A model generated the notes under the pieces. That model was not told the origin of the DNA. It did no database searches and saw only the letters and a list, made by a program, of their open reading frames with translations. This document shows positions 1 to 64,000 of a stretch of DNA of 64,000 nt, in pieces. The stretch covers positions 1-64,000 of the forward strand of contig JANQOF010000046.1 in NCBI GenBank assembly GCA_028279215.1, in the 5' to 3' direction. The first letter of the stretch is position 1, and every line of letters begins with the position of its first letter. Source of the stretch: Pirellulales bacterium. GTDB taxonomy: Bacteria > Planctomycetota > Planctomycetia > Pirellulales > Lacipirellulaceae. A program made the position numbers and the translations under genes.

Positions 1-1910
1 TGAATGTGTGGGTTGCTCCGATCGACGACCCGGCCAACGCCAAGCCTGTAACCGACGACAAGCTTCGCGGCATTCGCAGTCACAGTTGGGCTTACAACAG
101 CAAGCAGGTTCTTTACACCCAAGACATCGGCGGCGATGAGAACTGGCACGTCTATGCCACCGATGTAACCGATAACTCTACGATCGATCTGACGCCCATC
201 GAAGGAGTAAACGCGCGATTGGCGGCACTGAGCGAAAAGTTTCCCGATGAAGTGCTCGTTGGACTCAACGATCGGGTTCCGCAGCTTCACGACATCTATC
301 GCGTCGACCTCAAAAACGGCGAACGAAAACTGGTGCAGGAGAACCCTGGGCTTGCTGCGGTGATTCCGGACGACAACTACGAGATCCGCCTGGGATTTAA
401 CTTCACTCCCACTGGTGGCCAGGCTTGGTTGCAGCCCAAGGGCGAGGTAGGCGAAAACGGCTACGAAGACTTCGAGGTCATGGAGGAATTTGGCCCCGAA
501 GATGCCATGACCAGTGGACCTGCAGGGTTCGACAAGACTGGCGATGTGTTGTATTTCGAGGACAGTCGCAATCGCAACACGGCGGCTTTGTTCGCTCGAA
601 ACCTCAAGTCGGGCGACACCAAACTTCTGGCCGAAGACGATCGGGCTGACGTTGGCGGCGTGCTCTCGCACCCGACCGAGAAGAACATACAAGCTGTAGC
701 GTTCACCTACGCGCGGCGCGATTGGAAAGTGCTGGACGACGCGGTGCAAGAGGATATCGACTTCCTCACCGACTTCGCCGACGGTGAATTTGAAATCACC
801 GGTCGCACGCTGGACGACAAGCTATGGACCGTCGCCTACATTTTGGACGACGGGCCCGTGAAGTACTACGTGTACGACCGCTCCGCTGATGGTGACGCGC
901 GGATGCGGTACCTGTTCAGCAATCGCGACGACTTGGAGAAGTACCCGCTCGTGAAGATGCACTCGCCAGTAATAAAGAGCCGCGACGGACTCGACTTGGT
1001 GTGCTACCTTTCGTTACCTCCGGGGAGCGACAAAGACGGCGACGGGGTGCCGGAGGAGCCAGTTCCGATGGTGCTCGACGTGCATGGTGGTCCCTGGGCT
1101 CGAGACGAATGGGGCTACAACCCAAGCCATCAGTGGCTGGCCAATCGTGGCTATGCCGTGCTGAACGTGAATTACCGTGGCTCCACCGGATTCGGAAAGA
1201 ACTTCATCAACGCGGCCAACGGCGAGTGGTCGCGAAAAATGCACGACGACCTGCTCGATGCAGTGAAGTGGGCGGTCGATAACGGCATCGCCATCGAAGA
1301 CAAGGTGTGCATCATGGGTGGCAGCTACGGCGGCTACGCCACGTTAGTTGGGTTGACCTATACGCCCGAGGTGTTCGCCTGCGGCGTCGATATCGTCGGG
1401 CCTAGCAGCCTGGTGACGTTGCTGCAGAACATCCCACCTTACTGGGCTCCGTTCATGCCGGTGATGAAGATCCGGGTGGGCGATGTGGAGACTCCCGAAG
1501 GGCAAGCCGAGCTTCTGGAAATGTCGCCACTAACCAAAGTGGACGAAATTGCCCGGCCACTTTTGATTGGCCAGGGTGCAAACGATCCTCGCGTGACGCA
1601 GTTGGAAGCCGATCAGATCGTCGAGGCGATGACAGCTAAGGGCATTCCGGTTACCTACGTGCTGTACCCAGACGAGGGGCACGGCTTTGCTCGGCCAGAG
1701 AATCGCACCAGCTTCAACGCCGTGACCGAGGCGTTTCTCGCTGGCCAACTTGGTGGCCGATATGAGGAGATTGGCAGCGACTTCGATGGCTCAAGCATCC
1801 ACGTTCCGACTGGGGCGGCCGATGTCCCCGGGCTGAAGGATGCTCTGACCGAGGAGCAGCTGGCGATGCCGGTGGCCGATGCTGTCCCCGCAACGACGGA
1901 GGGCACCTGA
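1..1910 (+). CDS. S9 family prolyl oligopeptidase (5' truncated)
   Basis: This is a serine peptidase of the S9 (prolyl oligopeptidase / acylaminoacyl peptidase) family, which cleaves short peptides. The reading frame is already open at the left edge (codon AAT at 3-5), so the N-terminus lies outside the window; the GTG at 6 is only the first possible in-frame start. The first ~330 residues form the beta-propeller-like half and the rest an alpha/beta hydrolase domain. Counting from position 6, the nucleophile motif GGSYGG places Ser440, GANDPRV supplies Asp527 and DEGHGF supplies His559, a complete triad in the usual order. About 70 residues follow the last catalytic motif, a low-complexity tail. 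It is followed by a regulated intergenic region before DAHP synthase, so it is probably the last gene of its transcript. The family call is secure; substrate is unknown. Confidence 0.93.
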   Translation, partial: NVWVAPIDDPANAKPVTDDKLRGIRSHSWAYNSKQVLYTQDIGGDENWHVYATDVTDNSTIDLTPIEGVNARLAALSEKFPDEVLVGLNDRVPQLHDIYRVDLKNGERKLVQENPGLAAVIPDDNYEIRLGFNFTPTGGQAWLQPKGEVGENGYEDFEVMEEFGPEDAMTSGPAGFDKTGDVLYFEDSRNRNTAALFARNLKSGDTKLLAEDDRADVGGVLSHPTEKNIQAVAFTYARRDWKVLDDAVQEDIDFLTDFADGEFEITGRTLDDKLWTVAYILDDGPVKYYVYDRSADGDARMRYLFSNRDDLEKYPLVKMHSPVIKSRDGLDLVCYLSLPPGSDKDGDGVPEEPVPMVLDVHGGPWARDEWGYNPSHQWLANRGYAVLNVNYRGSTGFGKNFINAANGEWSRKMHDDLLDAVKWAVDNGIAIEDKVCIMGGSYGGYATLVGLTYTPEVFACGVDIVGPSSLVTLLQNIPPYWAPFMPVMKIRVGDVETPEGQAELLEMSPLTKVDEIARPLLIGQGANDPRVTQLEADQIVEAMTAKGIPVTYVLYPDEGHGFARPENRTSFNAVTEAFLAGQLGGRYEEIGSDFDGSSIHVPTGAADVPGLKDALTEEQLAMPVADAVPATTEGT

Positions 1911-1983
1911 TAGCAGTTTCCGTGGCGTCAAATGTTGAGGAATTCCCTTGCGTTCTTCTGCGGTAACGACGATACTAACATCT

Positions 1984-2058
1984 ATGCAAAGCAAGTTCTG
2001 GTACTATTTCTGGTTTAGCTTTACCCACCCGGGTTCCGGGGTTGGAGGTTGTGCCTGA
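1984..2058 (+). CDS. aromatic-rich leader peptide upstream of DAHP synthase
   Basis: This is a 24-codon open reading frame (ATG to TGA) in the gap before the DAHP synthase gene. Residues 5-13 read FWYYFWFSF: eight of nine are Phe, Trp or Tyr, covering all three end products of the pathway whose first step is encoded downstream. The stop codon at 2056-2058 lies about 30 bases before a strong terminator hairpin. This is the layout of a translation-controlled attenuator, as for the trp and phe leaders, but with all three aromatic amino acids read by one peptide. No convincing Shine-Dalgarno sequence precedes it, which is common in planctomycetes. The peptide content and position are seen directly; the regulatory role is inferred. 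Confidence 0.8.
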   Translation: MQSKFWYYFWFSFTHPGSGVGGCA

Positions 2059-2085
2059 CTGCTTTGCCGAACCAGCACAAAGAAT

Positions 2086-2126
2086 CCAAAGCCCTGAGAA
2101 CCCGATGGTTCTCGGGGCTTTTTTGG
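2086..2126 (+). terminator. attenuator-type intrinsic terminator before DAHP synthase
   Basis: Bases 2090-2102 pair with 2107-2119 around a CGAT loop (13 pairs, one G-U) and are followed by a T run at 2119-2124; flanking A/T and CC/GG pairs extend the stem. It sits between the leader peptide and the DAHP synthase start at 2217, so it would stop transcription before the gene. GGGTTC at 2031-2036 can pair with GAACCC at 2098-2103 inside the 5' arm, a possible antiterminator. TTGTGC at 2049-2054 can pair with GCACAA at 2075-2080, a possible pause or protector hairpin. It could instead terminate the upstream peptidase transcript, but its distance from that gene and the leader make attenuation more likely. 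Confidence 0.8.
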
Positions 2127-2216
2127 TTTTGCATAAGTAGTCGGTTTGCGGCATCTGCTGTCCAACTGACCACGAAGCGCCCTGACCCCTGAATCCTGAC
2201 CCCCTATGAAACAGCC

Positions 2217-3233
2217 ATGATCATCGTAATGAGGCGGAACGCAACCGAATCGGAGATTGAACACATGATTGCTGAAGTCGAAGGTGCAGGGCTAAAGCCT
2301 GCGACCCTGCGCGGGACCGAGCGGACGGTCATCGCCGCCATTGGCGACGAACGCAAGGCGGGCGACCTTCGCAAGCTTGAGAGTTCGCCTGGCGTCGACA
2401 ACGTGATGCCGGTACTCGCGCCGTACAAACTGGCGAGCATCGAATCGCAACCCACGCGATCGGTGATCCAGGCGGGGTCATTCGCCGTCGGCGGTCCTGT
2501 AGTTGGCATGATTGCCGGGCCCTGCTCGGTGGAAAACGAGGAGCAAATCGTCGCCACTGCTAAGGCGGTAAAACAAGCAGGCGCAACAGCGCTACGTGGC
2601 GGCGCGTTTAAGCCGCGCACAAGCCCCTACAGTTTCCAAGGTCTCAAGGAAGACGGCCTCCAGATGCTCGCCACGGCACGTGATGAGACCGGCTTGGCGG
2701 TCGTTACGGAGGTTGTTTCGCCAGAAGACGTCGAACTGGTGAGCGAATATGCCGAAGTGCTTCAGATCGGTGCTCGAAACATGCAGAACTACCGGCTCTT
2801 GGAAGCGTGCGGTAAGAGTCATCGTGCTGTATTACTAAAACGAGGCCCCAGCGCAACGATCGACGAACTGCTGCTGGCCGCCGAATACATATTGGACGGT
2901 GGCAATCCCAGCGTCATGCTTTGCGAGCGGGGCATTCGCACGTACGAGGGGCACACGCGGTTCACACTGCCGTTGGCGTCGGTTCCCTACCTGCAATCTA
3001 AGACGCATCTGCCCGTCGTAATCGATCCGAGTCACGGCACAGGCCACGCGAGCTTGGTGCCAGCCATGGCGAGAGCAGCCATCGCGGCCGGCGCCGATGG
3101 CGTTATCGTCGAGGTGCATCCCGAGCCTGAACATGCGATGAGCGATGGTTATCAGACACTCGATTTTCCGGCGTTTGCCGAGATGATGGGGGAATGCCAA
3201 CGAGTCGCCGAGGCGGTCGGCAGGAAGCTGTAA
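2217..3233 (+). CDS. aroF: 3-deoxy-7-phosphoheptulonate (DAHP) synthase
   Basis: This enzyme condenses phosphoenolpyruvate and erythrose 4-phosphate to DAHP, the first step of the shikimate pathway to Phe, Tyr and Trp. The 338-residue protein has the short layout of the Thermotoga type: an N-terminal ferredoxin-like domain (about residues 1-70), which in that family binds the feedback inhibitor, then a TIM barrel. Visible motifs are [39 protein letters not shown] and DPSHGTG. The ATG at 2217 overlaps the stop of a 4-codon ORF (2206-2220). Upstream lie the aromatic leader peptide and terminator, so expression is probably controlled both by attenuation and by feedback on the enzyme. The family is certain; the exact gene letter (aroF/aroG/aroA) is a naming convention. 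Confidence 0.95.
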
Positions 3234-3262
3234 GGTCACTCGCGGCGCATGGTCCCACGTTC

Positions 3263-5203
3263 CTATGGCTGGGCTACCTCGTGCACTGCCCGATTGCCCC
3301 GGACTATGACGAATCGACCGGAGTCGTCGCCGGCGAGCTTGAAGGTTGTCAGATCATCAACGTCGCAACGCGCTTCGACTCGCTCGCGAACCGCCTCGGC
3401 TTTGGCCTTCGCGTAGAACTCAACCCAGGTGGTTGCGTTCGCTGCGTCGGATGTTGTGATTTGTAGCGTATTGCCATCGACGGGTGTCCAAGCCACGCCA
3501 AGCGGCGTGAGGCAAGCGTCGAGCGCCGCGGACCATGTGACATTGTTCACCGAGCCAGACATCGTCGACTGGGGACGCACGTCGAGGTCGGCCAGCCGTT
3601 GCCAATCAGCAAGCATCACGACGTTGCTCGATTGTTGCCAATGATCAAACACCTCGGTCAACGGTGTCCAGCCGACAAACGCAAATGTTGTGCTTCGCCC
3701 AAGTTTATTCGACAATTCGGCTAGGCGTGGTTCGACATCAATCAGTTTCGCTGGATACTTGCTGCGCGGAGTTAATCTCCGCGCCATTCGAAGTCGCTCG
3801 CAAAACAGTAGTATCTTATAGTGCACCACGAGTTGTTGGTTGACTTCGATTTCGCTGCCGACACTCTCGATGATTGCCCTGTTGCTTGCCCAGGCATCGG
3901 GCGTAGCGAACTCGCGAATGAGCGTGACCAGACCAGTCGCGTCTTGCCCACGCACCAGATCGTCTACATTGTAAGTTACGGTACGCCAGCCGTCGGACTT
4001 GCTCTTCTCAAACGCCAAACCGCCCGGCGTCCGAATCAATTCAAGTCGTACGGCATTGGCGATGGCCGACGCCAATTCGTGGACGCTGGCGTTCGACTGT
4101 TCGAGGGAGACTGGTTGCGTAGCGCGAATGGCTGCCATTCGCAGCACAAACGGATCGATGGTGATTGGCACGCTCGATAACTGGGATAGTTCGGCCGCCG
4201 CTTGGCAGAACGGCGCCTGACGCCAAGCCACTGCTGGTAACCTGACTTCCAGCCTCGAAGTGAGTTCGCCCTCGGCGAGTCCTTCCGCAAACGTTGGCCC
4301 TGGGCTGGCCGACCCGGGCTCGAATCGCAGCTTCGGAGCGGCCGGAGCGATGTCAGGGATCGCGGGCGTGGAAGCGGCTGTTTGCTCTTCTTGGATTGCG
4401 GGCGGCTGAGGTTGCGGAGTTGTCGCGCGGTCGGGGATCAGCAGCAGATCTAAATTGGCTGAATCGACCGAGAGCGGATCGAGTGGCATCAAATGTGGAG
4501 CAGACGCGAGTTCTTCCTCCTCGTCGACTGCGTCGCTAACCACCTCTGACGCCACCGGAGGCAACTCGGGAAGCGATGCGATAACGGGTGCATCTTCCGC
4601 CGCGGGCTCTTCGATGGTCGTTTCGACGACAGGTTTGCTGACTTCGACTTGTTCCATCGGAGAATCGGTTGCCGTTGGTTCGTCGGTTGAACTACCTTGG
4701 ACTTCCGACTCGCTGGTGGAAGTGTCCCCCGCGACTACTGCTTGTGCGGGCACATCGGGATTGCCGGTCCACCACGCGGCGGCTAACAGCCCTAGGCTGA
4801 AGAACGCGACCGATCCCGCTACTCCCCAAACCATCAAGCCAGTTTGGCTTAAACCGGCTGACGTGGGCGCCGCCTCTGCAACTTGCTCCTCAGCAGGCGG
4901 CTGGTCGTACGTCAAGTCTGTGTCGGGCGAAGCGTTTGCGGTGTTGGGTTCGGTGGCCGTCGCTAATAGGTCATCGACTTCGGCGGCGAAGTCGGATGGA
5001 ACGAGCGTTTCGCCTTCTGGTGGCGCGGGAGTTGGGACGGCTGCCGCCGCCGAGCTCTGGACGTCATTAGTCCAACTAGCCGGGGCCGCCACCATCACCA
5101 TGCTGTCGCACTTGGGGCATGCATGAATCTGACCCACCGCCGCCGGGTCACGGACCTTGAGCTTGGCCCCACAGGTCTCGCAAAGAACAGGAAACGGCTC
5201 CAT
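3263..5203 (-). CDS. zinc-ribbon membrane protein with secretin-like STN segment
   Basis: The function of this 646-residue protein is not recognised. It starts with a zinc ribbon (Cys8, Cys11, Cys29, Cys32), continues with a low-complexity acidic stretch, crosses the membrane once at about residues 122-146 (TGLMVWGVAGSVAFFSLGLL), then has a Pro/Glu/Thr-rich linker and a folded C-terminal half. Near residues 500-610 the pattern of a conserved 'W.aALDacL.plGvaw...dgntlqIt' segment resembles the STN/secretin N-domains that planctomycetes put in many periplasmic proteins. Topology would be zinc ribbon inside, large domain outside. It is followed on the same strand by another membrane-anchored protein with a similar C-terminal segment (5339-6937), and the two may act together. 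Role: unknown. Confidence 0.8.
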   Translation of the reverse strand: MEPFPVLCETCGAKLKVRDPAAVGQIHACPKCDSMVMVAAPASWTNDVQSSAAAAVPTPAPPEGETLVPSDFAAEVDDLLATATEPNTANASPDTDLTYDQPPAEEQVAEAAPTSAGLSQTGLMVWGVAGSVAFFSLGLLAAAWWTGNPDVPAQAVVAGDTSTSESEVQGSSTDEPTATDSPMEQVEVSKPVVETTIEEPAAEDAPVIASLPELPPVASEVVSDAVDEEEELASAPHLMPLDPLSVDSANLDLLLIPDRATTPQPQPPAIQEEQTAASTPAIPDIAPAAPKLRFEPGSASPGPTFAEGLAEGELTSRLEVRLPAVAWRQAPFCQAAAELSQLSSVPITIDPFVLRMAAIRATQPVSLEQSNASVHELASAIANAVRLELIRTPGGLAFEKSKSDGWRTVTYNVDDLVRGQDATGLVTLIREFATPDAWASNRAIIESVGSEIEVNQQLVVHYKILLFCERLRMARRLTPRSKYPAKLIDVEPRLAELSNKLGRSTTFAFVGWTPLTEVFDHWQQSSNVVMLADWQRLADLDVRPQSTMSGSVNNVTWSAALDACLTPLGVAWTPVDGNTLQITTSDAANATTWVEFYAKAKAEAVRERVEARCDVDDLTTFKLAGDDSGRFVIVRGNRAVHEVAQP

Positions 5204-5338
5204 AGATGGGTCGACTACTGAGGCAGGAGATTGGCTGGCTGAGAACGATTCGGGCTGCGGTTGGCGGATTATTTCATTCTACCATACACCTCAGCGGGAG
5301 CGACCGGTGCGACTGGCATAAACCGGCACCAATCCGAT

Positions 5339-6937
5339 TCAATCGGTGAACACGCTCGGTAGCGTCTCGCCTCGTTTTTCCGCCTGAGCGCGTGTAGTTA
5401 CAACGATAGATGGTTCGCCAGTGCTGCGGTCGGGCCTAATCGCGTAGACCAGCTTTTGCTTCGGGTCGGCTGGGCCGCTAGCGGTCTTGTCTGGGTTCGC
5501 TAGTCGGAGTATGGCGACCAAGATTTCGCTGGCGGGTTTGTCTTGCTCATTCAACCCAAACGATTGGTTCTTGGTTATTCCATCGAGCTGCAGATCGCCC
5601 CCGAGTATCACGATATCCGCACCTATCTCCTCTGCGAGTAAAGCAACCGCCGTCTCCAGCGTGTCGCGGGTAAAGCTGAGACTCGTTCGCTGCGTGAGTC
5701 GCTGGGCCAACGACATCGGCCCGCTGGCTCCCGCGACCGCACTTTCAATCGCTGGATCTCGTTCCATCCGTTCGGCGAGTAGCAATTCGCCCGCCATTAT
5801 CAAATTGTGTCCAGCCGGCGGGGGCAGGTAGATGCGTAATAACGCCTGGCTGTTGTCGACACCCATTCGTTGGTAGCGGCTGACCACGCGGAGCATGGCC
5901 GGCAGCCGGGCTACCACAGCGGCCGAATACGCGGACGCAGTTACTTGGGCGATCTCCCACTCGACCTGGGCTGGCCACGCGGCCACGCTGTTGGCCAATT
6001 GTTCAGCAAACCGCTGCGGACGAACGTCGAGCGTGGAGACCAACCGTAGCTCGGCGAAGAACTCGTCGCCCGCGTGAAGACTAAGTGCGGCGCCACGAGT
6101 GGCGTCGGGTAGCATCGCGAACAACGGATCGCGTAGTCCGGCAACCGAACCGTGCCACATCTTGCGTCCATCGCTGAACAAGAACGATGGTGCAACGATG
6201 ACTGTCGCGTGGCGATCACGATCGGTGGTCGCCAACAGCGATTCCATTTCGCGGCGCAGTGGCGGGCTCGTCCCGTCGAGCTGCTTGATTTCGTCGAGAA
6301 CTCTTCGCGGGGCGACTACAAAGGTGTCTGGAGCTAGCTCGTAACAATCGTCCGGGCGATCCGCGTGCGTGTCGACGCTCGGAGTCACCACAAGTGCGGG
6401 CTCAATCTCGAACTCGCTCGCCGGGCGCAGTCCGATCAACAGTCGGTCGATATCCGCAAGCTCCAAATTCGTGGCCGACTCAACGTACGCTTGACCCTTC
6501 TTACCCAGCGGACCCAATGCGGCCAAGAGCTTGTCGCCCTCGTCGGTTGCGAGCATCTCTGCCGGCCGCAGGGCGACGAACATTTCGCAACCGGTGGGAA
6601 GTCCACGCGGGTCGATCGCCTTGCCGGATGTTGGCGACATCCACATGGTGCGTCCATCGTCCGCAACCAAGGTTGGTTCTGAGGCCGCCGATGTCTTCGG
6701 CGTCTCCGCAGGCGTACCTGCCAATTGCCGATCTGGTTTTGCAGCACCCGTCTGCTCACTAATCGATTCAATGTCCTTAGGCGGCCGTTTCCAGCTGGTG
6801 GCTACGATTAAACCGACAAACGCCAGGCATGCGGCAACCGCAGCGGTAATGATCCACCGCGTCGTCTTGCGTTGCTTGCGAGCCGCGCGCTTTTCGGCGA
6901 GCGACGACGTGTTAGTCTGGATGTCGATATCTGCCAT
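5339..6937 (-). CDS. membrane-anchored hypothetical protein
   Basis: This 532-residue protein is not recognised. The ATG at 6937 (MADIDIQ) is preferred over an in-frame TTG six codons earlier. A Lys/Arg-rich cytoplasmic stretch precedes one transmembrane helix at residues 28-49; the remainder would be periplasmic. It has no Cys-based motif or catalytic signature. The C-terminal ~110 residues (around LAEEIGADIVILGGDLQLDGITK) resemble a secretin/STN-type alpha-beta unit, as in the neighbour at 3263-5203. The gene lies upstream of and parallel to that neighbour with a gap of about 135 bases, and is divergent from the glutamate dehydrogenase gene. Coding reality is supported by its length, codon use and a clean membrane anchor. 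Confidence 0.75.
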   Translation of the reverse strand: MADIDIQTNTSSLAEKRAARKQRKTTRWIITAAVAACLAFVGLIVATSWKRPPKDIESISEQTGAAKPDRQLAGTPAETPKTSAASEPTLVADDGRTMWMSPTSGKAIDPRGLPTGCEMFVALRPAEMLATDEGDKLLAALGPLGKKGQAYVESATNLELADIDRLLIGLRPASEFEIEPALVVTPSVDTHADRPDDCYELAPDTFVVAPRRVLDEIKQLDGTSPPLRREMESLLATTDRDRHATVIVAPSFLFSDGRKMWHGSVAGLRDPLFAMLPDATRGAALSLHAGDEFFAELRLVSTLDVRPQRFAEQLANSVAAWPAQVEWEIAQVTASAYSAAVVARLPAMLRVVSRYQRMGVDNSQALLRIYLPPPAGHNLIMAGELLLAERMERDPAIESAVAGASGPMSLAQRLTQRTSLSFTRDTLETAVALLAEEIGADIVILGGDLQLDGITKNQSFGLNEQDKPASEILVAILRLANPDKTASGPADPKQKLVYAIRPDRSTGEPSIVVTTRAQAEKRGETLPSVFTD

Positions 6938-7029
6938 GGGAGCAGTGACGTACAATAGGGTAGGCTACCAACTTCAGCTTAAACCATCCTCGTATTTGGG
7001 CAACAGCTTGTTACTCATAGGGAGTCTCG

Positions 7030-8265
7030 ATGAGAGCATTTGAAGCCGTTCAGCAATACTTCAACTCCGCCGCCGACGAACTGGAGCTGAACGACGAGTT
7101 GCGGACATTACTAACGATTCCGGAGCGGGAGATCACGGTTCAACTGCCAGTCGAGATGGACGATGGTCGTAAAGTGTCGCTGCTCGGCTACCGCGTACAG
7201 CACAACCGCGCCCGCGGACCGATGAAAGGTGGCTTGCGTTACCATCACGAAGTCGATCTCGACGAGGTGCGAAGTCTGGCGTCGCTCATGACTTGGAAGA
7301 CCGCCGTTGTTAACCTCCCATACGGCGGCGCGAAGGGGGGCGTTGCCGTCGACAGCCGCGCCATCTCGTCGCGCGAGAAGGAGCGAATCACTCGCAAGTT
7401 CGTCGACGAGATTCACGAGTTGATTGGCCCCGACAAGGACATACCAGCACCCGACATGGGCACGGACCACGAAGTGATGGCCTGGTTCGTCAATCAATAC
7501 AATAAGTATGCGGGGTTCAATCCGGCTGTGGTTACCGGCAAACCGGTTGAACACTACGGCATTCCAGGCCGGGAGGAAGCAACCGGACGCGGTGTTGGTA
7601 TTCTGACCATCAAGGCCCTCGCCCGGTTGGGCCGCAAGGTCGCTGGCTCCACCGTTGCCATTCAGGGATTTGGTAACGTGGGTGCTCATGCCGCCAAGTT
7701 CCTCGCCGAATCCGAGTGCAAAGTCGTAGCTATCAGCGACGTGTCGGGCGGCTACTACAACGCCGATGGCGTCGACATCCTCAACGCTGCCCGCTTCGCT
7801 CGCGATCACCAAAATTCACTGGCGGGGTATCCCAATGCCGACCAGATTACCAACGAGCAGTTGTTGGAGCTCGATGTCACCGTACTTATACCTGCCGCGC
7901 TGGGTAGTGTGATCACGACGGATAATGCCGACCGGATCAAAGCCAAAATGATCATCGAAGCTGCCAACTCACCTGTCCGCCCCGAAGCCGACCAAATCCT
8001 CATCGACCGAGGGATTCCCATCCTCCCCGACGTGCTCGCGAATGCCGGCGGCGTGACTGTGAGCTATTTTGAATGGGCCCAAAACCGTCAGTTTTACCAA
8101 TGGAACTTAAATCGTGTGCGTGGTGAGTTGGACCACCTGCTCACCACGGCGTTCGAGACCGTATGGGAGCTGGCGGCTCAGCGTAATGTCAGCTTGCGAA
8201 CCGCGGCGTTCATGGTCGCCATTGAGCGCGTTGCTCGAGCGACAAAGCTGGCAGGGTTAGCGTAA
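7030..8265 (+). CDS. gdhA: Glu/Leu/Phe/Val dehydrogenase, probably glutamate dehydrogenase
   Basis: This is a 411-residue NAD(P)-dependent amino acid dehydrogenase that interconverts glutamate and 2-oxoglutarate plus ammonia. The substrate-binding half carries RGPMKGGLRYH (about residues 58-68), PYGGAKGGV with the catalytic-site Lys (about 97-105) and PAPDMGT; the Rossmann half carries AIQGFGNVGAHAA (about 210-222). The length fits the hexameric bacterial/archaeal GDH group. A GGGAG element about 7 bases upstream supports the ATG at 7030. It is divergent from the membrane protein at 5339-6937 and converges on the LeuB-family gene. A leucine or branched-chain dehydrogenase is the alternative, but the length and the K-GG motifs favour glutamate. 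Confidence 0.93.
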   Translation: MRAFEAVQQYFNSAADELELNDELRTLLTIPEREITVQLPVEMDDGRKVSLLGYRVQHNRARGPMKGGLRYHHEVDLDEVRSLASLMTWKTAVVNLPYGGAKGGVAVDSRAISSREKERITRKFVDEIHELIGPDKDIPAPDMGTDHEVMAWFVNQYNKYAGFNPAVVTGKPVEHYGIPGREEATGRGVGILTIKALARLGRKVAGSTVAIQGFGNVGAHAAKFLAESECKVVAISDVSGGYYNADGVDILNAARFARDHQNSLAGYPNADQITNEQLLELDVTVLIPAALGSVITTDNADRIKAKMIIEAANSPVRPEADQILIDRGIPILPDVLANAGGVTVSYFEWAQNRQFYQWNLNRVRGELDHLLTTAFETVWELAAQRNVSLRTAAFMVAIERVARATKLAGLA

Positions 8266-8279
8266 CTGGCCGACCAACG

Positions 8280-9371
8280 TTACAGCGCGTCGATCACCAT
8301 TCGGCCAATCTCGTCGGTGCCAAATCCAGATCGGTCGAGGCTCTTTCCGGCAAACTTCGGCGTTACTGCTTTGACTGCCGCAGCAACTCGGTTGCCGCAT
8401 TCCACCGCCGCGGTGTGTCCTTTGATGCGTCCAGTTTCTCGGAGCAACAGTCCCAGCGAATCAATCGTCGCGATTGGATTCGCGAGGTTCTGGCCTGCAA
8501 TGTCAGGTGCCGACCCATGTACCGGCTCAAACATACTCGGCGCTACCCCATCGGGATTGAGGTTGCCGCTCGAGGCAATGCCCATGCCGCCTGCGATCGC
8601 CGCGCCCAAGTCGGTAATGATGTCGCCGAACATGTTCGGTACGACGATCACATCATAAACCTCCGGTTTGGCTACCATGTACATGCAACAGGCGTCGACA
8701 TGGTGGTAGTCGGTCGAGACGTCGGGATACTCCTCGGCTACTTCCTTGAAGGTGCGATACCAGGTGTCTCCAGCAAACGTAAGGACGTTGGTCTTGTGTA
8801 CGAGCGTGAGCAGCTTGCGCTGGCGAGTCTTCGCTAGCTCAAATGCATAGCGAATGCATCGCTCGGCCCCGAAGCGTGTGGCGACCATCGTTTGGTTGCT
8901 GACCTCCTGTGCTGTGCCTTTGCGAACAAATCCGCCGACGCCGCAATAAAGGTCCTCGGTGTTCTCGCGGACACAGATAAAGTCGATGTGTTCCGCCGCC
9001 TTATCCTTCAACGGGGTGTCGATTCCTGGATACAAAGTGACCGGTCGCAGATTGATGTACTGATCGAGGTCGAATCGAAGCTTCAGTAGGATGCCCTTTT
9101 CGATCACGCCACCGGCCAAGCGCGGGTCGTTGGGCAACCCGCCAACCGCCCCCAGAAAAATGGCGTCGAAGTTTCGCAGTTCGGCGACGTCTTCGTCGCT
9201 CAGCACGTGGCCCGTTTCCAGAAAGTGCGTCGCCGAAAACGGGAAATGCGTCGCGTCATACTGGTAGTCACACGCAGGTGCTACGGCTTCGAGCACGTTC
9301 ATCGCGGCTCCAACCACTTCAGGCCCGATGCCGTCGCCGCCAAGGATCGCCAGTTGGAGTGGTGTGCTCAT
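8280..9371 (-). CDS. leuB: 3-isopropylmalate dehydrogenase family protein
   Basis: This 363-residue protein belongs to the beta-decarboxylating dehydrogenases (isopropylmalate, isocitrate, tartrate). These oxidise a 2-hydroxy acid with NAD and decarboxylate the product. GGDGIGPEV at the N-terminus and the NMFGDIITDLGAAIAGGMGIASSG region followed by FEPVHGSAPDIAG are diagnostic. The substrate-recognition helix around residues 134-142 reads VRENTEDLY, which is closer to isocitrate/homoisocitrate/tartrate enzymes than to the VRELTGG type of classical LeuB. The leucine pathway is the most likely role by length, and planctomycete homologues are usually named LeuB, but the substrate is not settled by sequence. 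No leuC or leuD lies nearby. It ends 14 bases from the convergent gdhA. Confidence 0.88.
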   Translation of the reverse strand: MSTPLQLAILGGDGIGPEVVGAAMNVLEAVAPACDYQYDATHFPFSATHFLETGHVLSDEDVAELRNFDAIFLGAVGGLPNDPRLAGGVIEKGILLKLRFDLDQYINLRPVTLYPGIDTPLKDKAAEHIDFICVRENTEDLYCGVGGFVRKGTAQEVSNQTMVATRFGAERCIRYAFELAKTRQRKLLTLVHKTNVLTFAGDTWYRTFKEVAEEYPDVSTDYHHVDACCMYMVAKPEVYDVIVVPNMFGDIITDLGAAIAGGMGIASSGNLNPDGVAPSMFEPVHGSAPDIAGQNLANPIATIDSLGLLLRETGRIKGHTAAVECGNRVAAAVKAVTPKFAGKSLDRSGFGTDEIGRMVIDAL

Positions 9372-9605
9372 GATTGCTTAGGTTTCCTCATCGCGGAACT
9401 CGAAAATTTGACAAAACTGTCAGTGTATCAGGACGCACAGCGTCGGGGCAGACCGGGCAGAAACTCGCCCAATTGTTGCATAATGGCACTATGCCCACGC
9501 AGCGAAGCTTGGTTACACTTAGTCAAAGCGATTTGCCCTCCGTACAGTCGGTGCCAGCGGCTTCGGTCGGGCTGCTTTTCACACTCTGGTTGGGGAGATG
9601 TGGTT

Positions 9606-10340
9606 ATGCGACTTGGTCCTTCATTAATCGGTGCGATCGTCGGCGGTGTGATTGGGGTAGCAGCGCAAATCGGTTTCGAGAGTTCACTTGGTCCCGAAGC
9701 TAGTTGGTTTGCAATCATCATCGGGCTACTAACTGGTTTGGGTGCACGGGCTATGGCTGGCGACGGTATCCGCAAGGCGAGTATCGCTCGGGCGGCTCTG
9801 GCAGGCATCATAGGATTGGGGGCCATCGTCGGCGGCAGCTACGCCGCTTCGGAGGTCGTCCGAAACAAGAACATCGACGCGTACGAATCTGCCGACGCTG
9901 CGCCGATCAAGTCCGCAGCCACTGCCGATAAGGACAAAGAAGAGTCGACTGACGACGCGAAGGACTCGGACGCCGCGTCTGCCGACGACGCCAGCGCCGA
10001 CGACACTGCAAGCGACGATGCGGACAAGACCGATGAAGACAAGACCGATGAAGGCGACACGGCCAGCGACGCCGACGCTGAGGAGTCCGGTGATGCAAGC
10101 GACGATGCTGGATCGACCGACCCCGATTCGGCCGACGAAGACCAATCCGACGAACCAGCCGAGCCAGCGGAAAAGAAGACGCCGGTCTCCGTGGACCTAT
10201 CGAAACTCAACGACGGCACGCCAGTCAACACGGAGTTGCCACCACCTTCGCCGTTGCAGTACGTATTCTTCGGCGTTGGGACATTGCTCGCTTACGAACT
10301 AGCACGCGGAAGCGACAAGAAGCCGATGGGTAACGCCTAG
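9606..10340 (+). CDS. membrane protein with long acidic Asp/Ser/Ala tail
   Basis: This 244-residue protein is not recognised. The reading frame is open from 9207, but that part is antisense to the LeuB-family gene; the ATG at 9606 follows GGGGAG at about 9592-9597 and begins a plausible membrane protein. Three hydrophobic Gly/Ala-rich segments occupy about residues 1-80. A stretch of about 90 residues then consists almost entirely of Asp, Ser, Ala, Glu, Lys and Thr (DDASADDTASDD-like repeats), giving a strongly negative charge. A final hydrophobic segment (PLQYVFFGVGTLLAYELA) lies near the C-terminus. The acidic block could bind cations or act as a flexible spacer. The next feature downstream is a hairpin-dense non-coding region. 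Confidence 0.75.
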   Translation: MRLGPSLIGAIVGGVIGVAAQIGFESSLGPEASWFAIIIGLLTGLGARAMAGDGIRKASIARAALAGIIGLGAIVGGSYAASEVVRNKNIDAYESADAAPIKSAATADKDKEESTDDAKDSDAASADDASADDTASDDADKTDEDKTDEGDTASDADAEESGDASDDAGSTDPDSADEDQSDEPAEPAEKKTPVSVDLSKLNDGTPVNTELPPPSPLQYVFFGVGTLLAYELARGSDKKPMGNA

Positions 10341-10390
10341 CCGTTTCGTCTCCGGTGGTCAGCCACCATGCTTCGCCGGCGTGTTACAAC

Positions 10391-10656
10391 GTCGCGATGC
10401 GACTCGGGTAATTCCCCAATTGCCCCAGGTGGGGCTTTACTCGTCTGCGCAACTCGTTGCGGGCTAACACGTTGGAGTTTCGCTCCAGCGCCCGTTCGTG
10501 GAAACACGATCCGTTGGGGCAAAACTCGACTCTGGCTGGACGGAGACGATCTCCTAACCCGTTGCCCTCGTACAAGTTACGGGTTTAGGCGAGACCGAGC
10601 ACCGCGGCGTTTTGCCACAGGTTTTGCCCCAATTGGGGCAAAACTCTCGGAGAGAG
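10391..10656. ncRNA. hairpin-dense region, candidate structured RNA
   Basis: Nine perfect stems lie almost back to back: 10391-95/10399-403 (GAT loop), 10422-26/10431-35 (AGGT loop), 10448-53/10456-61, 10473-77/10483-87 (extendable to 8 pairs), 10496-500/10505-09 with a GAAA tetraloop, 10542-45/10551-54, 10556-62/10579-85, the 24-base palindrome 10621-10644, and 10644-48/10652-56. The 14-base word TTGGGGCAAAACTC occurs at 10514-10527 and again at 10633-10646, and GTTTTGCC at 10609-10616 is complementary to both. Conserved cores of RNase P RNA, tmRNA and SRP RNA were looked for and not seen. Strand is undetermined because most stems are symmetric. It may be a novel RNA or a degenerate repeat cluster. 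Confidence 0.4.
10621..10644. repeat. perfect 24-bp palindrome
   Basis: Bases 10621-10632 are the exact reverse complement of 10633-10644, with centre CCCCAATTGGGG and outer arms GTTTTG/CAAAAC. The right half recurs as a direct repeat about 120 bases upstream (10514-10527). It could be a protein-binding site (dyad symmetry without a loop), a cruciform or part of a structured RNA. No T run follows on either strand, so it is not a canonical terminator. Confidence 0.7.
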
Positions 10657-10873
10657 CCTTGCCACTACCTCTCGCCACTAGCACTACCAAGTTGTCAAAC
10701 ACCCACCGCTACATCGTACGGCAGTTCCATTAGATCAAATCAAGAATCGATTTCCACAACGTTTATTGGCCAGCTCCGCTGAGGCGAATTGCGTTCCTCG
10801 GCTTCACCGAGGCAGTTTCCCTAGCCTCACGATGTAATACAAAAACCCCGTCAGTGCGTCTGCCTATCGTTAT

Positions 10874-11437
10874 TCAGGGGTTCACCCAACCCCAATGTTT
10901 CACCGGCGATAACACGGCCCATGCTCGCCCGATGATTTGATTGCGCCTGATGACGCCGTTGAAGCGACTGTCGTCGGAGTCGCGCGAATCGTCGCCCAGG
11001 ACGTAGTAGCCTGCTTCGCATTCGTATCTCACCGACCCGGTGAGATTTCCGTAGGGGAAGTATCTGAGATCGGCGATTTCACTTGGTGGTTCCAAAGGCT
11101 TGCCGTCGATCACGACTTGGCGATCGCGGTTGATGGTGATGGTTTCGCCTGGCAGGCCAACTACCCGTTTCATAATTACCACACCGTTCGATGCGGGAAA
11201 CGTAACGACTTCCCACCTACGTGGTTCGCGAAACTGGTAGCTGAGTTTCTCAGTGAGCACGAGGTCGCCGGTATCGTGGTTCGTGCCCCAAAGTGTTGGC
11301 GCCATCGATTCGCTTACCACGCGCGACGTATGGAAGCAGCAGTGATAGAACGTGAGCCCGATGCCCACCACCGCAAAGCCATTCCAAACACAGCGGACCG
11401 TGCGGCCGAACCAAACCGAGTAGCGGCGGCTAGCCAT
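10874..11437 (-). CDS. lepB: signal peptidase I
   Basis: This is a type I signal peptidase (S26A), which cleaves signal peptides from exported proteins at the outer face of the inner membrane. The ATG at 11437 is preferred because it overlaps the stop of the upstream gene by 8 bases, giving 187 residues; the frame is open further upstream but inside that gene. One transmembrane helix occupies about residues 15-32 (numbered from this start). SESMAPTL carries the nucleophile Ser44 and VVIMKRVVG the general base Lys90; the GDDSRDSDDSR box near the C-terminus is the family's last conserved motif. It is compact, with one membrane anchor. It is the third gene of an operon after a radical SAM enzyme and a small membrane protein, suggesting a dedicated rather than general peptidase. 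Confidence 0.93.
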   Translation of the reverse strand: MASRRYSVWFGRTVRCVWNGFAVVGIGLTFYHCCFHTSRVVSESMAPTLWGTNHDTGDLVLTEKLSYQFREPRRWEVVTFPASNGVVIMKRVVGLPGETITINRDRQVVIDGKPLEPPSEIADLRYFPYGNLTGSVRYECEAGYYVLGDDSRDSDDSRFNGVIRRNQIIGRAWAVLSPVKHWGWVNP

Positions 11438-11747
11438 CGACACGATCCGCCAGATCGTCTTGCTGTTCTTGTTCGAGTATGCTGTCGATCGTTGCATTGC
11501 GATTCTGGAACTCAATGCGCGACGAACGGGTTGCACCCGCGCAGCTACTAGCTCGCATCAGAGGCAGAATCAAACCGAGTCCGACGCAACCGAGGCCGAT
11601 GTTGGCCAGCCACGTTCGCAGGCTCACGGCACGTTTATTCGTGAAGGGCACCGGTGATACTGGTCCGGACGGATCAGGAACATCCTGTGCGCCATCGACC
11701 TCATCGGTGGCGAATTGATCGTCTGGGGATGGAAACTCCTTCGACAT
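11430..11747 (-). CDS. small single-pass membrane protein, candidate radical-SAM substrate
   Basis: This 105-residue protein is not recognised. GAGGAG lies 5 bases before the ATG at 11747, and the gene sits 21 bases after the radical SAM gene and overlaps the signal peptidase gene by 8 bases, so it is very probably real and cotranslated. Residues 1-35 are acidic and proline-rich, 36-45 basic, 46-64 a transmembrane helix (C-terminus outside by the positive-inside rule), then RASSCAGATRSS at 65-76 and a polar tail. Cys69 sits just beyond the helix, and AGA at 70-72 fits a signal peptidase I cleavage site. The helix plus LPLMRAS...R..F.N also resembles a degenerate DUF1559/prepilin N-terminus. 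Either a modified secreted peptide or a pseudopilin-like protein is possible. Confidence 0.75.
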   Translation of the reverse strand: MSKEFPSPDDQFATDEVDGAQDVPDPSGPVSPVPFTNKRAVSLRTWLANIGLGCVGLGLILPLMRASSCAGATRSSRIEFQNRNATIDSILEQEQQDDLADRVDG

Positions 11748-11768
11748 GACATCTCCTCGGCAAAAAGG

Positions 11769-12851
11769 TCAAACGGGAACGATTTGCGAACTCATATGTG
11801 CGCGCTGCTCGATCACTCGTAGCGTTTCTTGATAGCAAGTTTGGTCCAACAGGCAGAGCAGGCCATCCGGACGACGAACGTCTCCCGTGCGAATGAAGTT
11901 GCTGCATCGGCACGATGTGGAACACTGCGGTTGCAGTGCGCAGCCAGCGCAATCGGAGTGTATCGGCCCATCCGGCGACAACAGGTCGAGAAAATCATCG
12001 CCGACCAGAGCCGTTCCAGGTAGACGCGCGGTGTTACTGGGCAGGTCTGCACCAACGAGTCGCTCGCACGGGTAGAGATTCCCCGACGGCGCGACGGCAA
12101 CTTGCCCGTCGCCAAACCCACATCGTCCCGTGCAGCTCGCAACCGGAAGGTCAGTAATTTGAGCCGCCTTCTCGTCAAACCAGCTTACCGAGAGTTCTGG
12201 CAACGCCTGCGACCAGATGTCGGCTGCCCGGGCAATCGCGTTGGCAAGCTCTCTTGCCTGTTTGCGCGACCAGGCGGACCAGACGTCGAGCGACGGGGTT
12301 ACATGCCGCACACCTTTACTGTGGAGGTGCTGAAGTCCACCTGCCATGAATTGCGCCGTATCGGGGCGAACGACCATCACGACTCGTACCTCGACATCAG
12401 CAGCAACGAGCCGCTCTATCGTGTTCAGGACCACGTTCGACGTGCCCAGTCCGCGACGGTCGACGCGATGGCGATCGTGCACAGCTGGCAAACCGTCGTA
12501 ACTGATGTGGAGTGCAAGATCGGGCCTGAGCATGATGCGCCACGCTGCTTCGTCTTGGGCGGTGCCGTTAGTCGTCATTCCCAAACGCAGGTGCATCCCT
12601 GCCGAGGCGCTTCGCTGGTGCGAATAGGCGATGAGATCGTGAATCAGGTACGCTTCAAGAAGCGGTTCACCGCCGAAGAAGTCGAGTTCCAACGTCCCGC
12701 CGGCTTCGAGTGACGCCAACCCTCGGTCGATGCTCCTGTAGCCGACCGCGTGTGGCATCGAGCGGTGGACCTTCGCGCCAGTGTAGCAATAGCGACACCT
12801 GAGGTTGCACGCATGGTTGACCACCAGCGTGAGATTTAGCGCAGGGTACAT
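11769..12851 (-). CDS. radical SAM/SPASM domain peptide-modifying enzyme
   Basis: This 360-residue enzyme uses S-adenosylmethionine and a 4Fe-4S cluster to start radical chemistry. GGAGG about 8 bases upstream selects the ATG at 12851 over a GTG six codons earlier. The cluster motif CxxxCxxC is at Cys15, Cys19 and Cys22, followed by the FFGGEPLL glycine-rich motif. The C-terminal SPASM region has CTGRCGFG, then YPCERL, then C.GC....C..SC.C and a final Cys, enough ligands for two auxiliary clusters. That layout is typical of enzymes that modify ribosomally made peptides or mature sulfatases (anSME). No sulfatase is nearby; the next gene is a small membrane protein and then signal peptidase I. 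Peptide or protein modification is likely, but the substrate is inferred. Confidence 0.9.
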   Translation of the reverse strand: MYPALNLTLVVNHACNLRCRYCYTGAKVHRSMPHAVGYRSIDRGLASLEAGGTLELDFFGGEPLLEAYLIHDLIAYSHQRSASAGMHLRLGMTTNGTAQDEAAWRIMLRPDLALHISYDGLPAVHDRHRVDRRGLGTSNVVLNTIERLVAADVEVRVVMVVRPDTAQFMAGGLQHLHSKGVRHVTPSLDVWSAWSRKQARELANAIARAADIWSQALPELSVSWFDEKAAQITDLPVASCTGRCGFGDGQVAVAPSGNLYPCERLVGADLPSNTARLPGTALVGDDFLDLLSPDGPIHSDCAGCALQPQCSTSCRCSNFIRTGDVRRPDGLLCLLDQTCYQETLRVIEQRAHMSSQIVPV

Positions 12852-12980
12852 GAAGTGGGCCTCCGTCACCTACTGTGATCGCCCGCCTGGGCCGGCGCGG
12901 CGCCCCTGTTCCAAGCGGAGATTCGCCGTGCTCGACAGGGATTATTCCCACGGAGGCCTAGAATGGTTCTCCATGCTGCT

Positions 12981-13087
12981 CCCTCGCCCGTTTTGCGGGA
13001 GAAGGTTGGGGTGAGGGCAATTGCATTCGGGCTAAACGTTCGCCCCTCACCCAGCTTTCGGCCACCCTCTCCTCTCAGGGGAGAGGG
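12981..13087. repeat. REP-like intergenic palindromic element
   Basis: Two G/C-rich arms in inverted orientation flank a short spacer: the left arm (about 12981-13017) contains CCCTCGCCCG and GGGGTGAGGG, and the right arm (about 13041-13087) contains CCCCTCACCC and the tight hairpin CCCTCTCC...GGGGAGAGGG. The arms are imperfect reverse complements, so the whole unit can fold on itself. Similar CCCTCACCC/GGGAGAGGG units are common intergenic repeats in planctomycetes. It lies between the promoter side of the radical SAM operon and the 3' end of the methylmalonate-semialdehyde dehydrogenase gene. The remaining bases of this ~300-base gap show nothing else. Confidence 0.65.
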
Positions 13088-13154
13088 ATTTGCAACTGGC
13101 TCGAGTTGAAGTTAAGCGGCCGCGTTGCCCGGGCCTAATCGAGGGCGGCAACGC

Positions 13155-14663
13155 TTACCGCCCAGTGCTCTTCCACACCGGGTCGTGATGCGATTCGTCG
13201 ACCTGCGGCCAGCGGGTGAGGGTAACCTTTTGGCGTGTGTAGAACTGCATGCCTTCGGTGCCCTGGATGTGCAAGTCGCCGAAGAACGAACGGTTCCAGC
13301 CCGTGAATGGGAACCACGCCATCGGCGCTGGGACGCCCACGTTGATGCCGATCATGCCGGCGTTGAAGTGTTGCTTGAACTCGCGGGCCGCGTAGCCACT
13401 ACGAGTGAAGATCGCCGCACCGTTGCCGAACTCACAGTCGCGTCCCATCGCCAGCGCTTCGTCGAGCGTATCGACGCGGGCAACCGATAGCACGGGGCCG
13501 AAGATCTCTTCGCTTGCCACCCGCATCACCGGCTTTACTTGATCGACCACGCTCGGTCCCAGCAGGAACCCGTTGCCTGCGAAGTCGCGACGCCCATCGA
13601 GGGCGACGCTCGCCCCTTCGCCAGTGGCGATGTCGAGGTACCTGGCAACGCGCTGGCGGTGCTCGTCGCGAATCACCGGGCCCATGTCAACCTCTTCGTT
13701 CCCATCGCTGGGGCCTACGCGCAGCGTACCGGCGTAATCGACCAGGCCGTCCACCACTGGATCCCCTGCCCCGCCGACGGCAACCGCCAAGCTACCCGCC
13801 ATGCACCGCTGGCCCGCACAGCCAAAGGCGCTTGCGGCAAGTTGCTTGACCGTTTGATCCATGTCGGCGTCGGGCATCACGATCAAGTGGTTCTTCGCCC
13901 CGCCGGCCGCTTGAACGCGTTTGCCATTGGCGGTTCCCGTCTCGTAGATGTACTTGGCGACTGGCGTCGAGCCGACGAACGACACAGCGGCCACTTTATC
14001 GTGAGTCAGAAGCGCGTCTACGCATTCTTTGTCGCCGTGCACGATATTCATCACGCCCGGCGGCAATCCGGCGTCCAGCAACAACTCGCCAAGTCGCACG
14101 GCCGACAGCGGTACTTTTTCGGACGGCTTGAGCACAAACGTGTTGCCGCAAGTAATGGCGACGGGAAACATCCACAGCGGAACCATGTTGGGGAAGTTGT
14201 ACGGAGTGATTCCGACACAAACGCCTACTGGATGGCGGATCGCTTCGGCGTCGACGCCAGGTGCGACGTTCGGCAGTACGTCGCCGTTCAGTAAGCTTGG
14301 AATACTTGCGGCGAACTCCACCATCTCGACGCCGCGATTCACCTCGGCACGGGCTTCGGCCAGCGTCTTGCCATGTTCGCGCGTGACCAAGGCAGCTAGT
14401 TCCTCGAAATGCTGTTCCATCAAGCTCCGCAGGCGGAACATGACGCGCGCCCGCTCAACCACCGGCGTGTCGCTCCATGTGGCCAGCGCCGCCGCCGCGA
14501 CTTCGATGACCTCGGCCGTTTGCTCGGCGGTGGCGAGCGGAGTTTGCGCAATGATCTCCCCAGTCGACGGGTTGTACACGTCGGTTAGGCGCGACGTTTC
14601 CGGTGCTTGCCATCGATCGCCGCAAAGCATGGGAACGGTCTGAGTTGCGGTTACTGCGGTCAT
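13155..14663 (-). CDS. mmsA: CoA-acylating methylmalonate-semialdehyde dehydrogenase
   Basis: This aldehyde dehydrogenase converts methylmalonate or malonate semialdehyde, with CoA and NAD, to propionyl-CoA or acetyl-CoA, in valine, inositol, beta-alanine and pyrimidine breakdown. The 502-residue length is standard. The catalytic Cys287 sits in FGCAGQRCMAG, the form typical of MmsA, and the substrate/CoA signature PYNFPNMVPLWMFP is also MmsA-like. SFVGSTPVAKYIYE and EEIFGPVLSV are general ALDH motifs. It is divergent from a beta-ureidopropionase-like gene, whose product beta-alanine leads to malonate semialdehyde, a fitting substrate. The promoter must lie in the 140-base gap (14664-14805). 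Confidence 0.93.
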   Translation of the reverse strand: MTAVTATQTVPMLCGDRWQAPETSRLTDVYNPSTGEIIAQTPLATAEQTAEVIEVAAAALATWSDTPVVERARVMFRLRSLMEQHFEELAALVTREHGKTLAEARAEVNRGVEMVEFAASIPSLLNGDVLPNVAPGVDAEAIRHPVGVCVGITPYNFPNMVPLWMFPVAITCGNTFVLKPSEKVPLSAVRLGELLLDAGLPPGVMNIVHGDKECVDALLTHDKVAAVSFVGSTPVAKYIYETGTANGKRVQAAGGAKNHLIVMPDADMDQTVKQLAASAFGCAGQRCMAGSLAVAVGGAGDPVVDGLVDYAGTLRVGPSDGNEEVDMGPVIRDEHRQRVARYLDIATGEGASVALDGRRDFAGNGFLLGPSVVDQVKPVMRVASEEIFGPVLSVARVDTLDEALAMGRDCEFGNGAAIFTRSGYAAREFKQHFNAGMIGINVGVPAPMAWFPFTGWNRSFFGDLHIQGTEGMQFYTRQKVTLTRWPQVDESHHDPVWKSTGR

Positions 14664-14805
14664 GGCGGCTTACCCTCGCACTAGTAGGAAACGCTTCGCA
14701 ATTCCGCTAGGATACCGTACGACTCAGGCGCGACCAAGCGATGCATCGCGCAATCTGGCCCGATAGTATCGGCTTCCCTTGTTCAAGCATGCGAGGATTC
14801 ATGCC

Positions 14806-15678
14806 ATGCCGCGACCCGTTCGAGGCGCACTCATTCAAGCCACGCTTTGCGAACCCACGACCTCGCCTGTGGAGAAGATCAAGCAAGCGATGATTGACAA
14901 GCACGTCGATTTGATCGCCCAAGCGGCCGACCAGGGCGCCCAAGTGGCATGCCTTCAGGAGATTTTCTACGGTCCCTACTTCTGCGCCGAGCAGGAGTGC
15001 AAGTGGTACGACACTACCGAACGGATTCCCGATGGCCCCACCACGAAGCTCATGCAAGAGCTGGCCAAGAAGCACGACATGGTGCTCGTGACGCCGATGT
15101 ACGAGGAGGATATTACGGGCGTTTACTACAACACGGCGGCGGTGATCGACGCCAGCGGCGAGTACCTGGGAAAGTTCCGCAAGATTCACATTCCGCATTG
15201 CAACCCTGGCTTCTGGGAAAAGTTCTACTTCAAACCGGGCAATCTCGGCTATCCGGTGTTCGACACGCGCGTGGGTAAGGTGGGCGTCTACATCTGCTAC
15301 GATCGCCATTTCCCCGACGGCGCGCGTTGCCTCGGCCTCAATGGCGCAGAGATCGTGTTCAACCCGTCGGCTACCGTTGCCGGACTAAGCGAATATCTGT
15401 GGAAACTCGAACAGCCAGCTCACGCGGTGGCCAACCAATACTTCGTCGGCGCCATCAACCGCCCCGGTTGGGAAGAACCTTGGCGCATCGGCGAATTCTA
15501 CGGCCAGAGCTACTGGGTCGACCCGCGCGGCCAGTTCATCGCCCAAAGCGAGAAGCGCACCGAAGACGATATTGTCGTCGCCGACATGGACCTCGACATG
15601 ATCCGCGAAGTTCGCAACACCTGGCAATTCTTCCGCGATCGGCGGCCGGAGACTTACGGGGCGATTACGGACTTGTGA
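14806..15678 (+). CDS. nitrilase-superfamily amidohydrolase, beta-ureidopropionase-like
   Basis: This 290-residue hydrolase releases carbamoyl groups from N-carbamoyl compounds. The ATG at 14806 is chosen over an in-frame TTG at 14779; GAGG lies about 12 bases upstream. The catalytic Glu (CLQEIFYGPYF), Lys (KFRKIHIPH) and Cys (VYICYDRHFPD) are all present. The strings IPHCNPGFWEKFYFKPGN and NRPGWEEPWRIGEFYGQSYW match the beta-ureidopropionase / N-carbamoyl-beta-alanine amidohydrolase branch better than N-carbamoylputrescine amidase, although the two are close. The divergent mmsA neighbour supports a beta-alanine-producing role in reductive pyrimidine degradation. No dihydropyrimidinase or dihydropyrimidine dehydrogenase is in the window, so the pathway is not proven. 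Confidence 0.88.
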   Translation: MPRPVRGALIQATLCEPTTSPVEKIKQAMIDKHVDLIAQAADQGAQVACLQEIFYGPYFCAEQECKWYDTTERIPDGPTTKLMQELAKKHDMVLVTPMYEEDITGVYYNTAAVIDASGEYLGKFRKIHIPHCNPGFWEKFYFKPGNLGYPVFDTRVGKVGVYICYDRHFPDGARCLGLNGAEIVFNPSATVAGLSEYLWKLEQPAHAVANQYFVGAINRPGWEEPWRIGEFYGQSYWVDPRGQFIAQSEKRTEDDIVVADMDLDMIREVRNTWQFFRDRRPETYGAITDL

Positions 15679-15682
15679 TTTT

Positions 15683-15924
15683 GGACGGGATGACTGGATG
15701 GGCTGGATTTACTGGACGGAGAAGAACTAGACGCGGATGAACGCGGACTGGGACGGGTACTCGCGGACAAGCGTATAGGTTGTGCTACAGCGGCACAACG
15801 TGGTGAGGCCCGGCTCGTTTGCCAACCTTCTCAAAATCCGTTCGCATCCGGCCAAATCCGCGACAATCCGGTCTAATCCACCTGCACTCCGTCAATCCCG
15901 CCCATCCAGTCCAACATCCCGTCC
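15683..15924. repeat. inverted repeat between convergent genes
   Basis: Twenty bases at 15683-15702 (GGACGGGATG followed by ACTGGATGGG) recur inverted at 15901-15924 with a 4-base insertion between the two ten-base blocks. The interior contains further imperfect repeats of the ATCCGCG / CGCGGAT type. The element fills the gap between the amidohydrolase and the ABC permease, touching the permease stop codon. It could act as a bidirectional terminator once transcribed or be a mobile repeat. There is no coding frame in the interval 15679-15925. Confidence 0.6.
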
Positions 15925-15925
15925 A

Positions 15926-16759
15926 TCACCCCCCGTACCCACTGTACCGCTTGAACCCTCGGTGCATCGCGACGCGGCAGACGATCATGAAGAACACGAC
16001 CCACGCGGCTTGCGCGATGAGTCCGAGAGTAAGGTCGGGGCCGCTGATCTTGCCAAGGAACACGGCGGCCGGGAAATAGGCCAGGTATTGCAGCGGTTGG
16101 AATTGGGCGATGGGCTGAGCCCAGTCGGGCAGGTAGGCGTTTAGGAAGTTGAGCGGGAACATGTGCCCAGAGAAGAAGAAGTTGAACAGCATGTAGACGA
16201 ACAGCAGCGAGCTGACTTCCAGAAACCAAAAGCCAATCATGCCAATGGCTGCTTCAAGGAAGAAGCCCAAGAGAAACGCCATGAGCAGCGAGGCAACGAA
16301 GGCGGCGAACACTTCGGGCTCTGGCCAGCCGTCGGTGAAAAAGTCGCGGCACAAGAAGAACACCAGCGCAAACGGGCCGATCGCCACGGCATAGTACACC
16401 AATTTGTGTGCAATGCGAGCCAGCAGCAGAAAGCCTATCAAGTCGATGGGTTGGATCAGAAACTTTTTGATTTCGCCCTCGCGTATCTGTCTGGCGATTC
16501 CCGATGCTAAGCCCGGCATACTCGAGAACGCTCGGCCCACCATCGTCAGCAGGTAGTAGGCGATCACGTCGTCTTTAGTGAATCCACCAGGGAGCGTCTC
16601 GCGACTGGCGGCGGCGTAGACGGCGGTCCACAAAAAGATCTGGGTGATGATCGGCAGGAACCGCATCAACGTGCCGAGGGCAAAGTCACCACGGTACACC
16701 AACCGCTCTTCGATGCAGATGCGAAGAATCGTCCACCAAGTTTGCACGCGAGAGTACAT
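15926..16759 (-). CDS. ABC-2 family transporter permease
   Basis: This 277-residue inner-membrane protein has six predicted transmembrane segments and the look of the ABC-2 permease group found with COG4586-type ATPases. The IREGEIKKFLIQPID string after the second helix, with a charged IR..EI..FL pattern, is a usual cytoplasmic coupling motif of the group. It lies 36 bases after its ATPase gene on the same strand, so the two form an export system. Such systems commonly have two different permeases; only one is encoded here, so it may work as a homodimer or with a partner elsewhere. The substrate is unknown. Confidence 0.88.
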   Translation of the reverse strand: MYSRVQTWWTILRICIEERLVYRGDFALGTLMRFLPIITQIFLWTAVYAAASRETLPGGFTKDDVIAYYLLTMVGRAFSSMPGLASGIARQIREGEIKKFLIQPIDLIGFLLLARIAHKLVYYAVAIGPFALVFFLCRDFFTDGWPEPEVFAAFVASLLMAFLLGFFLEAAIGMIGFWFLEVSSLLFVYMLFNFFFSGHMFPLNFLNAYLPDWAQPIAQFQPLQYLAYFPAAVFLGKISGPDLTLGLIAQAAWVVFFMIVCRVAMHRGFKRYSGYGG

Positions 16760-16795
16760 TTTAGGAGAGGCTAGGGACGTCGGAGGAATCGATAG

Positions 16796-17812
16796 CTAGG
16801 CGTTCGCTGGTTCTGGCTCGTCGACGTCCGCAGCGTTGCTCGATTGGGTGAAGAGCTCGGCGATCACTTCTTCAAGCGGCGGGTCTTCGACGCTGACGTC
16901 TTCCAACGAGTAATCCGCAAGCACCGTGGACAGCACTCGCGAGATATCTGACCGGTCGACACGCAGTTTCACTTTGGGCGGAACGGTCTCGAGCAGCTCG
17001 CCATACTGGCCCAGGTTGCCTGGCACGTGATCGTCAACAAACTGCAGCGTCAGCACTTTGTGTGTGCTGAAACTGTCGACGATTCCCGCCAACGAACCAT
17101 CGTACATGATTTGCCCTTTGGCAATGATCACCACCCGCTTACATAGGGCGGCAACATCTTTCATGTAATGACTTGTGAGCAAGATGGTAATCTTGCGATG
17201 TTCCTGATAGTGCTTCAGGAATCTTTGAATGTTGTGCTGCGCAATCACATCCAAGCCGATGGTCGGCTCGTCGAGAAACAGCACCTCGGGCGAGTGCAAC
17301 AGCGCGGCGATAAGCTCCATCTTCATCCGCTCGCCCAGAGAGAGTTCGCGCACCGGTTGGTTGAGCAGCTTGCCAACGTCGAGCAGCTCGGTTAGCTCGG
17401 CGAGCGTACGATCGAACTCCTCGGGAGCGATGCGATAGATCTGTTGGTGTAATCGAAATGACTCGGAGGCCGGCAGATCCCACCATAGTTGGTTCTTCTG
17501 CCCCATTACCAAAGCGAAACGGCGGCGGTACTCGTTCGTCCGCTGCCACGGCACGAATCCCATCACGTGTGCTTCGCCGTCGGTTGGACTAATCACGCCT
17601 GAAAGCAGTTTGAGCGTGGTCGTTTTGCCCGCTCCGTTGGGGCCTAGAAAGGCGACGAACTCGCCCTCTTCAACGTCCAGGTCGATGCCACGCACGGCAT
17701 GCACTTCGCGATACTCGCGGTGGAACAAGCCGGTGAGCGACGCCCAAAGCCCTTCCTGTTTTTGGTATATCCGATAGGACTTTTTCAGCCCACGTATTTC
17801 GATAACGGCCAT
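16796..17812 (-). CDS. ABC transporter ATP-binding protein
   Basis: This 338-residue ATPase powers the adjacent permease. Walker A is GPNGAGKTT at residues 57-65, the signature [11 protein letters not shown] lies near residue 158, and Walker [13 protein letters not shown] near 177, with the switch His in LLTSHYMKD. An N-terminal extension of about 30 residues ([25 protein letters not shown]) before the core, and a C-terminal domain of about 80 residues after it, are typical of the COG4586 group of uncharacterised ABC-2 exporters. The gene is divergent from the rhomboid-like gene at 17922. The ATPase function is certain; the transported compound is not known. Confidence 0.92.
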
Positions 17813-17921
17813 GGCCTATGATTATAGGCGGGTACGAACTACCCGGGTAGAGACGCGACTCGCCCGCACTTTCGGGGTAGTCATCGACCGATTACGCTGG
17901 TGGATTGCGAACGAACGAACT

Positions 17922-18788
17922 ATGCCCGAACCGACGGTCTGGCTCGATACGAATATGACGCTTCTCGACTGGCTTGAACGACGACTCTCGCCACTTGCCA
18001 TTCCGCATCTCACGCTGATGCTGATCATCGGGCAAGTTGTCATCTATTTGGTAACGCAATCACAGCTAATGGCCGGACAACCCGCGCCACTCTTGGAGAA
18101 CATCGCGTTGATACCGAGCCAGGTACTCAATGGAGAAGTCTGGAGGGTGTTTACCTACTTGCTTGATCCTCCGAGGACGAACCCCCTCTTCGCATTCTTT
18201 TTCTGGTACATTTTCTACTTGATGGGAACCGCGCTCGAAACGACTTGGGGCACGTTTCGATTCAACGTTTTCATGTTGGTCGGCTTCGTGGCCTCGGTGG
18301 CGGCGTCGTTTGTTCTTCCCGACGTGCGCGACGTGCCCGCCAGCAACTACTTCTTGTACGGCTCTGTTTTCCTTGCATTTGCCCGTTTCTATCCCGATTT
18401 TACACTGAACCTCTTCCTTGTTCTCCCCATCAAGATTAAGTGGCTCGCGCTGATTGCTTGGATCATCTACGCTATCAATTTCGTTACTGGGACCAATAGC
18501 GAGCGAGTGTTGATTGTCGCCGCACTAGCGAACTATTTTCTGTTTTTCTGGCGCGATCACTTGACGCGGCTAAAGGACCACAAACGACGATTGGATTACG
18601 CTGCCAAGATGAACGCCTCGGCTGGCAAGGGTCGCATAGTGCATACCTGCGCCGTTTGTGGACTCTCGAGCGCCGATGAACCAAGAACCGCTTTTCGCTA
18701 CTGTTCACAGTGCGATGGGCAGCGATGCTACTGCCCCGAGCATATTCGCAATCACGAACATGTGGTAGAGCGCGTAAACGTGGAATAA
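17922..18788 (+). CDS. rhomboid-like membrane protein with C-terminal zinc finger
   Basis: This 288-residue membrane protein has about six transmembrane helices in a rhomboid-like arrangement. The frame is open from 17811, but that would overlap the divergent ATPase gene; the ATG at 17922 is preferred. The rhomboid GxSG nucleophile motif should fall near NYFLYGSVFLAFARF; only GS remains, and no catalytic His is visible in the last helix (ALANYFLFFWRD), so it is probably not an active protease. The C-terminal ~55 residues hold CAVCG, YCSQC, CYCPEH and further His, a cytosolic treble-clef or ribbon zinc site. Inactive rhomboids in other organisms act as chaperones or traffic factors; a role here is unknown. 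Confidence 0.78.
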   Translation: MPEPTVWLDTNMTLLDWLERRLSPLAIPHLTLMLIIGQVVIYLVTQSQLMAGQPAPLLENIALIPSQVLNGEVWRVFTYLLDPPRTNPLFAFFFWYIFYLMGTALETTWGTFRFNVFMLVGFVASVAASFVLPDVRDVPASNYFLYGSVFLAFARFYPDFTLNLFLVLPIKIKWLALIAWIIYAINFVTGTNSERVLIVAALANYFLFFWRDHLTRLKDHKRRLDYAAKMNASAGKGRIVHTCAVCGLSSADEPRTAFRYCSQCDGQRCYCPEHIRNHEHVVERVNVE

Positions 18789-18847
18789 ACTAGATGTTGC
18801 CATCGATTCTCTAGCGTGACCACGTCCGCCAATTCGAGAGAGCAACC

Positions 18848-20050
18848 ATGCTTTGGCCCGCACCCTGTCAGCTTGCCCAAGTTGGCCCTGCTGTTCCGCA
18901 GTCAGTTTCGATCCACCCAGTTTGGCTCGTGCTTCCCAGCTTGATTGCCTTGCTGGCCGTGGCTATCTGCACTTGGCTGGCGTGGCGGACACGCGTCCTG
19001 ACGCGTGCGATTCGGCAGTTGCAAGACGGTAAGCACACCGCGTTGCCTGGAGCGTTTGGGTTCCTGCCACGTTTTCGTGTGCGGACGATGCTCGTGGCAT
19101 TCACGATGACGATTGGGGTGCTCGGAATGTTCGCGGCTGAATTCAACCGCGCTCGACGACAGGGGGCAGCACTCGATGAGATGAGCGCTGCGGGAGCAAC
19201 CGACCTAGGATACGGGACGCACTATCGGCTAGGAGTATTGGGCGAGAGCCAGACGGCCGGCTTGATCGCCGCGTGGGTGCATCCACACTTCGGTGCGAGG
19301 CTAACCCACTTAGCACTTAACTTCGAGGCTTACGGCGGCAATAGCGATGCACGGCAACCGCACGGAAACACACTTCGCAGCATTGGCACACTTCACGACC
19401 TGGAAGTTCTCGAAATTCGCAATTCACGACTCTCGACCGATCACATTGAGGCGATCGCCACATTATCGAAGCTCCGGCAGCTTTCGCTACGAGGATGCCG
19501 CTTGCCTGCCAACGCCGTGACCAGACTCTCTGGCCTCAAGCAACTGCACACGCTGTTGCTAAGCGATTGCCTGCTAACTGGCGATGATCTGGCCGAAATC
19601 GAAGAGCTTAAGGCGTTGGAGCATCTGTCGCTCGACGGCAACCTACTGGAAGATCACGATCTTCAAAGAATCAACGGTCTGAAGGCGCTGGCAGTGCTTG
19701 ACCTGTCAGGCAACGACATCACAAACAATGGCCTGATCGAATTGATCCCGCTGGCGAACCTTTCCGATTTGCTACTGTGTGACACGTCAATCGATTCGTC
19801 GTGTGTTGAAACGCTGGCTAGCATGCCGTCGCTACGATACGTGAACTTCTACCGATCGTCGTGGTCTACCATCACGGAAGCGACTAAGGGACTCACGCGG
19901 ATACGTGGCGAAGAGCGAATTAAGTTCGACTGGGAGTACCCCAACACTTCAGACGATTCTTGGGAGTTCTACGATAATCGACCGGAAGATCCAACATATC
20001 GTTACACCGGTGGATGGGGGTGTGTTGGTTCCGGTGGCGGGCAATTCTGA
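18848..20050 (+). CDS. leucine-rich repeat membrane protein
   Basis: This 400-residue protein starts with two transmembrane helices (about residues 15-45 and 75-95, separated by a basic cytoplasmic loop) and then carries at least six leucine-rich repeats between about residues 165 and 350 (LxxLxxLxLxxC/N patterns such as LEHLSLDGNLLEDHDLQRI and LAVLDLSGNDITNNGLIEL). The C-terminal ~50 residues are Tyr/Trp/Gly rich. LRR domains usually mediate protein binding. Planctomycetes carry many such LRR proteins and few have known roles. It ends 8 bases from the convergent KDO transferase gene. Confidence 0.85.
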   Translation: MLWPAPCQLAQVGPAVPQSVSIHPVWLVLPSLIALLAVAICTWLAWRTRVLTRAIRQLQDGKHTALPGAFGFLPRFRVRTMLVAFTMTIGVLGMFAAEFNRARRQGAALDEMSAAGATDLGYGTHYRLGVLGESQTAGLIAAWVHPHFGARLTHLALNFEAYGGNSDARQPHGNTLRSIGTLHDLEVLEIRNSRLSTDHIEAIATLSKLRQLSLRGCRLPANAVTRLSGLKQLHTLLLSDCLLTGDDLAEIEELKALEHLSLDGNLLEDHDLQRINGLKALAVLDLSGNDITNNGLIELIPLANLSDLLLCDTSIDSSCVETLASMPSLRYVNFYRSSWSTITEATKGLTRIRGEERIKFDWEYPNTSDDSWEFYDNRPEDPTYRYTGGWGCVGSGGGQF

Positions 20051-20057
20051 CAACCTT

Positions 20058-21392
20058 TCAAGCGGCGCGGTTACCAAAGGTGGTGTCGGTCCCCAGCAAC
20101 TCTTCTAACAGGTCCATGGTGCGAGCCGTCGCGCCGAGTTGCGTTGCCACGAACTCTTGAGCCCTACGGCCCAGCGCCCGAGCATACTCGGGTTCGTTCA
20201 GACACCGGGCCACGAACTCGCGAAGTTGATGTTCGTCGGCTACCACCTCAGCGGCATCGGCCGTCAGCAGCGACGCGACGATGTCGCGGAAGTTCCAAGT
20301 GTTGGGTCCAAAACAGGTGGCGACGCCGTAGGCTGCCGGCTCAATCATGTTCTGCCCGCCACGGCCGCCAAAGCTGCCGCCGACAAACCCAATCGTCGCC
20401 GTACCCCACCAAGAACCAAGTTCGCCAACAGTGTCGACCAGTAGTACAGAGTGCGGAAGGCGAAGCGCCGAATCGAGTTGCGTGCGACGACACCATTCGA
20501 GCTCCGAATCATCTAGCAACTTGGCCACTTCGCCGAAGCGTTCGGGATGACGGGGAACCATGACTAGCCGTAGGTTAGAGTGGTGCTGGCTGAGCGACGA
20601 GTAGATGCGAATCGCCATCTCTTCCTCGGGCGACTGTGTGCTGCCAACCAGCCACACCCGATCTTCGGGGCCAAAGCCTGCCAAGTTTCGCAGCGAGTTG
20701 GTCTTGGGGTTGCTCCTGTCGGTTTCGGCGCCATCGTACTTCAGCGACCCAGTCACCACGACCCGACCCAGTAGCGGGTCGGCGGTGCCGCGGCGCAAGG
20801 TGCGAAATCGCTCGGCCGTCGAATCGTCTTGAGCCGCAATCAAGTCAACCTGTCTTAGCACTCTTGAGACAAGCCAGCCGGTACGCCGATACCCGCGATA
20901 GCTGTTGTCGCTCAACCGACCATTGATGATTGCCACCCGAGCGCCGTGCTGCTTCGCCGCCGCGATCAGGTTGGGCCACAGCTCCAATTCGGCGAGCACC
21001 AGCAGGTCGGGCCGCACGCGTTGCATAGCCCGCGTTACCGCCCAACTGAAGTCGAGCGGGCAGTAGAACACGCTGTGCCCGTCGGCGTATTTGCGGCAGG
21101 CCAGTTCGTAGCCGGTTCTAGTAGTTGTCGAGATGACGATTTCGAAACCAGGGTGCCTCTTTGCAATCTCCTTGATCGTCGCGCCCAGTAGGTTCACCTC
21201 GCCTACACTTACCGCGTGCAACCAAATGCACGGGGCGTCGCCCTCGCGACGCGGAACCAAGCCAAGCAGCTTGGCGCGATAACCATCACGATACTTCCCT
21301 TTCGTGAAGGCTGCCCACACGATGAACGGCGCTGCAACGATGAGTAGCAGTAGATAGACCGCGTCAAACAGCCACATCATGGGGCGAATCAC
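20058..21392 (-). CDS. waaA: 3-deoxy-D-manno-octulosonic acid (KDO) transferase
   Basis: This inner-membrane glycosyltransferase adds KDO from CMP-KDO to lipid A, the first step of LPS core synthesis. The 444-residue protein has an N-terminal membrane anchor (residues 5-28), the GT30 N-domain with HAVSVGEVN (the catalytic-base Glu region) and VLAELELWPN, and a GT-B C-domain with LVGSTQSPEEE, VPRHPERF and GSFGGRGGQNMIEPAAYG. A GTG start at 21392 with AAGGAA about 8 bases upstream is used; an ATG four codons later is the alternative. It shows that the organism makes an LPS-type outer membrane. A small coiled-coil membrane protein gene lies 45 bases upstream. Confidence 0.93.
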   Translation of the reverse strand: MIRPMMWLFDAVYLLLLIVAAPFIVWAAFTKGKYRDGYRAKLLGLVPRREGDAPCIWLHAVSVGEVNLLGATIKEIAKRHPGFEIVISTTTRTGYELACRKYADGHSVFYCPLDFSWAVTRAMQRVRPDLLVLAELELWPNLIAAAKQHGARVAIINGRLSDNSYRGYRRTGWLVSRVLRQVDLIAAQDDSTAERFRTLRRGTADPLLGRVVVTGSLKYDGAETDRSNPKTNSLRNLAGFGPEDRVWLVGSTQSPEEEMAIRIYSSLSQHHSNLRLVMVPRHPERFGEVAKLLDDSELEWCRRTQLDSALRLPHSVLLVDTVGELGSWWGTATIGFVGGSFGGRGGQNMIEPAAYGVATCFGPNTWNFRDIVASLLTADAAEVVADEHQLREFVARCLNEPEYARALGRRAQEFVATQLGATARTMDLLEELLGTDTTFGNRAA

Positions 21393-21437
21393 GAGGGGAT
21401 TCCTTTCCCGGCTTTCGATTTCTGTCCAGTTGCGATC

Positions 21438-21758
21438 TCAGCGACTCAAGTGCTGTTGCTGCGGCGCCATGCCGTCCATCAACATTGCCTTCTCGACTCC
21501 CCACGGCACGCCAATGGTTGACCCCTGGTCGGAGGAGGGTACGTGTAACACGTTCGCGGTTGGCGCGTAGCCCATTATGTGCCGGCCGCGCGCCGCCGCC
21601 TCGAAATTCGCCAATTCGGCCTGCAACTCTGCGATTTGCAGTTGCTGCTCGGCGATACGCTGCTGCTGGCCAATCTGACGGATGTATAGACCACACAGTC
21701 CCAAGAAGACGGCAAAAATGCACAGCCCAATCAGCAGAGTTCGACTTCGAAATCGCAT
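21438..21758 (-). CDS. small membrane protein with coiled coil
   Basis: This 106-residue protein is not recognised. GGAGGT about 10 bases before the ATG gives good initiation. Residues 6-25 form a transmembrane helix after a basic N-terminus, and residues 28-55 are a Gln/Glu-rich amphipathic stretch (QQQRIAEQQLQIAELQAELANFE), a likely coiled coil. A Gly/Pro-rich tail follows. It resembles FtsL/FtsB-type bitopic proteins in layout only. It is the gene directly upstream of waaA and may be cotranscribed with it. Confidence 0.7.
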   Translation of the reverse strand: MRFRSRTLLIGLCIFAVFLGLCGLYIRQIGQQQRIAEQQLQIAELQAELANFEAAARGRHIMGYAPTANVLHVPSSDQGSTIGVPWGVEKAMLMDGMAPQQQHLSR

Positions 21759-21911
21759 TGCTACCTACCTCCAACTCGTTGAGGGCCGCTGCCATGAATC
21801 GGTAGCAGACCTGCAAGCAGCATAGCACCTCGACGCACTAAATGCAGTAGCGTCTCCGTGCAAGTCGACACGCGAGCTTCTATCGGCCAGGTTAAGTTGC
21901 TGGCACCCCAG

Positions 21912-22271
21912 CTACTTCGGAAGAAAGCCCCCCGAATCGAACTGGGTGGAATCCAACTCCATATCGAATCCCTGCGATTCTCCAGGGAGAGGGAGTACAT
22001 CGGACGTGCCGGGCCCCATTAGCGGCGAATCCAATTCCCAGGCGGAGCCAAGCACATTACCATCGTCGCCCATCGGCAGCCCGGTGGACTCCAGAAATGG
22101 GTCGCTGGGCGTCGATGCCAATGGGTCGGCGAGGTCAATGGTGCTAGCAACCGGAGTGACCGAGGGTGTCGTGGGCACCTGCAACGTCGATACGGGCGTA
22201 CTTGGTGGCTGTTCCGAGCAACCAGCTAGGGTCAATAGACTCACCAATGAGCCCAAGAGTGAGAACTTCAT
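21912..22271 (-). CDS. small lipoprotein
   Basis: This 119-residue protein begins with a lipoprotein signal sequence (SLLTLAGC, cleavage before Cys). The ATG at 22271 is preferred to a GTG one codon earlier. The mature part is rich in Ser, Pro, Thr, Asp and Gly, has no recognisable domain and is probably unstructured. The gene lies about 80 bases downstream of secA on the same strand and about 150 bases upstream of the coiled-coil protein. It is likely exported and anchored in a membrane; its role is unknown. Confidence 0.72.
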   Translation of the reverse strand: MKFSLLGSLVSLLTLAGCSEQPPSTPVSTLQVPTTPSVTPVASTIDLADPLASTPSDPFLESTGLPMGDDGNVLGSAWELDSPLMGPGTSDVLPLPGESQGFDMELDSTQFDSGGFLPK

Positions 22272-22352
22272 CACGGCACCTAAAACTCACGTAGAACTGA
22301 GTGGCGCCTGTTCCCGAACGCACCGGAGCAAAAGCCAGTGCATAGCTGTAGT

Positions 22353-25300
22353 TTACACGCTGCCTTTCCGCATGCAACACTGTTTGAATTTTTTTCCGCT
22401 GCCGCACGGGCACGGGGCGTTTCGGCCGACCCGCTCGCCGCGGTTGCGAATAGGGTCGAGCTTGGCTTGGCCACCCGAAGCGTCGATGGCGGCCTGTTGT
22501 TGCTGCGAAATATCTGACTGGGGGGCTTCTTCGTGGATGGCGTTCGTTTCGGTCCAAGTGCTCTTCACGAACCGTTCGTCGAGTTGCTCCATTTTGAACA
22601 CAAGGTCGGTGACGTAGGCTCCCACGGAGTCCCACATCTGCTCGAACATCCGCATGCCTTCACGTTTGTACTCGACCTTGGGATCGACCTGAGCGTACCC
22701 TCGTAAACCGACGCTCGACCGCAGGTGGTCCATCGCCAGCAAGTGCTCTTTCCAGGCGGTATCGAGGATCTGCAGCAGCAGCGCCCGTTCCATCTTACGC
22801 ATTTCCGGGCGGTACTTATCCTCGACCTCACGTGTCACTCGCCGAATCGCCTCGTCGCGATCGAGTTTGGCGAGTTCTTCGGTTGTGATTTCGGAGTCGC
22901 ACGAGTCTTTGAGCCAACCTGCCAAGTCGTTCAGTTTGCCATTGCCACCAGTTACGTGGCCCAAATGCGTGCCTGTGCCGTCGGTGCCGGCAAACAGAGT
23001 CTCGACCCTCTGTCGCGCTTCCTCGGCAAGTTGGTTGGCCTTGGCTGTCGACTTCTGGCTACACGCGACGAGCACCTTTTGGATTTCGTCGCGCTGCTTA
23101 TTCTTGATGTCGTCGAGCGACAGGTCGGCCTCGAACCGGCGTTGCGCCCAGGCGATCAGATCCTCGCGACCTAATCCTGCCGCGCCGGCCGCCGGACCCG
23201 TGAAGCGATACAAGCCGGCCAACACAGGGTACTCCGACTCCCGAAGATCGTACGCTTCGCTAACCCGACGGTGGGCCGTGTCGATCAGTTCGGAGGTCGA
23301 CATGTCGGTTGCCTCGTCGGGCGGCAACTCGATGCCAAACTTGTCCCGTAGCCAGGCGCATGCGCTCTGCACGGAATAGTCGGTGTCCAAGTATCGCTCG
23401 CAGGACGATAGGTCGATCTTGTCGATTGCCTCGTGGGCCCTTTCGATCAGGTGCTCGGCGATATTGTCGTTGCCGATCTTCTTCAAATCGCGTTCGCTGA
23501 AGTTGTAGCCCCAGCGAGCATTTGCCCATTTAGCCAGCGCGTTCCAATTCCAGTCGTCAGGTTCGTCCTCAGGTAGGTTCTCTTCGATGGCGTCAAACAC
23601 CTGCGATTCGGCCATCCGCTGTGCTTCGTCGCGGGCGTTGCGTTGCGCCTCCTCGTACGACTGGTTGCGAAAGTCCCGTGGCTCGAGTTGCACGCCCAAG
23701 AGCCGCGACGCGGCGGCAGCGAACGATTCGACGCCGTAATTCGAATCGAGAAAGATGTTGAGGTGATGATCGATTTGCTCGCGGATCATATCAGTGATCA
23801 AGTCGCGACAATTCACACCGTCGAGGATTTGCTGGCGAAAGCTGTACACTCGCTTTCGCTGCTCGTCCATCACTTCGTCGTACTCGAGCAAGTTCTTTCG
23901 AATCTCGAAGTTGTATTCCTCCCGCTTCTTTTGGGCGCCTTCGATACGACGGCTTACCATTTTGCTCTCGATGGCTTCGCCTTCCTGCATGCCGAGCCGA
24001 GTGAGCATGTTCTTTACCCACTCGCCCGCGAAGATGCGCATCAGGTCGTCTTCGAGCGAGAGGTAGAAGCGGCTAGAACCGGGGTCGCCTTGACGACCGC
24101 AGCGGCCGCGGAGCTGCAAGTCGATGCGGCGAGCTTCGTGCCGTTCGGTGCCCACGATGTGCAGCCCACCGATTTGGCGGATTTCTTTGCCTTGCACACT
24201 CATGCCAAACTTCTGATCGTAGTCGTCGGATAGCCGTTTCCATTCCTCGTCAGGAACGTCGAGCCGGCTGTCGTACGTTTGTTGCAGCTCGGCCCAGGCC
24301 ATGTTCTCAGGGTTGCCTCCGAGGATGATATCGGTACCACGGCCAGCCATGTTCGTAGCGATGGTGACCGCGCCCTTGCGACCCGCCTGTGCGACGATCT
24401 CCGCTTCGCGCTTATGCTGCTTAGCGTTCAGCACTTCGTGTTTGATGCCGCGGCCGTTGAGCAAATTCGAAAGTCGCTCACTTTTCTCGATCGAGACCGT
24501 TCCGACCAGTATCGGCCGCCCGGCCTTCTGGATTTCTTGAATTTTGTCACGCGGAATCTTCTCTCGCTTCTTGGTGTCTGCCGCCATGAAGGTGGTGTAG
24601 TCGTCTTGCTCCTGGAGCAGCTCGCCGCGGAGCACTTCACCCGAGTTGAGCATCACCTGATCGAATTTGATCAGCCCTTCGATTTCTTCGGCAATCGCTT
24701 CGTACTTTTCCTTCTCGGTACGATAAATGACATCGGGATGGCTGATTCGCTGAAGCGGCTTGTTGGTTGGGACGCCAATCACGTCGAGTTGGTAGATCTT
24801 CCAGAATTCGCCAGCCTCGGTGAGCGCGGTACCGGTCATGCCGGCGAGCTTGTCGTAAAGCTTGAAGAAGTTCTGCAGCGTAATCGTGGCGAGCGTTTGG
24901 TTTTCTTCCTTAATCGGCACGCCCTCTTTGGCCTCGACCGCCTGGTGCAGGCCGTCGCTCCACTGTCGCCCTTCCATTAATCGGCCGGTAAACTCGTCGA
25001 CGATTATGATCTTGCCATCCTGGATTACATAGTTCACGTCGCGCTTGTAGAGATAATGGGCCTTCAGCGAGTTATCGATCAAGTGGGGCCACTGCATGTT
25101 GCCAGCCGTATAGAAGCTGTCGACGCCGGCTAACTTCTCCGCCTCGCGGACGCCTTCGTCGGTAAGGCTAACGGTATGTTCCTTCTCTTTGACTTCGAAA
25201 TGGGTGTTCTTCTTCAGGCCGCGCGCAACCTTGTCGGCCCGTTGGTACTTGCTAATGTCATCTTCGGCCGGGCCCGAGATGATTAGCGGCGTTCGGGCTT

Positions 25301-26036
25301 CGTCGATCAGGATGTTATCCACCTCGTCGATGATGGCAAACGTAAGTGGGCCCTGAGCTTGTTGGTCGCGCTTCGGATAACGATCGTCGCCCAACGCGGC
25401 GATGCGCATATTGTCACGCAAGTAGTCGAAGCCAAACTCGTTGTTCGTGCCGTAGGTGATATCGCAAGCGTAAGCGTCTTGCCGCTCACTGGGATCCATG
25501 CCCGAGTAAATGGCCCCCACACGGAGGTCTAAGTTGGTGAAGATCGGACCCATCCACTCCATGTCGCGACGCGCCAGGTAGTCGTTCACAGTGATAACAT
25601 GCACGCTGCCCGCTAGTGCGTTGAGATAAGCAGGTAGAGTAGCGACTAGCGTCTTGCCTTCACCGGTGACCATCTCGGCGATGTTGCCATCGTGCAGTAT
25701 CATGCCACCCAACAACTGCACGTCGTAGTGCCGCATGCTGAGATTCCGCTTGCCCGACTCGCGGCAGACGGCGAAAGCCTCGACCAGGAGGTCGTCGAGT
25801 GTCTCACCCGCTTCGAGGCGCTCTCGGAATTTCGCCGTTTGCGCGGCGAGCTCCTCGTCGCTCATCGCCTCGTAGCGGTTCTCCAGCGCGTTAATCGCAT
25901 CGACTTTTGGTTGGAGCCGGCGCAGATATCGCGCGTTGGCAGAACCAAAAAGCGAAGTGATGGTTCGCTCGAACTTGCCGAGCACCGTGTTGGCAAACGA
26001 CGTCAGAAATTCCCAAATACGTTCCAGAAGTTCCAT
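22353..26036 (-). CDS. secA: preprotein translocase ATPase SecA, enlarged
   Basis: SecA drives secretory proteins through SecYEG using ATP. At 1227 residues it is about 300 longer than E. coli SecA. Walker A (GEGKT, 125-129), the DEVD box, the IRF/GRGTDIILGGNP and LRGRCGRQGDPGSS motor motifs, the helical scaffold (LLLQILDTAWKEHLLAMDHLRSSV) and the C-terminal zinc motif CPCGSGKKFKQCC are all present. Two insertions stand out. Residues about 456-502, in nucleotide-binding domain 2, look like a small beta-barrel (GEVLRGELLQEQDDYTTFM ... IPRDKIQEI). Residues about 768-1073, in the helical wing region, hold five divergent copies of one helical unit, where E. coli has one. Both are in frame without stops. 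The gene is divergent from a PhnP-like hydrolase gene. Confidence 0.97.
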   Translation of the reverse strand: MELLERIWEFLTSFANTVLGKFERTITSLFGSANARYLRRLQPKVDAINALENRYEAMSDEELAAQTAKFRERLEAGETLDDLLVEAFAVCRESGKRNLSMRHYDVQLLGGMILHDGNIAEMVTGEGKTLVATLPAYLNALAGSVHVITVNDYLARRDMEWMGPIFTNLDLRVGAIYSGMDPSERQDAYACDITYGTNNEFGFDYLRDNMRIAALGDDRYPKRDQQAQGPLTFAIIDEVDNILIDEARTPLIISGPAEDDISKYQRADKVARGLKKNTHFEVKEKEHTVSLTDEGVREAEKLAGVDSFYTAGNMQWPHLIDNSLKAHYLYKRDVNYVIQDGKIIIVDEFTGRLMEGRQWSDGLHQAVEAKEGVPIKEENQTLATITLQNFFKLYDKLAGMTGTALTEAGEFWKIYQLDVIGVPTNKPLQRISHPDVIYRTEKEKYEAIAEEIEGLIKFDQVMLNSGEVLRGELLQEQDDYTTFMAADTKKREKIPRDKIQEIQKAGRPILVGTVSIEKSERLSNLLNGRGIKHEVLNAKQHKREAEIVAQAGRKGAVTIATNMAGRGTDIILGGNPENMAWAELQQTYDSRLDVPDEEWKRLSDDYDQKFGMSVQGKEIRQIGGLHIVGTERHEARRIDLQLRGRCGRQGDPGSSRFYLSLEDDLMRIFAGEWVKNMLTRLGMQEGEAIESKMVSRRIEGAQKKREEYNFEIRKNLLEYDEVMDEQRKRVYSFRQQILDGVNCRDLITDMIREQIDHHLNIFLDSNYGVESFAAAASRLLGVQLEPRDFRNQSYEEAQRNARDEAQRMAESQVFDAIEENLPEDEPDDWNWNALAKWANARWGYNFSERDLKKIGNDNIAEHLIERAHEAIDKIDLSSCERYLDTDYSVQSACAWLRDKFGIELPPDEATDMSTSELIDTAHRRVSEAYDLRESEYPVLAGLYRFTGPAAGAAGLGREDLIAWAQRRFEADLSLDDIKNKQRDEIQKVLVACSQKSTAKANQLAEEARQRVETLFAGTDGTGTHLGHVTGGNGKLNDLAGWLKDSCDSEITTEELAKLDRDEAIRRVTREVEDKYRPEMRKMERALLLQILDTAWKEHLLAMDHLRSSVGLRGYAQVDPKVEYKREGMRMFEQMWDSVGAYVTDLVFKMEQLDERFVKSTWTETNAIHEEAPQSDISQQQQAAIDASGGQAKLDPIRNRGERVGRNAPCPCGSGKKFKQCCMRKGSV

Positions 26037-26120
26037 GACCGTTAACTACAACGTGTGTGATAGAATGTCAAAATGGCAGACGCATGCACGCCATCGGCAA
26101 TCCAGATAGAGGAGGCAATA

Positions 26121-26210
26121 ATGATGCCACCGGCCGGATGCCGCGCCCCCAGGGTCGCTATGCAGTGGTGCTTTGATTGTCGTAAGATACTACAGCATAA
26201 AAGTTTATAG
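26121..26210 (+). CDS. possible 29-residue small protein
   Basis: In the 300-base gap between secA and the divergent hydrolase gene, GAGGAGG lies about 6 bases before an ATG at 26121 that opens a 29-codon frame ending in TAG at 26210. The strong Shine-Dalgarno sequence is the only support: the peptide (Cys/Arg/Pro rich, with FDCRK) has no hydrophobic segment and no known motif. It may be a chance ORF in a leader region. The rest of the interval shows only A/T-richer sequence that could hold the two divergent promoters. Confidence 0.25.
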   Translation: MMPPAGCRAPRVAMQWCFDCRKILQHKSL

Positions 26211-26339
26211 CCGCTCAGAAAGTGGGTCAACTGTGGTTGTGTCGAGCAGCGGCGGAACTGCCATGCAGAAACCCGCTACCGCGTTCTCAGGTGCCATAGA
26301 TTGCCTAAGTCCATCGCAACGACCGACATTCGTGGAACG

Positions 26340-27101
26340 ATGATCCTGCTGGGGACCGGCACCAGTGTGGGGGTGCCGGCGGTAGGTTGTGGCTGCGATG
26401 TTTGCAAGTCGGACGACCCACACAATCAACGCACGCGAGCCAGCGCCATTGTTGGCTTACCGGAAGGCAATTTGCTGATAGATACGTCACCCGATCTTCG
26501 CCTGCAATTGCTGCGTGAGGGTATCGGCCTCGTCCATGCCGTGCTGTATACGCACGAACACGCCGACCATGTGTTTGGTCTCGATGACCTGCGGCTCATG
26601 CAGTTCTACTTGGACGGCCCCGTGCCGCTTTACTGTGAGCCGGTGGTGGAGCAACGGATTCGCCAATCGTTCGATTACGCGTTTACTCCGGGTCCATCGC
26701 CGAGTCTCGTTCCCCAACTTCAGCTGCATCGCATCGGAGTCGAGCCGTTCGAGCTGCTTGGCGCGCCGATTGTCCCCATTCGGCTTTACCATGGCCGCGA
26801 GTGCCTGGTGCTGGGATTTCGCTTCGGCGACGTCGCCTACTGCACTGACGTCAATCACATTCCCCCCGAGAGCGAAGAGCTACTCCAAGGGCTCGACGTG
26901 CTGGTGCTCGACGCGCTGCGTACGACGCCCAGCGCGACGCATTTTACGCTCGAAGCGGCAATCGAAGCCGCCACGCGGCTCATGCCAAAGCAAACCTACT
27001 TCACTCACGTCGCGCACGAATTGGACTACGCGCAGACCAACGCGTCGCTGCCGCCGACGATGCAATTGGCGTACGACGGGTTGCGAATTCCGCTCGCTTA
27101 A
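26340..27101 (+). CDS. MBL-fold metallohydrolase, PhnP-like
   Basis: This 253-residue enzyme has the metallo-beta-lactamase fold with the two-metal motif HEHADH and a later single His and Asp (YCTDVNHI; FTHVAHELD). The N-terminus LGTGTSVGVPAVGCGCDVCKSDDPHNQRTR contains the Cys-x-Cys-x-x-Cys structural zinc site typical of PhnP, which cleaves cyclic ribose phosphates. The ATG at 26340 begins exactly at the conserved LGTGTS strand; a TTG at 26301 is possible but unneeded. No phosphonate genes are nearby, so it may be one of the many PhnP-like phosphodiesterases of unknown substrate. It converges on the protease gene with 13 bases between. Confidence 0.87.
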   Translation: MILLGTGTSVGVPAVGCGCDVCKSDDPHNQRTRASAIVGLPEGNLLIDTSPDLRLQLLREGIGLVHAVLYTHEHADHVFGLDDLRLMQFYLDGPVPLYCEPVVEQRIRQSFDYAFTPGPSPSLVPQLQLHRIGVEPFELLGAPIVPIRLYHGRECLVLGFRFGDVAYCTDVNHIPPESEELLQGLDVLVLDALRTTPSATHFTLEAAIEAATRLMPKQTYFTHVAHELDYAQTNASLPPTMQLAYDGLRIPLA

Positions 27102-27114
27102 TCAACCCCTTGTA

Positions 27115-29178
27115 TCAACGGGCGATTGCGACACGGTTGTCTTTGAGCAGCTTGAGATAATCGACCACAATCGACAACGCTTCCTGATTGTAGTGGTCGT
27201 CCATATCGAAGACCGGTCGATCGTTGTTCACCGCTTCCTCGAACGCATCCTCTTGCTCCTTGTCGGCATCGAGCTCCGCTCGCTCGGCCAGGAACTGCTC
27301 TTGGTTGAGCGTGACCGTGGTGCGGTCCTTCTGCTCTTCGTACTTTTCGATCCGCCGCAGATCCTTGGCGAACTCGTCAGAGGAATTGATCCGTTGCTGA
27401 GACGCGGCACGCAATTGATTGATCAGGTTGGCGTCGATCATCTGGTACTCGTCGTGCTGTAGCCCTTCAATGCGATCGAATGGCAAGGCGTAGTCGAGAT
27501 CAGACTCGCCGACGTCCAAGTGCGCCGTGAGCGAGGGAATGATCACGTCTGCGGCGACGCCGTGGTTTTGCGTGCTTTCGCCATCAGGACGGTAGAACTG
27601 CTGAATAGTCAGTTTCATCGCGCCCAGATTCATGTCGTTGCGAATGCGGAATAGCAACTGGGCCACGTCGTAGAGTTGTTGCACCGTGCCTTTGCCGTGC
27701 GTGGAGTCGTCGCCGACGATCAATCCACGATTGTAGTCTTGCATGGCTCCGGCAAAGATCTCACTGGCGCTCGCACTGAACTTATTCGTTAGCACCACAA
27801 GCGGACCCGACCAAATCATGCCGGCTTCCGGATCGACGAACGGTTGCGAACGGCCATTGTGACCTTTCACTTGAACCACCGGGCCCTTGTCGATGAACAG
27901 GCCAGTCATGTTCACCGCTTCGGTCAACGAACCACCACCGTTGAATCGCAGATCCACGAGCACGGCTTCCACGCCCTGGGCATTGAACTCCTTGAGCAAG
28001 CGTCGAACGTCGCGCGTCGTGCTCTTGTAGTTGGGGTCACCTTTCCGAGCGGCTTCCATGTCCATGTAGAAGCTTGGCAGCGAGATAACGCCTACCTTAT
28101 ACGGCTCTCCGTTGGGCTTCTGGCCCCAGTCGATTACCTCGCTGCGAGCTTCGCTCTCAGTTAGCTTGATTTCGTCGCGTACAATATCGTAAATCTGTCG
28201 ATTCTTGGGATTCTCGGCAGGACGCACTTCCAATCGAACGATCGTGCCGCGCTTCCCGCGAATCTGCTCGACCACATCGTTCAGCTTCATGTCGACGATG
28301 TCGACCATTTCGCCATCGGTGCCTTGGCCGACACCGATAATCTCATCTCCCTCTTTCAAACGACCGTCTTGATCGGCTGCACCGCCCGCGATGATCTGGT
28401 GCACTTTCGTATAGCCGTCCTCACTGCGAAGCGACGCACCGATTCCATCGAGCTTCAGACGCATTTGGATTTCAAAATTGTCGAGCGTGCTTGGCGACAT
28501 GTAGGTGGAGTGCGGGTCGAATCCCGTGGTAAGCGCGGTGAGGTACATTTCGAGCAACTCGTCGTTGCTCGTTTGGTCCCAGCGCTTGCGAATACTTGTA
28601 TAGCGGCGTCGGAGCTTCTCGCGAGCTTCTTCCGGAGTGAGGTCGTCGGCCAGCTGGCTGAGCATTTCGAACTTCACTCTGCGGCGCCACTTCTCGTCGG
28701 CTTCTGTCTTGTTCTTCGCGTAATGGGCAGCATCCCCGTCGCGGACCATTTCCTCGTCGGCGGTGAAGTCGTGTTCTAACTCGACGTCTTGTAACGCGAC
28801 GGTGATCCGCTCGTCTACCCGTTGCAGAAACCGGTCGAAGATGCGGTAGGCAATCCGGATGTCACCACGACGGACCATGTCGTCCAGTTGATGCTGGTTT
28901 GCTGCGAACTCGTCGACGTCACTTTGGTAGAAATACAACTTTAGTGGATCGAGCGATTTGAGCAGCGATGTCAGGCACCGTTCGCCGGCTTGGTCGTCGA
29001 TCTTCTTCTGAGCCAAGTGCTGCTTCTCCATCAATAGCGACACGGCCAGCGCAATCTGGCGGTCGGTGGCGGACGGTTGCGTGGGCCGGCTAATCGCGGG
29101 TGTGGTGGCCAAGACGATGGCCAATGCAACTAGGAGCCCCGCGGCAATGCCGCGACGATTGATGAGAGCATGCTGCAT
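27115..29178 (-). CDS. prc: carboxy-terminal processing (tail-specific) protease
   Basis: This periplasmic S41A protease trims proteins from the C-terminus. The 687-residue protein has an N-terminal signal peptide (GLLVALAIVLATTPAIS), an N-domain, a PDZ domain around residues 235-320 (DGIGASLRSEDGYTKVHQIIAGGAADQ), and the catalytic core: Ser470 in FSASASEIFAGAMQDY and Lys496 in HGKGTVQQLY, 26 residues apart. The C-terminal region (SDEFAKDLRRIEKYEEQKDRTTVTLN) matches the extension of the E. coli Prc group. It may process lipoproteins or peptidoglycan enzymes. It stands alone, convergent with the hydrolase. Confidence 0.94.
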   Translation of the reverse strand: MQHALINRRGIAAGLLVALAIVLATTPAISRPTQPSATDRQIALAVSLLMEKQHLAQKKIDDQAGERCLTSLLKSLDPLKLYFYQSDVDEFAANQHQLDDMVRRGDIRIAYRIFDRFLQRVDERITVALQDVELEHDFTADEEMVRDGDAAHYAKNKTEADEKWRRRVKFEMLSQLADDLTPEEAREKLRRRYTSIRKRWDQTSNDELLEMYLTALTTGFDPHSTYMSPSTLDNFEIQMRLKLDGIGASLRSEDGYTKVHQIIAGGAADQDGRLKEGDEIIGVGQGTDGEMVDIVDMKLNDVVEQIRGKRGTIVRLEVRPAENPKNRQIYDIVRDEIKLTESEARSEVIDWGQKPNGEPYKVGVISLPSFYMDMEAARKGDPNYKSTTRDVRRLLKEFNAQGVEAVLVDLRFNGGGSLTEAVNMTGLFIDKGPVVQVKGHNGRSQPFVDPEAGMIWSGPLVVLTNKFSASASEIFAGAMQDYNRGLIVGDDSTHGKGTVQQLYDVAQLLFRIRNDMNLGAMKLTIQQFYRPDGESTQNHGVAADVIIPSLTAHLDVGESDLDYALPFDRIEGLQHDEYQMIDANLINQLRAASQQRINSSDEFAKDLRRIEKYEEQKDRTTVTLNQEQFLAERAELDADKEQEDAFEEAVNNDRPVFDMDDHYNQEALSIVVDYLKLLKDNRVAIAR

Positions 29179-29699
29179 GATGATCTATTCCTTCTACGAG
29201 AATTCCAGCGGGTAGCGATTGAGCAATCGGCCAATGCCCGCCAGTTAGCGTATATCGGTCGGTCCTGCATAGCCTCGACAGCGGCAAATGCCGCCTTGTC
29301 GGATGACACGCCGACTATCCGCGACGCGACCGCCCGCACGCCGTAAGTGGCCTTCATTTCAATACTTATCAAAATAATAGCTGCACCTTGCGTAATCAGC
29401 AAGATCGACGAAAAACCCCGGGATTTTCCAGCCGGCAAGCAGCGATCTGCACTTCGTTACGTCCCTCGTGGCCCGCAAGTTCGTAGTCGGATGGTGGTTC
29501 GGTGACAAATAGAACACTCCCGTCGATCGCCTCTACCGCTTCTCTAACCGCGCCCAGCCGTGCTCGCCCTTAGGTTTCTCGCCATGCAGCTAGCAGTTTA
29601 TTGCGGTTTTCGGCCACAGCGACTCGATACTTCCGACTGTCCTACCGTTGGCGCCCATCCGCCGCCTACCGTTCCCGTACCCCGCAACAACTCGATCCG
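29179..29699. other. intergenic region, no gene recognised
   Basis: This gap of about 520 bases separates the divergent prc gene and a small secreted protein gene. The small open frames in it (for example 29130-29438 minus and 29601-29699 plus) have no start signals, hydrophobic segments or homology-like features. It presumably contains the two promoters; no clear hairpin or operator was seen. Confidence 0.5.
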
Positions 29700-30164
29700 A
29701 TGACTTCATTCCGTCCACGCCACGTCGCGCTGGCCGTCGCAGCAGCTTGCGCCTTGTTCACGTTCGCCGATCAGTCGGCAGCTGTTGGTCGCTGGAACAT
29801 GCCGAGCAACTCCGCCCAGTACATGGGTGTTGGATTTGGCCCCGGCTACCACGCGCCCATGGTGCTCGGCAGGTGCTGGAAGGCGAAGCCGGCAAGCCCA
29901 GGCGTCGATCGCGTCCCCGCACCGCTCTGCGCGCCGTCCGGATTGGGCTACGTTGGATTGACTCCTAACTTTGGAACGACCGCCTTGCCATTCGCCAGTT
30001 GCTCGGGCAATCCGCAATCTAACCAACCTCGCGAAGCGCCGACGGACCCTCACTTGAACGTCGCTCCGCACCGTGCGTCCGAAAATTCCTTGTTCGCTCC
30101 TCCTCGCTTGCGCGAGCCACAACCGGCAAACTCCTCAGAGGCGTTGCCGATTCCTGGCACTTGA
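29700..30164 (+). CDS. small secreted protein
   Basis: This 154-residue protein starts at an ATG (29700) followed by a signal peptide (HVALAVAAACALFTFADQSAA). The mature part is Pro/Ala/Ser rich, with a distinctive AQYMGVGFGPGYHAPMVLGRC segment soon after cleavage and two further Cys. Short secreted proteins with a Q-Y-x-G-x-G-x-G-P-G-Y-H-A-P motif are seen in planctomycetes, but their role is not known to me. The frame is open from 29601, but the upstream part lacks a signal and is not used. Confidence 0.6.
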   Translation: MTSFRPRHVALAVAAACALFTFADQSAAVGRWNMPSNSAQYMGVGFGPGYHAPMVLGRCWKAKPASPGVDRVPAPLCAPSGLGYVGLTPNFGTTALPFASCSGNPQSNQPREAPTDPHLNVAPHRASENSLFAPPRLREPQPANSSEALPIPGT

Positions 30165-30235
30165 TTCGCTCACGCCATGCACAGCGACATGCTGGTTGGC
30201 GGTAGGGCTGCGAGATACAATAGCCGCCATCGCCA

Positions 30236-30748
30236 ATGCTTTGCCTACTTGAGGTTGCGGTGTACTGGTCGTTGTTCGTTGTACTTGTGTCTGTCATTGC
30301 TGCAGGGCTATGGATCTTGCGTGGCGTTCTTGGTCGGCGTCGCTGGCGGCGGCGATACCAGCGAGCTGCGACGGCGTTGCGGCGCCAGGCCAGCCAACTC
30401 GAGCAGCATTTCCTTGAGTCGGCCGCGGCTACCGGGAAGCCGCGCGGGTTGATTTGGAAGAGTTCGACCTTTCATGAGTCGGCGCAGCTAGTTCGCGATC
30501 GTGTGAGCGGCGACATCTATGCCCTCGTGGGAATCACCATTGCGTTTGAAGCCGTCGTCGGTGGCGACATGGAGCAAGTGGCCGCCGTGAGCAACCTGCG
30601 GTGTGCATCGGCTCTGCTCGAGTGGAAGCGCAATCGTTGGACCACGTCGGGCCGCGTGCTGTTCAATCTTGAGCCGGACGAAGCTATCGAGCGCTACTCG
30701 GAGAACCTCGATCCGGTGTGCCAAGTTGTGTTGTCGGGCGATGCGTAA
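30236..30748 (+). CDS. membrane-anchored hypothetical protein
   Basis: This 170-residue protein is not recognised. It begins with a strong transmembrane helix (residues 7-30), then a very basic patch (RRRWRRRYQR) and a helical stretch, so most of it would be cytoplasmic. The C-terminal ~100 residues contain a mixed alpha/beta pattern (YALVGITIAFEAVVGGDMEQVAAVSNLRCASALLEWKRNRW) suggestive of a small folded domain. It converges on the SpoIIE phosphatase gene with 3 bases between them. Confidence 0.72.
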   Translation: MLCLLEVAVYWSLFVVLVSVIAAGLWILRGVLGRRRWRRRYQRAATALRRQASQLEQHFLESAAATGKPRGLIWKSSTFHESAQLVRDRVSGDIYALVGITIAFEAVVGGDMEQVAAVSNLRCASALLEWKRNRWTTSGRVLFNLEPDEAIERYSENLDPVCQVVLSGDA

Positions 30749-30751
30749 CGG

Positions 30752-32428
30752 CTACTCATTTCTCCCGAAGCAGGCCAGGCACATGTCGTCGCTTTGGGCA
30801 AAGTCGCCTACGAACTTACGCACGTCGGCCAGCACATGCCGCCCTAGTTGTTCGACGTCCGACTCACCGGCTTCGATTTGTTCCGCAAGCCGCTCCAAGC
30901 CGTAGAGGTCGCGCGACGAATTCATTGCCTCGCTGAAACCGTCGGTAAACAGCGTGAGCGAATCGCCTGGCGCGAGTTGCAAGTCGATCGACTCGTACTC
31001 AAAGTCGTCCATCACGCCAATCGGCAGCCCGGTAATCTCGTCGCCCACTTCCTTCACATCACCACATCGTTGACGAAGCAGCGGCGGCATGTGCCCAGCA
31101 TTCACCAACGTTAACTGGTGCGAACTCGGATCCACCACCGCGACGATCATCGTTACAAATCGATCGGCCCAGTCGTGCTGCGCGAACGTATGGTTGGCGC
31201 GGCTCACCGCCGCGGCGGGCGATCGTTCGCTCGCCAGGCTGAATCGTACGTCGCTCGACAGCCGAGCCATCAGAATCGCCGCGCTGACGCCTTTGCCCGC
31301 CACGTCGCCCAGCACCACGGCAAATCGGCCATCGGCCAGCATCACGTAGTCGTAGTAGTCGCCGCCAACTTGCCGCGCCGACTCGTAGTAGTCGAAGAAG
31401 CGGTAACCGCCGACCTCCGGCGCCCGCGATGGCAGGAGAGCTCGTTGCATACGCGCCGCCAAGTCGAGATCGCGCTGCAACGCACGCTGCTCCACCGCAA
31501 ACTCGTGCATGCGGGCGTTGTCGATTGCCACGGCGGCTTGGCTCGCCACGGCGGCCAGTACCTCAAGGTCTTCGTTCGCAAACTTGTTGCGTTGGTTGTT
31601 GGTGTCGACTTGGATCACGCCCAGCGCGTCGCCATCGGCATTGAGCATCGGGGCGCACATCATCGAGCGAATCTGAAAGTCTGAGATACTCTCGGCCATA
31701 CCAAACCGCTCGTCCGTCGCCGCGTCGGCCGACAGGATTGCCTGCTTGCTGTCCATCGCCTGCTGCACGATCGTCCGACTGATGCGTGTCCGTTCGTCGC
31801 GCGACGCCTTGCGATACTTGTCGGCCATCGGTACCAACGGCGCATCTTCCTCGGGCCGCATGATTACAAACCCGCGATCCGCCTGTACAAACACCTTGAA
31901 CAGGCTGTCGAGAATCTTCGGCAGGATTTCGTCTAGCTCGAGCGTCTTGCTCAAGTTGTTCGAGATTTCTACCAGCGCCGTCAGTTTGACTTCTGGTCGT
32001 GCCGACAGGCTAATGCTGGCCGACCCGCCTGAGACGTCGAGGGTCGCCATCACGCTGGCGGTGCCGGTATCGTCGAGCAGCCCGGCCAGCGAGGTCTCTT
32101 GCTTCGGCGCTTGGCCGCCGAGCCCCATTTCCTCGTCGGTGTGCAGCGATAGTAGTTGGTCGCAAATCAGTATGCGGTCGCCGTGCTTGAGCGGGGTGCG
32201 GCGGACCACCTGGGCGTCGTTCAAAAACGTGCCGTTACGGCTCTTCAGGTCTTCGACAAAGTACTGCCCGCCCTCTTCGATCAAGGCCGCATGTTGTCGG
32301 CTCACGGCAGCGACGTCGAGCGGAATGTCGCAATCGCTCGAACGCCCAATCACAGCGCGTCCGCTCGAGAGTTCAATCCTTCGCCCTGGATCTACGCCTT
32401 GTTCGATTTTCAGATAGGCCATGGCCAT
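30752..32428 (-). CDS. FHA-GAF-PP2C (SpoIIE/RsbU) phosphatase
   Basis: This 558-residue signalling protein has three domains: an FHA domain (residues 1-95; GRAVIGRSSDCDIPL, SRQHA, SRNGTFLN) that binds phosphothreonine, a GAF sensor domain (about 150-310) and a SpoIIE-type PP2C phosphatase (about 330-555; GGDYYDYVMLADGRFAVVLGDVAGKGVSAAILMA and TDGFSEAMN). Such proteins dephosphorylate anti-anti-sigma factors in partner-switching cascades or act on kinase substrates. The start is ATGGCCATGGCC at 32428. No anti-sigma or STAS gene adjoins it, so its target is unknown; the FHA domain points to crosstalk with Ser/Thr kinases. Confidence 0.94.
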   Translation of the reverse strand: MAMAYLKIEQGVDPGRRIELSSGRAVIGRSSDCDIPLDVAAVSRQHAALIEEGGQYFVEDLKSRNGTFLNDAQVVRRTPLKHGDRILICDQLLSLHTDEEMGLGGQAPKQETSLAGLLDDTGTASVMATLDVSGGSASISLSARPEVKLTALVEISNNLSKTLELDEILPKILDSLFKVFVQADRGFVIMRPEEDAPLVPMADKYRKASRDERTRISRTIVQQAMDSKQAILSADAATDERFGMAESISDFQIRSMMCAPMLNADGDALGVIQVDTNNQRNKFANEDLEVLAAVASQAAVAIDNARMHEFAVEQRALQRDLDLAARMQRALLPSRAPEVGGYRFFDYYESARQVGGDYYDYVMLADGRFAVVLGDVAGKGVSAAILMARLSSDVRFSLASERSPAAAVSRANHTFAQHDWADRFVTMIVAVVDPSSHQLTLVNAGHMPPLLRQRCGDVKEVGDEITGLPIGVMDDFEYESIDLQLAPGDSLTLFTDGFSEAMNSSRDLYGLERLAEQIEAGESDVEQLGRHVLADVRKFVGDFAQSDDMCLACFGRNE

Positions 32429-32888
32429 CTCTCACTCGCTCGCCGTTGTCCAATCTCCTCTCGCGAACCCCTAATCTTAAGCGGCCTCAATCGGATGCGG
32501 AAGTGAATAGTCGGCGACCACCCACGATGTCTTATCCTCTACGCCATTTTGTCCCGAATGCCGAAAAACGATTTTAGGCGACTTTATTCACCTCCTGTCT
32601 TCCTCGTTGACGTTCGTTTTCCTCTGTTTTTGCCGAGGTATGTTCATTTCGCCGGGGGCTTTGAAACCGCCCAATTGTCCCCTGCTGCGCCCACGAATGG
32701 ACAATTGAAGCTGGAATGACGAATGCCGAAGTACCCAATGACCAATCAATCTCTCTGACCCCAAAACGTACGACGGGTGCTCGCAACCATCGCCGGTACG
32801 CACCATGAATCACCTACATTGAAGCATAGTGGGTGGCCCATTTTCAACAAGAAAGTTCATGAATTGCGGAGCGCGAACGTAGGCCGTT
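32429..32888. other. intergenic region, no gene recognised
   Basis: This 460-base stretch lies upstream of the SpoIIE phosphatase gene and downstream of a membrane protein gene on the same strand. It is more A/T-rich than its surroundings, with pyrimidine-rich runs near 32590-32640 on the plus strand. The open frames inside (for example 32574-32813 minus) are low-complexity and not convincing. Confidence 0.5.
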
Positions 32889-33524
32889 TCACCAATAGCC
32901 TACGTATTGCCACGCCGTCTCCGATTCCGAGTCGTACCAAAGTGTCGGGCCTCCCCAGTCGCCTTGATACGGACCTTCAAACTTCATGAACTCAGCATCC
33001 GGATTCATTCCGAGCGTGCGAAACTCAAGGTCCTTGTCGCCCGACGTCAGAGCCCCAAACGCGGCCTCGCTTCGCGGCATCGGAGAGTGCTGTCCAGCAA
33101 TGTCCCAAAGCCCGTTCATCCACGTCACGAGTTGCGGTTGGGCGACCTGAAAACGCACGTGATGATGATGTGGCGTGGTGATCATCTCGATCTTCGATGC
33201 GCTCGTCGGAAGATACTTTCGAACCTGTTCTAGCCTTACCGATTCCGTATCAGGCGCCCGGAAGTGCCCGAATCTCAGCGGCGAGACGATCACGTTGATG
33301 AGCAGGCAGAGCGGCACAAAAGCCATCCCCGCAATCACCACGCCCATCATCGCACACAACGCACGACTAGCAATCTGGTGGCGAGCCACCATGTAAACGG
33401 CTGCAATCAGAACTGAGCTCAGGGCGACTGTTATCTGAAAGGGCAAGACGAGGGACCAGAGCATGGCGTGAAGTCCCCACAGCGGGAGGCCGTCGTTGGC
33501 GTGTTGTTGGCCCGGTTGGCGCAT
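32889..33524 (-). CDS. hypothetical membrane protein
   Basis: This 211-residue protein is not recognised. Two transmembrane helices occupy about residues 20-48 and 53-85. The C-terminal ~125 residues form a soluble domain with a His-rich strand (TTPHHHHVRFQVAQPQLVTWMNGLW) and several Trp near the end (GDWGGPTLWYDSESETAWQYVGYW). An internal ATG at residue 21 could also be the start. It lies just before the tRNA-Gln gene, at the edge of the accessory region. Confidence 0.65.
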   Translation of the reverse strand: MRQPGQQHANDGLPLWGLHAMLWSLVLPFQITVALSSVLIAAVYMVARHQIASRALCAMMGVVIAGMAFVPLCLLINVIVSPLRFGHFRAPDTESVRLEQVRKYLPTSASKIEMITTPHHHHVRFQVAQPQLVTWMNGLWDIAGQHSPMPRSEAAFGALTSGDKDLEFRTLGMNPDAEFMKFEGPYQGDWGGPTLWYDSESETAWQYVGYW

Positions 33525-33706
33525 TCTCCAACAGGGCAGTCCCTTCTACGCCAATACTTGGCGGACGGTTCTTCAACGAAAGCGGCAAGAATCGAGTGCT
33601 GCCCACAACTCGTAGCGACCACGGGCTCCATCCACCTTGATTTTCCGAACCTAGCGGCCTAAGGTTGTGTCACTGAGAGCTCTGCCTTTCTTGCAAGTGG
33701 GCCGAT

Positions 33707-33778
33707 TGGGGAGTGGTGTAATCGGTAGCACGACGGATTCTGATTCCGTTAGTCGGGGTTCAAGTCCCTGCTCCCCAG
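33707..33778 (+). tRNA. tRNA-Gln (anticodon CTG)
   Basis: The cloverleaf is complete. Acceptor arms TGGGGAG (33707-33713) and CTCCCCA (33771-33777) pair, the anticodon stem ACGGA/TCCGT encloses TTCTGAT, placing CTG at 33740-33742, and the T arm contains GGTTCAAGTCC. The sequence resembles bacterial tRNA-Gln. CCA is not encoded. It marks the left edge of the accessory region and is a possible integration site, although no integrase is adjacent. Confidence 0.97.
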
Positions 33779-33822
33779 TTCTTGACGGTCGCTGAGTATC
33801 GACCAGTCGAATCATAATCCGC

Positions 33823-34002
33823 GTGTTGGGACAACAGATCGCTCGCCAGTCGCGACGGGGCGATAACCGCTGCGACCATTTTCTGCGTGCTTTGGCACTC
33901 TACGGGCAAGGCAACTATGCGTTGAAGAACGAGAATGCCTGGCTCAGCAATCGTCGTACAAGACGCTACCAATTGGCGTCAGGTGGACACCCCGTTACCT
34001 AG
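33823..34002 (+). pseudogene. possible gene relic next to tRNA-Gln
   Basis: A 59-codon frame from GTG to TAG encodes a basic, protein-like sequence (RCDHFLRALALYGQGNYALKN, then NRRTRRYQLASGG). It has no Shine-Dalgarno sequence, no known domain and begins only 44 bases after the tRNA. It may be the 3' remnant of a larger gene cut by an insertion, or a chance frame. Confidence 0.2.
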
Positions 34003-34638
34003 TTGCTCATCCGCACTTGGACTTTGAGTGCGAACACCGCGCGAGGTAGGCCAAGCCGTAACCCCACAATCGTGGACGGTAACGGGTCATTCAATGCCAC
34101 CGAATGCAATGTAGAGCCGCTCCCGCGCAATCGGACACTGTTTGTCGCGGCATCGCATCTCCTTGCGCAACAGTAGTTTGTGGAATTGAGGCCGATCCTT
34201 CGATGTCCGTCACCTCCTACTTTGTTTATGGCAGTCTGGTGCACCTGCCCTCCGCTCGCGTGAGGTCTTCGATACCCCCAGTGATCGATCGGCTCGGCTC
34301 AATTTCCGAATAGCAGGCAAGTGCCAGCATGTTTGTGTCTCGCAATCGCTAAGGTAGAAAAAGTGCGGGCCGGCCATGTACGAAGGCGACTGAGTGCATG
34401 GCCCCCCTGCGGCCCGCTTCCCCGATAGTTCGATCATACCCAGACTATTGAGCGAGCTACACTGACAAGTTTTGACACCCATGGCGATCCGATACCCGAG
34501 CGCTATGTGCCAAGTCTAGGCAAACCTCGAGCAAACATTTGAGATCACGATGGAAAGAAGCCCAGTCGTGGCACGCATTGTCATCCCTCTCCCTGCATTG
34601 AATCTGCTGATCGCGCATTCGCAGGCTAGGCTGCACAT

Positions 34639-34812
34639 ATGGGGATTCCATTTTCAAGCAAGGTCCTGATTGCAGACAACGATCCGATCGCTCACGATGC
34701 GACGGTACAGGCGCTCACCGCCTGCAAGTTCCCTGACGAATCACGCGCTGCCGATCGGCGTCGCGATTCTACGAAATCGGCGGCAAATTTCCTCCGAGGC
34801 ACCCGGCACTGA
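34639..34812 (+). pseudogene. truncated response-regulator receiver remnant
   Basis: A 57-codon frame begins with SSKVLIADNDPIAHDATVQAL, which matches the first beta strand and acidic pocket of CheY-like receiver domains (VLIADDDP), then loses similarity after about residue 32 and stops. A receiver needs about 120 residues, so this is a 5' fragment of a decayed gene rather than a functional protein. No partner histidine kinase is present. The assignment rests on a short motif only. Confidence 0.35.
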
Positions 34813-34989
34813 TCTTCAAGCGGCGCCATGCGCAAGGAATGCTCTGGTGGCGAAGGTCAGGGCTGCGAAGACATCGGCACATACAGGCTTGCCGAAACTA
34901 GCAACGCGGAGTTAGTCGCACCTCACTTGTAGGTGTTGTTTGCATTTACCTGCTAAAACAGTTTAGCATATTTGCTGCACAAACTAGAA

Positions 34990-36030
34990 ATGAAGGTCTA
35001 CACTCTCATGTACAATCGACGCTTTAGATGGATACAAGGATTCTCCTTGGTTGAGCTATTAGTCGTTCTAGCAGTTGCGGGACTACTCATCGCATTGCTA
35101 CTTCCGGCGCTGTTTGCCGCAAGGGAAGCGAGTCGCTCGACTGCCTGCAAGGCTAATCTTCGGCAGTTGTCACTTGGATTGAACGTCTATCACGACGTGC
35201 ACGGATCGTTTCCGCATGGAGGTTGGGGGTTTACTTGGATAGGAATTGCAAGCCGAGGCTACGGAGAGGACCAACCGGGAGGATGGGCGTATTCACTACT
35301 TCCATTTATTGGTCAGGACGCGTTGCATTCTGTTGAGCGGAGCGTGTCTGCGTCGAGCGCTGCCCCGCTCAGGGCGATCCGTCTGTCTACTTCGTTATCG
35401 ATCCACACCTGTCCTAGCCGCAGGGCGTCACGTCCATGGGCGGTCGCCGACGTCTACGTTGATTCGCCGACGATAACGCGACCACACCTGCGAGCACCAC
35501 ACCTCTCATCTACAGTCGCAGTAGTTGCTAGGAGCGACTACGCAGTCAATTCAGGATCGAAGTACGTTATCTCAAACGCCGGTCCCATAACCCTACGCCA
35601 AGGCGATTCCGTCGATTACAGGTGGCCAACACCAAAGCACTATGATGGAGTGTGTCACTTGCGGATGGGTGCCAAGTTACGCAGTGTCGTTGACGGACTC
35701 TCAAAGACGTATCTACTGGGCGAGAAATTTCTGGATCCTGATCACTATGTCGATGGGCTCGCGTTAGGTGACAATGAGACTTTGTATTCAGGTTATTCGT
35801 CGGATCTGCACCGCTTTACCCGCGAAGATCTTGCTCCTTTACGAGACCAGCGATTGGACCCGAGTGTCCTGGGAGACTGGAGATTCGGCAGTGCTCACCC
35901 GACTTCATTCAATGTCGCCATGGCCGACGGATCTGTCCACGCAGTTAACTACGACATTGCTCCTGAGGTGCACTGTGACAACGGCACTCGCAAGCCGCCG
36001 TTTGAACGGAAGCAAAAGCGGAGGTTCTGA
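34990..36030 (+). CDS. DUF1559 prepilin-like protein
   Basis: This 346-residue protein has the prepilin N-terminus FSLVELLVVLAVAGLLIALLLP, cleaved by prepilin peptidase before the Phe, followed by a beta-rich DUF1559 domain. Usual motifs are visible: LRQLSLGLNVYHDVHGSFPHGGWG, QPGGWAYSLLPFIGQ, HTCPSRRA, DGLSKTYLLGEKFLDP and the terminal FGSAHPTSFNVAMADGSVHAVNY. The ATG at 34990 is preferred to a TTG six codons earlier. Planctomycetes carry tens to hundreds of DUF1559 proteins, thought to form extracellular or periplasmic pseudopilin-like structures. A PEP-CTERM protein gene follows after about 40 bases, so the two may be cotranscribed. Confidence 0.92.
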   Translation: MKVYTLMYNRRFRWIQGFSLVELLVVLAVAGLLIALLLPALFAAREASRSTACKANLRQLSLGLNVYHDVHGSFPHGGWGFTWIGIASRGYGEDQPGGWAYSLLPFIGQDALHSVERSVSASSAAPLRAIRLSTSLSIHTCPSRRASRPWAVADVYVDSPTITRPHLRAPHLSSTVAVVARSDYAVNSGSKYVISNAGPITLRQGDSVDYRWPTPKHYDGVCHLRMGAKLRSVVDGLSKTYLLGEKFLDPDHYVDGLALGDNETLYSGYSSDLHRFTREDLAPLRDQRLDPSVLGDWRFGSAHPTSFNVAMADGSVHAVNYDIAPEVHCDNGTRKPPFERKQKRRF

Positions 36031-36069
36031 CAACAGGAGCGAGCACGGAAATGATGCAGGTAAGTTGAT

Positions 36070-36960
36070 ATGAGAGTATCGATCATGAACTTGGCCCTTA
36101 AGATTACCCACGTGGTCACTGTGCTTTGTGTGGTGAGTTGCCCGGCGATCGGCTCAACGCTTCGACTCTCTACACCGCAGATGGACGACGTGCTCGTTGT
36201 CGTGCCGGGGGCAACTGCATCAATACCGATCCAGTTGGAGAATATCGGCGTTAGTCCGGCAACTGTACTTACAACCATGGTCGGACTCAGCGCGGTGCAA
36301 GCTCCTCAGGCGGTGACGACCGGTCACCTAACAATCACGTCAATCACCGTTTCGAGTGAGCCATTCTTCGATCCTCCGATGCTCATCGTGTCCGAGGTGG
36401 AGGGAGTTCACATCATGCAAGACGCCAATCCTGTAGGCGAAGTACTACCGGCAAGCGTAAACTCTGAACTGGCTATCATGAACCTTCAGTTATCCGAGGA
36501 TGCCGATGGCCTTTTTTTCGTATTGATAGAACCTATTGGCGATCAATTCGGTGGCTCTAAGTACCTTGAATTAGTAGGTGGTCCTCCAATGCCAGCACAG
36601 ATGCCATTTTTGAACAAAGGTTCAGAGGTCTTGGGTGGTCGGAGTGTGTTGCTTGCTATCGGTACACGACCGCCGGTTGTCGGTGACTACGACTATGATG
36701 GCCTTACTGCACAGAGTGACTACGAGATATGGAGATCAATGTTTGGAAATGAGCCACCCTCCCCTGGGTTCGGCCCCGACGGAAACTCGGATGGGGTAGT
36801 GAGTATTGCCGACTACACGGTCTGGCGAGATCACGTTGGAACGTCGACACCATCATCTAGTTCACTAACTGCAGTGCTGGAAGTTCCTGAGCCACGGTAC
36901 CTCGCAGTTATCGCCATCGCATGTTGGGCCATCTACGCACGGCGCAATACGCGATTTTGA
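36070..36960 (+). CDS. PEP-CTERM protein with dockerin-like repeats
   Basis: This 296-residue exported protein has a signal peptide (about residues 7-27), a beta-rich body with Val/Ile/Thr strands, and near the C-terminus a dockerin-like calcium-binding region (GDYDYDGLTAQSDYEIW and GPDGNSDGVVSIADYTVWRDHVG). It ends in a PEP-CTERM sorting tail: VPEP, a hydrophobic helix (AVIAIACWAIYA) and RRNTRF. Exosortase is expected to process the tail and display the protein at the cell surface. Its last 28 bases overlap the end of the convergent WYL regulator gene. The body has no recognised domain. Confidence 0.87.
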   Translation: MRVSIMNLALKITHVVTVLCVVSCPAIGSTLRLSTPQMDDVLVVVPGATASIPIQLENIGVSPATVLTTMVGLSAVQAPQAVTTGHLTITSITVSSEPFFDPPMLIVSEVEGVHIMQDANPVGEVLPASVNSELAIMNLQLSEDADGLFFVLIEPIGDQFGGSKYLELVGGPPMPAQMPFLNKGSEVLGGRSVLLAIGTRPPVVGDYDYDGLTAQSDYEIWRSMFGNEPPSPGFGPDGNSDGVVSIADYTVWRDHVGTSTPSSSSLTAVLEVPEPRYLAVIAIACWAIYARRNTRF

Positions 36961-37706
36961 AACTCTAGCTCTGTTAGTGGTAGAACTGACAATGGACCGG
37001 TACCTATCTTCGAGCAAAGTGCATGGGTAGTTTTCTGTTTCCCGACGGATAGCCGATCCCCGATCGATTCGACTAAGTCAAGGCCGACCACCGGAAACGC
37101 GATGGTTGAGTTGCCGTGGTATTCCGATTTGCCAAGAAACCACCATTGATTTTGGGTATGCACGAGTTGTAGAGGGAGAACACAAGTTGTTTGCGCTTGG
37201 TCAGATCTCTCCCTGTATTTGATCCACACCATTTGCTGTGCGCTGATTGCGTCAAAGAGTAGTTGGAGTTGTTTGGAGACGTTGGGCCGCTCGTCGGCGC
37301 TCGCAAAGTAAACCGAGTCAGTTAGATGGCGTACCTCGCGTTGCTTCGCGGGACAAATATGTGCTTGAAGGAGCGACTTGCAGTTTGCTAGGACCTTGCC
37401 AAAGGAGTCGAACTGGACCAAAGGCGAGGTCCGAACCGCAAGCAAGAGTGCGATTGCCTGCTCCTCATTCAAAGCCGATGGCGGCAGCACCGGTTCTCCG
37501 GAATACCTGATCACTCCTTCCGCTCTATCGTAGGAGGTATCGATGCAGGTATTGATTCTTAGACTCCTAAGATCTCGAAAAATCGTTCGCCGCGAGCATG
37601 ACATCGACTTGGATAGGTCGTCGACGCGGACTGCTCCGCCCGCGAGCAGGGTTAATGCGATTTCCAATTGTCTTTGTAAAGTCTTGTGTGGCAATATGTT
37701 AACCAA
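36933..37706 (-). CDS. WYL-domain helix-turn-helix regulator
   Basis: This 257-residue transcription regulator starts with a TTG at 37706; no ATG is available upstream of the conserved domain. An N-terminal HTH_11-type DNA-binding domain (LEIALTLLAGGAVRVDDLSKSMSCSRRTIFRDLRSL) is followed by a WYL domain at about residues 135-215 (DAISAQQMVWIKYRER and HTQNQWWFLGKSEYH). WYL regulators bind ligands or nucleic acid and often control defence or stress genes. It is divergent from the ECF sigma gene, about 60 bases away, and may control it. Confidence 0.87.
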   Translation of the reverse strand: MVNILPHKTLQRQLEIALTLLAGGAVRVDDLSKSMSCSRRTIFRDLRSLRINTCIDTSYDRAEGVIRYSGEPVLPPSALNEEQAIALLLAVRTSPLVQFDSFGKVLANCKSLLQAHICPAKQREVRHLTDSVYFASADERPNVSKQLQLLFDAISAQQMVWIKYRERSDQAQTTCVLPLQLVHTQNQWWFLGKSEYHGNSTIAFPVVGLDLVESIGDRLSVGKQKTTHALCSKIGTGPLSVLPLTELEFQNRVLRRA

Positions 37707-37764
37707 GGCTGTACGGTGGCGTTGGAGCGGTTAAAATCGTAGGCGAAGTCGGACTCATCTGTAT

Positions 37765-38403
37765 TTGTCTTGCGGTGAAGCACCTAAAGTGGACACACCG
37801 AACAACGAAGATTCTGCCAACGTCGCCGAAAGTGACGGACAATTGCCGTCCGAGAGTTTTCGAAGACTGATCTGCCAAATTGAGAATGGCTCGGAAGAAG
37901 CGATTTGGCGATTGGTCGAAGATCTGTCGCCACACGTCTATCGGGTAGTCAAGCGCCGCATGAGCAGTTCCCTAACCCGCCGTATCGGCGCATCCGACGT
38001 AGTCCAGGCGACTTGGGCATCTTTTCTGATTCGAAGAAGGGATCTGGCCAATTTCAATACGGAAGATGAGTTACGAGCCTACGTCGTTGGGATTGCGATG
38101 AACAAACTGCGCATGTCAGCGCGAGCACACTTACGTACGGAGGCAAGGGATTGCCGTCGTGAAGTCCCCATTGAAGTCAATACGGATGGGCTGCCTGTCG
38201 CTAAAGAGCCATCTCCTAGCGAAGTCGTTGGATTCCGAGAGAACTGGAATCTGTTCATGGAACAACAACCCGAGCACTACCAGGAAATCGTCAGGCTACG
38301 CGTCGAAGGTTGCAAGTTGGGGGAAATTGCGCAACGACTGCGAATCAATGAGCGTACGGTACGCAGGGTGCTGAACAAGCTCGCGGACACCTTGGTCGTT
38401 TAG
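37765..38403 (+). CDS. ECF-type sigma factor paired with a Ser/Thr kinase
   Basis: This 212-residue protein (TTG start at 37765, with a GTG at 37789 as alternative) has a sigma-2 region (RRLICQIENGSEEAIWRLVEDLSPHVYRVV ... IGASDVVQATWASFLI) and a sigma-4 helix-turn-helix at the C-terminus (RLRVEGCKLGEIAQRLRINERTVRRVLNKL). It directs RNA polymerase to specific promoters. Its stop lies 4 bases before the start of the kinase gene, so the two are translated from one message. Kinase-linked ECF groups are known from planctomycetes; activity is probably switched by phosphorylation or binding by the neighbour. Target genes cannot be read from the sequence. Confidence 0.9.
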   Translation: MSCGEAPKVDTPNNEDSANVAESDGQLPSESFRRLICQIENGSEEAIWRLVEDLSPHVYRVVKRRMSSSLTRRIGASDVVQATWASFLIRRRDLANFNTEDELRAYVVGIAMNKLRMSARAHLRTEARDCRREVPIEVNTDGLPVAKEPSPSEVVGFRENWNLFMEQQPEHYQEIVRLRVEGCKLGEIAQRLRINERTVRRVLNKLADTLVV

Positions 38404-38407
38404 CACG

Positions 38408-40654
38408 ATGGAAACGAAATCTCTCAGAACATCGTCAACTACAAAGGTGGCGCGGCAAATCAACTTTCTTGCCAGGGTGGTCGAAGACGCCAAGTTGAGC
38501 TGGCGCAATGGAGTCATGCCCGACGCGCGCAAGGTGGTTGATGCCTACCCCGAATTACTCAATCAGAAGTCACTATTGTTTGACTTAGTACTTGAAGACT
38601 ACGCGCAGCGTCGCACAGCCGGTACGCCGCTTGGTCCCTTGACCTATCGCGAACAGTTTGAGTCATTCGGTGCACCTCTGGCTCGGTCCATCGAACGATT
38701 GGTATCGGTTGAAGAGGCGATCGGCAACGGTATCGATGATCGAAATTCAGCTGCGTGGCCTGCACCGGGAGACGATCTTGGACATTTCGGGGTGCTGGAG
38801 GAACTCGGAAGAGGGAGTTTTTCACGCGTCTACCTGTGTACGGAAAAGGGAGTTGGTGATCGCCAAGTTGCCGTAAAGGTGACACGAAGAGGATTCGCTG
38901 AGGCCGATCGCTTGGGCAAGCTCAATCACTCGAACATCGTTCCAATACTGTCGGTAACCTACGATGCTTCGTATTCTGCCACACTCATTGCGATGCCAAT
39001 TCTGGGTAGGAATACACTAGATGACCTAATCGCCATCGCATCGTCTGTCCCTCAGCATCTACAACTCGACGTAGTAAAGCGATGGTTCACCCAGTCATCG
39101 CGTGACTTAGTCAGCGATGAGCAACCTGATCTTCTAGCCGACTGCTCATCCTACTCGCAGCTCGTGGTTAGAATTGCTATCGATGTTTGCAAGGCGCTCG
39201 AATACGCGCATAGTCACAAGATCGCGCATTGCGATGTTAAGCCGTCAAACATTCTCTTAGACTCCCATCTCAAGCCTCTTCTCATCGACTTCAACTTGTC
39301 TTGCGCAATGGCATCGTCTAACGAGGTCTTGGGAGGGACTCTCGAATACATGCCCCCTGAATTCTGGGAGCAGGTCCTGGCGAAAGATGCAGAGAGTAGG
39401 GGTGTGGCTAGCACTCCAGCCACTCCCGGCGCCGATATCTATGCCGTGGCTCTAACGATGGCCGAGCTAGCATCAGGTCGTCGTCCGATATCGAACGAAG
39501 CTGTCGACCCACATTTGACCACTGACCAGGCGCACGGCCTGCAACGGGAACTGATCGAACATGCGCTCGATCACCTAGAGTCTCGTGATCAACTCCGGCG
39601 AACCTGGAGGCGATGCGTCAGCACCGACGTGGAACAGCGGCCAACTGCGAAAGAGCTTCGCGAAGCGTTCGAAGACGAACTCAAAGAGATAGACAGCGAA
39701 GGGGAACTTGAGCGCCAGTCGCGTCGGAGATTCATGATGGTCATTGGGGGGGTGGGGGCAGGCGGGCTCATTATTTGCACGGCACCATTGTACAACTACT
39801 TTGTCAACTCTTACGAGTATCATTCCGCTCGCGAATCGTTAGCGGTAGGAGACTTTGCCACGGCAGAATCCTCCTTTAGCAGAGTGATCGCCAGGGGAAG
39901 CTATGGCAACGATGCCATTTACTTACGCGCTTGGTCGCGTGCCGACCAGGGCAACTACGTCGATGCAGCTAGTGATTTCATTCAAGTCGATGCCGGCAGA
40001 AAAATACCGCATCTCACAGGTTGCATCGGGTACTGCAACGCAAAGCTGGGTCGGTTTTCCAACGCAATCTATTGGTACGAGTTCTCGGTGAATGGGTCCG
40101 AACAGGTCGATTGTAGTGTGGCGAACAACATCGGATGTGCCTATTGGCTGGGAAGGAATTCGTCGCACGAGCTAATGGATCCCAAGAAAATTCGTGGCTT
40201 GGCGTTCTATTGGCTGACAAAAGCAATTGATGCACACCCCAAGGCGCGTGAACCACACATCAATCGAATTCGATTCGCTACGGATGAACTGCTAAGCGAA
40301 CCAGCATACCGAACCGGCGCAATTAGCTGCGATGGTGACTACCTCTATGGACTCGTACGTGATCTTCAATCAGTCGATTATTCAGCCGAAGGTCAACTCG
40401 TATCAGCAATTCTATTGTCACACCTTCCGCAGACATCGGAATCAGTTCAATCCTGGGCGGAAGAGTTATTTCATCTGGCAGTCACGGGTGACGTTGGTCC
40501 CTCTATGGACGAGTGGAGTACAGATGCGCTGTATGTGCCGCTGCGATCAATCGTGCAAGCTCCGAGGGCATGGAGTAGTCCCGGAAAGGGCAAGACGCGA
40601 GCAGGACCACTGATTATGAAGCACGACATGCAATTGCCTTCGGAACTCTTCTAG
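38408..40654 (+). CDS. membrane Ser/Thr protein kinase with TPR-like C-terminus
   Basis: This 748-residue protein has a cytoplasmic kinase domain (about residues 120-430), one transmembrane helix (about 444-465) and a C-terminal extracytoplasmic region with helical TPR-like repeats (AESSFSRVIARGSYGNDAIYLRAW, LGRFSNAIYWYEFSV). The glycine loop LGRGSFSRVYL and the ATP-anchoring Lys in VAVKVT are present. The catalytic loop reads HCDVKPSN (His274 to Asn281) in place of HRD, and the magnesium motif reads DFN at 294-296 in place of DFG. Catalytic Asp276 and Lys278 are kept, so it may still be active, without RD-type activation-loop control. It follows the ECF sigma gene by 4 bases and probably controls it. 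Confidence 0.92.
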   Translation: METKSLRTSSTTKVARQINFLARVVEDAKLSWRNGVMPDARKVVDAYPELLNQKSLLFDLVLEDYAQRRTAGTPLGPLTYREQFESFGAPLARSIERLVSVEEAIGNGIDDRNSAAWPAPGDDLGHFGVLEELGRGSFSRVYLCTEKGVGDRQVAVKVTRRGFAEADRLGKLNHSNIVPILSVTYDASYSATLIAMPILGRNTLDDLIAIASSVPQHLQLDVVKRWFTQSSRDLVSDEQPDLLADCSSYSQLVVRIAIDVCKALEYAHSHKIAHCDVKPSNILLDSHLKPLLIDFNLSCAMASSNEVLGGTLEYMPPEFWEQVLAKDAESRGVASTPATPGADIYAVALTMAELASGRRPISNEAVDPHLTTDQAHGLQRELIEHALDHLESRDQLRRTWRRCVSTDVEQRPTAKELREAFEDELKEIDSEGELERQSRRRFMMVIGGVGAGGLIICTAPLYNYFVNSYEYHSARESLAVGDFATAESSFSRVIARGSYGNDAIYLRAWSRADQGNYVDAASDFIQVDAGRKIPHLTGCIGYCNAKLGRFSNAIYWYEFSVNGSEQVDCSVANNIGCAYWLGRNSSHELMDPKKIRGLAFYWLTKAIDAHPKAREPHINRIRFATDELLSEPAYRTGAISCDGDYLYGLVRDLQSVDYSAEGQLVSAILLSHLPQTSESVQSWAEELFHLAVTGDVGPSMDEWSTDALYVPLRSIVQAPRAWSSPGKGKTRAGPLIMKHDMQLPSELF

Positions 40655-40658
40655 AGCA

Positions 40659-40688
40659 CGCTTTGCATAAACGCAAAGCGACTTTTCT
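40659..40688 (+). terminator. intrinsic terminator after the kinase gene
   Basis: CGCTTTGC (40659-40666) pairs perfectly with GCAAAGCG (40673-40680) around an ATAAAC loop, followed by ACTTTTCTT. It lies immediately after the stop of the kinase gene and ends the sigma-kinase transcript. Confidence 0.75.
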
Positions 40689-40892
40689 TGCTGCGCAATC
40701 TCAGCAGCTAGATTCTCCATTCTGCTGAGAATCTGTGTCCGGTTCGTTGTGATCCTCGCAACGGTCTTTTTGAACGCCAATTCTCTTGGCGCGTTTCACA
40801 CGCATTAGGCGACCGCGTTGTTCGATCTGTGTTTGCGCAAGTCGCGCGCCGTACGCGGTTCGTTGTGCTCAACAAGGTAAGGAGCTACCGAT

Positions 40893-42218
40893 ATGCGCGC
40901 ACAGTTCTTAAGGAGAGCAAGAAGTTCCCAGTCGCTAGGAATTGAATCGCTGGAAAGACGTTTTGCCCTTTCAGCAGCTCCTGCCGTGATGGCAGTCGAG
41001 CTAGGAAGCTCGAGTTGGAGCGAGGCGTTTTACGACTACCTGGGTGATGAAGGATATGGGCAATTTGCCTATCGCATTCCGGCCGGATCCTCTCAGGAAC
41101 AAGCATTGCCGTGGACCAATCTTGATCGCGTCTACATGTCGTTTAGCGAAGATGTCAACGTCGATCGCGCCGACCTGGCGATTACTGGCACGAACGGGAA
41201 ACAGTACAAAACGATCGATTTCTTTTACGATCCGCGACTGCTAACGGCGCGTTGGACGCTTGCGGAACCGCTAGGCGATGCCGATCGAGTGCTTCTCGAT
41301 CTTGACGCGAACGGAATCAACCCAGTTACTGACCTGGACGGAAACGTGCTGGATGGAGAATGGGGCAACTCGACGAGCGGTTTTTCGTCTGGCGACGGAG
41401 TTGCCGGAGGTGACTTCGAGTTTCTAATCACAACACTTTCTGGAGATGTCAACGGTGACGACATCAGCTCGTACTTCGATTTTTTCGATGTCTACTATAG
41501 TGCTGGCGAATCGGCGAATGACCCAGGCTTCAATCCAAAATACGATGCGGACGGCAGCGGTGTCATTGATAGCGCGGACTACTATCAGATCCTTGCCAAA
41601 CTCGGCGCCACCGTTCCGCTCTCTGCTCCTTTGGGCCTCAACGACGATGCCCCGACAGCGTTAGGGAAATCTGCTTTTGCGATCGACGATTCAGCGATCG
41701 ACGAGTCTTTCGCTTTATCTACCTTTTTCGACGACAACGAAGATGAAATTGATGATTTGAGTTTTGAAATTGCGTCGAATTCGGCCCCAAGTTTATTCGA
41801 CTCGGTGACTATCGATGAAGCGACGGGCGAATTGATCGTCAATACGGCCGCTGGCGCAAGTGGCCGAGCACTCATCGAACTCGAGGCCACGGACTCGAGC
41901 GGGCAGTCGGTGATACAATCTTTCGTCCTCGATGTCGACTATGCTAATCTGGCACCCCAGATCTCGCACTACCTAGCCGTTCAAGAGCAAGGGAATGTCT
42001 GGGCAATCAAGGCGTTGATAACTGATCCTGATGAAGACACTACGGGCTGGATCGTCGAGTTCTACGGCGTAGAGACCGCCCGCGGCACGGTTTATGAAGA
42101 TGGATGGGTAGAGATAAGGGTTGAGCTGCCGCCAGGGGCATCTGGTTACGAGTGGTTGTTTGTGCACGATTCACAAAACACCTACGTCTGGGATTGGGCG
42201 TGGATCGGAATGACCTAG
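40893..42218 (+). CDS. extracellular dockerin/cadherin-like protein
   Basis: This 441-residue protein has GGAGC about 9 bases before its ATG. The N-terminus carries IESLERRFALSAAPA, close to the LExRxLLSA sequence that planctomycete giant extracellular proteins share near the start, so it is probably exported by an unusual N-terminal signal. A beta-rich domain (about residues 30-185, with a 'VYMSFSEDVNVDRADLAITG' Ig-like piece) precedes a dockerin-like calcium pair (GDVNGDDISSYFDFFDVY and KYDADGSGVIDSADYYQIL), then a cadherin-like repeat (about 265-350) and a final beta domain. No PEP-CTERM tail is present. It would be a surface or matrix protein. Confidence 0.85.
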   Translation: MRAQFLRRARSSQSLGIESLERRFALSAAPAVMAVELGSSSWSEAFYDYLGDEGYGQFAYRIPAGSSQEQALPWTNLDRVYMSFSEDVNVDRADLAITGTNGKQYKTIDFFYDPRLLTARWTLAEPLGDADRVLLDLDANGINPVTDLDGNVLDGEWGNSTSGFSSGDGVAGGDFEFLITTLSGDVNGDDISSYFDFFDVYYSAGESANDPGFNPKYDADGSGVIDSADYYQILAKLGATVPLSAPLGLNDDAPTALGKSAFAIDDSAIDESFALSTFFDDNEDEIDDLSFEIASNSAPSLFDSVTIDEATGELIVNTAAGASGRALIELEATDSSGQSVIQSFVLDVDYANLAPQISHYLAVQEQGNVWAIKALITDPDEDTTGWIVEFYGVETARGTVYEDGWVEIRVELPPGASGYEWLFVHDSQNTYVWDWAWIGMT

Positions 42219-42286
42219 AATTGTCCATTCTGCATAACCATCGGGCCTTTGGGTCTATGACCAGTATTGAATTCTTGCACCACTTG

Positions 42287-42487
42287 TTATGAAGGCGACA
42301 GTGGGGGAACGCTTGGCTGCTGGAGCGGAGGCGCAGCCCAAGCCTCCGGCTGCGAAGCCTGATACTGCGTCGAAACCAACACGTCGATGCCGCCAACGGT
42401 ACCGATAAAGCGGCCTGTATCGAAGTAGTGAGCGACCGCTACTCGATACTTGCTAGCGCTGAAAAATGCCTCGAACTCGCGCCCCAA
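42287..42487 (-). pseudogene. possible C-terminal gene remnant
   Basis: The codon use of this 66-codon minus-strand frame looks like a real gene (VAVAHYFDTGRFIGTVGGID...), but the upstream frame is closed by a TAA about 20 bases before a TTG, so only a C-terminal fragment remains. It ends with a Pro/Gln/Ser-rich tail. It is not recognised. Otherwise the ~300-base gap between 42219 and 42521 contains no gene. Confidence 0.25.
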
Positions 42488-42521
42488 AATCTGGTCTGGA
42501 AATTACTTGGAGAATATGGGA

Positions 42522-44426
42522 TCACCGAATTTCGTAGCGACAACCTCGTCTCCGTGTACTCAGTAGAATTAGGGCACCGAAAGCCATCGAAACGTAGCTA
42601 CCGGGCTCGGGAACGACTACGCTGCCGAATGGAGATGCGATTCCCGCAGCATCCAACGCATTGTGCAATAGCTTTGCGTCCCTCAGATTTGTCTGTCCAC
42701 TAAGATCCAGATCGCCCAGCTTCACCTTATCGACATCATCTACGAGCGCCGAAGTGTCTGCCAACCATCCTGCAATAAAGGCGTCGATATCACTAGCATC
42801 CAGAGCACCATCCTGGTTGACATCCCCAGCTACTCCAGTCAGCCCGAGAGTAGCCTCTAGGCGAACTATATTGCCAGTAATCTGACTAAACACGTAGATC
42901 TCGCCATTCGAGTCTTGTCCAAAACGCATCAAAGTTCTAGACCCTGTACCGAGAGCTTCGCTAATTTCGATCGAGGCTCCGATCTCATTCTCGAATTGTA
43001 GTCGTAGCGGCTCTATGGGCGAGCCATCAGTATCGAGCGTGGAAGCATCCGCATAGGCCACAACATTACTTGACAGAAAACCAAACAGATAGTGGCCTTC
43101 TAGCTGTGGTACGAGCGTGCCGTTGTAGACGTATCCGCCCACTGCAGCCGTTGCCCCGTTGTTAGCGTTCTCGATGTGGTCGAGCTGTATCGCCGGGTAG
43201 GCAAAATCATCCCCGTTCCGTGGACCAACGGACTGCATTACCAGTCCGCTATCGGTCAGCACTTGAACCGATGTCGAACTATCGAGGGGCACTTCGAAGA
43301 GGCTTACATCCGCTTGTTGTCCGTTGCCGACAGATCGTTGGTCGAGATAAATATAAGTGCCTTCGTAATCGCCAAACCCGTAGTTGGCCCCCGCCTCGAT
43401 AACGTTGACCTCTTCAAGATTGTTTTGACCGATATCGACGTTGATAATCTTACCATCCGTTGAATCAAACCCGATCGTCTGCGGATGCCTGAAGCCCTTA
43501 GCGTAGATTTCGCCTGGAATATTGGGGTCTTCGTTAACGCCGGCGAAGGGATTGTCGTTGGGAATGCCGAACGAAGTTGCCCCTGACTGCTGAATCGGAT
43601 CTATTCGAATAATGGAACTAAGGGGTGACCTGAAGTCCTGGCCAACTTTGTTCTGATCCACGCCGGGACCTGGTGAGGCGGGGCCGCCACCGTCACCGAT
43701 ACCGGCGTATAGCAAGCCGTAATCCGATTCGCCTTGCTGCGAATGTGGATTGAACCCAATTTGCTGGAGCACATGGTCTCCATACGGAATCTGAATCCGG
43801 TACACATCTCGTCCAGGTCCGGGGGCAACCTCCGAGTTCTCGAAGTCATAATCCCACTCCACAATGACGCCATCTTGTCGGTTGCCGTCGCTTGCAAACG
43901 GTTGTCCCAACGAATTCAGAGTGGGGAGCGGCCTGTTGGCCGTGGCAGTTCCAAATGCCTCTTCATGCGCAGTGTAGAACTTGCCAAATCCTGCTGTGCC
44001 CGGGCTGTTGAAGTCGGGGTGAAACGCGAGGCCACGTAAACCCTGTCCAGAAACTGGACCGTTCTGCTGAAACGCCCCAAATCTCCGCCCAGCATCGTTG
44101 AGATTCAGAATAGAAGTAGCCGTTTGTGTGACTATGTCGAATTGCCGAACGTTACCATCGTTGTCCGAGAAGAACAGTGAATCCGGGAGAGCATCGGTGA
44201 CGGCCATCTGCGTCAAGCCGCCCGACCCGGCATTTCCGAGCACTCGAGCGAACACCGTGAGGTCGCCATCCTGAATGTTGGGCGTGTCGACACGCTGAAC
44301 CCCTAAACCAGGTCCAAGGTCTGGTCCAGGGCCACCGTTCTGAGCTTGAACAGGCAAACTCAAGTCAACGGTCACGAAGATACACGCAGAAAATACCAGG
44401 GTGAAGAATCTAAGTTTACAAGTCAC
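42522..44426 (-). CDS. PQQ-type sugar dehydrogenase with dockerin and PEP-CTERM
   Basis: This 634-residue protein has a GTG start and signal peptide (FFTLVFSACIFVTVDLSLPVQA), then a six-bladed beta-propeller of the glucose/sorbosone dehydrogenase (GSDH) family. Typical elements are GQGLRGLAFHPDF, FGKFYTAHEE, YGLLYAGIGDGGGP, GQDFRSPLSSIIRIDP and EIYAKGFRHPQTIGFD. A dockerin-like pair (GDVNQDGALDASDIDAFIAGW and GDLDLSGQTNLRDAKLL) follows, then the sorting tail VVPEPG with hydrophobic helix and RRRG. It probably oxidises sugars or aldoses outside the cell using PQQ, or acts as a lectin-like propeller. It is the most distal gene of the minus-strand surface cluster. Confidence 0.9.
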   Translation of the reverse strand: MTCKLRFFTLVFSACIFVTVDLSLPVQAQNGGPGPDLGPGLGVQRVDTPNIQDGDLTVFARVLGNAGSGGLTQMAVTDALPDSLFFSDNDGNVRQFDIVTQTATSILNLNDAGRRFGAFQQNGPVSGQGLRGLAFHPDFNSPGTAGFGKFYTAHEEAFGTATANRPLPTLNSLGQPFASDGNRQDGVIVEWDYDFENSEVAPGPGRDVYRIQIPYGDHVLQQIGFNPHSQQGESDYGLLYAGIGDGGGPASPGPGVDQNKVGQDFRSPLSSIIRIDPIQQSGATSFGIPNDNPFAGVNEDPNIPGEIYAKGFRHPQTIGFDSTDGKIINVDIGQNNLEEVNVIEAGANYGFGDYEGTYIYLDQRSVGNGQQADVSLFEVPLDSSTSVQVLTDSGLVMQSVGPRNGDDFAYPAIQLDHIENANNGATAAVGGYVYNGTLVPQLEGHYLFGFLSSNVVAYADASTLDTDGSPIEPLRLQFENEIGASIEISEALGTGSRTLMRFGQDSNGEIYVFSQITGNIVRLEATLGLTGVAGDVNQDGALDASDIDAFIAGWLADTSALVDDVDKVKLGDLDLSGQTNLRDAKLLHNALDAAGIASPFGSVVVPEPGSYVSMAFGALILLSTRRRGCRYEIR

Positions 44427-44633
44427 TTTTTCTCGTCTGTGGGTTCGAACTCAAGGAAAACAAAACGGTCACAGCACCGGAGTCTGACCATACAAGCTAA
44501 CGCTACGGGAACTACAACCATCTAATGAAATCGTCGCATTATCTCATGAAGTTGGTCGATTATTAGACAGCAAGTGCTGATTGGTTAGTCGACCGAATCA
44601 GCACTGTCATCAAGTGTGAGAAGAACTACCGAC

Positions 44634-45215
44634 CTAAAACTCCAACTGCACGCGCGAGGCGTATTCCGAGTCATCCGCGATTTCACATCCCAGGGTACTT
44701 TTGGTACCGTTTGCCCGTTCAATCGTGACTTGGTAGAAACCCACCGCCAGACCTAACGTGGCTGGTTCGCTCTTCAGGAAGACCTCACCTGATTCGGTCG
44801 TCGTGCCCTGATAGATAGGAATAGTGCCCCTCATAAATTCCTCTGGCTCGAAGGTGACAGTGGCCTGCATTAGCGGGCGACCCTGCTTGTAGACCTTCAC
44901 TTGGCCAGGAATGAATGTTGACAACGAGCTGTATTGTTCGAAGCGCCCAGCAATTTCCTCAGCAGTTAAACGTCCGTCTCGATCGCTATCTACCCGAGCC
45001 ATCGCGCTAAGCAGTGCCGGACTCTGTTCTAGTTCTTCTGAATCTAGCGCACCATCACTATTCTTGTCATAGAGTTCCATCGCCTTGCTGGCCATCGATT
45101 GAGGATCCAATTTTGATTTCGACGTATCGATACGGTCGCCACAACCTGCGACTAGTAGCACGCTAAGTACCATGGCCGACACATTCGCAACGAAGGAGTC
45201 TTGCTTCATTCTCAT
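44634..45215 (-). CDS. lipoprotein with EF-hands and transthyretin-like domain
   Basis: This 193-residue protein starts at ATG 45215 (or 45209) and has a lipobox (SVLLVAGC). Two EF-hand-type calcium loops follow (DKNSDGALDSEEL and DSDRDGRLTAEEI), then a C-terminal carboxypeptidase-regulatory/transthyretin-like beta domain (GQVKVYKQGRPLMQATVTFEP ... GLAVGFYQVTI). The open frame extends upstream into the DUF1559 gene, but that part is an out-of-frame overlap. Small transthyretin-like lipoproteins directly after DUF1559 genes are a frequent planctomycete pairing, which suggests a joint role in an envelope structure. Calcium binding is inferred from the loops. Confidence 0.85.
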   Translation of the reverse strand: MRMKQDSFVANVSAMVLSVLLVAGCGDRIDTSKSKLDPQSMASKAMELYDKNSDGALDSEELEQSPALLSAMARVDSDRDGRLTAEEIAGRFEQYSSLSTFIPGQVKVYKQGRPLMQATVTFEPEEFMRGTIPIYQGTTTESGEVFLKSEPATLGLAVGFYQVTIERANGTKSTLGCEIADDSEYASRVQLEF

Positions 45216-45261
45216 CTGAGCAATCTTGCTGGGTTTCCATCTGTCAGTTGATTGTTCGTAC

Positions 45262-46437
45262 CTATAGAACGCCACCACCACCTGGCGGGGGTGGAAGTTG
45301 ACAAGGTTCGCCACCATCGTCGCGCGCCGCATAGCTCGAGAGCACTTGCATGTCAGTGTCATAGGTAAATGATGTAGTTGAACCATCGCAAAGCACGGCT
45401 TGAAACACTGATGCATGCGCACTACCAAAGCGGCGCGAGCATGCACTTGCGCTGTTGGGAGGCATCGCCGAGTCGATCTGCTCCGAATCGAACTCAGGAT
45501 CAAACGGCCGAACCTTGTCGGGCGAGCTAGCACCGGAATCCATGTAATCTCTGACCCACCGAACGTTATCCCAGTCATAGCCGTTGTAGGCAGGATTATT
45601 GTCTGAACAGCTTGGAATTTGGGACTCCGATACATAGAACACTGGACTCACGTACTTCTCCGCCAATAGCAACGTATTGGAAGTGCCATCGGTGATGCGA
45701 CGAAGCTCTACAGGGAATCGCGGCACAACGGCTCCGTTTAGTTGTTTGATTTTCGATCGATCACCGTAATCTCGCCATTCACTACATGCTGGATAGGTAT
45801 CCAGACACTCAAGTTGCGGACCTTCTTCTAGCCCGCCTCGGGGTACAGCTATTCCGACATCCGCAGGAAAATAGCACCCTCCATTCGCCGCATAGTCAGT
45901 TTTGGAGAAAAAATCGCCGGGAGGACGACTCATGTTTCGGATGTCTTCATTTCCGCCGTAAGTGGTAATGGGGCCTCGGCGGCTGGGACAGTAAAACACT
46001 GGAACCGGCGTTGCGTTCAACTGCGCAAGCAGGTCCCTCTTTTCCTGGCTGGCTGCTGGCAAACCCCTCCCAACCGCTGCGGCGGTCTGCTGCTCAATGT
46101 AAGGCAGAATGCCGTATCCCCATCCACCCGGTTGCCGTTCCAGAGGCCCTGCGTCGGGATCGCCTACCCACCTCCAACCCCAACCACCAGAAGGCAAGGC
46201 ACCGAATGCGCTTTCATGGTTCATGAACCCCAGTCCTAGTTGCTTCAGATGATTTAGACACTGGGTACGTCTTGCGGCTTCGCGCGCCGCTTGTACAGCT
46301 GGCAATAGGAGCGCAACTAGTATGCCGATGATTGCGATGACTACGAGCAACTCCACCAACGTGAAGGCTGAACGATGACGGCACACAACCAAACGAGGCT
46401 TGGCTATCGCCCGGATACGTTTTGAACTTGCAACCAC
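45262..46437 (-). CDS. DUF1559 prepilin-like protein
   Basis: This 391-residue protein starts with GTG at 46437, with AAGGAGT about 9 bases upstream. It carries the canonical N-terminus [36 protein letters not shown] and DUF1559 landmarks ([85 protein letters not shown]). The protein ends in a Pro/Gly tail ([11 protein letters not shown]). It precedes the EF-hand lipoprotein gene by about 45 bases. It is the closer of the two DUF1559 copies to the family consensus. Confidence 0.95.
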
Positions 46438-46499
46438 GACTCAATTACTCCTTCTAAAGTGCTGAAGAATTAATCCATTCGAACACAGTTGGAATGAAA

Positions 46500-49187
46500 C
46501 TAGGCAACCGACCGACGACGGATTGTCAGCAGTGCGGCTGCAGCAATGCAAGCCGGAGCCATGCTCATTGGCTCGGGAATCTCTGTCGCAGCACCACCGA
46601 GCAGTGCGAAATTCAAACTGCCTGCACCGGCGGCACCCAGGGCCCTGTTGAGGATGAACGCATCGGTTAGGTTCACAACTCCATCTAGGTTGAAGTCACC
46701 CAAGTCACGTGAGTTCAAGTCGCCGCCTACAAATTCGGAACCCGCTATTGGATTATACGAAGTCAGCCAGTTGGGGAGGAAAGCACTCACATCGTCGTCG
46801 TTGACGATACCGTCGTCAGTGAGGTCGCCTTGAGTCATTCCCGCTAGGGCGTCAGCAATAAACTCATTGTCGGTGGCCAAATCGAATGTGCCGTAGTTCA
46901 TCGCTGTATCGGAACTCGTGCCCAGCACGAACATTTCTAGATCATCGAGCACGCCAGTGTAGAAATCGGCCATGCCCGGCATGTCGCCGCTGTTGGCACC
47001 TAGAATCAGTGGTGTATTGTCGGCCACCCCGTAATCACCGCCCGCAACCGCAACCACCTCGCCGTTCACGTACATCCGGGCTCCCCCTGCCCCACCAAAA
47101 GGCCTGACGACCATTACATGAGACCAGCTGTCGAACTGCACGCTTTGGCTCGATTCCACCTCCCCACCAGCATACTGCAGTACCCAGTTATTTGTTGCGC
47201 TGATTCTAACGCCATGTTGGAGCGTATCAGCAACTAAAGATTGTACGGTGCCACTTCCACCACTTCCGGGACGAGCCCACAGTTGGAAGCCGCGATTTGC
47301 GATACCGCTGTAATCGATTGGACCCGGCGGGTCACCGCCGTTGGCAGACGACGAAACGGACGTTTCTGGAAACCCCAACCGTAGTCCACTGAGATACTGG
47401 CTCGAAGATGCATCAAATTGTACACCTGTATCTCCGGGACTTGTTCCAGGCCGTGCAAAGATCCCGGAATTAACGTTGACATATTGGGGGTTGCCGAACT
47501 GTTCCAACGCGACATAGGTGCCGCTTGTGGCGGGTTCTCCAGCACTATCAAGTGCATCAATTCCGGCCGGTACCGACCCGCCGGTCGCTGATACGTTGGC
47601 CCCCACAACGGCACCCGCGGAGCCATTCTCGCTCACGTCGCCAATTCCGGTGCCAAGTGACGCTCCTTCTCCGAGTAGGTACTCGCGGTCGAGAGTAAAC
47701 GCCGCCTGGGCGGTGCTGCCCATTACCGCCCAAGCGACGCAACAGATCGCAGCACTCTTCAAGCAGCTGCGAGATGCTTCCGAGGTTTGACGCAAATATT
47801 GGGCACCAACAATCCCACGTCTTCCACTTCGCACCAAGGTTAGCGAACCCAAACAGGCGCAAAACAGCAGGATAACTGACGTTGGCTCAGGTACTGTTTG
47901 AGCACCGACTAGAGCGCCAGACGTCGCAGTCTGGCCAAAGTTCAGCTTCCACAGATCGTAGTGGGCAGTGGAGATTGGAGTGCCAAGGTCGTTATCGTTA
48001 GGCAGCGCCGAGTCGCCGCCAAGATTGTCGCGCCACACCGTGTAATCGGCCAGGTTCACGACATCGTCGCCATTGAAGTCGCCGGCTACACCCGTGGGGG
48101 ATGTGCCCTCGTAGGCGACAAGTCCCGAAAAGATCGAGCCGGTCATCGCATCACGGTAGGTAAACAGCAAGTCTCGATCAACTGACGTCTCGTCGAAACC
48201 CGCCCCCAGGCTGATTGACTGATCGACGGCGATGCTCGACTCATTGCCTTCGTCGTCGAGATACCATTCTACCAACTCGCCGTCGTTAACACTCGGTCCC
48301 GATTCCCAGCCGTTGCCACTCCCCGTTCCCTGAGGAAAGCCAGCAAGCGGGACACTGCGGTCAGCGAAGCTCTCCCAGCCAGTGAAGTCGAGAGAATCGG
48401 ATGCGCTGGCAATTTGATAAGAGTCGATCATCACCGGGTTGGCCGTGCCGTTGCTGATCGTCAAGTCTCCGTTTTCTGTATTGGCGGTCAGCGTGAGCAC
48501 CAAGTCGGGCGGGATAATGTCGGTCTGCCGGACTTGATACGCGGCCATTTCAAAGCCAGTTGCCCCGTTACTCAGTTGCGTGAAGAATGTTTGGCTATCA
48601 GCATCGGCCGTGAACGAACCCGTGAACAACACTCCTCCGGAGACCGATACCGGTGTCGTTTGCGTGCCATTTGCTGCCAGCGTGCCAGCAGCCACTTCTC
48701 TACCGCTGCAGCAGCCACGGTCGTCGCCGAAAAGCACTTGCACCAAATAGTCCTCGCCAATGCTGAGGCCCGAAACCGCAATCTCGCCAACCGCGGCATC
48801 GGCGGTATAGCCAAAGCTCTGATAAAGCGTGTCGAGGTCCACATCTCCAGTTGCTACTAAGGAGTCGATCCCGGCATAGCCGTTGCCAAACAAGTTGGCA
48901 TTGGTGAAATCGATTCCACTCACGGTGGTCACACCAGTAGCCAAGCTGTCGTCTGAGACGAGGTTCACTGCTTCGATCAGCATTCCGTCTGTCGAAAGGC
49001 TGGCCGATAGAGGCATCTCGTCAGGAATTTGCCAGGAGATGTCCGCCGCATCCACGTCGCATGCCAGTAGTGCGGAAGCTGCGGCGGCAGCCGCGGCAAG
49101 CCGTTTGACTTGTGTCATCCGTTGCTTGACGAACCGAGCTAAACCCACTCGTTCGAGCAAACGTCCGATATTGAGGGAGATTTTCAT
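46500..49187 (-). CDS. fused double PEP-CTERM surface protein
   Basis: This 895-residue frame contains two complete PEP-CTERM precursors end to end. Unit 1 has a long Arg-rich signal region (1-48), the CC-motif domain shared with 49271-50713 and 52524-53258 (about 49-235, DDRGCCSGR), a second beta domain, a dockerin-like pair (GDFNGDDVVNLADYTVW) and the sorting tail VPEP at 432-435, hydrophobic helix and RSGRRG. With no stop codon it continues into a second signal-peptide-like helix (478-496, AAICCVAWAVMGSTAQA), a LamG-like domain (about 500-760), another dockerin-like pair and a terminal PEP tail (871-895). A TTG at residue 465 could start unit 2 separately. A lost stop codon fusing two genes, or a true polyprotein, are both possible. 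Confidence 0.88.
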   Translation of the reverse strand: MKISLNIGRLLERVGLARFVKQRMTQVKRLAAAAAAASALLACDVDAADISWQIPDEMPLSASLSTDGMLIEAVNLVSDDSLATGVTTVSGIDFTNANLFGNGYAGIDSLVATGDVDLDTLYQSFGYTADAAVGEIAVSGLSIGEDYLVQVLFGDDRGCCSGREVAAGTLAANGTQTTPVSVSGGVLFTGSFTADADSQTFFTQLSNGATGFEMAAYQVRQTDIIPPDLVLTLTANTENGDLTISNGTANPVMIDSYQIASASDSLDFTGWESFADRSVPLAGFPQGTGSGNGWESGPSVNDGELVEWYLDDEGNESSIAVDQSISLGAGFDETSVDRDLLFTYRDAMTGSIFSGLVAYEGTSPTGVAGDFNGDDVVNLADYTVWRDNLGGDSALPNDNDLGTPISTAHYDLWKLNFGQTATSGALVGAQTVPEPTSVILLFCACLGSLTLVRSGRRGIVGAQYLRQTSEASRSCLKSAAICCVAWAVMGSTAQAAFTLDREYLLGEGASLGTGIGDVSENGSAGAVVGANVSATGGSVPAGIDALDSAGEPATSGTYVALEQFGNPQYVNVNSGIFARPGTSPGDTGVQFDASSSQYLSGLRLGFPETSVSSSANGGDPPGPIDYSGIANRGFQLWARPGSGGSGTVQSLVADTLQHGVRISATNNWVLQYAGGEVESSQSVQFDSWSHVMVVRPFGGAGGARMYVNGEVVAVAGGDYGVADNTPLILGANSGDMPGMADFYTGVLDDLEMFVLGTSSDTAMNYGTFDLATDNEFIADALAGMTQGDLTDDGIVNDDDVSAFLPNWLTSYNPIAGSEFVGGDLNSRDLGDFNLDGVVNLTDAFILNRALGAAGAGSLNFALLGGAATEIPEPMSMAPACIAAAALLTIRRRSVA

Positions 49188-49270
49188 TGCTGTATTGCTC
49201 CGATTGCGTTGGCTTCAAGTTTTTATGAAATGTAAGAAATCACCTTCGGAATTTGGAGTTAGCCACAAAG

Positions 49271-50713
49271 TTAGCCATCCGTCGATCTCGCGTTACGTTG
49301 CCACGAAAACACGGTAATCAGCAACACGCTACCGAACGCAATCGCAACAGAGGAGGGTTCGGGAACGGTTGACACGAGCGCCGCGAAGGCACCTGCCCCG
49401 TTGTCGTTGTCAAACGCCGTCGCAAAAAGATCGAAGTCAAACAGGTCGTGGTCTCCGTCAGCGTCTAGATCCCCAAGTTGGTAGCCTTCGACTGCTGTCA
49501 GTCCGGTGAAATCAGACCCTTGACCGGCTTTGAAGAGATTCCAGTCAGCCACGTTGACTTGGCCATTTCCGTCGATGTCTCCGAGAACAGCAGCAGCGTT
49601 GAGGTAAGCTACACCGATGGTCTCAATAGCCCCCTCTTCCGATCCGTCGTCAATAAGAATCTGGGCAACGACATCCTCAAAGGGTGAAACTTCCCATACG
49701 TTTCCGAGGGAAAAACTAGCCCCGGGTGTGAGGACTCCACCGTCGTTCGGGTTGGCTTGAAACTCCAATTGTGCTTCGCTGAGATCGGTGGTCACACCGG
49801 CTTGAGTTAGCTCGACCCAGTTGTCGTCGCTATCAAATGTGCCGCCATCGGGGCCTGGTGCATCAGCGTCGTACGTGTCGGCAATCGACGTCCAGCCACT
49901 TTGATCAAACGATCCAGCTACAGATGTGAATGAGTAACCAATGATCCGGCCGGACGATGAATTGCCAGTGTTCTGCAATATGATCTCACCTGTGCTACGA
50001 TCTACCGTGATTCCGACGGAAGCCGCGCTTAGAGGATCGTCGATAGCTCGCAATTGGTAACCGGAGAACTCTGTTCCGGTACCGCCGCTACCAAGTGTCG
50101 CCACAAAATTCTGAGTGGCGGCGTCGGCGGTGAATCCACCCAGGATAGAAGTAGCTTGAATCGAGACGCCATTATCCGAATACTGATAAGTGACGTCATT
50201 CGACGTATCGGCGTCGCCATCACCCACCGTGATGGTACGTCCGGAACAACACGCTCGGGTATCGCCGATAAAAATCTGCAGCGCGTAGTTCTGCCCCGGA
50301 GTGAGTCCGGTGAGTTCAACTAGCGGCGGCCCCGCAAAGGTGACCGAACCGACAAGATCGTCAATGCCAGGATCACCGGTACTAACAATGCCAACAGCCC
50401 CGGCATAAACACCCTCGAATAGGTGCGTGTCGATGAATTCAACGCCGTTGACAGTTACCGAGCCATCCGCCAACTCCGGAGCCGGCACACCATTGATCGC
50501 CTCTACCAGCGTGCCATCAGTAAACACATCGGCGGGCACCGTAACAAGATCGGGGCTTAGCCAGTTAATCGGCGCAGCGTCTGCGTTGCCTGCCAGCAAG
50601 GAGCCAGCCACTGTAGCGGCCGCCCCTATGCGACGGAGGCGAGAAGCCCGTTTCTTGCTAGACTTTGATTGCAACGAAGTGAACATGCGGCTAAATCGGG
50701 GGGGCATTTTCAT
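49271..50713 (-). CDS. PEP-CTERM protein with CC-motif domain and dockerin-like repeat
   Basis: The ATG at 50713 (MKMPPRF) is chosen because its upstream bases (TTGGAGC, about 12 before ATG) match those before the paralogue at 49187; the frame is open upstream without signal features. The 480-residue protein has an Arg/Lys-rich start, a signal helix (AAATVAGSLLAGNADA), the CC-motif domain (INW... to YQLR; central GDTRACCSGR), a second beta domain, a dockerin-like region (GDIDGNGQVNVADWNLF and GDLDADGDHDLFDFDLF) and the sorting tail VPEPSSVAIAFGSVLLITVFSWQRNAR. It is the middle copy of the three paralogues. Confidence 0.88.
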   Translation of the reverse strand: MKMPPRFSRMFTSLQSKSSKKRASRLRRIGAAATVAGSLLAGNADAAPINWLSPDLVTVPADVFTDGTLVEAINGVPAPELADGSVTVNGVEFIDTHLFEGVYAGAVGIVSTGDPGIDDLVGSVTFAGPPLVELTGLTPGQNYALQIFIGDTRACCSGRTITVGDGDADTSNDVTYQYSDNGVSIQATSILGGFTADAATQNFVATLGSGGTGTEFSGYQLRAIDDPLSAASVGITVDRSTGEIILQNTGNSSSGRIIGYSFTSVAGSFDQSGWTSIADTYDADAPGPDGGTFDSDDNWVELTQAGVTTDLSEAQLEFQANPNDGGVLTPGASFSLGNVWEVSPFEDVVAQILIDDGSEEGAIETIGVAYLNAAAVLGDIDGNGQVNVADWNLFKAGQGSDFTGLTAVEGYQLGDLDADGDHDLFDFDLFATAFDNDNGAGAFAALVSTVPEPSSVAIAFGSVLLITVFSWQRNARSTDG

Positions 50714-50846
50714 TGGTGTTAGGCTCCAATCGCGGAACAGAGAGTGTTGAAAATATATTTGTAAGGAGGCGGTGAAACAGCAGGCTGACAAAATTAGCCT
50801 GTGCAGTCAATTCAAAAAGCGAAAACTTAGTGCTGTGCAGTTCTAC

Positions 50847-52421
50847 TCAAACATAACCAAAGGCCTTGACGAATGGCTCTAATCTATCCTTAAAGGGCTC
50901 TAGCTGATTCGCATAGTTTCTCCATCGGCCAATCGACGAGTTGTAAACTGGCTTAGATACGTCGCCATAGGTTGGCGAAAACACCGCCTTGGTTTCTACG
51001 TGCCGATGAGTGTGGCGAAGATCGTCTCGCCATTCAATTCCGAGGAAATCGAATACACGCCGCCCTGCTACTGAAAGGTCGTCTACGCAATCTTCGTAAC
51101 GCACCTCGATGGACTCAAAGCCTCCCCAATCCCGCAGTCTCAGCCAGTTGTCCATCGCCAGTACGTACATCTCGACGGTGCTTTCCAGCGTGAGCCAGTT
51201 GGCACTCCAGTTCGTCAGTTCAACGCGCTGCATGTACGCACTGATACAAACGTCGCGCGGATCGCGGAGAGCGACGATGAGCTTGGCGTCTGGGAAAACC
51301 CTCAACACCGGCAGTAATTGCAAGGTTAGAGCCGGGTTCTTGTCGAGCCAGATTCGCTCATGCCCCGAGACTCCTATCTCGAACTGCAGATGCCTGAAGT
51401 AGTCGTCTCGCATGGAGTGCGTGGTGTCGACGGGTAAATCCACCAGGAGTCGATAGAGCTGGTTGTCGTATTCTCTACCCGCTTCCATGGACAATGGAAA
51501 CCACACAGTGTCGTGAAAGCAACCAGTTTCATCCGCGTCACCTACTTCATCATGCGCTGCCAGAACCTGTTCAAGCAGCGTGGTGCCACTCCGTGGATGG
51601 CCGAGCAAGAAGGAAACACGATGTTGTCGTTCCGGAAGTTGGCTCGCAGACTTAAGCCAAGCGTGCACATCGTCTGCACTGGCATCCCCAAGGGCCCTAA
51701 CAGCCATGTCGCGTGCAGCCCGGAAGCCTCGCAGAGCAATCGCCGTTTCCTGCGACTGAGACTGCGACCTCTTGACTCGATGGAGCACCTCCATCGCTTC
51801 GTTCCATCCACCCTGTTTGTCAAGACAACTAGCCAGCAGGTACGAGGCGTTGTGGACAGTTTTCTTGTCTTTGCAGTTGACGAGCGATCGAAGCAGCCGT
51901 TCGGCTTTCTCATACTCTGCTAGACGGCTGAAGAGCTGCGCTTGCATCAGCCGCACCGCAGGCTGACGCTGAGCAGAGAAGGCGATCTCGCTCATCACCG
52001 CCTGCGACTTGTCGAGTTGATTGAGCCGCTCGTAAATGCTTGCCAATCCAACCTGAGCTGCGACGCGGCAGCGACGTTGCTTTAGCAACCGCTCGTAGGT
52101 GGCCCGCGCTTCATCGAGATCTCGCATCTGCTCACAAGCCTTCGCGTAGGCAAGGCTAACCACTGGATCGCGCTTGGCGAGTCGCTTGGCACGATCCAAG
52201 GCCGACCTCATGCGATCGACTTGTTGGATGCGACGAGAGCACTTCGCTAACTCGAGCAAGATGAAAGGATCTTGTGGGTCGCGGGACGACGCTTCGCTAA
52301 ACAACTCGACAGCCAACCGGGGTTGGTTGGTGTTGGCTGCAACAAACGCCTGCGTCAAGAGTTCAGAACTCGACAACGGGCGAGACTGATCAGCAACCGA
52401 TTTGTGACCTCGACGCTTCAT
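50847..52421 (-). CDS. TPR-sulfotransferase fusion
   Basis: This 524-residue protein (ATG 52421, MKRRGHK) joins an N-terminal TPR solenoid (about residues 20-245) to a sulfotransferase domain (about 265-524). The PAPS-binding elements are GHPRSGTTLLEQVL and, further on, LRDPRDVCISAYMQR. It is similar in layout to tetratricopeptide sulfotransferases, some of which act on peptidyl tyrosine or glycans. PAPS use places it in the cytoplasm; the TPR part would select a protein partner. It lies between two genes for paralogous exported PEP-CTERM proteins, which makes those proteins or their glycans possible substrates. That link is inference from position only. Confidence 0.9.
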   Translation of the reverse strand: MKRRGHKSVADQSRPLSSSELLTQAFVAANTNQPRLAVELFSEASSRDPQDPFILLELAKCSRRIQQVDRMRSALDRAKRLAKRDPVVSLAYAKACEQMRDLDEARATYERLLKQRRCRVAAQVGLASIYERLNQLDKSQAVMSEIAFSAQRQPAVRLMQAQLFSRLAEYEKAERLLRSLVNCKDKKTVHNASYLLASCLDKQGGWNEAMEVLHRVKRSQSQSQETAIALRGFRAARDMAVRALGDASADDVHAWLKSASQLPERQHRVSFLLGHPRSGTTLLEQVLAAHDEVGDADETGCFHDTVWFPLSMEAGREYDNQLYRLLVDLPVDTTHSMRDDYFRHLQFEIGVSGHERIWLDKNPALTLQLLPVLRVFPDAKLIVALRDPRDVCISAYMQRVELTNWSANWLTLESTVEMYVLAMDNWLRLRDWGGFESIEVRYEDCVDDLSVAGRRVFDFLGIEWRDDLRHTHRHVETKAVFSPTYGDVSKPVYNSSIGRWRNYANQLEPFKDRLEPFVKAFGYV

Positions 52422-52473
52422 TGGGCTAGCAAAGTTCAACCAACAAGAAACGGGGGAGTTCGATAATGTAAGA

Positions 52474-52514
52474 CTCCGGCTTTGTCGGGTGAACTCCACC
52501 CAACAAAGCCGGAG
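52474..52514 (-). terminator. strong hairpin after the third CC-motif PEP-CTERM gene
   Basis: Bases 52474-52485 (CTCCGGCTTTGT) pair perfectly with 52503-52514, giving a 12-pair stem with additional GGGT/ACCC pairs in the loop. It begins just after the stop at 52524 on the minus strand and is followed there by TCTTACATT. It would end or attenuate the transcript before the sulfotransferase gene. Confidence 0.65.
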
Positions 52515-52523
52515 CAATTGCGA

Positions 52524-53258
52524 CTACTTCAGCCATCGACCGGCGACTAGTAGGCCAGCTCCTGCCATCGCTAATAGCGACAGTGTGGCAGGCTCCGGTA
52601 TTGCGCGGACTTGGTATCCCGAGAGTTCGGTGCCGAGCGGAGCTCCAGCAGCGTCAGCCAGCTGCGTGAAAAAGGTCTGGCTGGTAGCGTCCGCAGTAAA
52701 GGTGCCGGTGAATATTACACCGTTGTTTACTGGGACACCGCCAACATCGATGCCACCAACCTCCGAGGTTCCTACGCCAATGGTTCGAGTGCTGCAGCAA
52801 CCACGATTGTCACCGTAGAACAATTGGATTTCGTAAGGAGTTCCAATGTCCAGGCCGGTGATGGTAATATCCTGGGGATCACCATAACCAAAGTGGGAGT
52901 AGAGCTCGTCGAGTCCAGCATCTCCAAAACTCGGGAGACTTGGGTTGAGCGCGGCATAGTTATTGCCAAGCAGGTTCACCGAAGTAAACGTAACTCCGTT
53001 TACATCGAAAGGAGGGCCAACCTGAGAATCGGCCGTCACTACATCAAAGGCTTCATGCAGGGTGCCTGACGTACTCACCTCCCCGACGGTCGGGGTAGTG
53101 TCGCCAGCCCCCCAGTTAATCGTAGCGGCATCCGCGCTACCCGCCATGATGGCAGCAGCCGTGGCCATGGCACTCGCCGTTTTGGCAAGGCGCTTCCGCA
53201 TCTTGTTGCGGGCGGACGCCACACGACGTTCGAACCAGCTACGTAGATCGACAACCAT
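52524..53258 (-). CDS. short PEP-CTERM protein with CC-motif domain
   Basis: The ATG at 53258 follows GGGAGG by about 9 bases; the frame is open upstream without signal features. At 244 residues it is the minimal member of the three-paralogue family: a basic N-terminus, a signal helix (TASAMATAAAIMAGSADA), the single CC-motif domain (INWGAGDTTP ... GDNRGCCSTR ... FTADATSQTFFTQL ... GYQVR) and the tail IPEPATLSLLAMAGAGLLVAGRWLK. No dockerin-like repeat is present. It lies about 100 bases after the FecR/LamG gene, so it is the first structural gene after the sigma unit. Confidence 0.87.
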   Translation of the reverse strand: MVVDLRSWFERRVASARNKMRKRLAKTASAMATAAAIMAGSADAATINWGAGDTTPTVGEVSTSGTLHEAFDVVTADSQVGPPFDVNGVTFTSVNLLGNNYAALNPSLPSFGDAGLDELYSHFGYGDPQDITITGLDIGTPYEIQLFYGDNRGCCSTRTIGVGTSEVGGIDVGGVPVNNGVIFTGTFTADATSQTFFTQLADAAGAPLGTELSGYQVRAIPEPATLSLLAMAGAGLLVAGRWLK

Positions 53259-53363
53259 CAGAAAAACCCTCCCAGATGAAAAAGAAAAGTTGCCCAAAGC
53301 CCGAAACACAATCGCCCATTGTACCGCAACGACATGGTCTGCGCCGCGGATATCTACCAAAAA

Positions 53364-55196
53364 CTACGGTTTTCCCTTCTCAACCAAACGCACGATCTCT
53401 TGCTGGTTCATTGCTCTACCAACCATCAAAACCTCGTCAACTTTGCCACGTAAGTCATGAAAAGTCACTCCGGGAAAACGCGTGCTATTAAGCCAACTAC
53501 CCAAGCAAACGTCCTCCAACCTAAGTAATCCGGGCGTCAACCCTTGCTGAGAATCAGGGTCCGCCACCATATCGACACTCATTCCATCCATATAGCAATC
53601 GACCTCGCCACTTTCCTGTATCACGAGTGCAATATGCATCCATGTCCTAAGCTGATGCGGTTCGACTCGCTTAGACGATTCCCAGGCCACCTGCGCCTCT
53701 AAGCCACCGTCTTGAAGAAACCCCAGGTGAAACTGGCCATTCTTCCGCAACTGCCAATGAAAATCGCCCGCGCCTTCGTAGTCGGCACACATAAACAGAC
53801 TGACATAGTCGCCCAGTAGCTCGTCGATTTGCACCCACGCGGCGATCGTTAATGCATCGTGTTTTCCAGGGATTCGAAAATGGACGTAGTTGTTAGCACC
53901 ATTTGCAGTGGCGACACCTTCAAACCTAAGCGACTGCTTGAAAGACCATCTACCAGACTCCCAAGTTGCACCCTTAATGTTTCCGTGAAGCGACTGACCG
54001 TCATTAGCTCGCTCAAGGAGCAGTGAGTCGTTTGGTTCTTGGTTGTCGAAGGTATAGTGGGCCAAAACATCGTCATCCTCAGCCAGTTGCTTGCAGTGCT
54101 CCATCCATCGCTCATACGCCTGCTTTCTCGCTAACGTGCTCGGGTCTGGTACTTCGCGAAAGAAGCGATCGTCATTCACCACGGCATCAAGAAACTCGCC
54201 CTCTTGATTAACTCTCGCAGACTCGTTGACCTCAAGCCGCCTCCGGCCGAGTACACCCGCCCCATCCGACACTGATGCTACTACCTCTACTTCTCCGTCG
54301 AAGACGGTTACCCCAACCGTCTCGTCCATCGAGACTTCGACGCCGAACTCAGTGCCTAGATCGACAATCGCCGCATACGGTGTTTCTATCGTAAAACCAA
54401 TTGAATCTGGCGACACATTTCCTACTAGCCGACCGCGCTCGACCCGAATACGGTCTTCAGAGACCAGTGCATACGCAGCCGGGCCCTCAATCAGCACCTT
54501 TACACCCGAGCGCATCTCTAACTCGATTACACCACGATCAAGAGAGTAGGCTCCCGCCCTGTATCCGGCATGAGGCTTCATCGGAACAACTGTCGGTGGC
54601 GAATCACCATCGTCAACATACAACTCGGCTTCTACCGAATCGGATAACACAGCCAGAACCGGCTCAACAACCACTTCCGGCGCGACCTCTTCAGCGGTCG
54701 CCCTATCTGCGGCGACCGCTGTGACCAATTCCTCCCGCGACGCGAAGTGGACGAAAACCATAAACAAACAAGCGGCCATTGCGGCCGCACCTAAATAGAC
54801 AACACTAACCGGTATCTCAATCGGTTGTGGACGGCGACGGCGGCTTTGCTCCAACTCTTCTTCAAGTCGTCGTTTCTCGGCCTCGGCACGCTCTATCAAC
54901 CGAGCTCTCTCTGCCGCCTCGCGCTCCACCTGTCGGCGCGCTTCGCGCTCGGCTTCCGCCAACAACTCTGCCACCGCAATCGGATCGATCCCGTTTAGGC
55001 ACCTGCGCGCTCCCATGCCCCTATTCCAGAGCAGCATTCCATGAACCACAGCCTGTCGCCGATACAGCGCAGGAAACTCCGCATTGCCGATCATCAGTTC
55101 TCGAAAACGCGCCTTTTTTTCCGCGGACAGTTGCCCTTCAAGACACAAAGTCACCAACTCTTGGAACTCATACTCGATCCGCTGATTGTCGTTCAC
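53364..55196 (-). CDS. FecR-LamG membrane protein, probable anti-sigma/sensor
   Basis: This 610-residue protein starts at a GTG whose GTGA overlaps the sigma factor stop, with GGAGGG 6 bases upstream, so it is translationally coupled. Residues 1-75 resemble the cytoplasmic anti-sigma region of FecR-type regulators, 78-120 form a charged coiled coil, and 128-150 a transmembrane helix. Outside, a FecR domain (about 225-330; GAYSLDRGVIELEMRSGVKVLIEGPAAYALVS and TPYAAIVDLGTEFGVEV) is followed by a LamG/concanavalin-like domain (about 395-605). The likely action is to hold the sigma factor until the outer domain binds a glycan or protein. It heads the PEP-CTERM gene series. Confidence 0.92.
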   Translation of the reverse strand: MNDNQRIEYEFQELVTLCLEGQLSAEKKARFRELMIGNAEFPALYRRQAVVHGMLLWNRGMGARRCLNGIDPIAVAELLAEAEREARRQVEREAAERARLIERAEAEKRRLEEELEQSRRRRPQPIEIPVSVVYLGAAAMAACLFMVFVHFASREELVTAVAADRATAEEVAPEVVVEPVLAVLSDSVEAELYVDDGDSPPTVVPMKPHAGYRAGAYSLDRGVIELEMRSGVKVLIEGPAAYALVSEDRIRVERGRLVGNVSPDSIGFTIETPYAAIVDLGTEFGVEVSMDETVGVTVFDGEVEVVASVSDGAGVLGRRRLEVNESARVNQEGEFLDAVVNDDRFFREVPDPSTLARKQAYERWMEHCKQLAEDDDVLAHYTFDNQEPNDSLLLERANDGQSLHGNIKGATWESGRWSFKQSLRFEGVATANGANNYVHFRIPGKHDALTIAAWVQIDELLGDYVSLFMCADYEGAGDFHWQLRKNGQFHLGFLQDGGLEAQVAWESSKRVEPHQLRTWMHIALVIQESGEVDCYMDGMSVDMVADPDSQQGLTPGLLRLEDVCLGSWLNSTRFPGVTFHDLRGKVDEVLMVGRAMNQQEIVRLVEKGKP

Positions 55197-55705
55197 GCGG
55201 GTCCCTCCTCGCCGATCAGCTTACGCTCAATACAATCCGCGAGCACCTTGCGGGCTCTGAATAGTGCCACTTTTACGGAACTCAAGCTCATTTCACACTG
55301 CTCTGCAATGGCAGTCAGTGACAACTCTTGGTGGTAACGCAGTTGAACAAGCCTTGTCGCCCGAGACTCCAGCCGTTTCAAGCACTTCGCCAGAGCATCC
55401 CGTCGATCGCTCACATGATTATCTACCTCGAATCCCCCAGCTACTCGGTCGACCAAATCGTCATCGAACAGTAGGCGATCACTCCGGACGCGCTTACGAT
55501 ATGCCAGAACCTGGAGGTACGAAATCTTATAGGCCCAAGGATGAAACGGCCGGCTTGGGTCATAGTCCGACTCCTTCTCCCAGAGCACCAGATTGGTTTC
55601 CTGCAGAATGTCGTTAGCTGCCTCAGGATCACCAATAAGGGAAAAGATGAACGCAAACAGCGAACTCTGTATCTCCGTAACCAGCTGATTGTACGAACTC
55701 GCCAC
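55193..55705 (-). CDS. ECF sigma factor coupled to FecR/LamG protein
   Basis: This 170-residue sigma-70 family protein uses GTG at 55705. Sigma-2 is seen in SSLFAFIFSLIGDPEAANDILQETNLVLWEK and PFHPWAYKISYLQVLAYRKR, and sigma-4 in LVQLRYHQELSLTAIAEQCEMSLSSVKVALFRARKVL. The Rhodopirellula-type naming for this group is common in planctomycetes. Its stop overlaps the next start by 4 bases (GTGA), so sigma and membrane partner are made in fixed ratio. Candidate regulon members are the PEP-CTERM genes that follow; the sequence alone does not prove this. Confidence 0.93.
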   Translation of the reverse strand: MASSYNQLVTEIQSSLFAFIFSLIGDPEAANDILQETNLVLWEKESDYDPSRPFHPWAYKISYLQVLAYRKRVRSDRLLFDDDLVDRVAGGFEVDNHVSDRRDALAKCLKRLESRATRLVQLRYHQELSLTAIAEQCEMSLSSVKVALFRARKVLADCIERKLIGEEGPA

Positions 55706-57038
55706 AGAGCACCCACAACTGGTTCAGGGTAACGCCTGTCAGATCTCCGCCATCGCTAAGTAATTAGTAGAAACTTGGGAGAGGTTACCATAATATCCCG
55801 AACAATCGAGAATTTGCAGTTCGGCCCCCCCCTGTAGTAGTATTGCCAGACCCTTCGGACCGATGGGTGCCAGTTTTGGAGCACGCCACTGCCGAAGGTC
55901 GGCAGGCAGCAGAAGGCACATGCTCCAGCGAGCTGATCACCTACATCGCCATGATTAGTCTTGTGTCAAAAAGGCTGGCCAAGGCTCAAGACTGACTTGC
56001 AAACACGTTCTAAGTACAAAGGAGGCCTCCGCTTTCGGAATCCACCGCACAGATTCTTCCGCTCCATACGGGTTGAGGTGTTCTAGCTTATTGTTTGCGA
56101 GTGCCCTAGTATGCCGCAGTTCACAGGTCTTCCAGGCGACTGCCACCGATTCCGAACGCATTCATAGGAAGAGCAAGAAAGTTACGCCGGCCTACCTTCG
56201 GGCAGTGATCGAAGAGGCAGTTGCGACTAAACAACATCATTCTTCGATCGCTGGCGACTTTCGAGGAGGATAAGAGTGGCTTAAGCTGTTCCGCGAATCA
56301 CTGCATACAGCTCAGGAAGTCAGTATCGGTAGGTTGTATCGGCGTTCTGGCTGTAGCTTGGATCTGGCGCAGACACTCAACAGATCGTTGAAGTGATGCA
56401 CGGAACAATCCTTCAAGCATCAAATCTCAGAATGACTATCAGATGTACGTGGCCTATGGTGAGAAAACAGACATTTCCGTAGCGACTTCGATCTTCAAGG
56501 CGACCAATTACGGCAGTACATTACGTCGTTCACGATCGGCGCCGCCAAGCAGACGATCCATGCTTTCAAGCTGTTTGAGTGGCGGATCGACAGCGATACG
56601 TCTGCGGACGATGACGGGGTAGTCGTTGCGGAGTGCGAAGCATTCGTCAAGAACCCACAACTCGACCCTGCCGCCCGTTTGGCGGGAGTTCTCGGCACTT
56701 GAGGTTTGCAGTGTCCATTCTACTTAGAAACTGTTCTTGCTGCGCTGACCTGCATCGGTTGTTGCGGCGATGCCGAGCGGTGCCAAGTTGACCGGTCGTT
56801 CGAAAGTTGTGTTGACGGCGATTAACGAGGCAACCCACCGGCCGCTATATCCACGACGCGCAGTGGATGGCGAACGAACGGGTAGCCAATAAGGTTCCCG
56901 CCGCTGCCCGGCCGCGGCGGCCAATGGGTCGAGTCACGGAGTCAGTGTGAAACCTCGGTGGACTCCTGCGCGACCATGGGGGGTGAAGCTCGCCAGTCAA
57001 GATGAAAAAACCCTCAGCGGCTACCGGCGTTTTTCAAG
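55706..57038. other. 1.3-kb gene-poor region left of tRNA-Arg
   Basis: No intact gene is seen. Frames 55739-55921 minus and 56073-56273 plus are short and unrecognised. The only gene-like remnant is at 56443-56702 (listed separately). The region contains the promoter side of the ECF sigma gene near 55706-55800. It mirrors the decayed stretch next to tRNA-Gln at the other end of the accessory region. Confidence 0.5.
56443..56702 (+). pseudogene. frameshifted gene relic
   Basis: A frame from the ATG at 56443 (MYVAYGEKTDIS) and a second frame open from 56463 to the TGA at 56702 (DLQGDQLRQYITSFTIGAAKQTIHAFKLFEWRID ... FVKNPQLDPAARLAGVLG) join into one protein-like sequence if a frameshift near 56480 is allowed. 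The second frame has no start codon of its own. It is not recognised, but the ordinary amino acid composition suggests a decayed C-terminus. Confidence 0.3.
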
Positions 57039-57112
57039 CACACCCCGCAGGATTCGAACCTGCAACCTTCGGATTCGTAGTCCGATGCTCTATCCAGTTG
57101 AGCTAGGGGTGC
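57039..57112 (-). tRNA. tRNA-Arg (anticodon ACG)
   Basis: On the minus strand the acceptor arm GCACCCC (57112-57106) pairs with GGGGTGT (57046-57040, last pair G-U). The D arm AGCTCAACTGGATAGAGC, anticodon loop CTACGAA with ACG at 57078-57076, and T arm GGTTCGAATCC are all standard. It resembles bacterial tRNA-Arg(ACG). CCA is not encoded. It marks the right edge of the accessory region. Confidence 0.97.
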
Positions 57113-57262
57113 GTGGGGTTGGGACGGCCGTGTCGCGAACAAGGTTCGCGACCTTTTGCGAGACCAAGAAGTGTAGCAAATGCGGCATTCTGGGCGAAGG
57201 GGGATCGATGCACGCCAGCGGGCTGTTGAACACGCGGGGCGATTCATGCTAGGAAAACGGCT

Positions 57263-58327
57263 ATGAACAGCGCCCTTGAATTACTGACTACCGACGCCTT
57301 GCCCGACTGCGGGCCGCTGGCGGTGGTGTTTGGTGACGATGACTACCTGAAGCGCGAAGTGTTATTGAAGCTGCGGGCTGGTGAGGCAGTCGATGCGTAT
57401 GGGGGGCGAGAGGTTGAGTGGCGCGACGTGCATGACGCGCTTACCATGACATCATTGTTCGGCGACGGCGCCCAGGTAGTGGTGATCGAAGAGGCCGATC
57501 CGTTTGTCAAAGAGTACCGCGACAAGCTTGAGCATTGGGTGGATGGTGCCCGTGCATCGCGAACACTGGTTCTGGAAGTGAAGTCCTGGCCAAAAACAAC
57601 GCGCCTTGCGAAGGCTGTGGAGAAGGTGGGCCTGGCCGTGGAGTGCGCGGTACCAACCGACAATAAAGGGGGACGTCAATCCAAGTTCGTGGCGGGCGCT
57701 AAGAAGTGGCTGGCACAACGGGCAAAAAAGGCGCATCAGGTTGCCATTGAACGCGCCGCGTGCGACGAACTATTTGAACTACTGCCGTTATCGCTCGGCT
57801 TAATGGACCAGGAAGTAGCCAAACTCTCACTACTAGCGGGCGACAAGATCGATGTGTCGCTCGTGCAAGCGAACGTAGGCGACTGGCGGACGCGGCAAAC
57901 GTGGGACATGATCGATGCAATGGTCGAAGGGCGGGCGGCAGACGCCTTGGGGCAACTTGATCGGTTACTGGCCGCCGGCGAGCAACCCATCGCGATTCTT
58001 GCCCAGGCGGCTTATACGCTACGGAAGTTCGCCACTGCGGCGCGATTGGTCGAACAGGCCGAGGAGGGTGGCAAGCGGGTGACGCTACCACAAGTGGTTG
58101 CCACTGCTGGATTTTGGAAGAACAAGGTTGCCGACGCCGTTCGGCAACTCAGGTTAATCGGCCGTGGCCGCGCCGAACAGTTGACCAACTGGCTGCTAGC
58201 GGCCGATCTGGCGATGAAGGATCACAACAGCGCACCGGAGGCGGCGCGGCTGGAACTCGAGCAGCTGATTGTGCGACTCTCCAAAGCGTTTTCGCCGGGC
58301 GGCGGGCCGGCAAGCGCCGACCGCTAG
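57263..58327 (+). CDS. holA: DNA polymerase III delta subunit
   Basis: This 354-residue protein is the clamp-loader delta subunit, which opens the sliding clamp during replication. The N-terminal AAA+-like domain (PLAVVFGDDDYLKREVLLKL, with the usual degenerate nucleotide site), the LVLEVKSWPKTTRLAKAV helix and the middle domain (ACDELFELLPLSLGLMDQEVAKLSLLAGD ... IDVSLVQANVGDWRTRQTWDMIDAM) are characteristic. The C-terminal helical domain (AILAQAAYTLRKFATAARL ... RLELEQLIVRLSKAF) completes it. The ATG at 57263 follows AGGAAA by about 7 bases. It marks the return to core genes right of tRNA-Arg. Confidence 0.92.
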   Translation: MNSALELLTTDALPDCGPLAVVFGDDDYLKREVLLKLRAGEAVDAYGGREVEWRDVHDALTMTSLFGDGAQVVVIEEADPFVKEYRDKLEHWVDGARASRTLVLEVKSWPKTTRLAKAVEKVGLAVECAVPTDNKGGRQSKFVAGAKKWLAQRAKKAHQVAIERAACDELFELLPLSLGLMDQEVAKLSLLAGDKIDVSLVQANVGDWRTRQTWDMIDAMVEGRAADALGQLDRLLAAGEQPIAILAQAAYTLRKFATAARLVEQAEEGGKRVTLPQVVATAGFWKNKVADAVRQLRLIGRGRAEQLTNWLLAADLAMKDHNSAPEAARLELEQLIVRLSKAFSPGGGPASADR

Positions 58328-58447
58328 CACCTCTTTATAATCGACTTGATTGGAAGCTGGCGTTCTCCTACTATCCACGCCGCAAGTGCTATCGACCGCT
58401 TGGGTCGAGTGGTGGGGACATCGTTTGTACACGAAGCTTCCGAGTCT

Positions 58448-59929
58448 ATGGTTCGAATCGTTTCATTGTGTGTCGCGACTGGGGCCCTGATCGTTGCCGG
58501 GTGCAACTCTGGCCCGTGGATGCAATCGGCATTGAAGTCAGGCAAGCAAGATGCGTCCGGTGAGCCGGTGCTGGCGCAGCCGCGGGAAGGAACTGGCCTG
58601 GCGACCGACCCTGTTCAGCAGGCCGGGGCCGTCACGACTCCCCAGTTGGCTGTTCAGAACGCGAGCACCGCGAGCACCAAGATCACCCCGCTAACGACCA
58701 GCGAACTTGATCATGACGACGCGGTACTACGCGAATTGCAAATGATCGGCGCGGTCGATCCCTTGGCAGCGCAGCAACTGGTTGCGCAACTTGGCAACGT
58801 CAAACCATCGTTGCGTCCTCTTGTTGCACGTCAGTTTCGGACTTCGTGGGAGTACCATCGACAACTAACGGGCGACGCTGATAGCTCAATGCTCACGAAT
58901 GCCCAGCATCCACCCGGTGCCCGACGTGTTGCCCAAATGCCCACCGAATACCAACCTGCTGTGGCGCCGCCGCAAGTCGAGCCGCCGGCTACACGCACGC
59001 CGGTCGCGGCGCCGCAACCTGCCGAGCCGACGGTGCCAGATGTAACGGCTACGCCGGTTTCCCCGTCCGTGAATCCAGCGGCCGACGTTACTGAACCGCA
59101 GGCAAGTAGAGACGCGACAATAGAAGTCGATTCGGAAGTGGCTCCGGCGAAGTTCGAAGCGGAACCCAGGCTCATGCCAGCGGTCGACGAGCAAATGATC
59201 GCGCACGTGCCGATGGTTGATGAGCCGCGTGATTGGCAGGACGTGCTATCGCAAACTATCGATCGCCTCGATGGTGATTTGTCGGACGATCCGCGCAACA
59301 CGAGCGAAGCGTATCAGCACGTGCGAATGCGATTGCTGCAGCTGGCAGCCGGCAACCGCAACTTGGCGCTTGCTCCCATTCCGGGGCTGACTCCCACCGA
59401 ACAAACCTACTGGTCAAACCAACTGTTCGCGATCGCCACCTTGCTCGATCATGAGGGCCAGCCGGACGATCAGCGACGCGCGAACTTAGCCACCGATCAG
59501 CTTGCCGAAGCCTCCGCGAAGTTGGGCGAACTGTCGAGCTTGTCGATCAGCAGCTTGGTATTTTGCAAACAGGTGTACGGATTCGGCGACTACGAGGAAC
59601 CCGATTCCCCAGGATTCGCGCCAGGGCAATCGGTGACCCTCTACGCGGAGATCGACAACTTTCGTAGTGAATCGACCGAGCGGGGCTACCACACGTCGCT
59701 CGCCACGAGCTACGAAGTACTTGATCAGGCCGGAAACCGTGTCGAGGGGGGCGAGTTCGCCAACGTCGACGACTTCTGTCGCAACAAGAGAAACGATTTC
59801 TACATCGAATACACGTTTCAACTCCCCAGCCGCATCTACGCGAGCAATTATCAACTCCGGTTGCTGATTCGTGACCGCCTAAGTGGTAAAATTGGCAATG
59901 CGACCGCCGATTTCGAAATCCACGAGTGA
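58448..59929 (+). CDS. lipoprotein of unknown function
   Basis: The ATG at 58448 opens a lipoprotein signal (VSLCVATGALIVAGC); the frame is open from 58346 but that part has no signal features. The 493-residue protein has a Pro/Ala/Thr-rich linker (about residues 165-240) joining an N-terminal helical segment to a C-terminal alpha-beta domain with a beta-sandwich-like end (VTLYAEIDNFRSESTERGYHTSLATSYEVLDQAGNRVEGG ... DFYIEYTFQLPSRIYASNYQLRLLIRD). Similar C-terminal domains occur in planctomycete proteins, but the function is unknown. Its stop lies close to the start of the sarcosine oxidase-like gene, so they may be cotranscribed. Confidence 0.78.
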   Translation: MVRIVSLCVATGALIVAGCNSGPWMQSALKSGKQDASGEPVLAQPREGTGLATDPVQQAGAVTTPQLAVQNASTASTKITPLTTSELDHDDAVLRELQMIGAVDPLAAQQLVAQLGNVKPSLRPLVARQFRTSWEYHRQLTGDADSSMLTNAQHPPGARRVAQMPTEYQPAVAPPQVEPPATRTPVAAPQPAEPTVPDVTATPVSPSVNPAADVTEPQASRDATIEVDSEVAPAKFEAEPRLMPAVDEQMIAHVPMVDEPRDWQDVLSQTIDRLDGDLSDDPRNTSEAYQHVRMRLLQLAAGNRNLALAPIPGLTPTEQTYWSNQLFAIATLLDHEGQPDDQRRANLATDQLAEASAKLGELSSLSISSLVFCKQVYGFGDYEEPDSPGFAPGQSVTLYAEIDNFRSESTERGYHTSLATSYEVLDQAGNRVEGGEFANVDDFCRNKRNDFYIEYTFQLPSRIYASNYQLRLLIRDRLSGKIGNATADFEIHE

Positions 59930-59982
59930 CGCCCGGCACTTCGGACGAATGCCCACGGCGTGCGAACCCGCACCTTGGCGCG

Positions 59983-61113
59983 ATGCAGCAATACGACACC
60001 ATTGTGGTTGGCGTGGGAGGCGTGGGCAGCGCGGCCACGGCATCGCTCGCCCGACGGGGCAACCGTGTACTGGGCATCGACCGCTTTCGCCCGCCACATG
60101 CTCGCGGAAGTTCCCACGGTGAAACACGCGTCATCCGTCAGGCATACTTCGAGCACGCAGACTACGTTCCCCTGTTGCGACACACCTACGACTTGTGGCG
60201 CGAATTGGAATCGCGGCAAGAAGTTACGCTGTTCCAGCAATGTGGCCTGCTCGAGGTGGGCCCACACGACGGAGAAGTGGTGCCCGGTGTGCTGAAGGCC
60301 GCCAGCGAGCACCAGTTGCCGGTGGAGACGTTGTCGGCCCGCGAAGCGGCCACACGGTGGCCTGCTTTGGCGATTCCGGATGGTTTGGACGTCGTGTATG
60401 AACCCACGGCTGGATATCTTCGTGTCGAACAGTGCGTTACCGCTATGCTTGCCGACGCTAAGGAGCACGGTGCGCAGCTCGTCACCGATTGCGAAGTGCT
60501 CGGTTGGGACGCAAGCGAAGATGGAGTGGAGGTGCGAACCACTGAGGGTGTGTACAAGGCAGCGTCGATGGTCATCTCCGCCGGAGCGTGGTCGGGACAA
60601 CTGCTGGCCGCGTTGGGAATTCCGCTTACGCTGCTGCGTAAGAGCCTGTTTTGGTTCGAGTCGCCTGGCGCGGCCGAGGCCCCTGCCCTGCCGGTGTTCT
60701 TGTTCGAGCTCGGTTACGGAGTTCCGTATGGGTTTCCCTCGCTCGACGGCAAACGGTTGAAAGTGGCGGTACATTCAGGCGGCACGCCAATCGCTGATCC
60801 GTCGCTGCTAGACGACGCCGTGGATGCCAATGAGCAACAAATCGTGGACCGCTTCCTGTCAGAATGCCTGCCAGCGATTGCCGGCCCACCGGTTGACATG
60901 GCGACGTGCATGTACACGATGACACCGGATGGTCACTTTGTGATCGATCGCCACCCAGAGCACGCGAACGTCGTGATCGCCGTCGGGTTCTCTGGGCACG
61001 GATTCAAGTTTGTGCCCGTGCTTGGTGAAGCGCTGGCGGACTTGGCCATGACCGGATCGACGCCGTTGCCGATTGAGTTTTTGTCGCTAGCACGGTTCGC
61101 AACAGAGTTTTGA
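59983..61113 (+). CDS. monomeric sarcosine oxidase-like FAD-dependent oxidoreductase
   Basis: This 376-residue flavoprotein oxidises N-methyl amino acids such as sarcosine or N-methyltryptophan to the amino acid, formaldehyde and hydrogen peroxide. The FAD-binding strand VVGVGGVGSAATASLARRG begins right after the ATG at 59983; a GTG at 59926 that overlaps the previous stop is a second choice. SSHGETRVIRQAYFEH and the Cys309 context ATCMYTMTPDGHFVIDRHP match the site of covalent FAD attachment in monomeric sarcosine oxidase. The C-terminal FSGHGFKFVPVLGE is also conserved. Pipecolate oxidase and N-methyltryptophan oxidase are close alternatives. Confidence 0.9.
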   Translation: MQQYDTIVVGVGGVGSAATASLARRGNRVLGIDRFRPPHARGSSHGETRVIRQAYFEHADYVPLLRHTYDLWRELESRQEVTLFQQCGLLEVGPHDGEVVPGVLKAASEHQLPVETLSAREAATRWPALAIPDGLDVVYEPTAGYLRVEQCVTAMLADAKEHGAQLVTDCEVLGWDASEDGVEVRTTEGVYKAASMVISAGAWSGQLLAALGIPLTLLRKSLFWFESPGAAEAPALPVFLFELGYGVPYGFPSLDGKRLKVAVHSGGTPIADPSLLDDAVDANEQQIVDRFLSECLPAIAGPPVDMATCMYTMTPDGHFVIDRHPEHANVVIAVGFSGHGFKFVPVLGEALADLAMTGSTPLPIEFLSLARFATEF

Positions 61114-61168
61114 TGCTGCGTTCGGGATCAGCCGACCGACGTCAGTTGCCCGAACTGGGCCAAGGCTG

Positions 61169-62389
61169 CTACTCGTCATCATCGACACCCAGCGCGAATC
61201 TGGCGAGCGTGTCTTGGTATCGGGCTTTACCTTCTTCCACCACTCGGCGAATCTCCCGCGCGTTTTCTTCGCTCTCTTTGCGCAACTCGGCAATCATCTT
61301 TAGCGACTCGACCTGATAGTCGGAGATCGCCGTGACTAGCTTTTCGAGCGACTCGGGGCTGATCGTAGAACCGTAACCGGCCTTCAACGCCGCACGTTCC
61401 AACTCGCGGCCCAAGTCGGCCACGTCTTCGAGGCTCTTGTTCACGCCTTCCTTTAGTGCTTCGGTCGACTGCGTCGCTTCGTGCAACCCTTGTTGCGAGG
61501 TGTAGACCGTTCCCAGGATCGTAAAGACGTGCTCGTTGGTGGTGAAGAACGTAACGGCTCGACGGTACACTTGGTCCTTGACATTGTGCGTTTGTCGCAA
61601 CTTGGTTACGAGCGTTTCGCCTACGTCGTAGCCGATGGCGAGGTTCTCGGCAATGTCTTTGCACAGTTGGTAGACTCGGTCTTCCTTCTTGTAGCGATCG
61701 TGCGCCTCGTCGCGCTGAAGCTCCAACCGCGATTGCTGCGTTTCGTCGTCGCCCTTGTAATCGTTCACCGCCTGTTGGGCCTCGGCGAGGGACTGCTTGG
61801 CGGCTTCGAGGTTTGGCAATTGCTTTTCGAGCAATTCGCGCGACAGAATTTCGGCTTCCTTCAGCGCAAAGCGGAAGTCGATGTAGCCGTCCATGATTAC
61901 CTGCTCGCGTTCGAGCTGGTCTTTGGTGTCCTTGCAAACTTCTTGGTACACGTCGACGATTTTCTCGAACCGCGCGTGTGGCGTGCCACGGCGGATCTTC
62001 ATCCACACGTTCGACATTTTCTCGCCCAGGCCGATCTTACCGTCGTCGAGTTGGGCGATCAGTCGCTTAGAGTCTTCCCGGATCGAGTCGAACATCTGGC
62101 TGATCTCGAGGTATCGATTGCCAACGTTGATATCCTCCACATTCTCGCGAACCAATTGATTGAAATCGCTCATGTATTTCACCACGTTCGCAATCGCCAA
62201 AGCCCGGCCTTCGTCCACGTGACGAACCTCTTCGAGCAAGCGTATCAACTCGTTCTGCGCATCCTTTCCGGTTGCGATGCCGAATTTCTCCAGCACGTCG
62301 AGGGCGCGGTCCATGTACTTCTGAGCCGAACCAGTCATTTTGGAATTGCTGGAATGCGGCTTTGTTTGCTGGACGGTTTGCTGCGCCAT
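61169..62389 (-). CDS. cytoplasmic coiled-coil protein, weakly TelA-like
   Basis: This 406-residue protein is nearly all helical with heptad-like stretches (QLPNLEAAKQSLAEAQQAV, DDETQQSRLELQRDEAHDRYKKEDRVYQL, and the last 70 residues) and no signal peptide or membrane helix. GAGGGGAG about 7 bases upstream supports the ATG at 62389. The pattern of a helical core plus NVWMKIRRG and TFFTTNEHVFTILGTVYTSQQGLHEATQ recalls toxic-anion-resistance (TelA) proteins, but similarity is weak and I do not assign that function. It is divergent from a membrane protein/coiled-coil pair starting at 62580, and the three may form one module. Confidence 0.72.
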   Translation of the reverse strand: MAQQTVQQTKPHSSNSKMTGSAQKYMDRALDVLEKFGIATGKDAQNELIRLLEEVRHVDEGRALAIANVVKYMSDFNQLVRENVEDINVGNRYLEISQMFDSIREDSKRLIAQLDDGKIGLGEKMSNVWMKIRRGTPHARFEKIVDVYQEVCKDTKDQLEREQVIMDGYIDFRFALKEAEILSRELLEKQLPNLEAAKQSLAEAQQAVNDYKGDDETQQSRLELQRDEAHDRYKKEDRVYQLCKDIAENLAIGYDVGETLVTKLRQTHNVKDQVYRRAVTFFTTNEHVFTILGTVYTSQQGLHEATQSTEALKEGVNKSLEDVADLGRELERAALKAGYGSTISPESLEKLVTAISDYQVESLKMIAELRKESEENAREIRRVVEEGKARYQDTLARFALGVDDDE

Positions 62390-62579
62390 CGATACTCCCC
62401 TCTATCGAGCGATAAGTAAGGTGAATTGCCGCGATTGGACCACGTCGCGAACCGTCGGCGAAGCGCTTGGCGACTAACCCTCAGTAAACAATAATTGTCA
62501 TCAACTGACAAGCTTCGGCGGAGATCCATGCTCCCAGCAAAAAGGATCATTGCCGCGGTCACACTCTTGGGGCCATTTG

Positions 62580-63560
62580 ATGAGCCAATCAGCACAACAG
62601 ACGGCCAACGCACCCCCACCTGGTGACGCAAACGATGTGGCCGCCCCGCCGCTAACGTTAGACGAATTGACTCGAGTGATGGATGTCGCGCGCACCTTAC
62701 GCAAAGAACGGTCGATCGCCGAGCAAGAGTTGAATCGTGAGGAGACGATAAAGTTGTTGCGAGAGAAGCTGCGTGAAGCTGCCGATCTTGCGGGTGATCC
62801 CGTTACCGACGGACAGATCGACGCGGCGATTGAAAATTACTTCGACAACCTGCACGAGTTCGAGTCGCCGGAGCCTGGACTGGAGACCACACTGGCAAGC
62901 GCGTACGTGCGGCGGAAGCTAATCGCCGGCTGGCTCCTAGCGCTGGCGGCCGCCGCGGTTGTGACTTGGGGCATCTGGTTCGGAGGCCTGATACCTGGCA
63001 AGCGGCAGACCGAGTTGCAGTCCCACCAGATGTACGCCCAGGTGGAAGAAACGGCCAGCGCTATCAAGGCCCTGACGACGAATTCCGAACTGGCAGCAGG
63101 CATCCAGGCGGCGCGCGTCGAGGCGGCCGCCTATCGAGATCGCGGCGAATTCTCCGCGCTCGAACAACTCCGTGACAAGCTGCTTCAGCAGGAATCGGTG
63201 CTCAAGCAGGAGTACCGACTGATGGTTGTGAGCGATAGCCAGTCGGGTGTCGACACCTACGGCCCCGAGGGCCAACTCTCTGGATACTATCTGATTGTCG
63301 AAGCCGTGGACGGCAACGGCCTAGCGGTGCCCGTCCGCATTCGTAACGCGGAAACGGGGGATTTTGAGGTCGTCAGCAAATGGGCCGAGCAAGTTCCACC
63401 GCAGGTCTTCGAGCGCGTCAAGCAGGACAAGCAGGAGGATGGCATCGTCGACGCGCGCGAATTTGGCGTGAAGCGCAAGGGCGAGTCCGACGTCGAAATC
63501 ACCATGGCCGATACGGACGGCACGCCGCTTGAACGGGGAAGGCAAATCACGGAGTGGTAG
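62580..63560 (+). CDS. membrane protein with coiled-coil N-terminus (possibly DUF6384-like)
   Basis: This 326-residue protein starts at ATG 62580 (MSQSAQQ). Residues 25-110 are charged and helical (RVMDVARTLRKERSIAEQELNREETIKLLREKLREAADLAG), with one transmembrane helix at about 125-150 (IAGWLLALAAAAVVTWGIWF). A second helical stretch (about 150-210) and a C-terminal beta domain (MVVSDSQSGVDTYGPEGQLSGYYLIVEAVDGNGLAVPVRI) follow. The whole resembles a planctomycete/proteobacterial uncharacterised family that I believe is DUF6384, not confirmed. Its TAG stop overlaps the GTG start of the next gene. Confidence 0.75.
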   Translation: MSQSAQQTANAPPPGDANDVAAPPLTLDELTRVMDVARTLRKERSIAEQELNREETIKLLREKLREAADLAGDPVTDGQIDAAIENYFDNLHEFESPEPGLETTLASAYVRRKLIAGWLLALAAAAVVTWGIWFGGLIPGKRQTELQSHQMYAQVEETASAIKALTTNSELAAGIQAARVEAAAYRDRGEFSALEQLRDKLLQQESVLKQEYRLMVVSDSQSGVDTYGPEGQLSGYYLIVEAVDGNGLAVPVRIRNAETGDFEVVSKWAEQVPPQVFERVKQDKQEDGIVDAREFGVKRKGESDVEITMADTDGTPLERGRQITEW

Positions 63561-64000
63561 CGAATCTTACTGCCGGCCGAGACGTGTTTCGCTCGTTGGA
63601 GTGCGCCATTCGCGATGCGCGTCACCGGGCGGAAGCGGTCCGCGCCAATCTCGACAAGCTCGACCAATTCATCGACGCGATGATAGCCAACCGCGGCCAT
63701 TCCCTGGTCGAGCTTGCGGAGCATTACTTTCCCGAGATGTCGGCAGGCACTGTTTCCCGTCAGTTCGTCGAAGTGCGGAGCCACCTTCAGCGGCTGTTGC
63801 GAAAGAAACAAGAGCACGAAGAGACGTTGCAACGGTCGTGGGACGAGAACCTGGATCGGCGAAGTCAACTTGAAGCGGACGTCGACGAGTTAACGGGACG
63901 ATTGGACGAACTTGTGCGAGAGCGCGACGCGTTGCAAGGTGTACTTGCTGGCCGACTCAAGGAACATGACGATTTTCAGCAACTCAGCCGGCAAGTGCTA
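63554..64000 (+). CDS. coiled-coil protein (3' truncated by the window)
   Basis: A frame from GTG at 63554, overlapping the previous stop (63558-63560), stays open for 149 codons to the right edge. Its composition is helix-forming and charged (ECAIRDARHRAEAVRANLDKLDQFIDAMI; LELAEHYF-type turn; later RRSQLEADVDELTGRLDELVRERDALQG). It looks like a long coiled-coil protein translated together with the membrane protein before it. It is unrecognised; the overlap makes coding likely. The 3' end is outside the window. Confidence 0.75.
   Translation, partial: MVANLTAGRDVFRSLECAIRDARHRAEAVRANLDKLDQFIDAMIANRGHSLVELAEHYFPEMSAGTVSRQFVEVRSHLQRLLRKKQEHEETLQRSWDENLDRRSQLEADVDELTGRLDELVRERDALQGVLAGRLKEHDDFQQLSRQVL

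Follow-up and report, generated by a model that had tools for sequence, protein, structure and literature searches.

A sporadically recurring three-gene cassette of Planctomycetota links a radical SAM/SPASM enzyme, a single-helix small protein and a compact signal peptidase I and is consistent with a RiPP-like pathway

Genes and features of the locus

The window (the whole stretch of 64,000 nucleotides analysed here, from a Pirellulales bacterium) carries on its minus strand a cassette of three closely spaced genes that encode, in this order, a radical SAM (rSAM)/SPASM enzyme, a small protein with one hydrophobic helix and a signal peptidase I (Table 1). A check of the open reading frames found all three where an earlier note, made from the sequence of the window, had described them, and the overlapping start that it had reported for the peptidase was borne out as well, the ATG at 11437 overlapping the stop of the small-protein gene by 8 bases. 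The start of the rSAM gene (ATG 12851) is backed by alignment with 15 orthologues. Scans of the locus for promoters and terminators returned nothing above chance level. The intergenic sequence upstream of the operon contains a REP-like dispersed repeat (window 12955-13115) that is present in 16 copies in the genome, the 15 others being 70-84% identical to it, and at window 9700-10340 there is a plus-strand open reading frame in which hydrophobic stretches are followed by a long low-complexity region rich in Asp, Glu, Ala and Ser.

Table 1. Features of the cassette, with window coordinates and the basis for each assignment.
Feature	Position	Strand	Basis
Radical SAM/SPASM enzyme, 360 aa	11769..12851	-	PF04055, AlphaFold, invariant residues
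Small single-helix precursor-like protein, 105 aa	11430..11747	-	Alignment, hydropathy, AlphaFold
Pro-rich leader motif DPSGPVSPVP, residues 25-34 (family form DPxGPPxPV)	11646..11675	-	Alignment
Predicted transmembrane helix, residues 46-64	11556..11612	-	Hydropathy, AlphaFold
GATRS, residues 71-75; proposed G71/A72 cut, bases 11535/11534	11523..11537	-	Alignment, -3 rule, helix break
Proposed released tail, 34 residues, ATRSSRIEFQNRNATIDSILEQEQQDDLADRVDG	11433..11534	-	Alignment, AlphaFold
Compact signal peptidase I (S26), 187 aa	10874..11437	-	TIGR02227, Ser/Lys dyad

The rSAM enzyme matches PF04055 (1.7e-13) and has the CxxxCxxC cluster site as CNLRCRYC (residues 15-22), in which C15, C19 and C22 are invariant. 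Eight further cysteines towards the C-terminus (C244, C262, C301, C304, C310, C314, C316, and C333) are invariant in 16 sequences and conform to the SPASM cysteine pattern, with the generic Pfam SPASM profile being weak on this family and matching one of ten members. The sequence begins directly at the radical SAM barrel, which leaves no space ahead of it for a recognition domain of typical size, and an N-terminal extension the size of an RRE is absent. Among the folds listed for comparison, the AlphaFold model (pLDDT 85) matched CteB (Z 34.0 and 2.6 Å across 332 residues), ChlB (Z 30, 336 residues aligned), and anSME. By profile, the enzyme failed to reach the curated cut-off for any of the NCBIfam maturases listed, the best-scoring being PapB (NF047865, 169 vs. 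340 bits); the anSME profile (TIGR03942) gave 82.5 bits against a cut-off of 349 and the QhpD profile 116 bits, far below its cut-off.

The linked peptidase passes the NCBIfam signal peptidase I model TIGR02227 (92 bits vs. a cut-off of 47), in keeping with the earlier description of a compact enzyme of this type, and its Ser44 (SESMAPT) and Lys90 (MKRVVGLPGE), which are both invariant in the family, constitute a Ser/Lys dyad. No second close copy was found in the genome of the bacterium.

Distribution, linkage and co-variation

Within a sample of 396 genomes from the order, 13 besides that of the window encode an orthologue of the rSAM enzyme with 50-56% identity. The carriers represent 11 of 144 genera, counting the genus of the window, and none of the three species examined from that genus has an orthologue. 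A further orthologue (47% identity) is encoded at L028, in a named Planctomycetota MAG, which was the sole locus to come from a scan of contigs, and more distant relatives occur elsewhere in the phylum. Among the genomes sampled within the order and the phylum, the three-gene unit recurs sporadically across one phylum, the Planctomycetota, an assignment based on L028 and on the relatedness of the sampled genomes. In all we collected 21 cassette loci from 20 genomes. The earlier note had proposed a search for the same gene order in other planctomycetes, and the order of rSAM enzyme, small protein and signal peptidase is exactly retained at 19 of the 21; at the two variant loci either the small protein and peptidase are swapped (G413) or a GATRS protein and the peptidase lie 6.6 kb from the rSAM gene (G252). 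That the order is kept at 19 loci despite differing flanking genes indicates that the linkage exceeds chance. No fourth conserved gene was detected at the 21 loci, as the other recurring matches were antisense shadows of the cassette or sulfatases.

The three proteins co-vary. Pairwise identities of the rSAM enzyme correlate with those of the signal peptidase (r = 0.90) and of the small protein (r = 0.81), neither value being reached in 2000 permutations, and a correlation of this kind is expected for genes that are inherited together. Searching with the window's small protein as a single sequence was enough to bring up, among the top matches, the proteins that adjoin the rSAM gene in G072 and G078. 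A small-protein profile recovered all 14 rSAM-bearing genomes of the order sample plus three others, making the small protein present in only three of 282 rSAM-less order genomes, and in the phylum sample it recovered exactly the six strong rSAM genomes; as the profile had been built from most of the order members, their recovery is partly by construction and Fisher values for it should be read with caution. Independent of this are the rarity of the small protein in the 282 rSAM-less genomes and the recovery of four genomes outside the building set, G252 and, among the six of the phylum sample, G600, G612, and G715. Distant rSAM matches also came from G451, G453, G535, G625, G471, G505, and G564; the neighborhood check covered the first four, and no such small protein or peptidase adjoined the rSAM gene in them.

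QhpD acts for quinohemoprotein amine dehydrogenase and anSME for sulfatases, and the match of both profiles to the rSAM enzyme, together with the occurrence of a sulfatase within about 8 kb at seven of the 21 loci, would be consistent with a cassette that matures a protein cofactor or the subunit of a larger enzyme, with no free peptide. We consider this very improbable, as a fourth conserved gene is absent, both scores are far under their cut-offs and the genome is rich in sulfatases (36 matches), none of which lies in the cassette. The earlier note had regarded consistent linkage to sulfatases as contrary to its proposal, and no such linkage emerged: the 310 kb of flanking sequence contains nine sulfatases, at those seven loci, all of them outside the cassette. 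Since the genome of the window averages one match per 127 kb, there may be a mild excess near the loci, measured against a rate that is known from this genome alone.

Architecture and natural variants of the small protein

From N- to C-terminus the small protein consists of an acidic, proline-containing region, one hydrophobic helix (predicted at about residues 46-64, mean Kyte-Doolittle value 1.82) and then SSCAGATRSSRIEFQNR. No convincing Pfam or NCBIfam match was obtained, weak hits to FtsL (0.003) in two members being judged to have arisen by chance. Alignment revealed two conserved blocks, DPxGPPxPV before the helix and C/T-x-G-A-T-R-S-x-x-L-x-W-x-x-R after it, with the tail better conserved than the leader. 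The earlier note had singled out SSCAGA just past the helix and asked whether residues 60-105 are conserved; SSCAGATRSS does follow the helix and the region is conserved, most strongly at residues 71-87, with the informative unit being xGATRS. Within this unit G71, A72, and S75 are invariant and T73 and R74 are conserved at 90% or more, and the block begins 4-10 residues beyond the predicted helix. Further conserved tail residues are L/I78, R83 and an aromatic at tail position 9, the last (counting F and H) being present in 18 of 21 members and missing in G078, G413, and G439. The AlphaFold model is disordered over residues 1-37 and has a helix at 38-70, a break at exactly 71-73 and a second helix at 74-104 (pLDDT about 95).

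A small protein with a single N-proximal helix might also be a degenerate prepilin or pseudopilin, with the linked peptidase as its processing enzyme, which the earlier note had offered as its alternative in the form of a modified pseudopilin. We regard this as extremely improbable, because the peptidase belongs to S26 and is not a prepilin peptidase, the lack of a shared fourth gene means that there are no pilus assembly genes, the conserved residues follow the helix, which is the wrong side for a prepilin, and the cytosolic G/A prepilin cleavage motif directly before the helix was not conserved in the 15 sequences compared.

The position of the candidate cleavage site can be narrowed from the residues at -3. 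Signal peptidase I follows the AXA rule, by which a small residue is required at -3 and M, R, H, and P are not normally accepted. With a cut after the glycine, every cassette member has C, T, S, or A at this position. With a cut after the alanine, M, R, H, or P would frequently occupy it, and the predicted cut is accordingly placed after Gly rather than after Ala. The earlier suggestion of a modified peptide cut at or near AGA to leave a tail of about 33 residues is therefore retained as regards a cut beyond the helix and revised as regards its place, which would be after G71 (between the second and third residues of AGA) and would yield 34 residues.

Natural variants bear on the direction of insertion. 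In G252 three tandem paralogous small proteins are encoded 66-1071 bases downstream of the rSAM gene (L052, contig C46). Their leaders keep DPNGPPxP (NPLGPPVP in one), their tails are unrelated, and their helices are preceded by positive charge and end in LSGC, LSGC, and LSAC, which are lipobox matches. Recognition leaders typically reveal themselves as a common motif joined to variable tails, and this combination of a shared motif, differing tails and lipoprotein signals favors a recognition leader with an exported tail; it is possible that these paralogs are lipidated variants within the same pathway. In most members, conversely, the tail side of the helix is flanked by slightly more positive charge than the leader side, and under the positive-inside rule this weakly favors a cytosolic tail. 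N-terminal regions of acidic character can cross the membrane with no classical signal, and one could therefore envisage the acidic N-terminus outside and the conserved tail permanently rSAM-modified in the cytosol, with the peptidase serving another substrate. The linkage and co-variation of the peptidase, the small residue at -3 and the lipobox paralogs all argue for a tail on the outside, and we consider a cytosolic tail quite improbable.

Relatives that lack the rSAM enzyme help to separate the roles of the two conserved blocks. In G062 (L090, contig C188) an internal deletion has cut the rSAM gene to about its first 30 codons, but the signal peptidase is intact and two small proteins are encoded in tandem; in G043 a small protein and peptidase pair occurs without an adjoining rSAM gene. 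All three small proteins from these two genomes lack the proline motif and have the GATRS-type boundary, indicating that modification is not needed for whatever maintains the boundary and the peptidase. A simple pattern for the proline motif fits 18 of 21 cassette proteins, 3/3 of the G252 paralogs and 0/3 of the rSAM-less proteins, which, with numbers this small, ties the proline motif to the rSAM enzyme and the GATRS block to the peptidase. The same tracking is consistent with the membrane-retained N-terminal part being the product, the rSAM enzyme modifying the DPxGPPxPV region and the peptidase only trimming or activating the anchor. We think this unlikely, since the tail is conserved better than the leader, an unexpected pattern if the tail were simply discarded, and the rSAM-less comparison comprises three proteins.

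A candidate maturation pathway and its relation to known systems

We judge it probable, with some reservation, that the cassette is a RiPP-like maturation unit in which leader-guided rSAM modification is followed by tail-out insertion and release of a helical peptide by a dedicated signal peptidase I; the cassette matched no named peptide family. What the data establish is the gene order, conservation, co-variation, domain identity and catalytic residues, and, as in RiPP systems, a small precursor-like protein is linked to a modifying enzyme and has a leader block separate from its core block. It is further favored by the fold of the rSAM enzyme, nearest to the peptide maturases CteB and ChlB, by the GATRS block being the peak of conservation in the small protein, and by the export implied for the lipobox paralogs. 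The helix-flanking charges weigh weakly against an exported tail in most members, no tail residue that known rSAM chemistry requires (Cys, or the aromatic at position 9) is universal, and the boundary and peptidase survive in the two rSAM-less genomes.

We infer leader recognition, modification, the direction of insertion and the cut site to be as follows. The precursor would comprise a disordered cytosolic leader bearing DPxGPPxPV, then a helix that acts as signal anchor, then a tail, also helical, of 30-56 residues or, in one divergent member, 81. In the cytosol the rSAM/SPASM enzyme would recognize the leader motif and modify the precursor before or during its insertion into the membrane with the tail outside. 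The signal peptidase would then cleave C/T-x-G-A-T-R-S between G and A, freeing into the periplasm a helical peptide that starts with ATRS; removal of the leader to give a mature peptide is suggested by the linked peptidase and the -3/-1 pattern.

With regard to chemistry, five rSAM-linked small proteins (G100, G130, L028, G600, and G715) lack Cys, which rules out a Cys thioether (ranthipeptide or sactipeptide) as the common product. Trp-based cyclophane chemistry is possible for most members, the aromatic at tail position 9 being less than universal. Oxidation of the formylglycine type was also rejected, as the conserved region has no correctly spaced C/S-x-P/A-x-R and the sulfatase maturase profile is far under its cut-off.

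Several known systems share parts of this arrangement. PapA/PapB resembles it as a ranthipeptide system with a leader-guided rSAM/SPASM maturase, and PapB is the top-scoring named family, but the cassette enzyme reaches only half of that family's cut-off and PapB joins Cys to Asp/Glu in its own substrate (PMC9413430), a Cys-Xn-Asp/Glu arrangement that the Cys-free precursors cannot provide. The nearest solved folds, CteB/CteA (SCIFF) and ChlB/ChlA, share only about 17-23% identity with the rSAM enzyme; ChlB is near it in size (about 370 aa) and its structure was solved with the leader, but the cassette precursors differ from those of both systems in being membrane-anchored. The MNIO RiPPs ChrA, MelA1, and DybA have signal-peptide leaders and are modified in the cytosol before predicted export and cleavage by signal peptidase I or II (PMC12636315). 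Like the cassette precursors they bear their own export signal, and their lipobox/signal peptidase II route resembles that suggested for the G252 paralogs, but they depend on an MNIO enzyme, which was not found as a conserved cassette gene at the 21 loci, and on general-pathway processing in place of an rSAM enzyme and an operon-encoded S26 peptidase. TMcin has a transmembrane-helix precursor and a dedicated protease acting in the membrane (PMC13252029), but that protease is site-2-like, the product retains the helix and the hosts are Gram-positive. The cassette peptidase itself shares the Ser/Lys dyad and TIGR02227 score of signal peptidase I (MEROPS S26) and differs in its compact size and in co-varying with one small protein. 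S26 enzymes are absent from a review of the proteases that remove RiPP leaders (PMC10885120), and our literature search, which covered few subscription journals, found no radical SAM peptide system with its own signal peptidase I.

A broader proposal, which we hold tentatively and with some doubt, is that the cassette represents a new RiPP class, defined by signal-anchored precursors, leader recognition through DPxGPPxPV, chemistry other than Cys thioether formation, and a dedicated signal peptidase I (the lipoprotein pathway in a variant) through which helical peptides of variable sequence are set free, or lipidated, on the outer side of the membrane. If the pathway operates as proposed, it would constitute a new export and cleavage route for radical SAM peptides and would indicate secreted modified peptides in a phylum with few known. 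The combination of DPxGPPxPV, a helix, xGATRS and an S26 peptidase would then be a signature for genome mining that present profiles overlook, and the Cys-free precursors of several members make the rSAM chemistry itself a question of interest.

The divergent systems of G413 and G439 retain little beyond C/T-x-GAT and the peptidase, and what is common to these deepest relatives and to peptidase-linked proteins of one family is approximately an xGA[TS] boundary with a peptidase. The latter proteins form a sister group in that family of the phylum (L114, L125, and L126 in G584, G571, and G543, with L095 in G413), where an adjacent rSAM gene was seen in G413 only and a compact signal peptidase adjoins a small protein that has a single helix, xGA[ST] and, in its tail, a motif resembling RRRCMELGVTPxEL.
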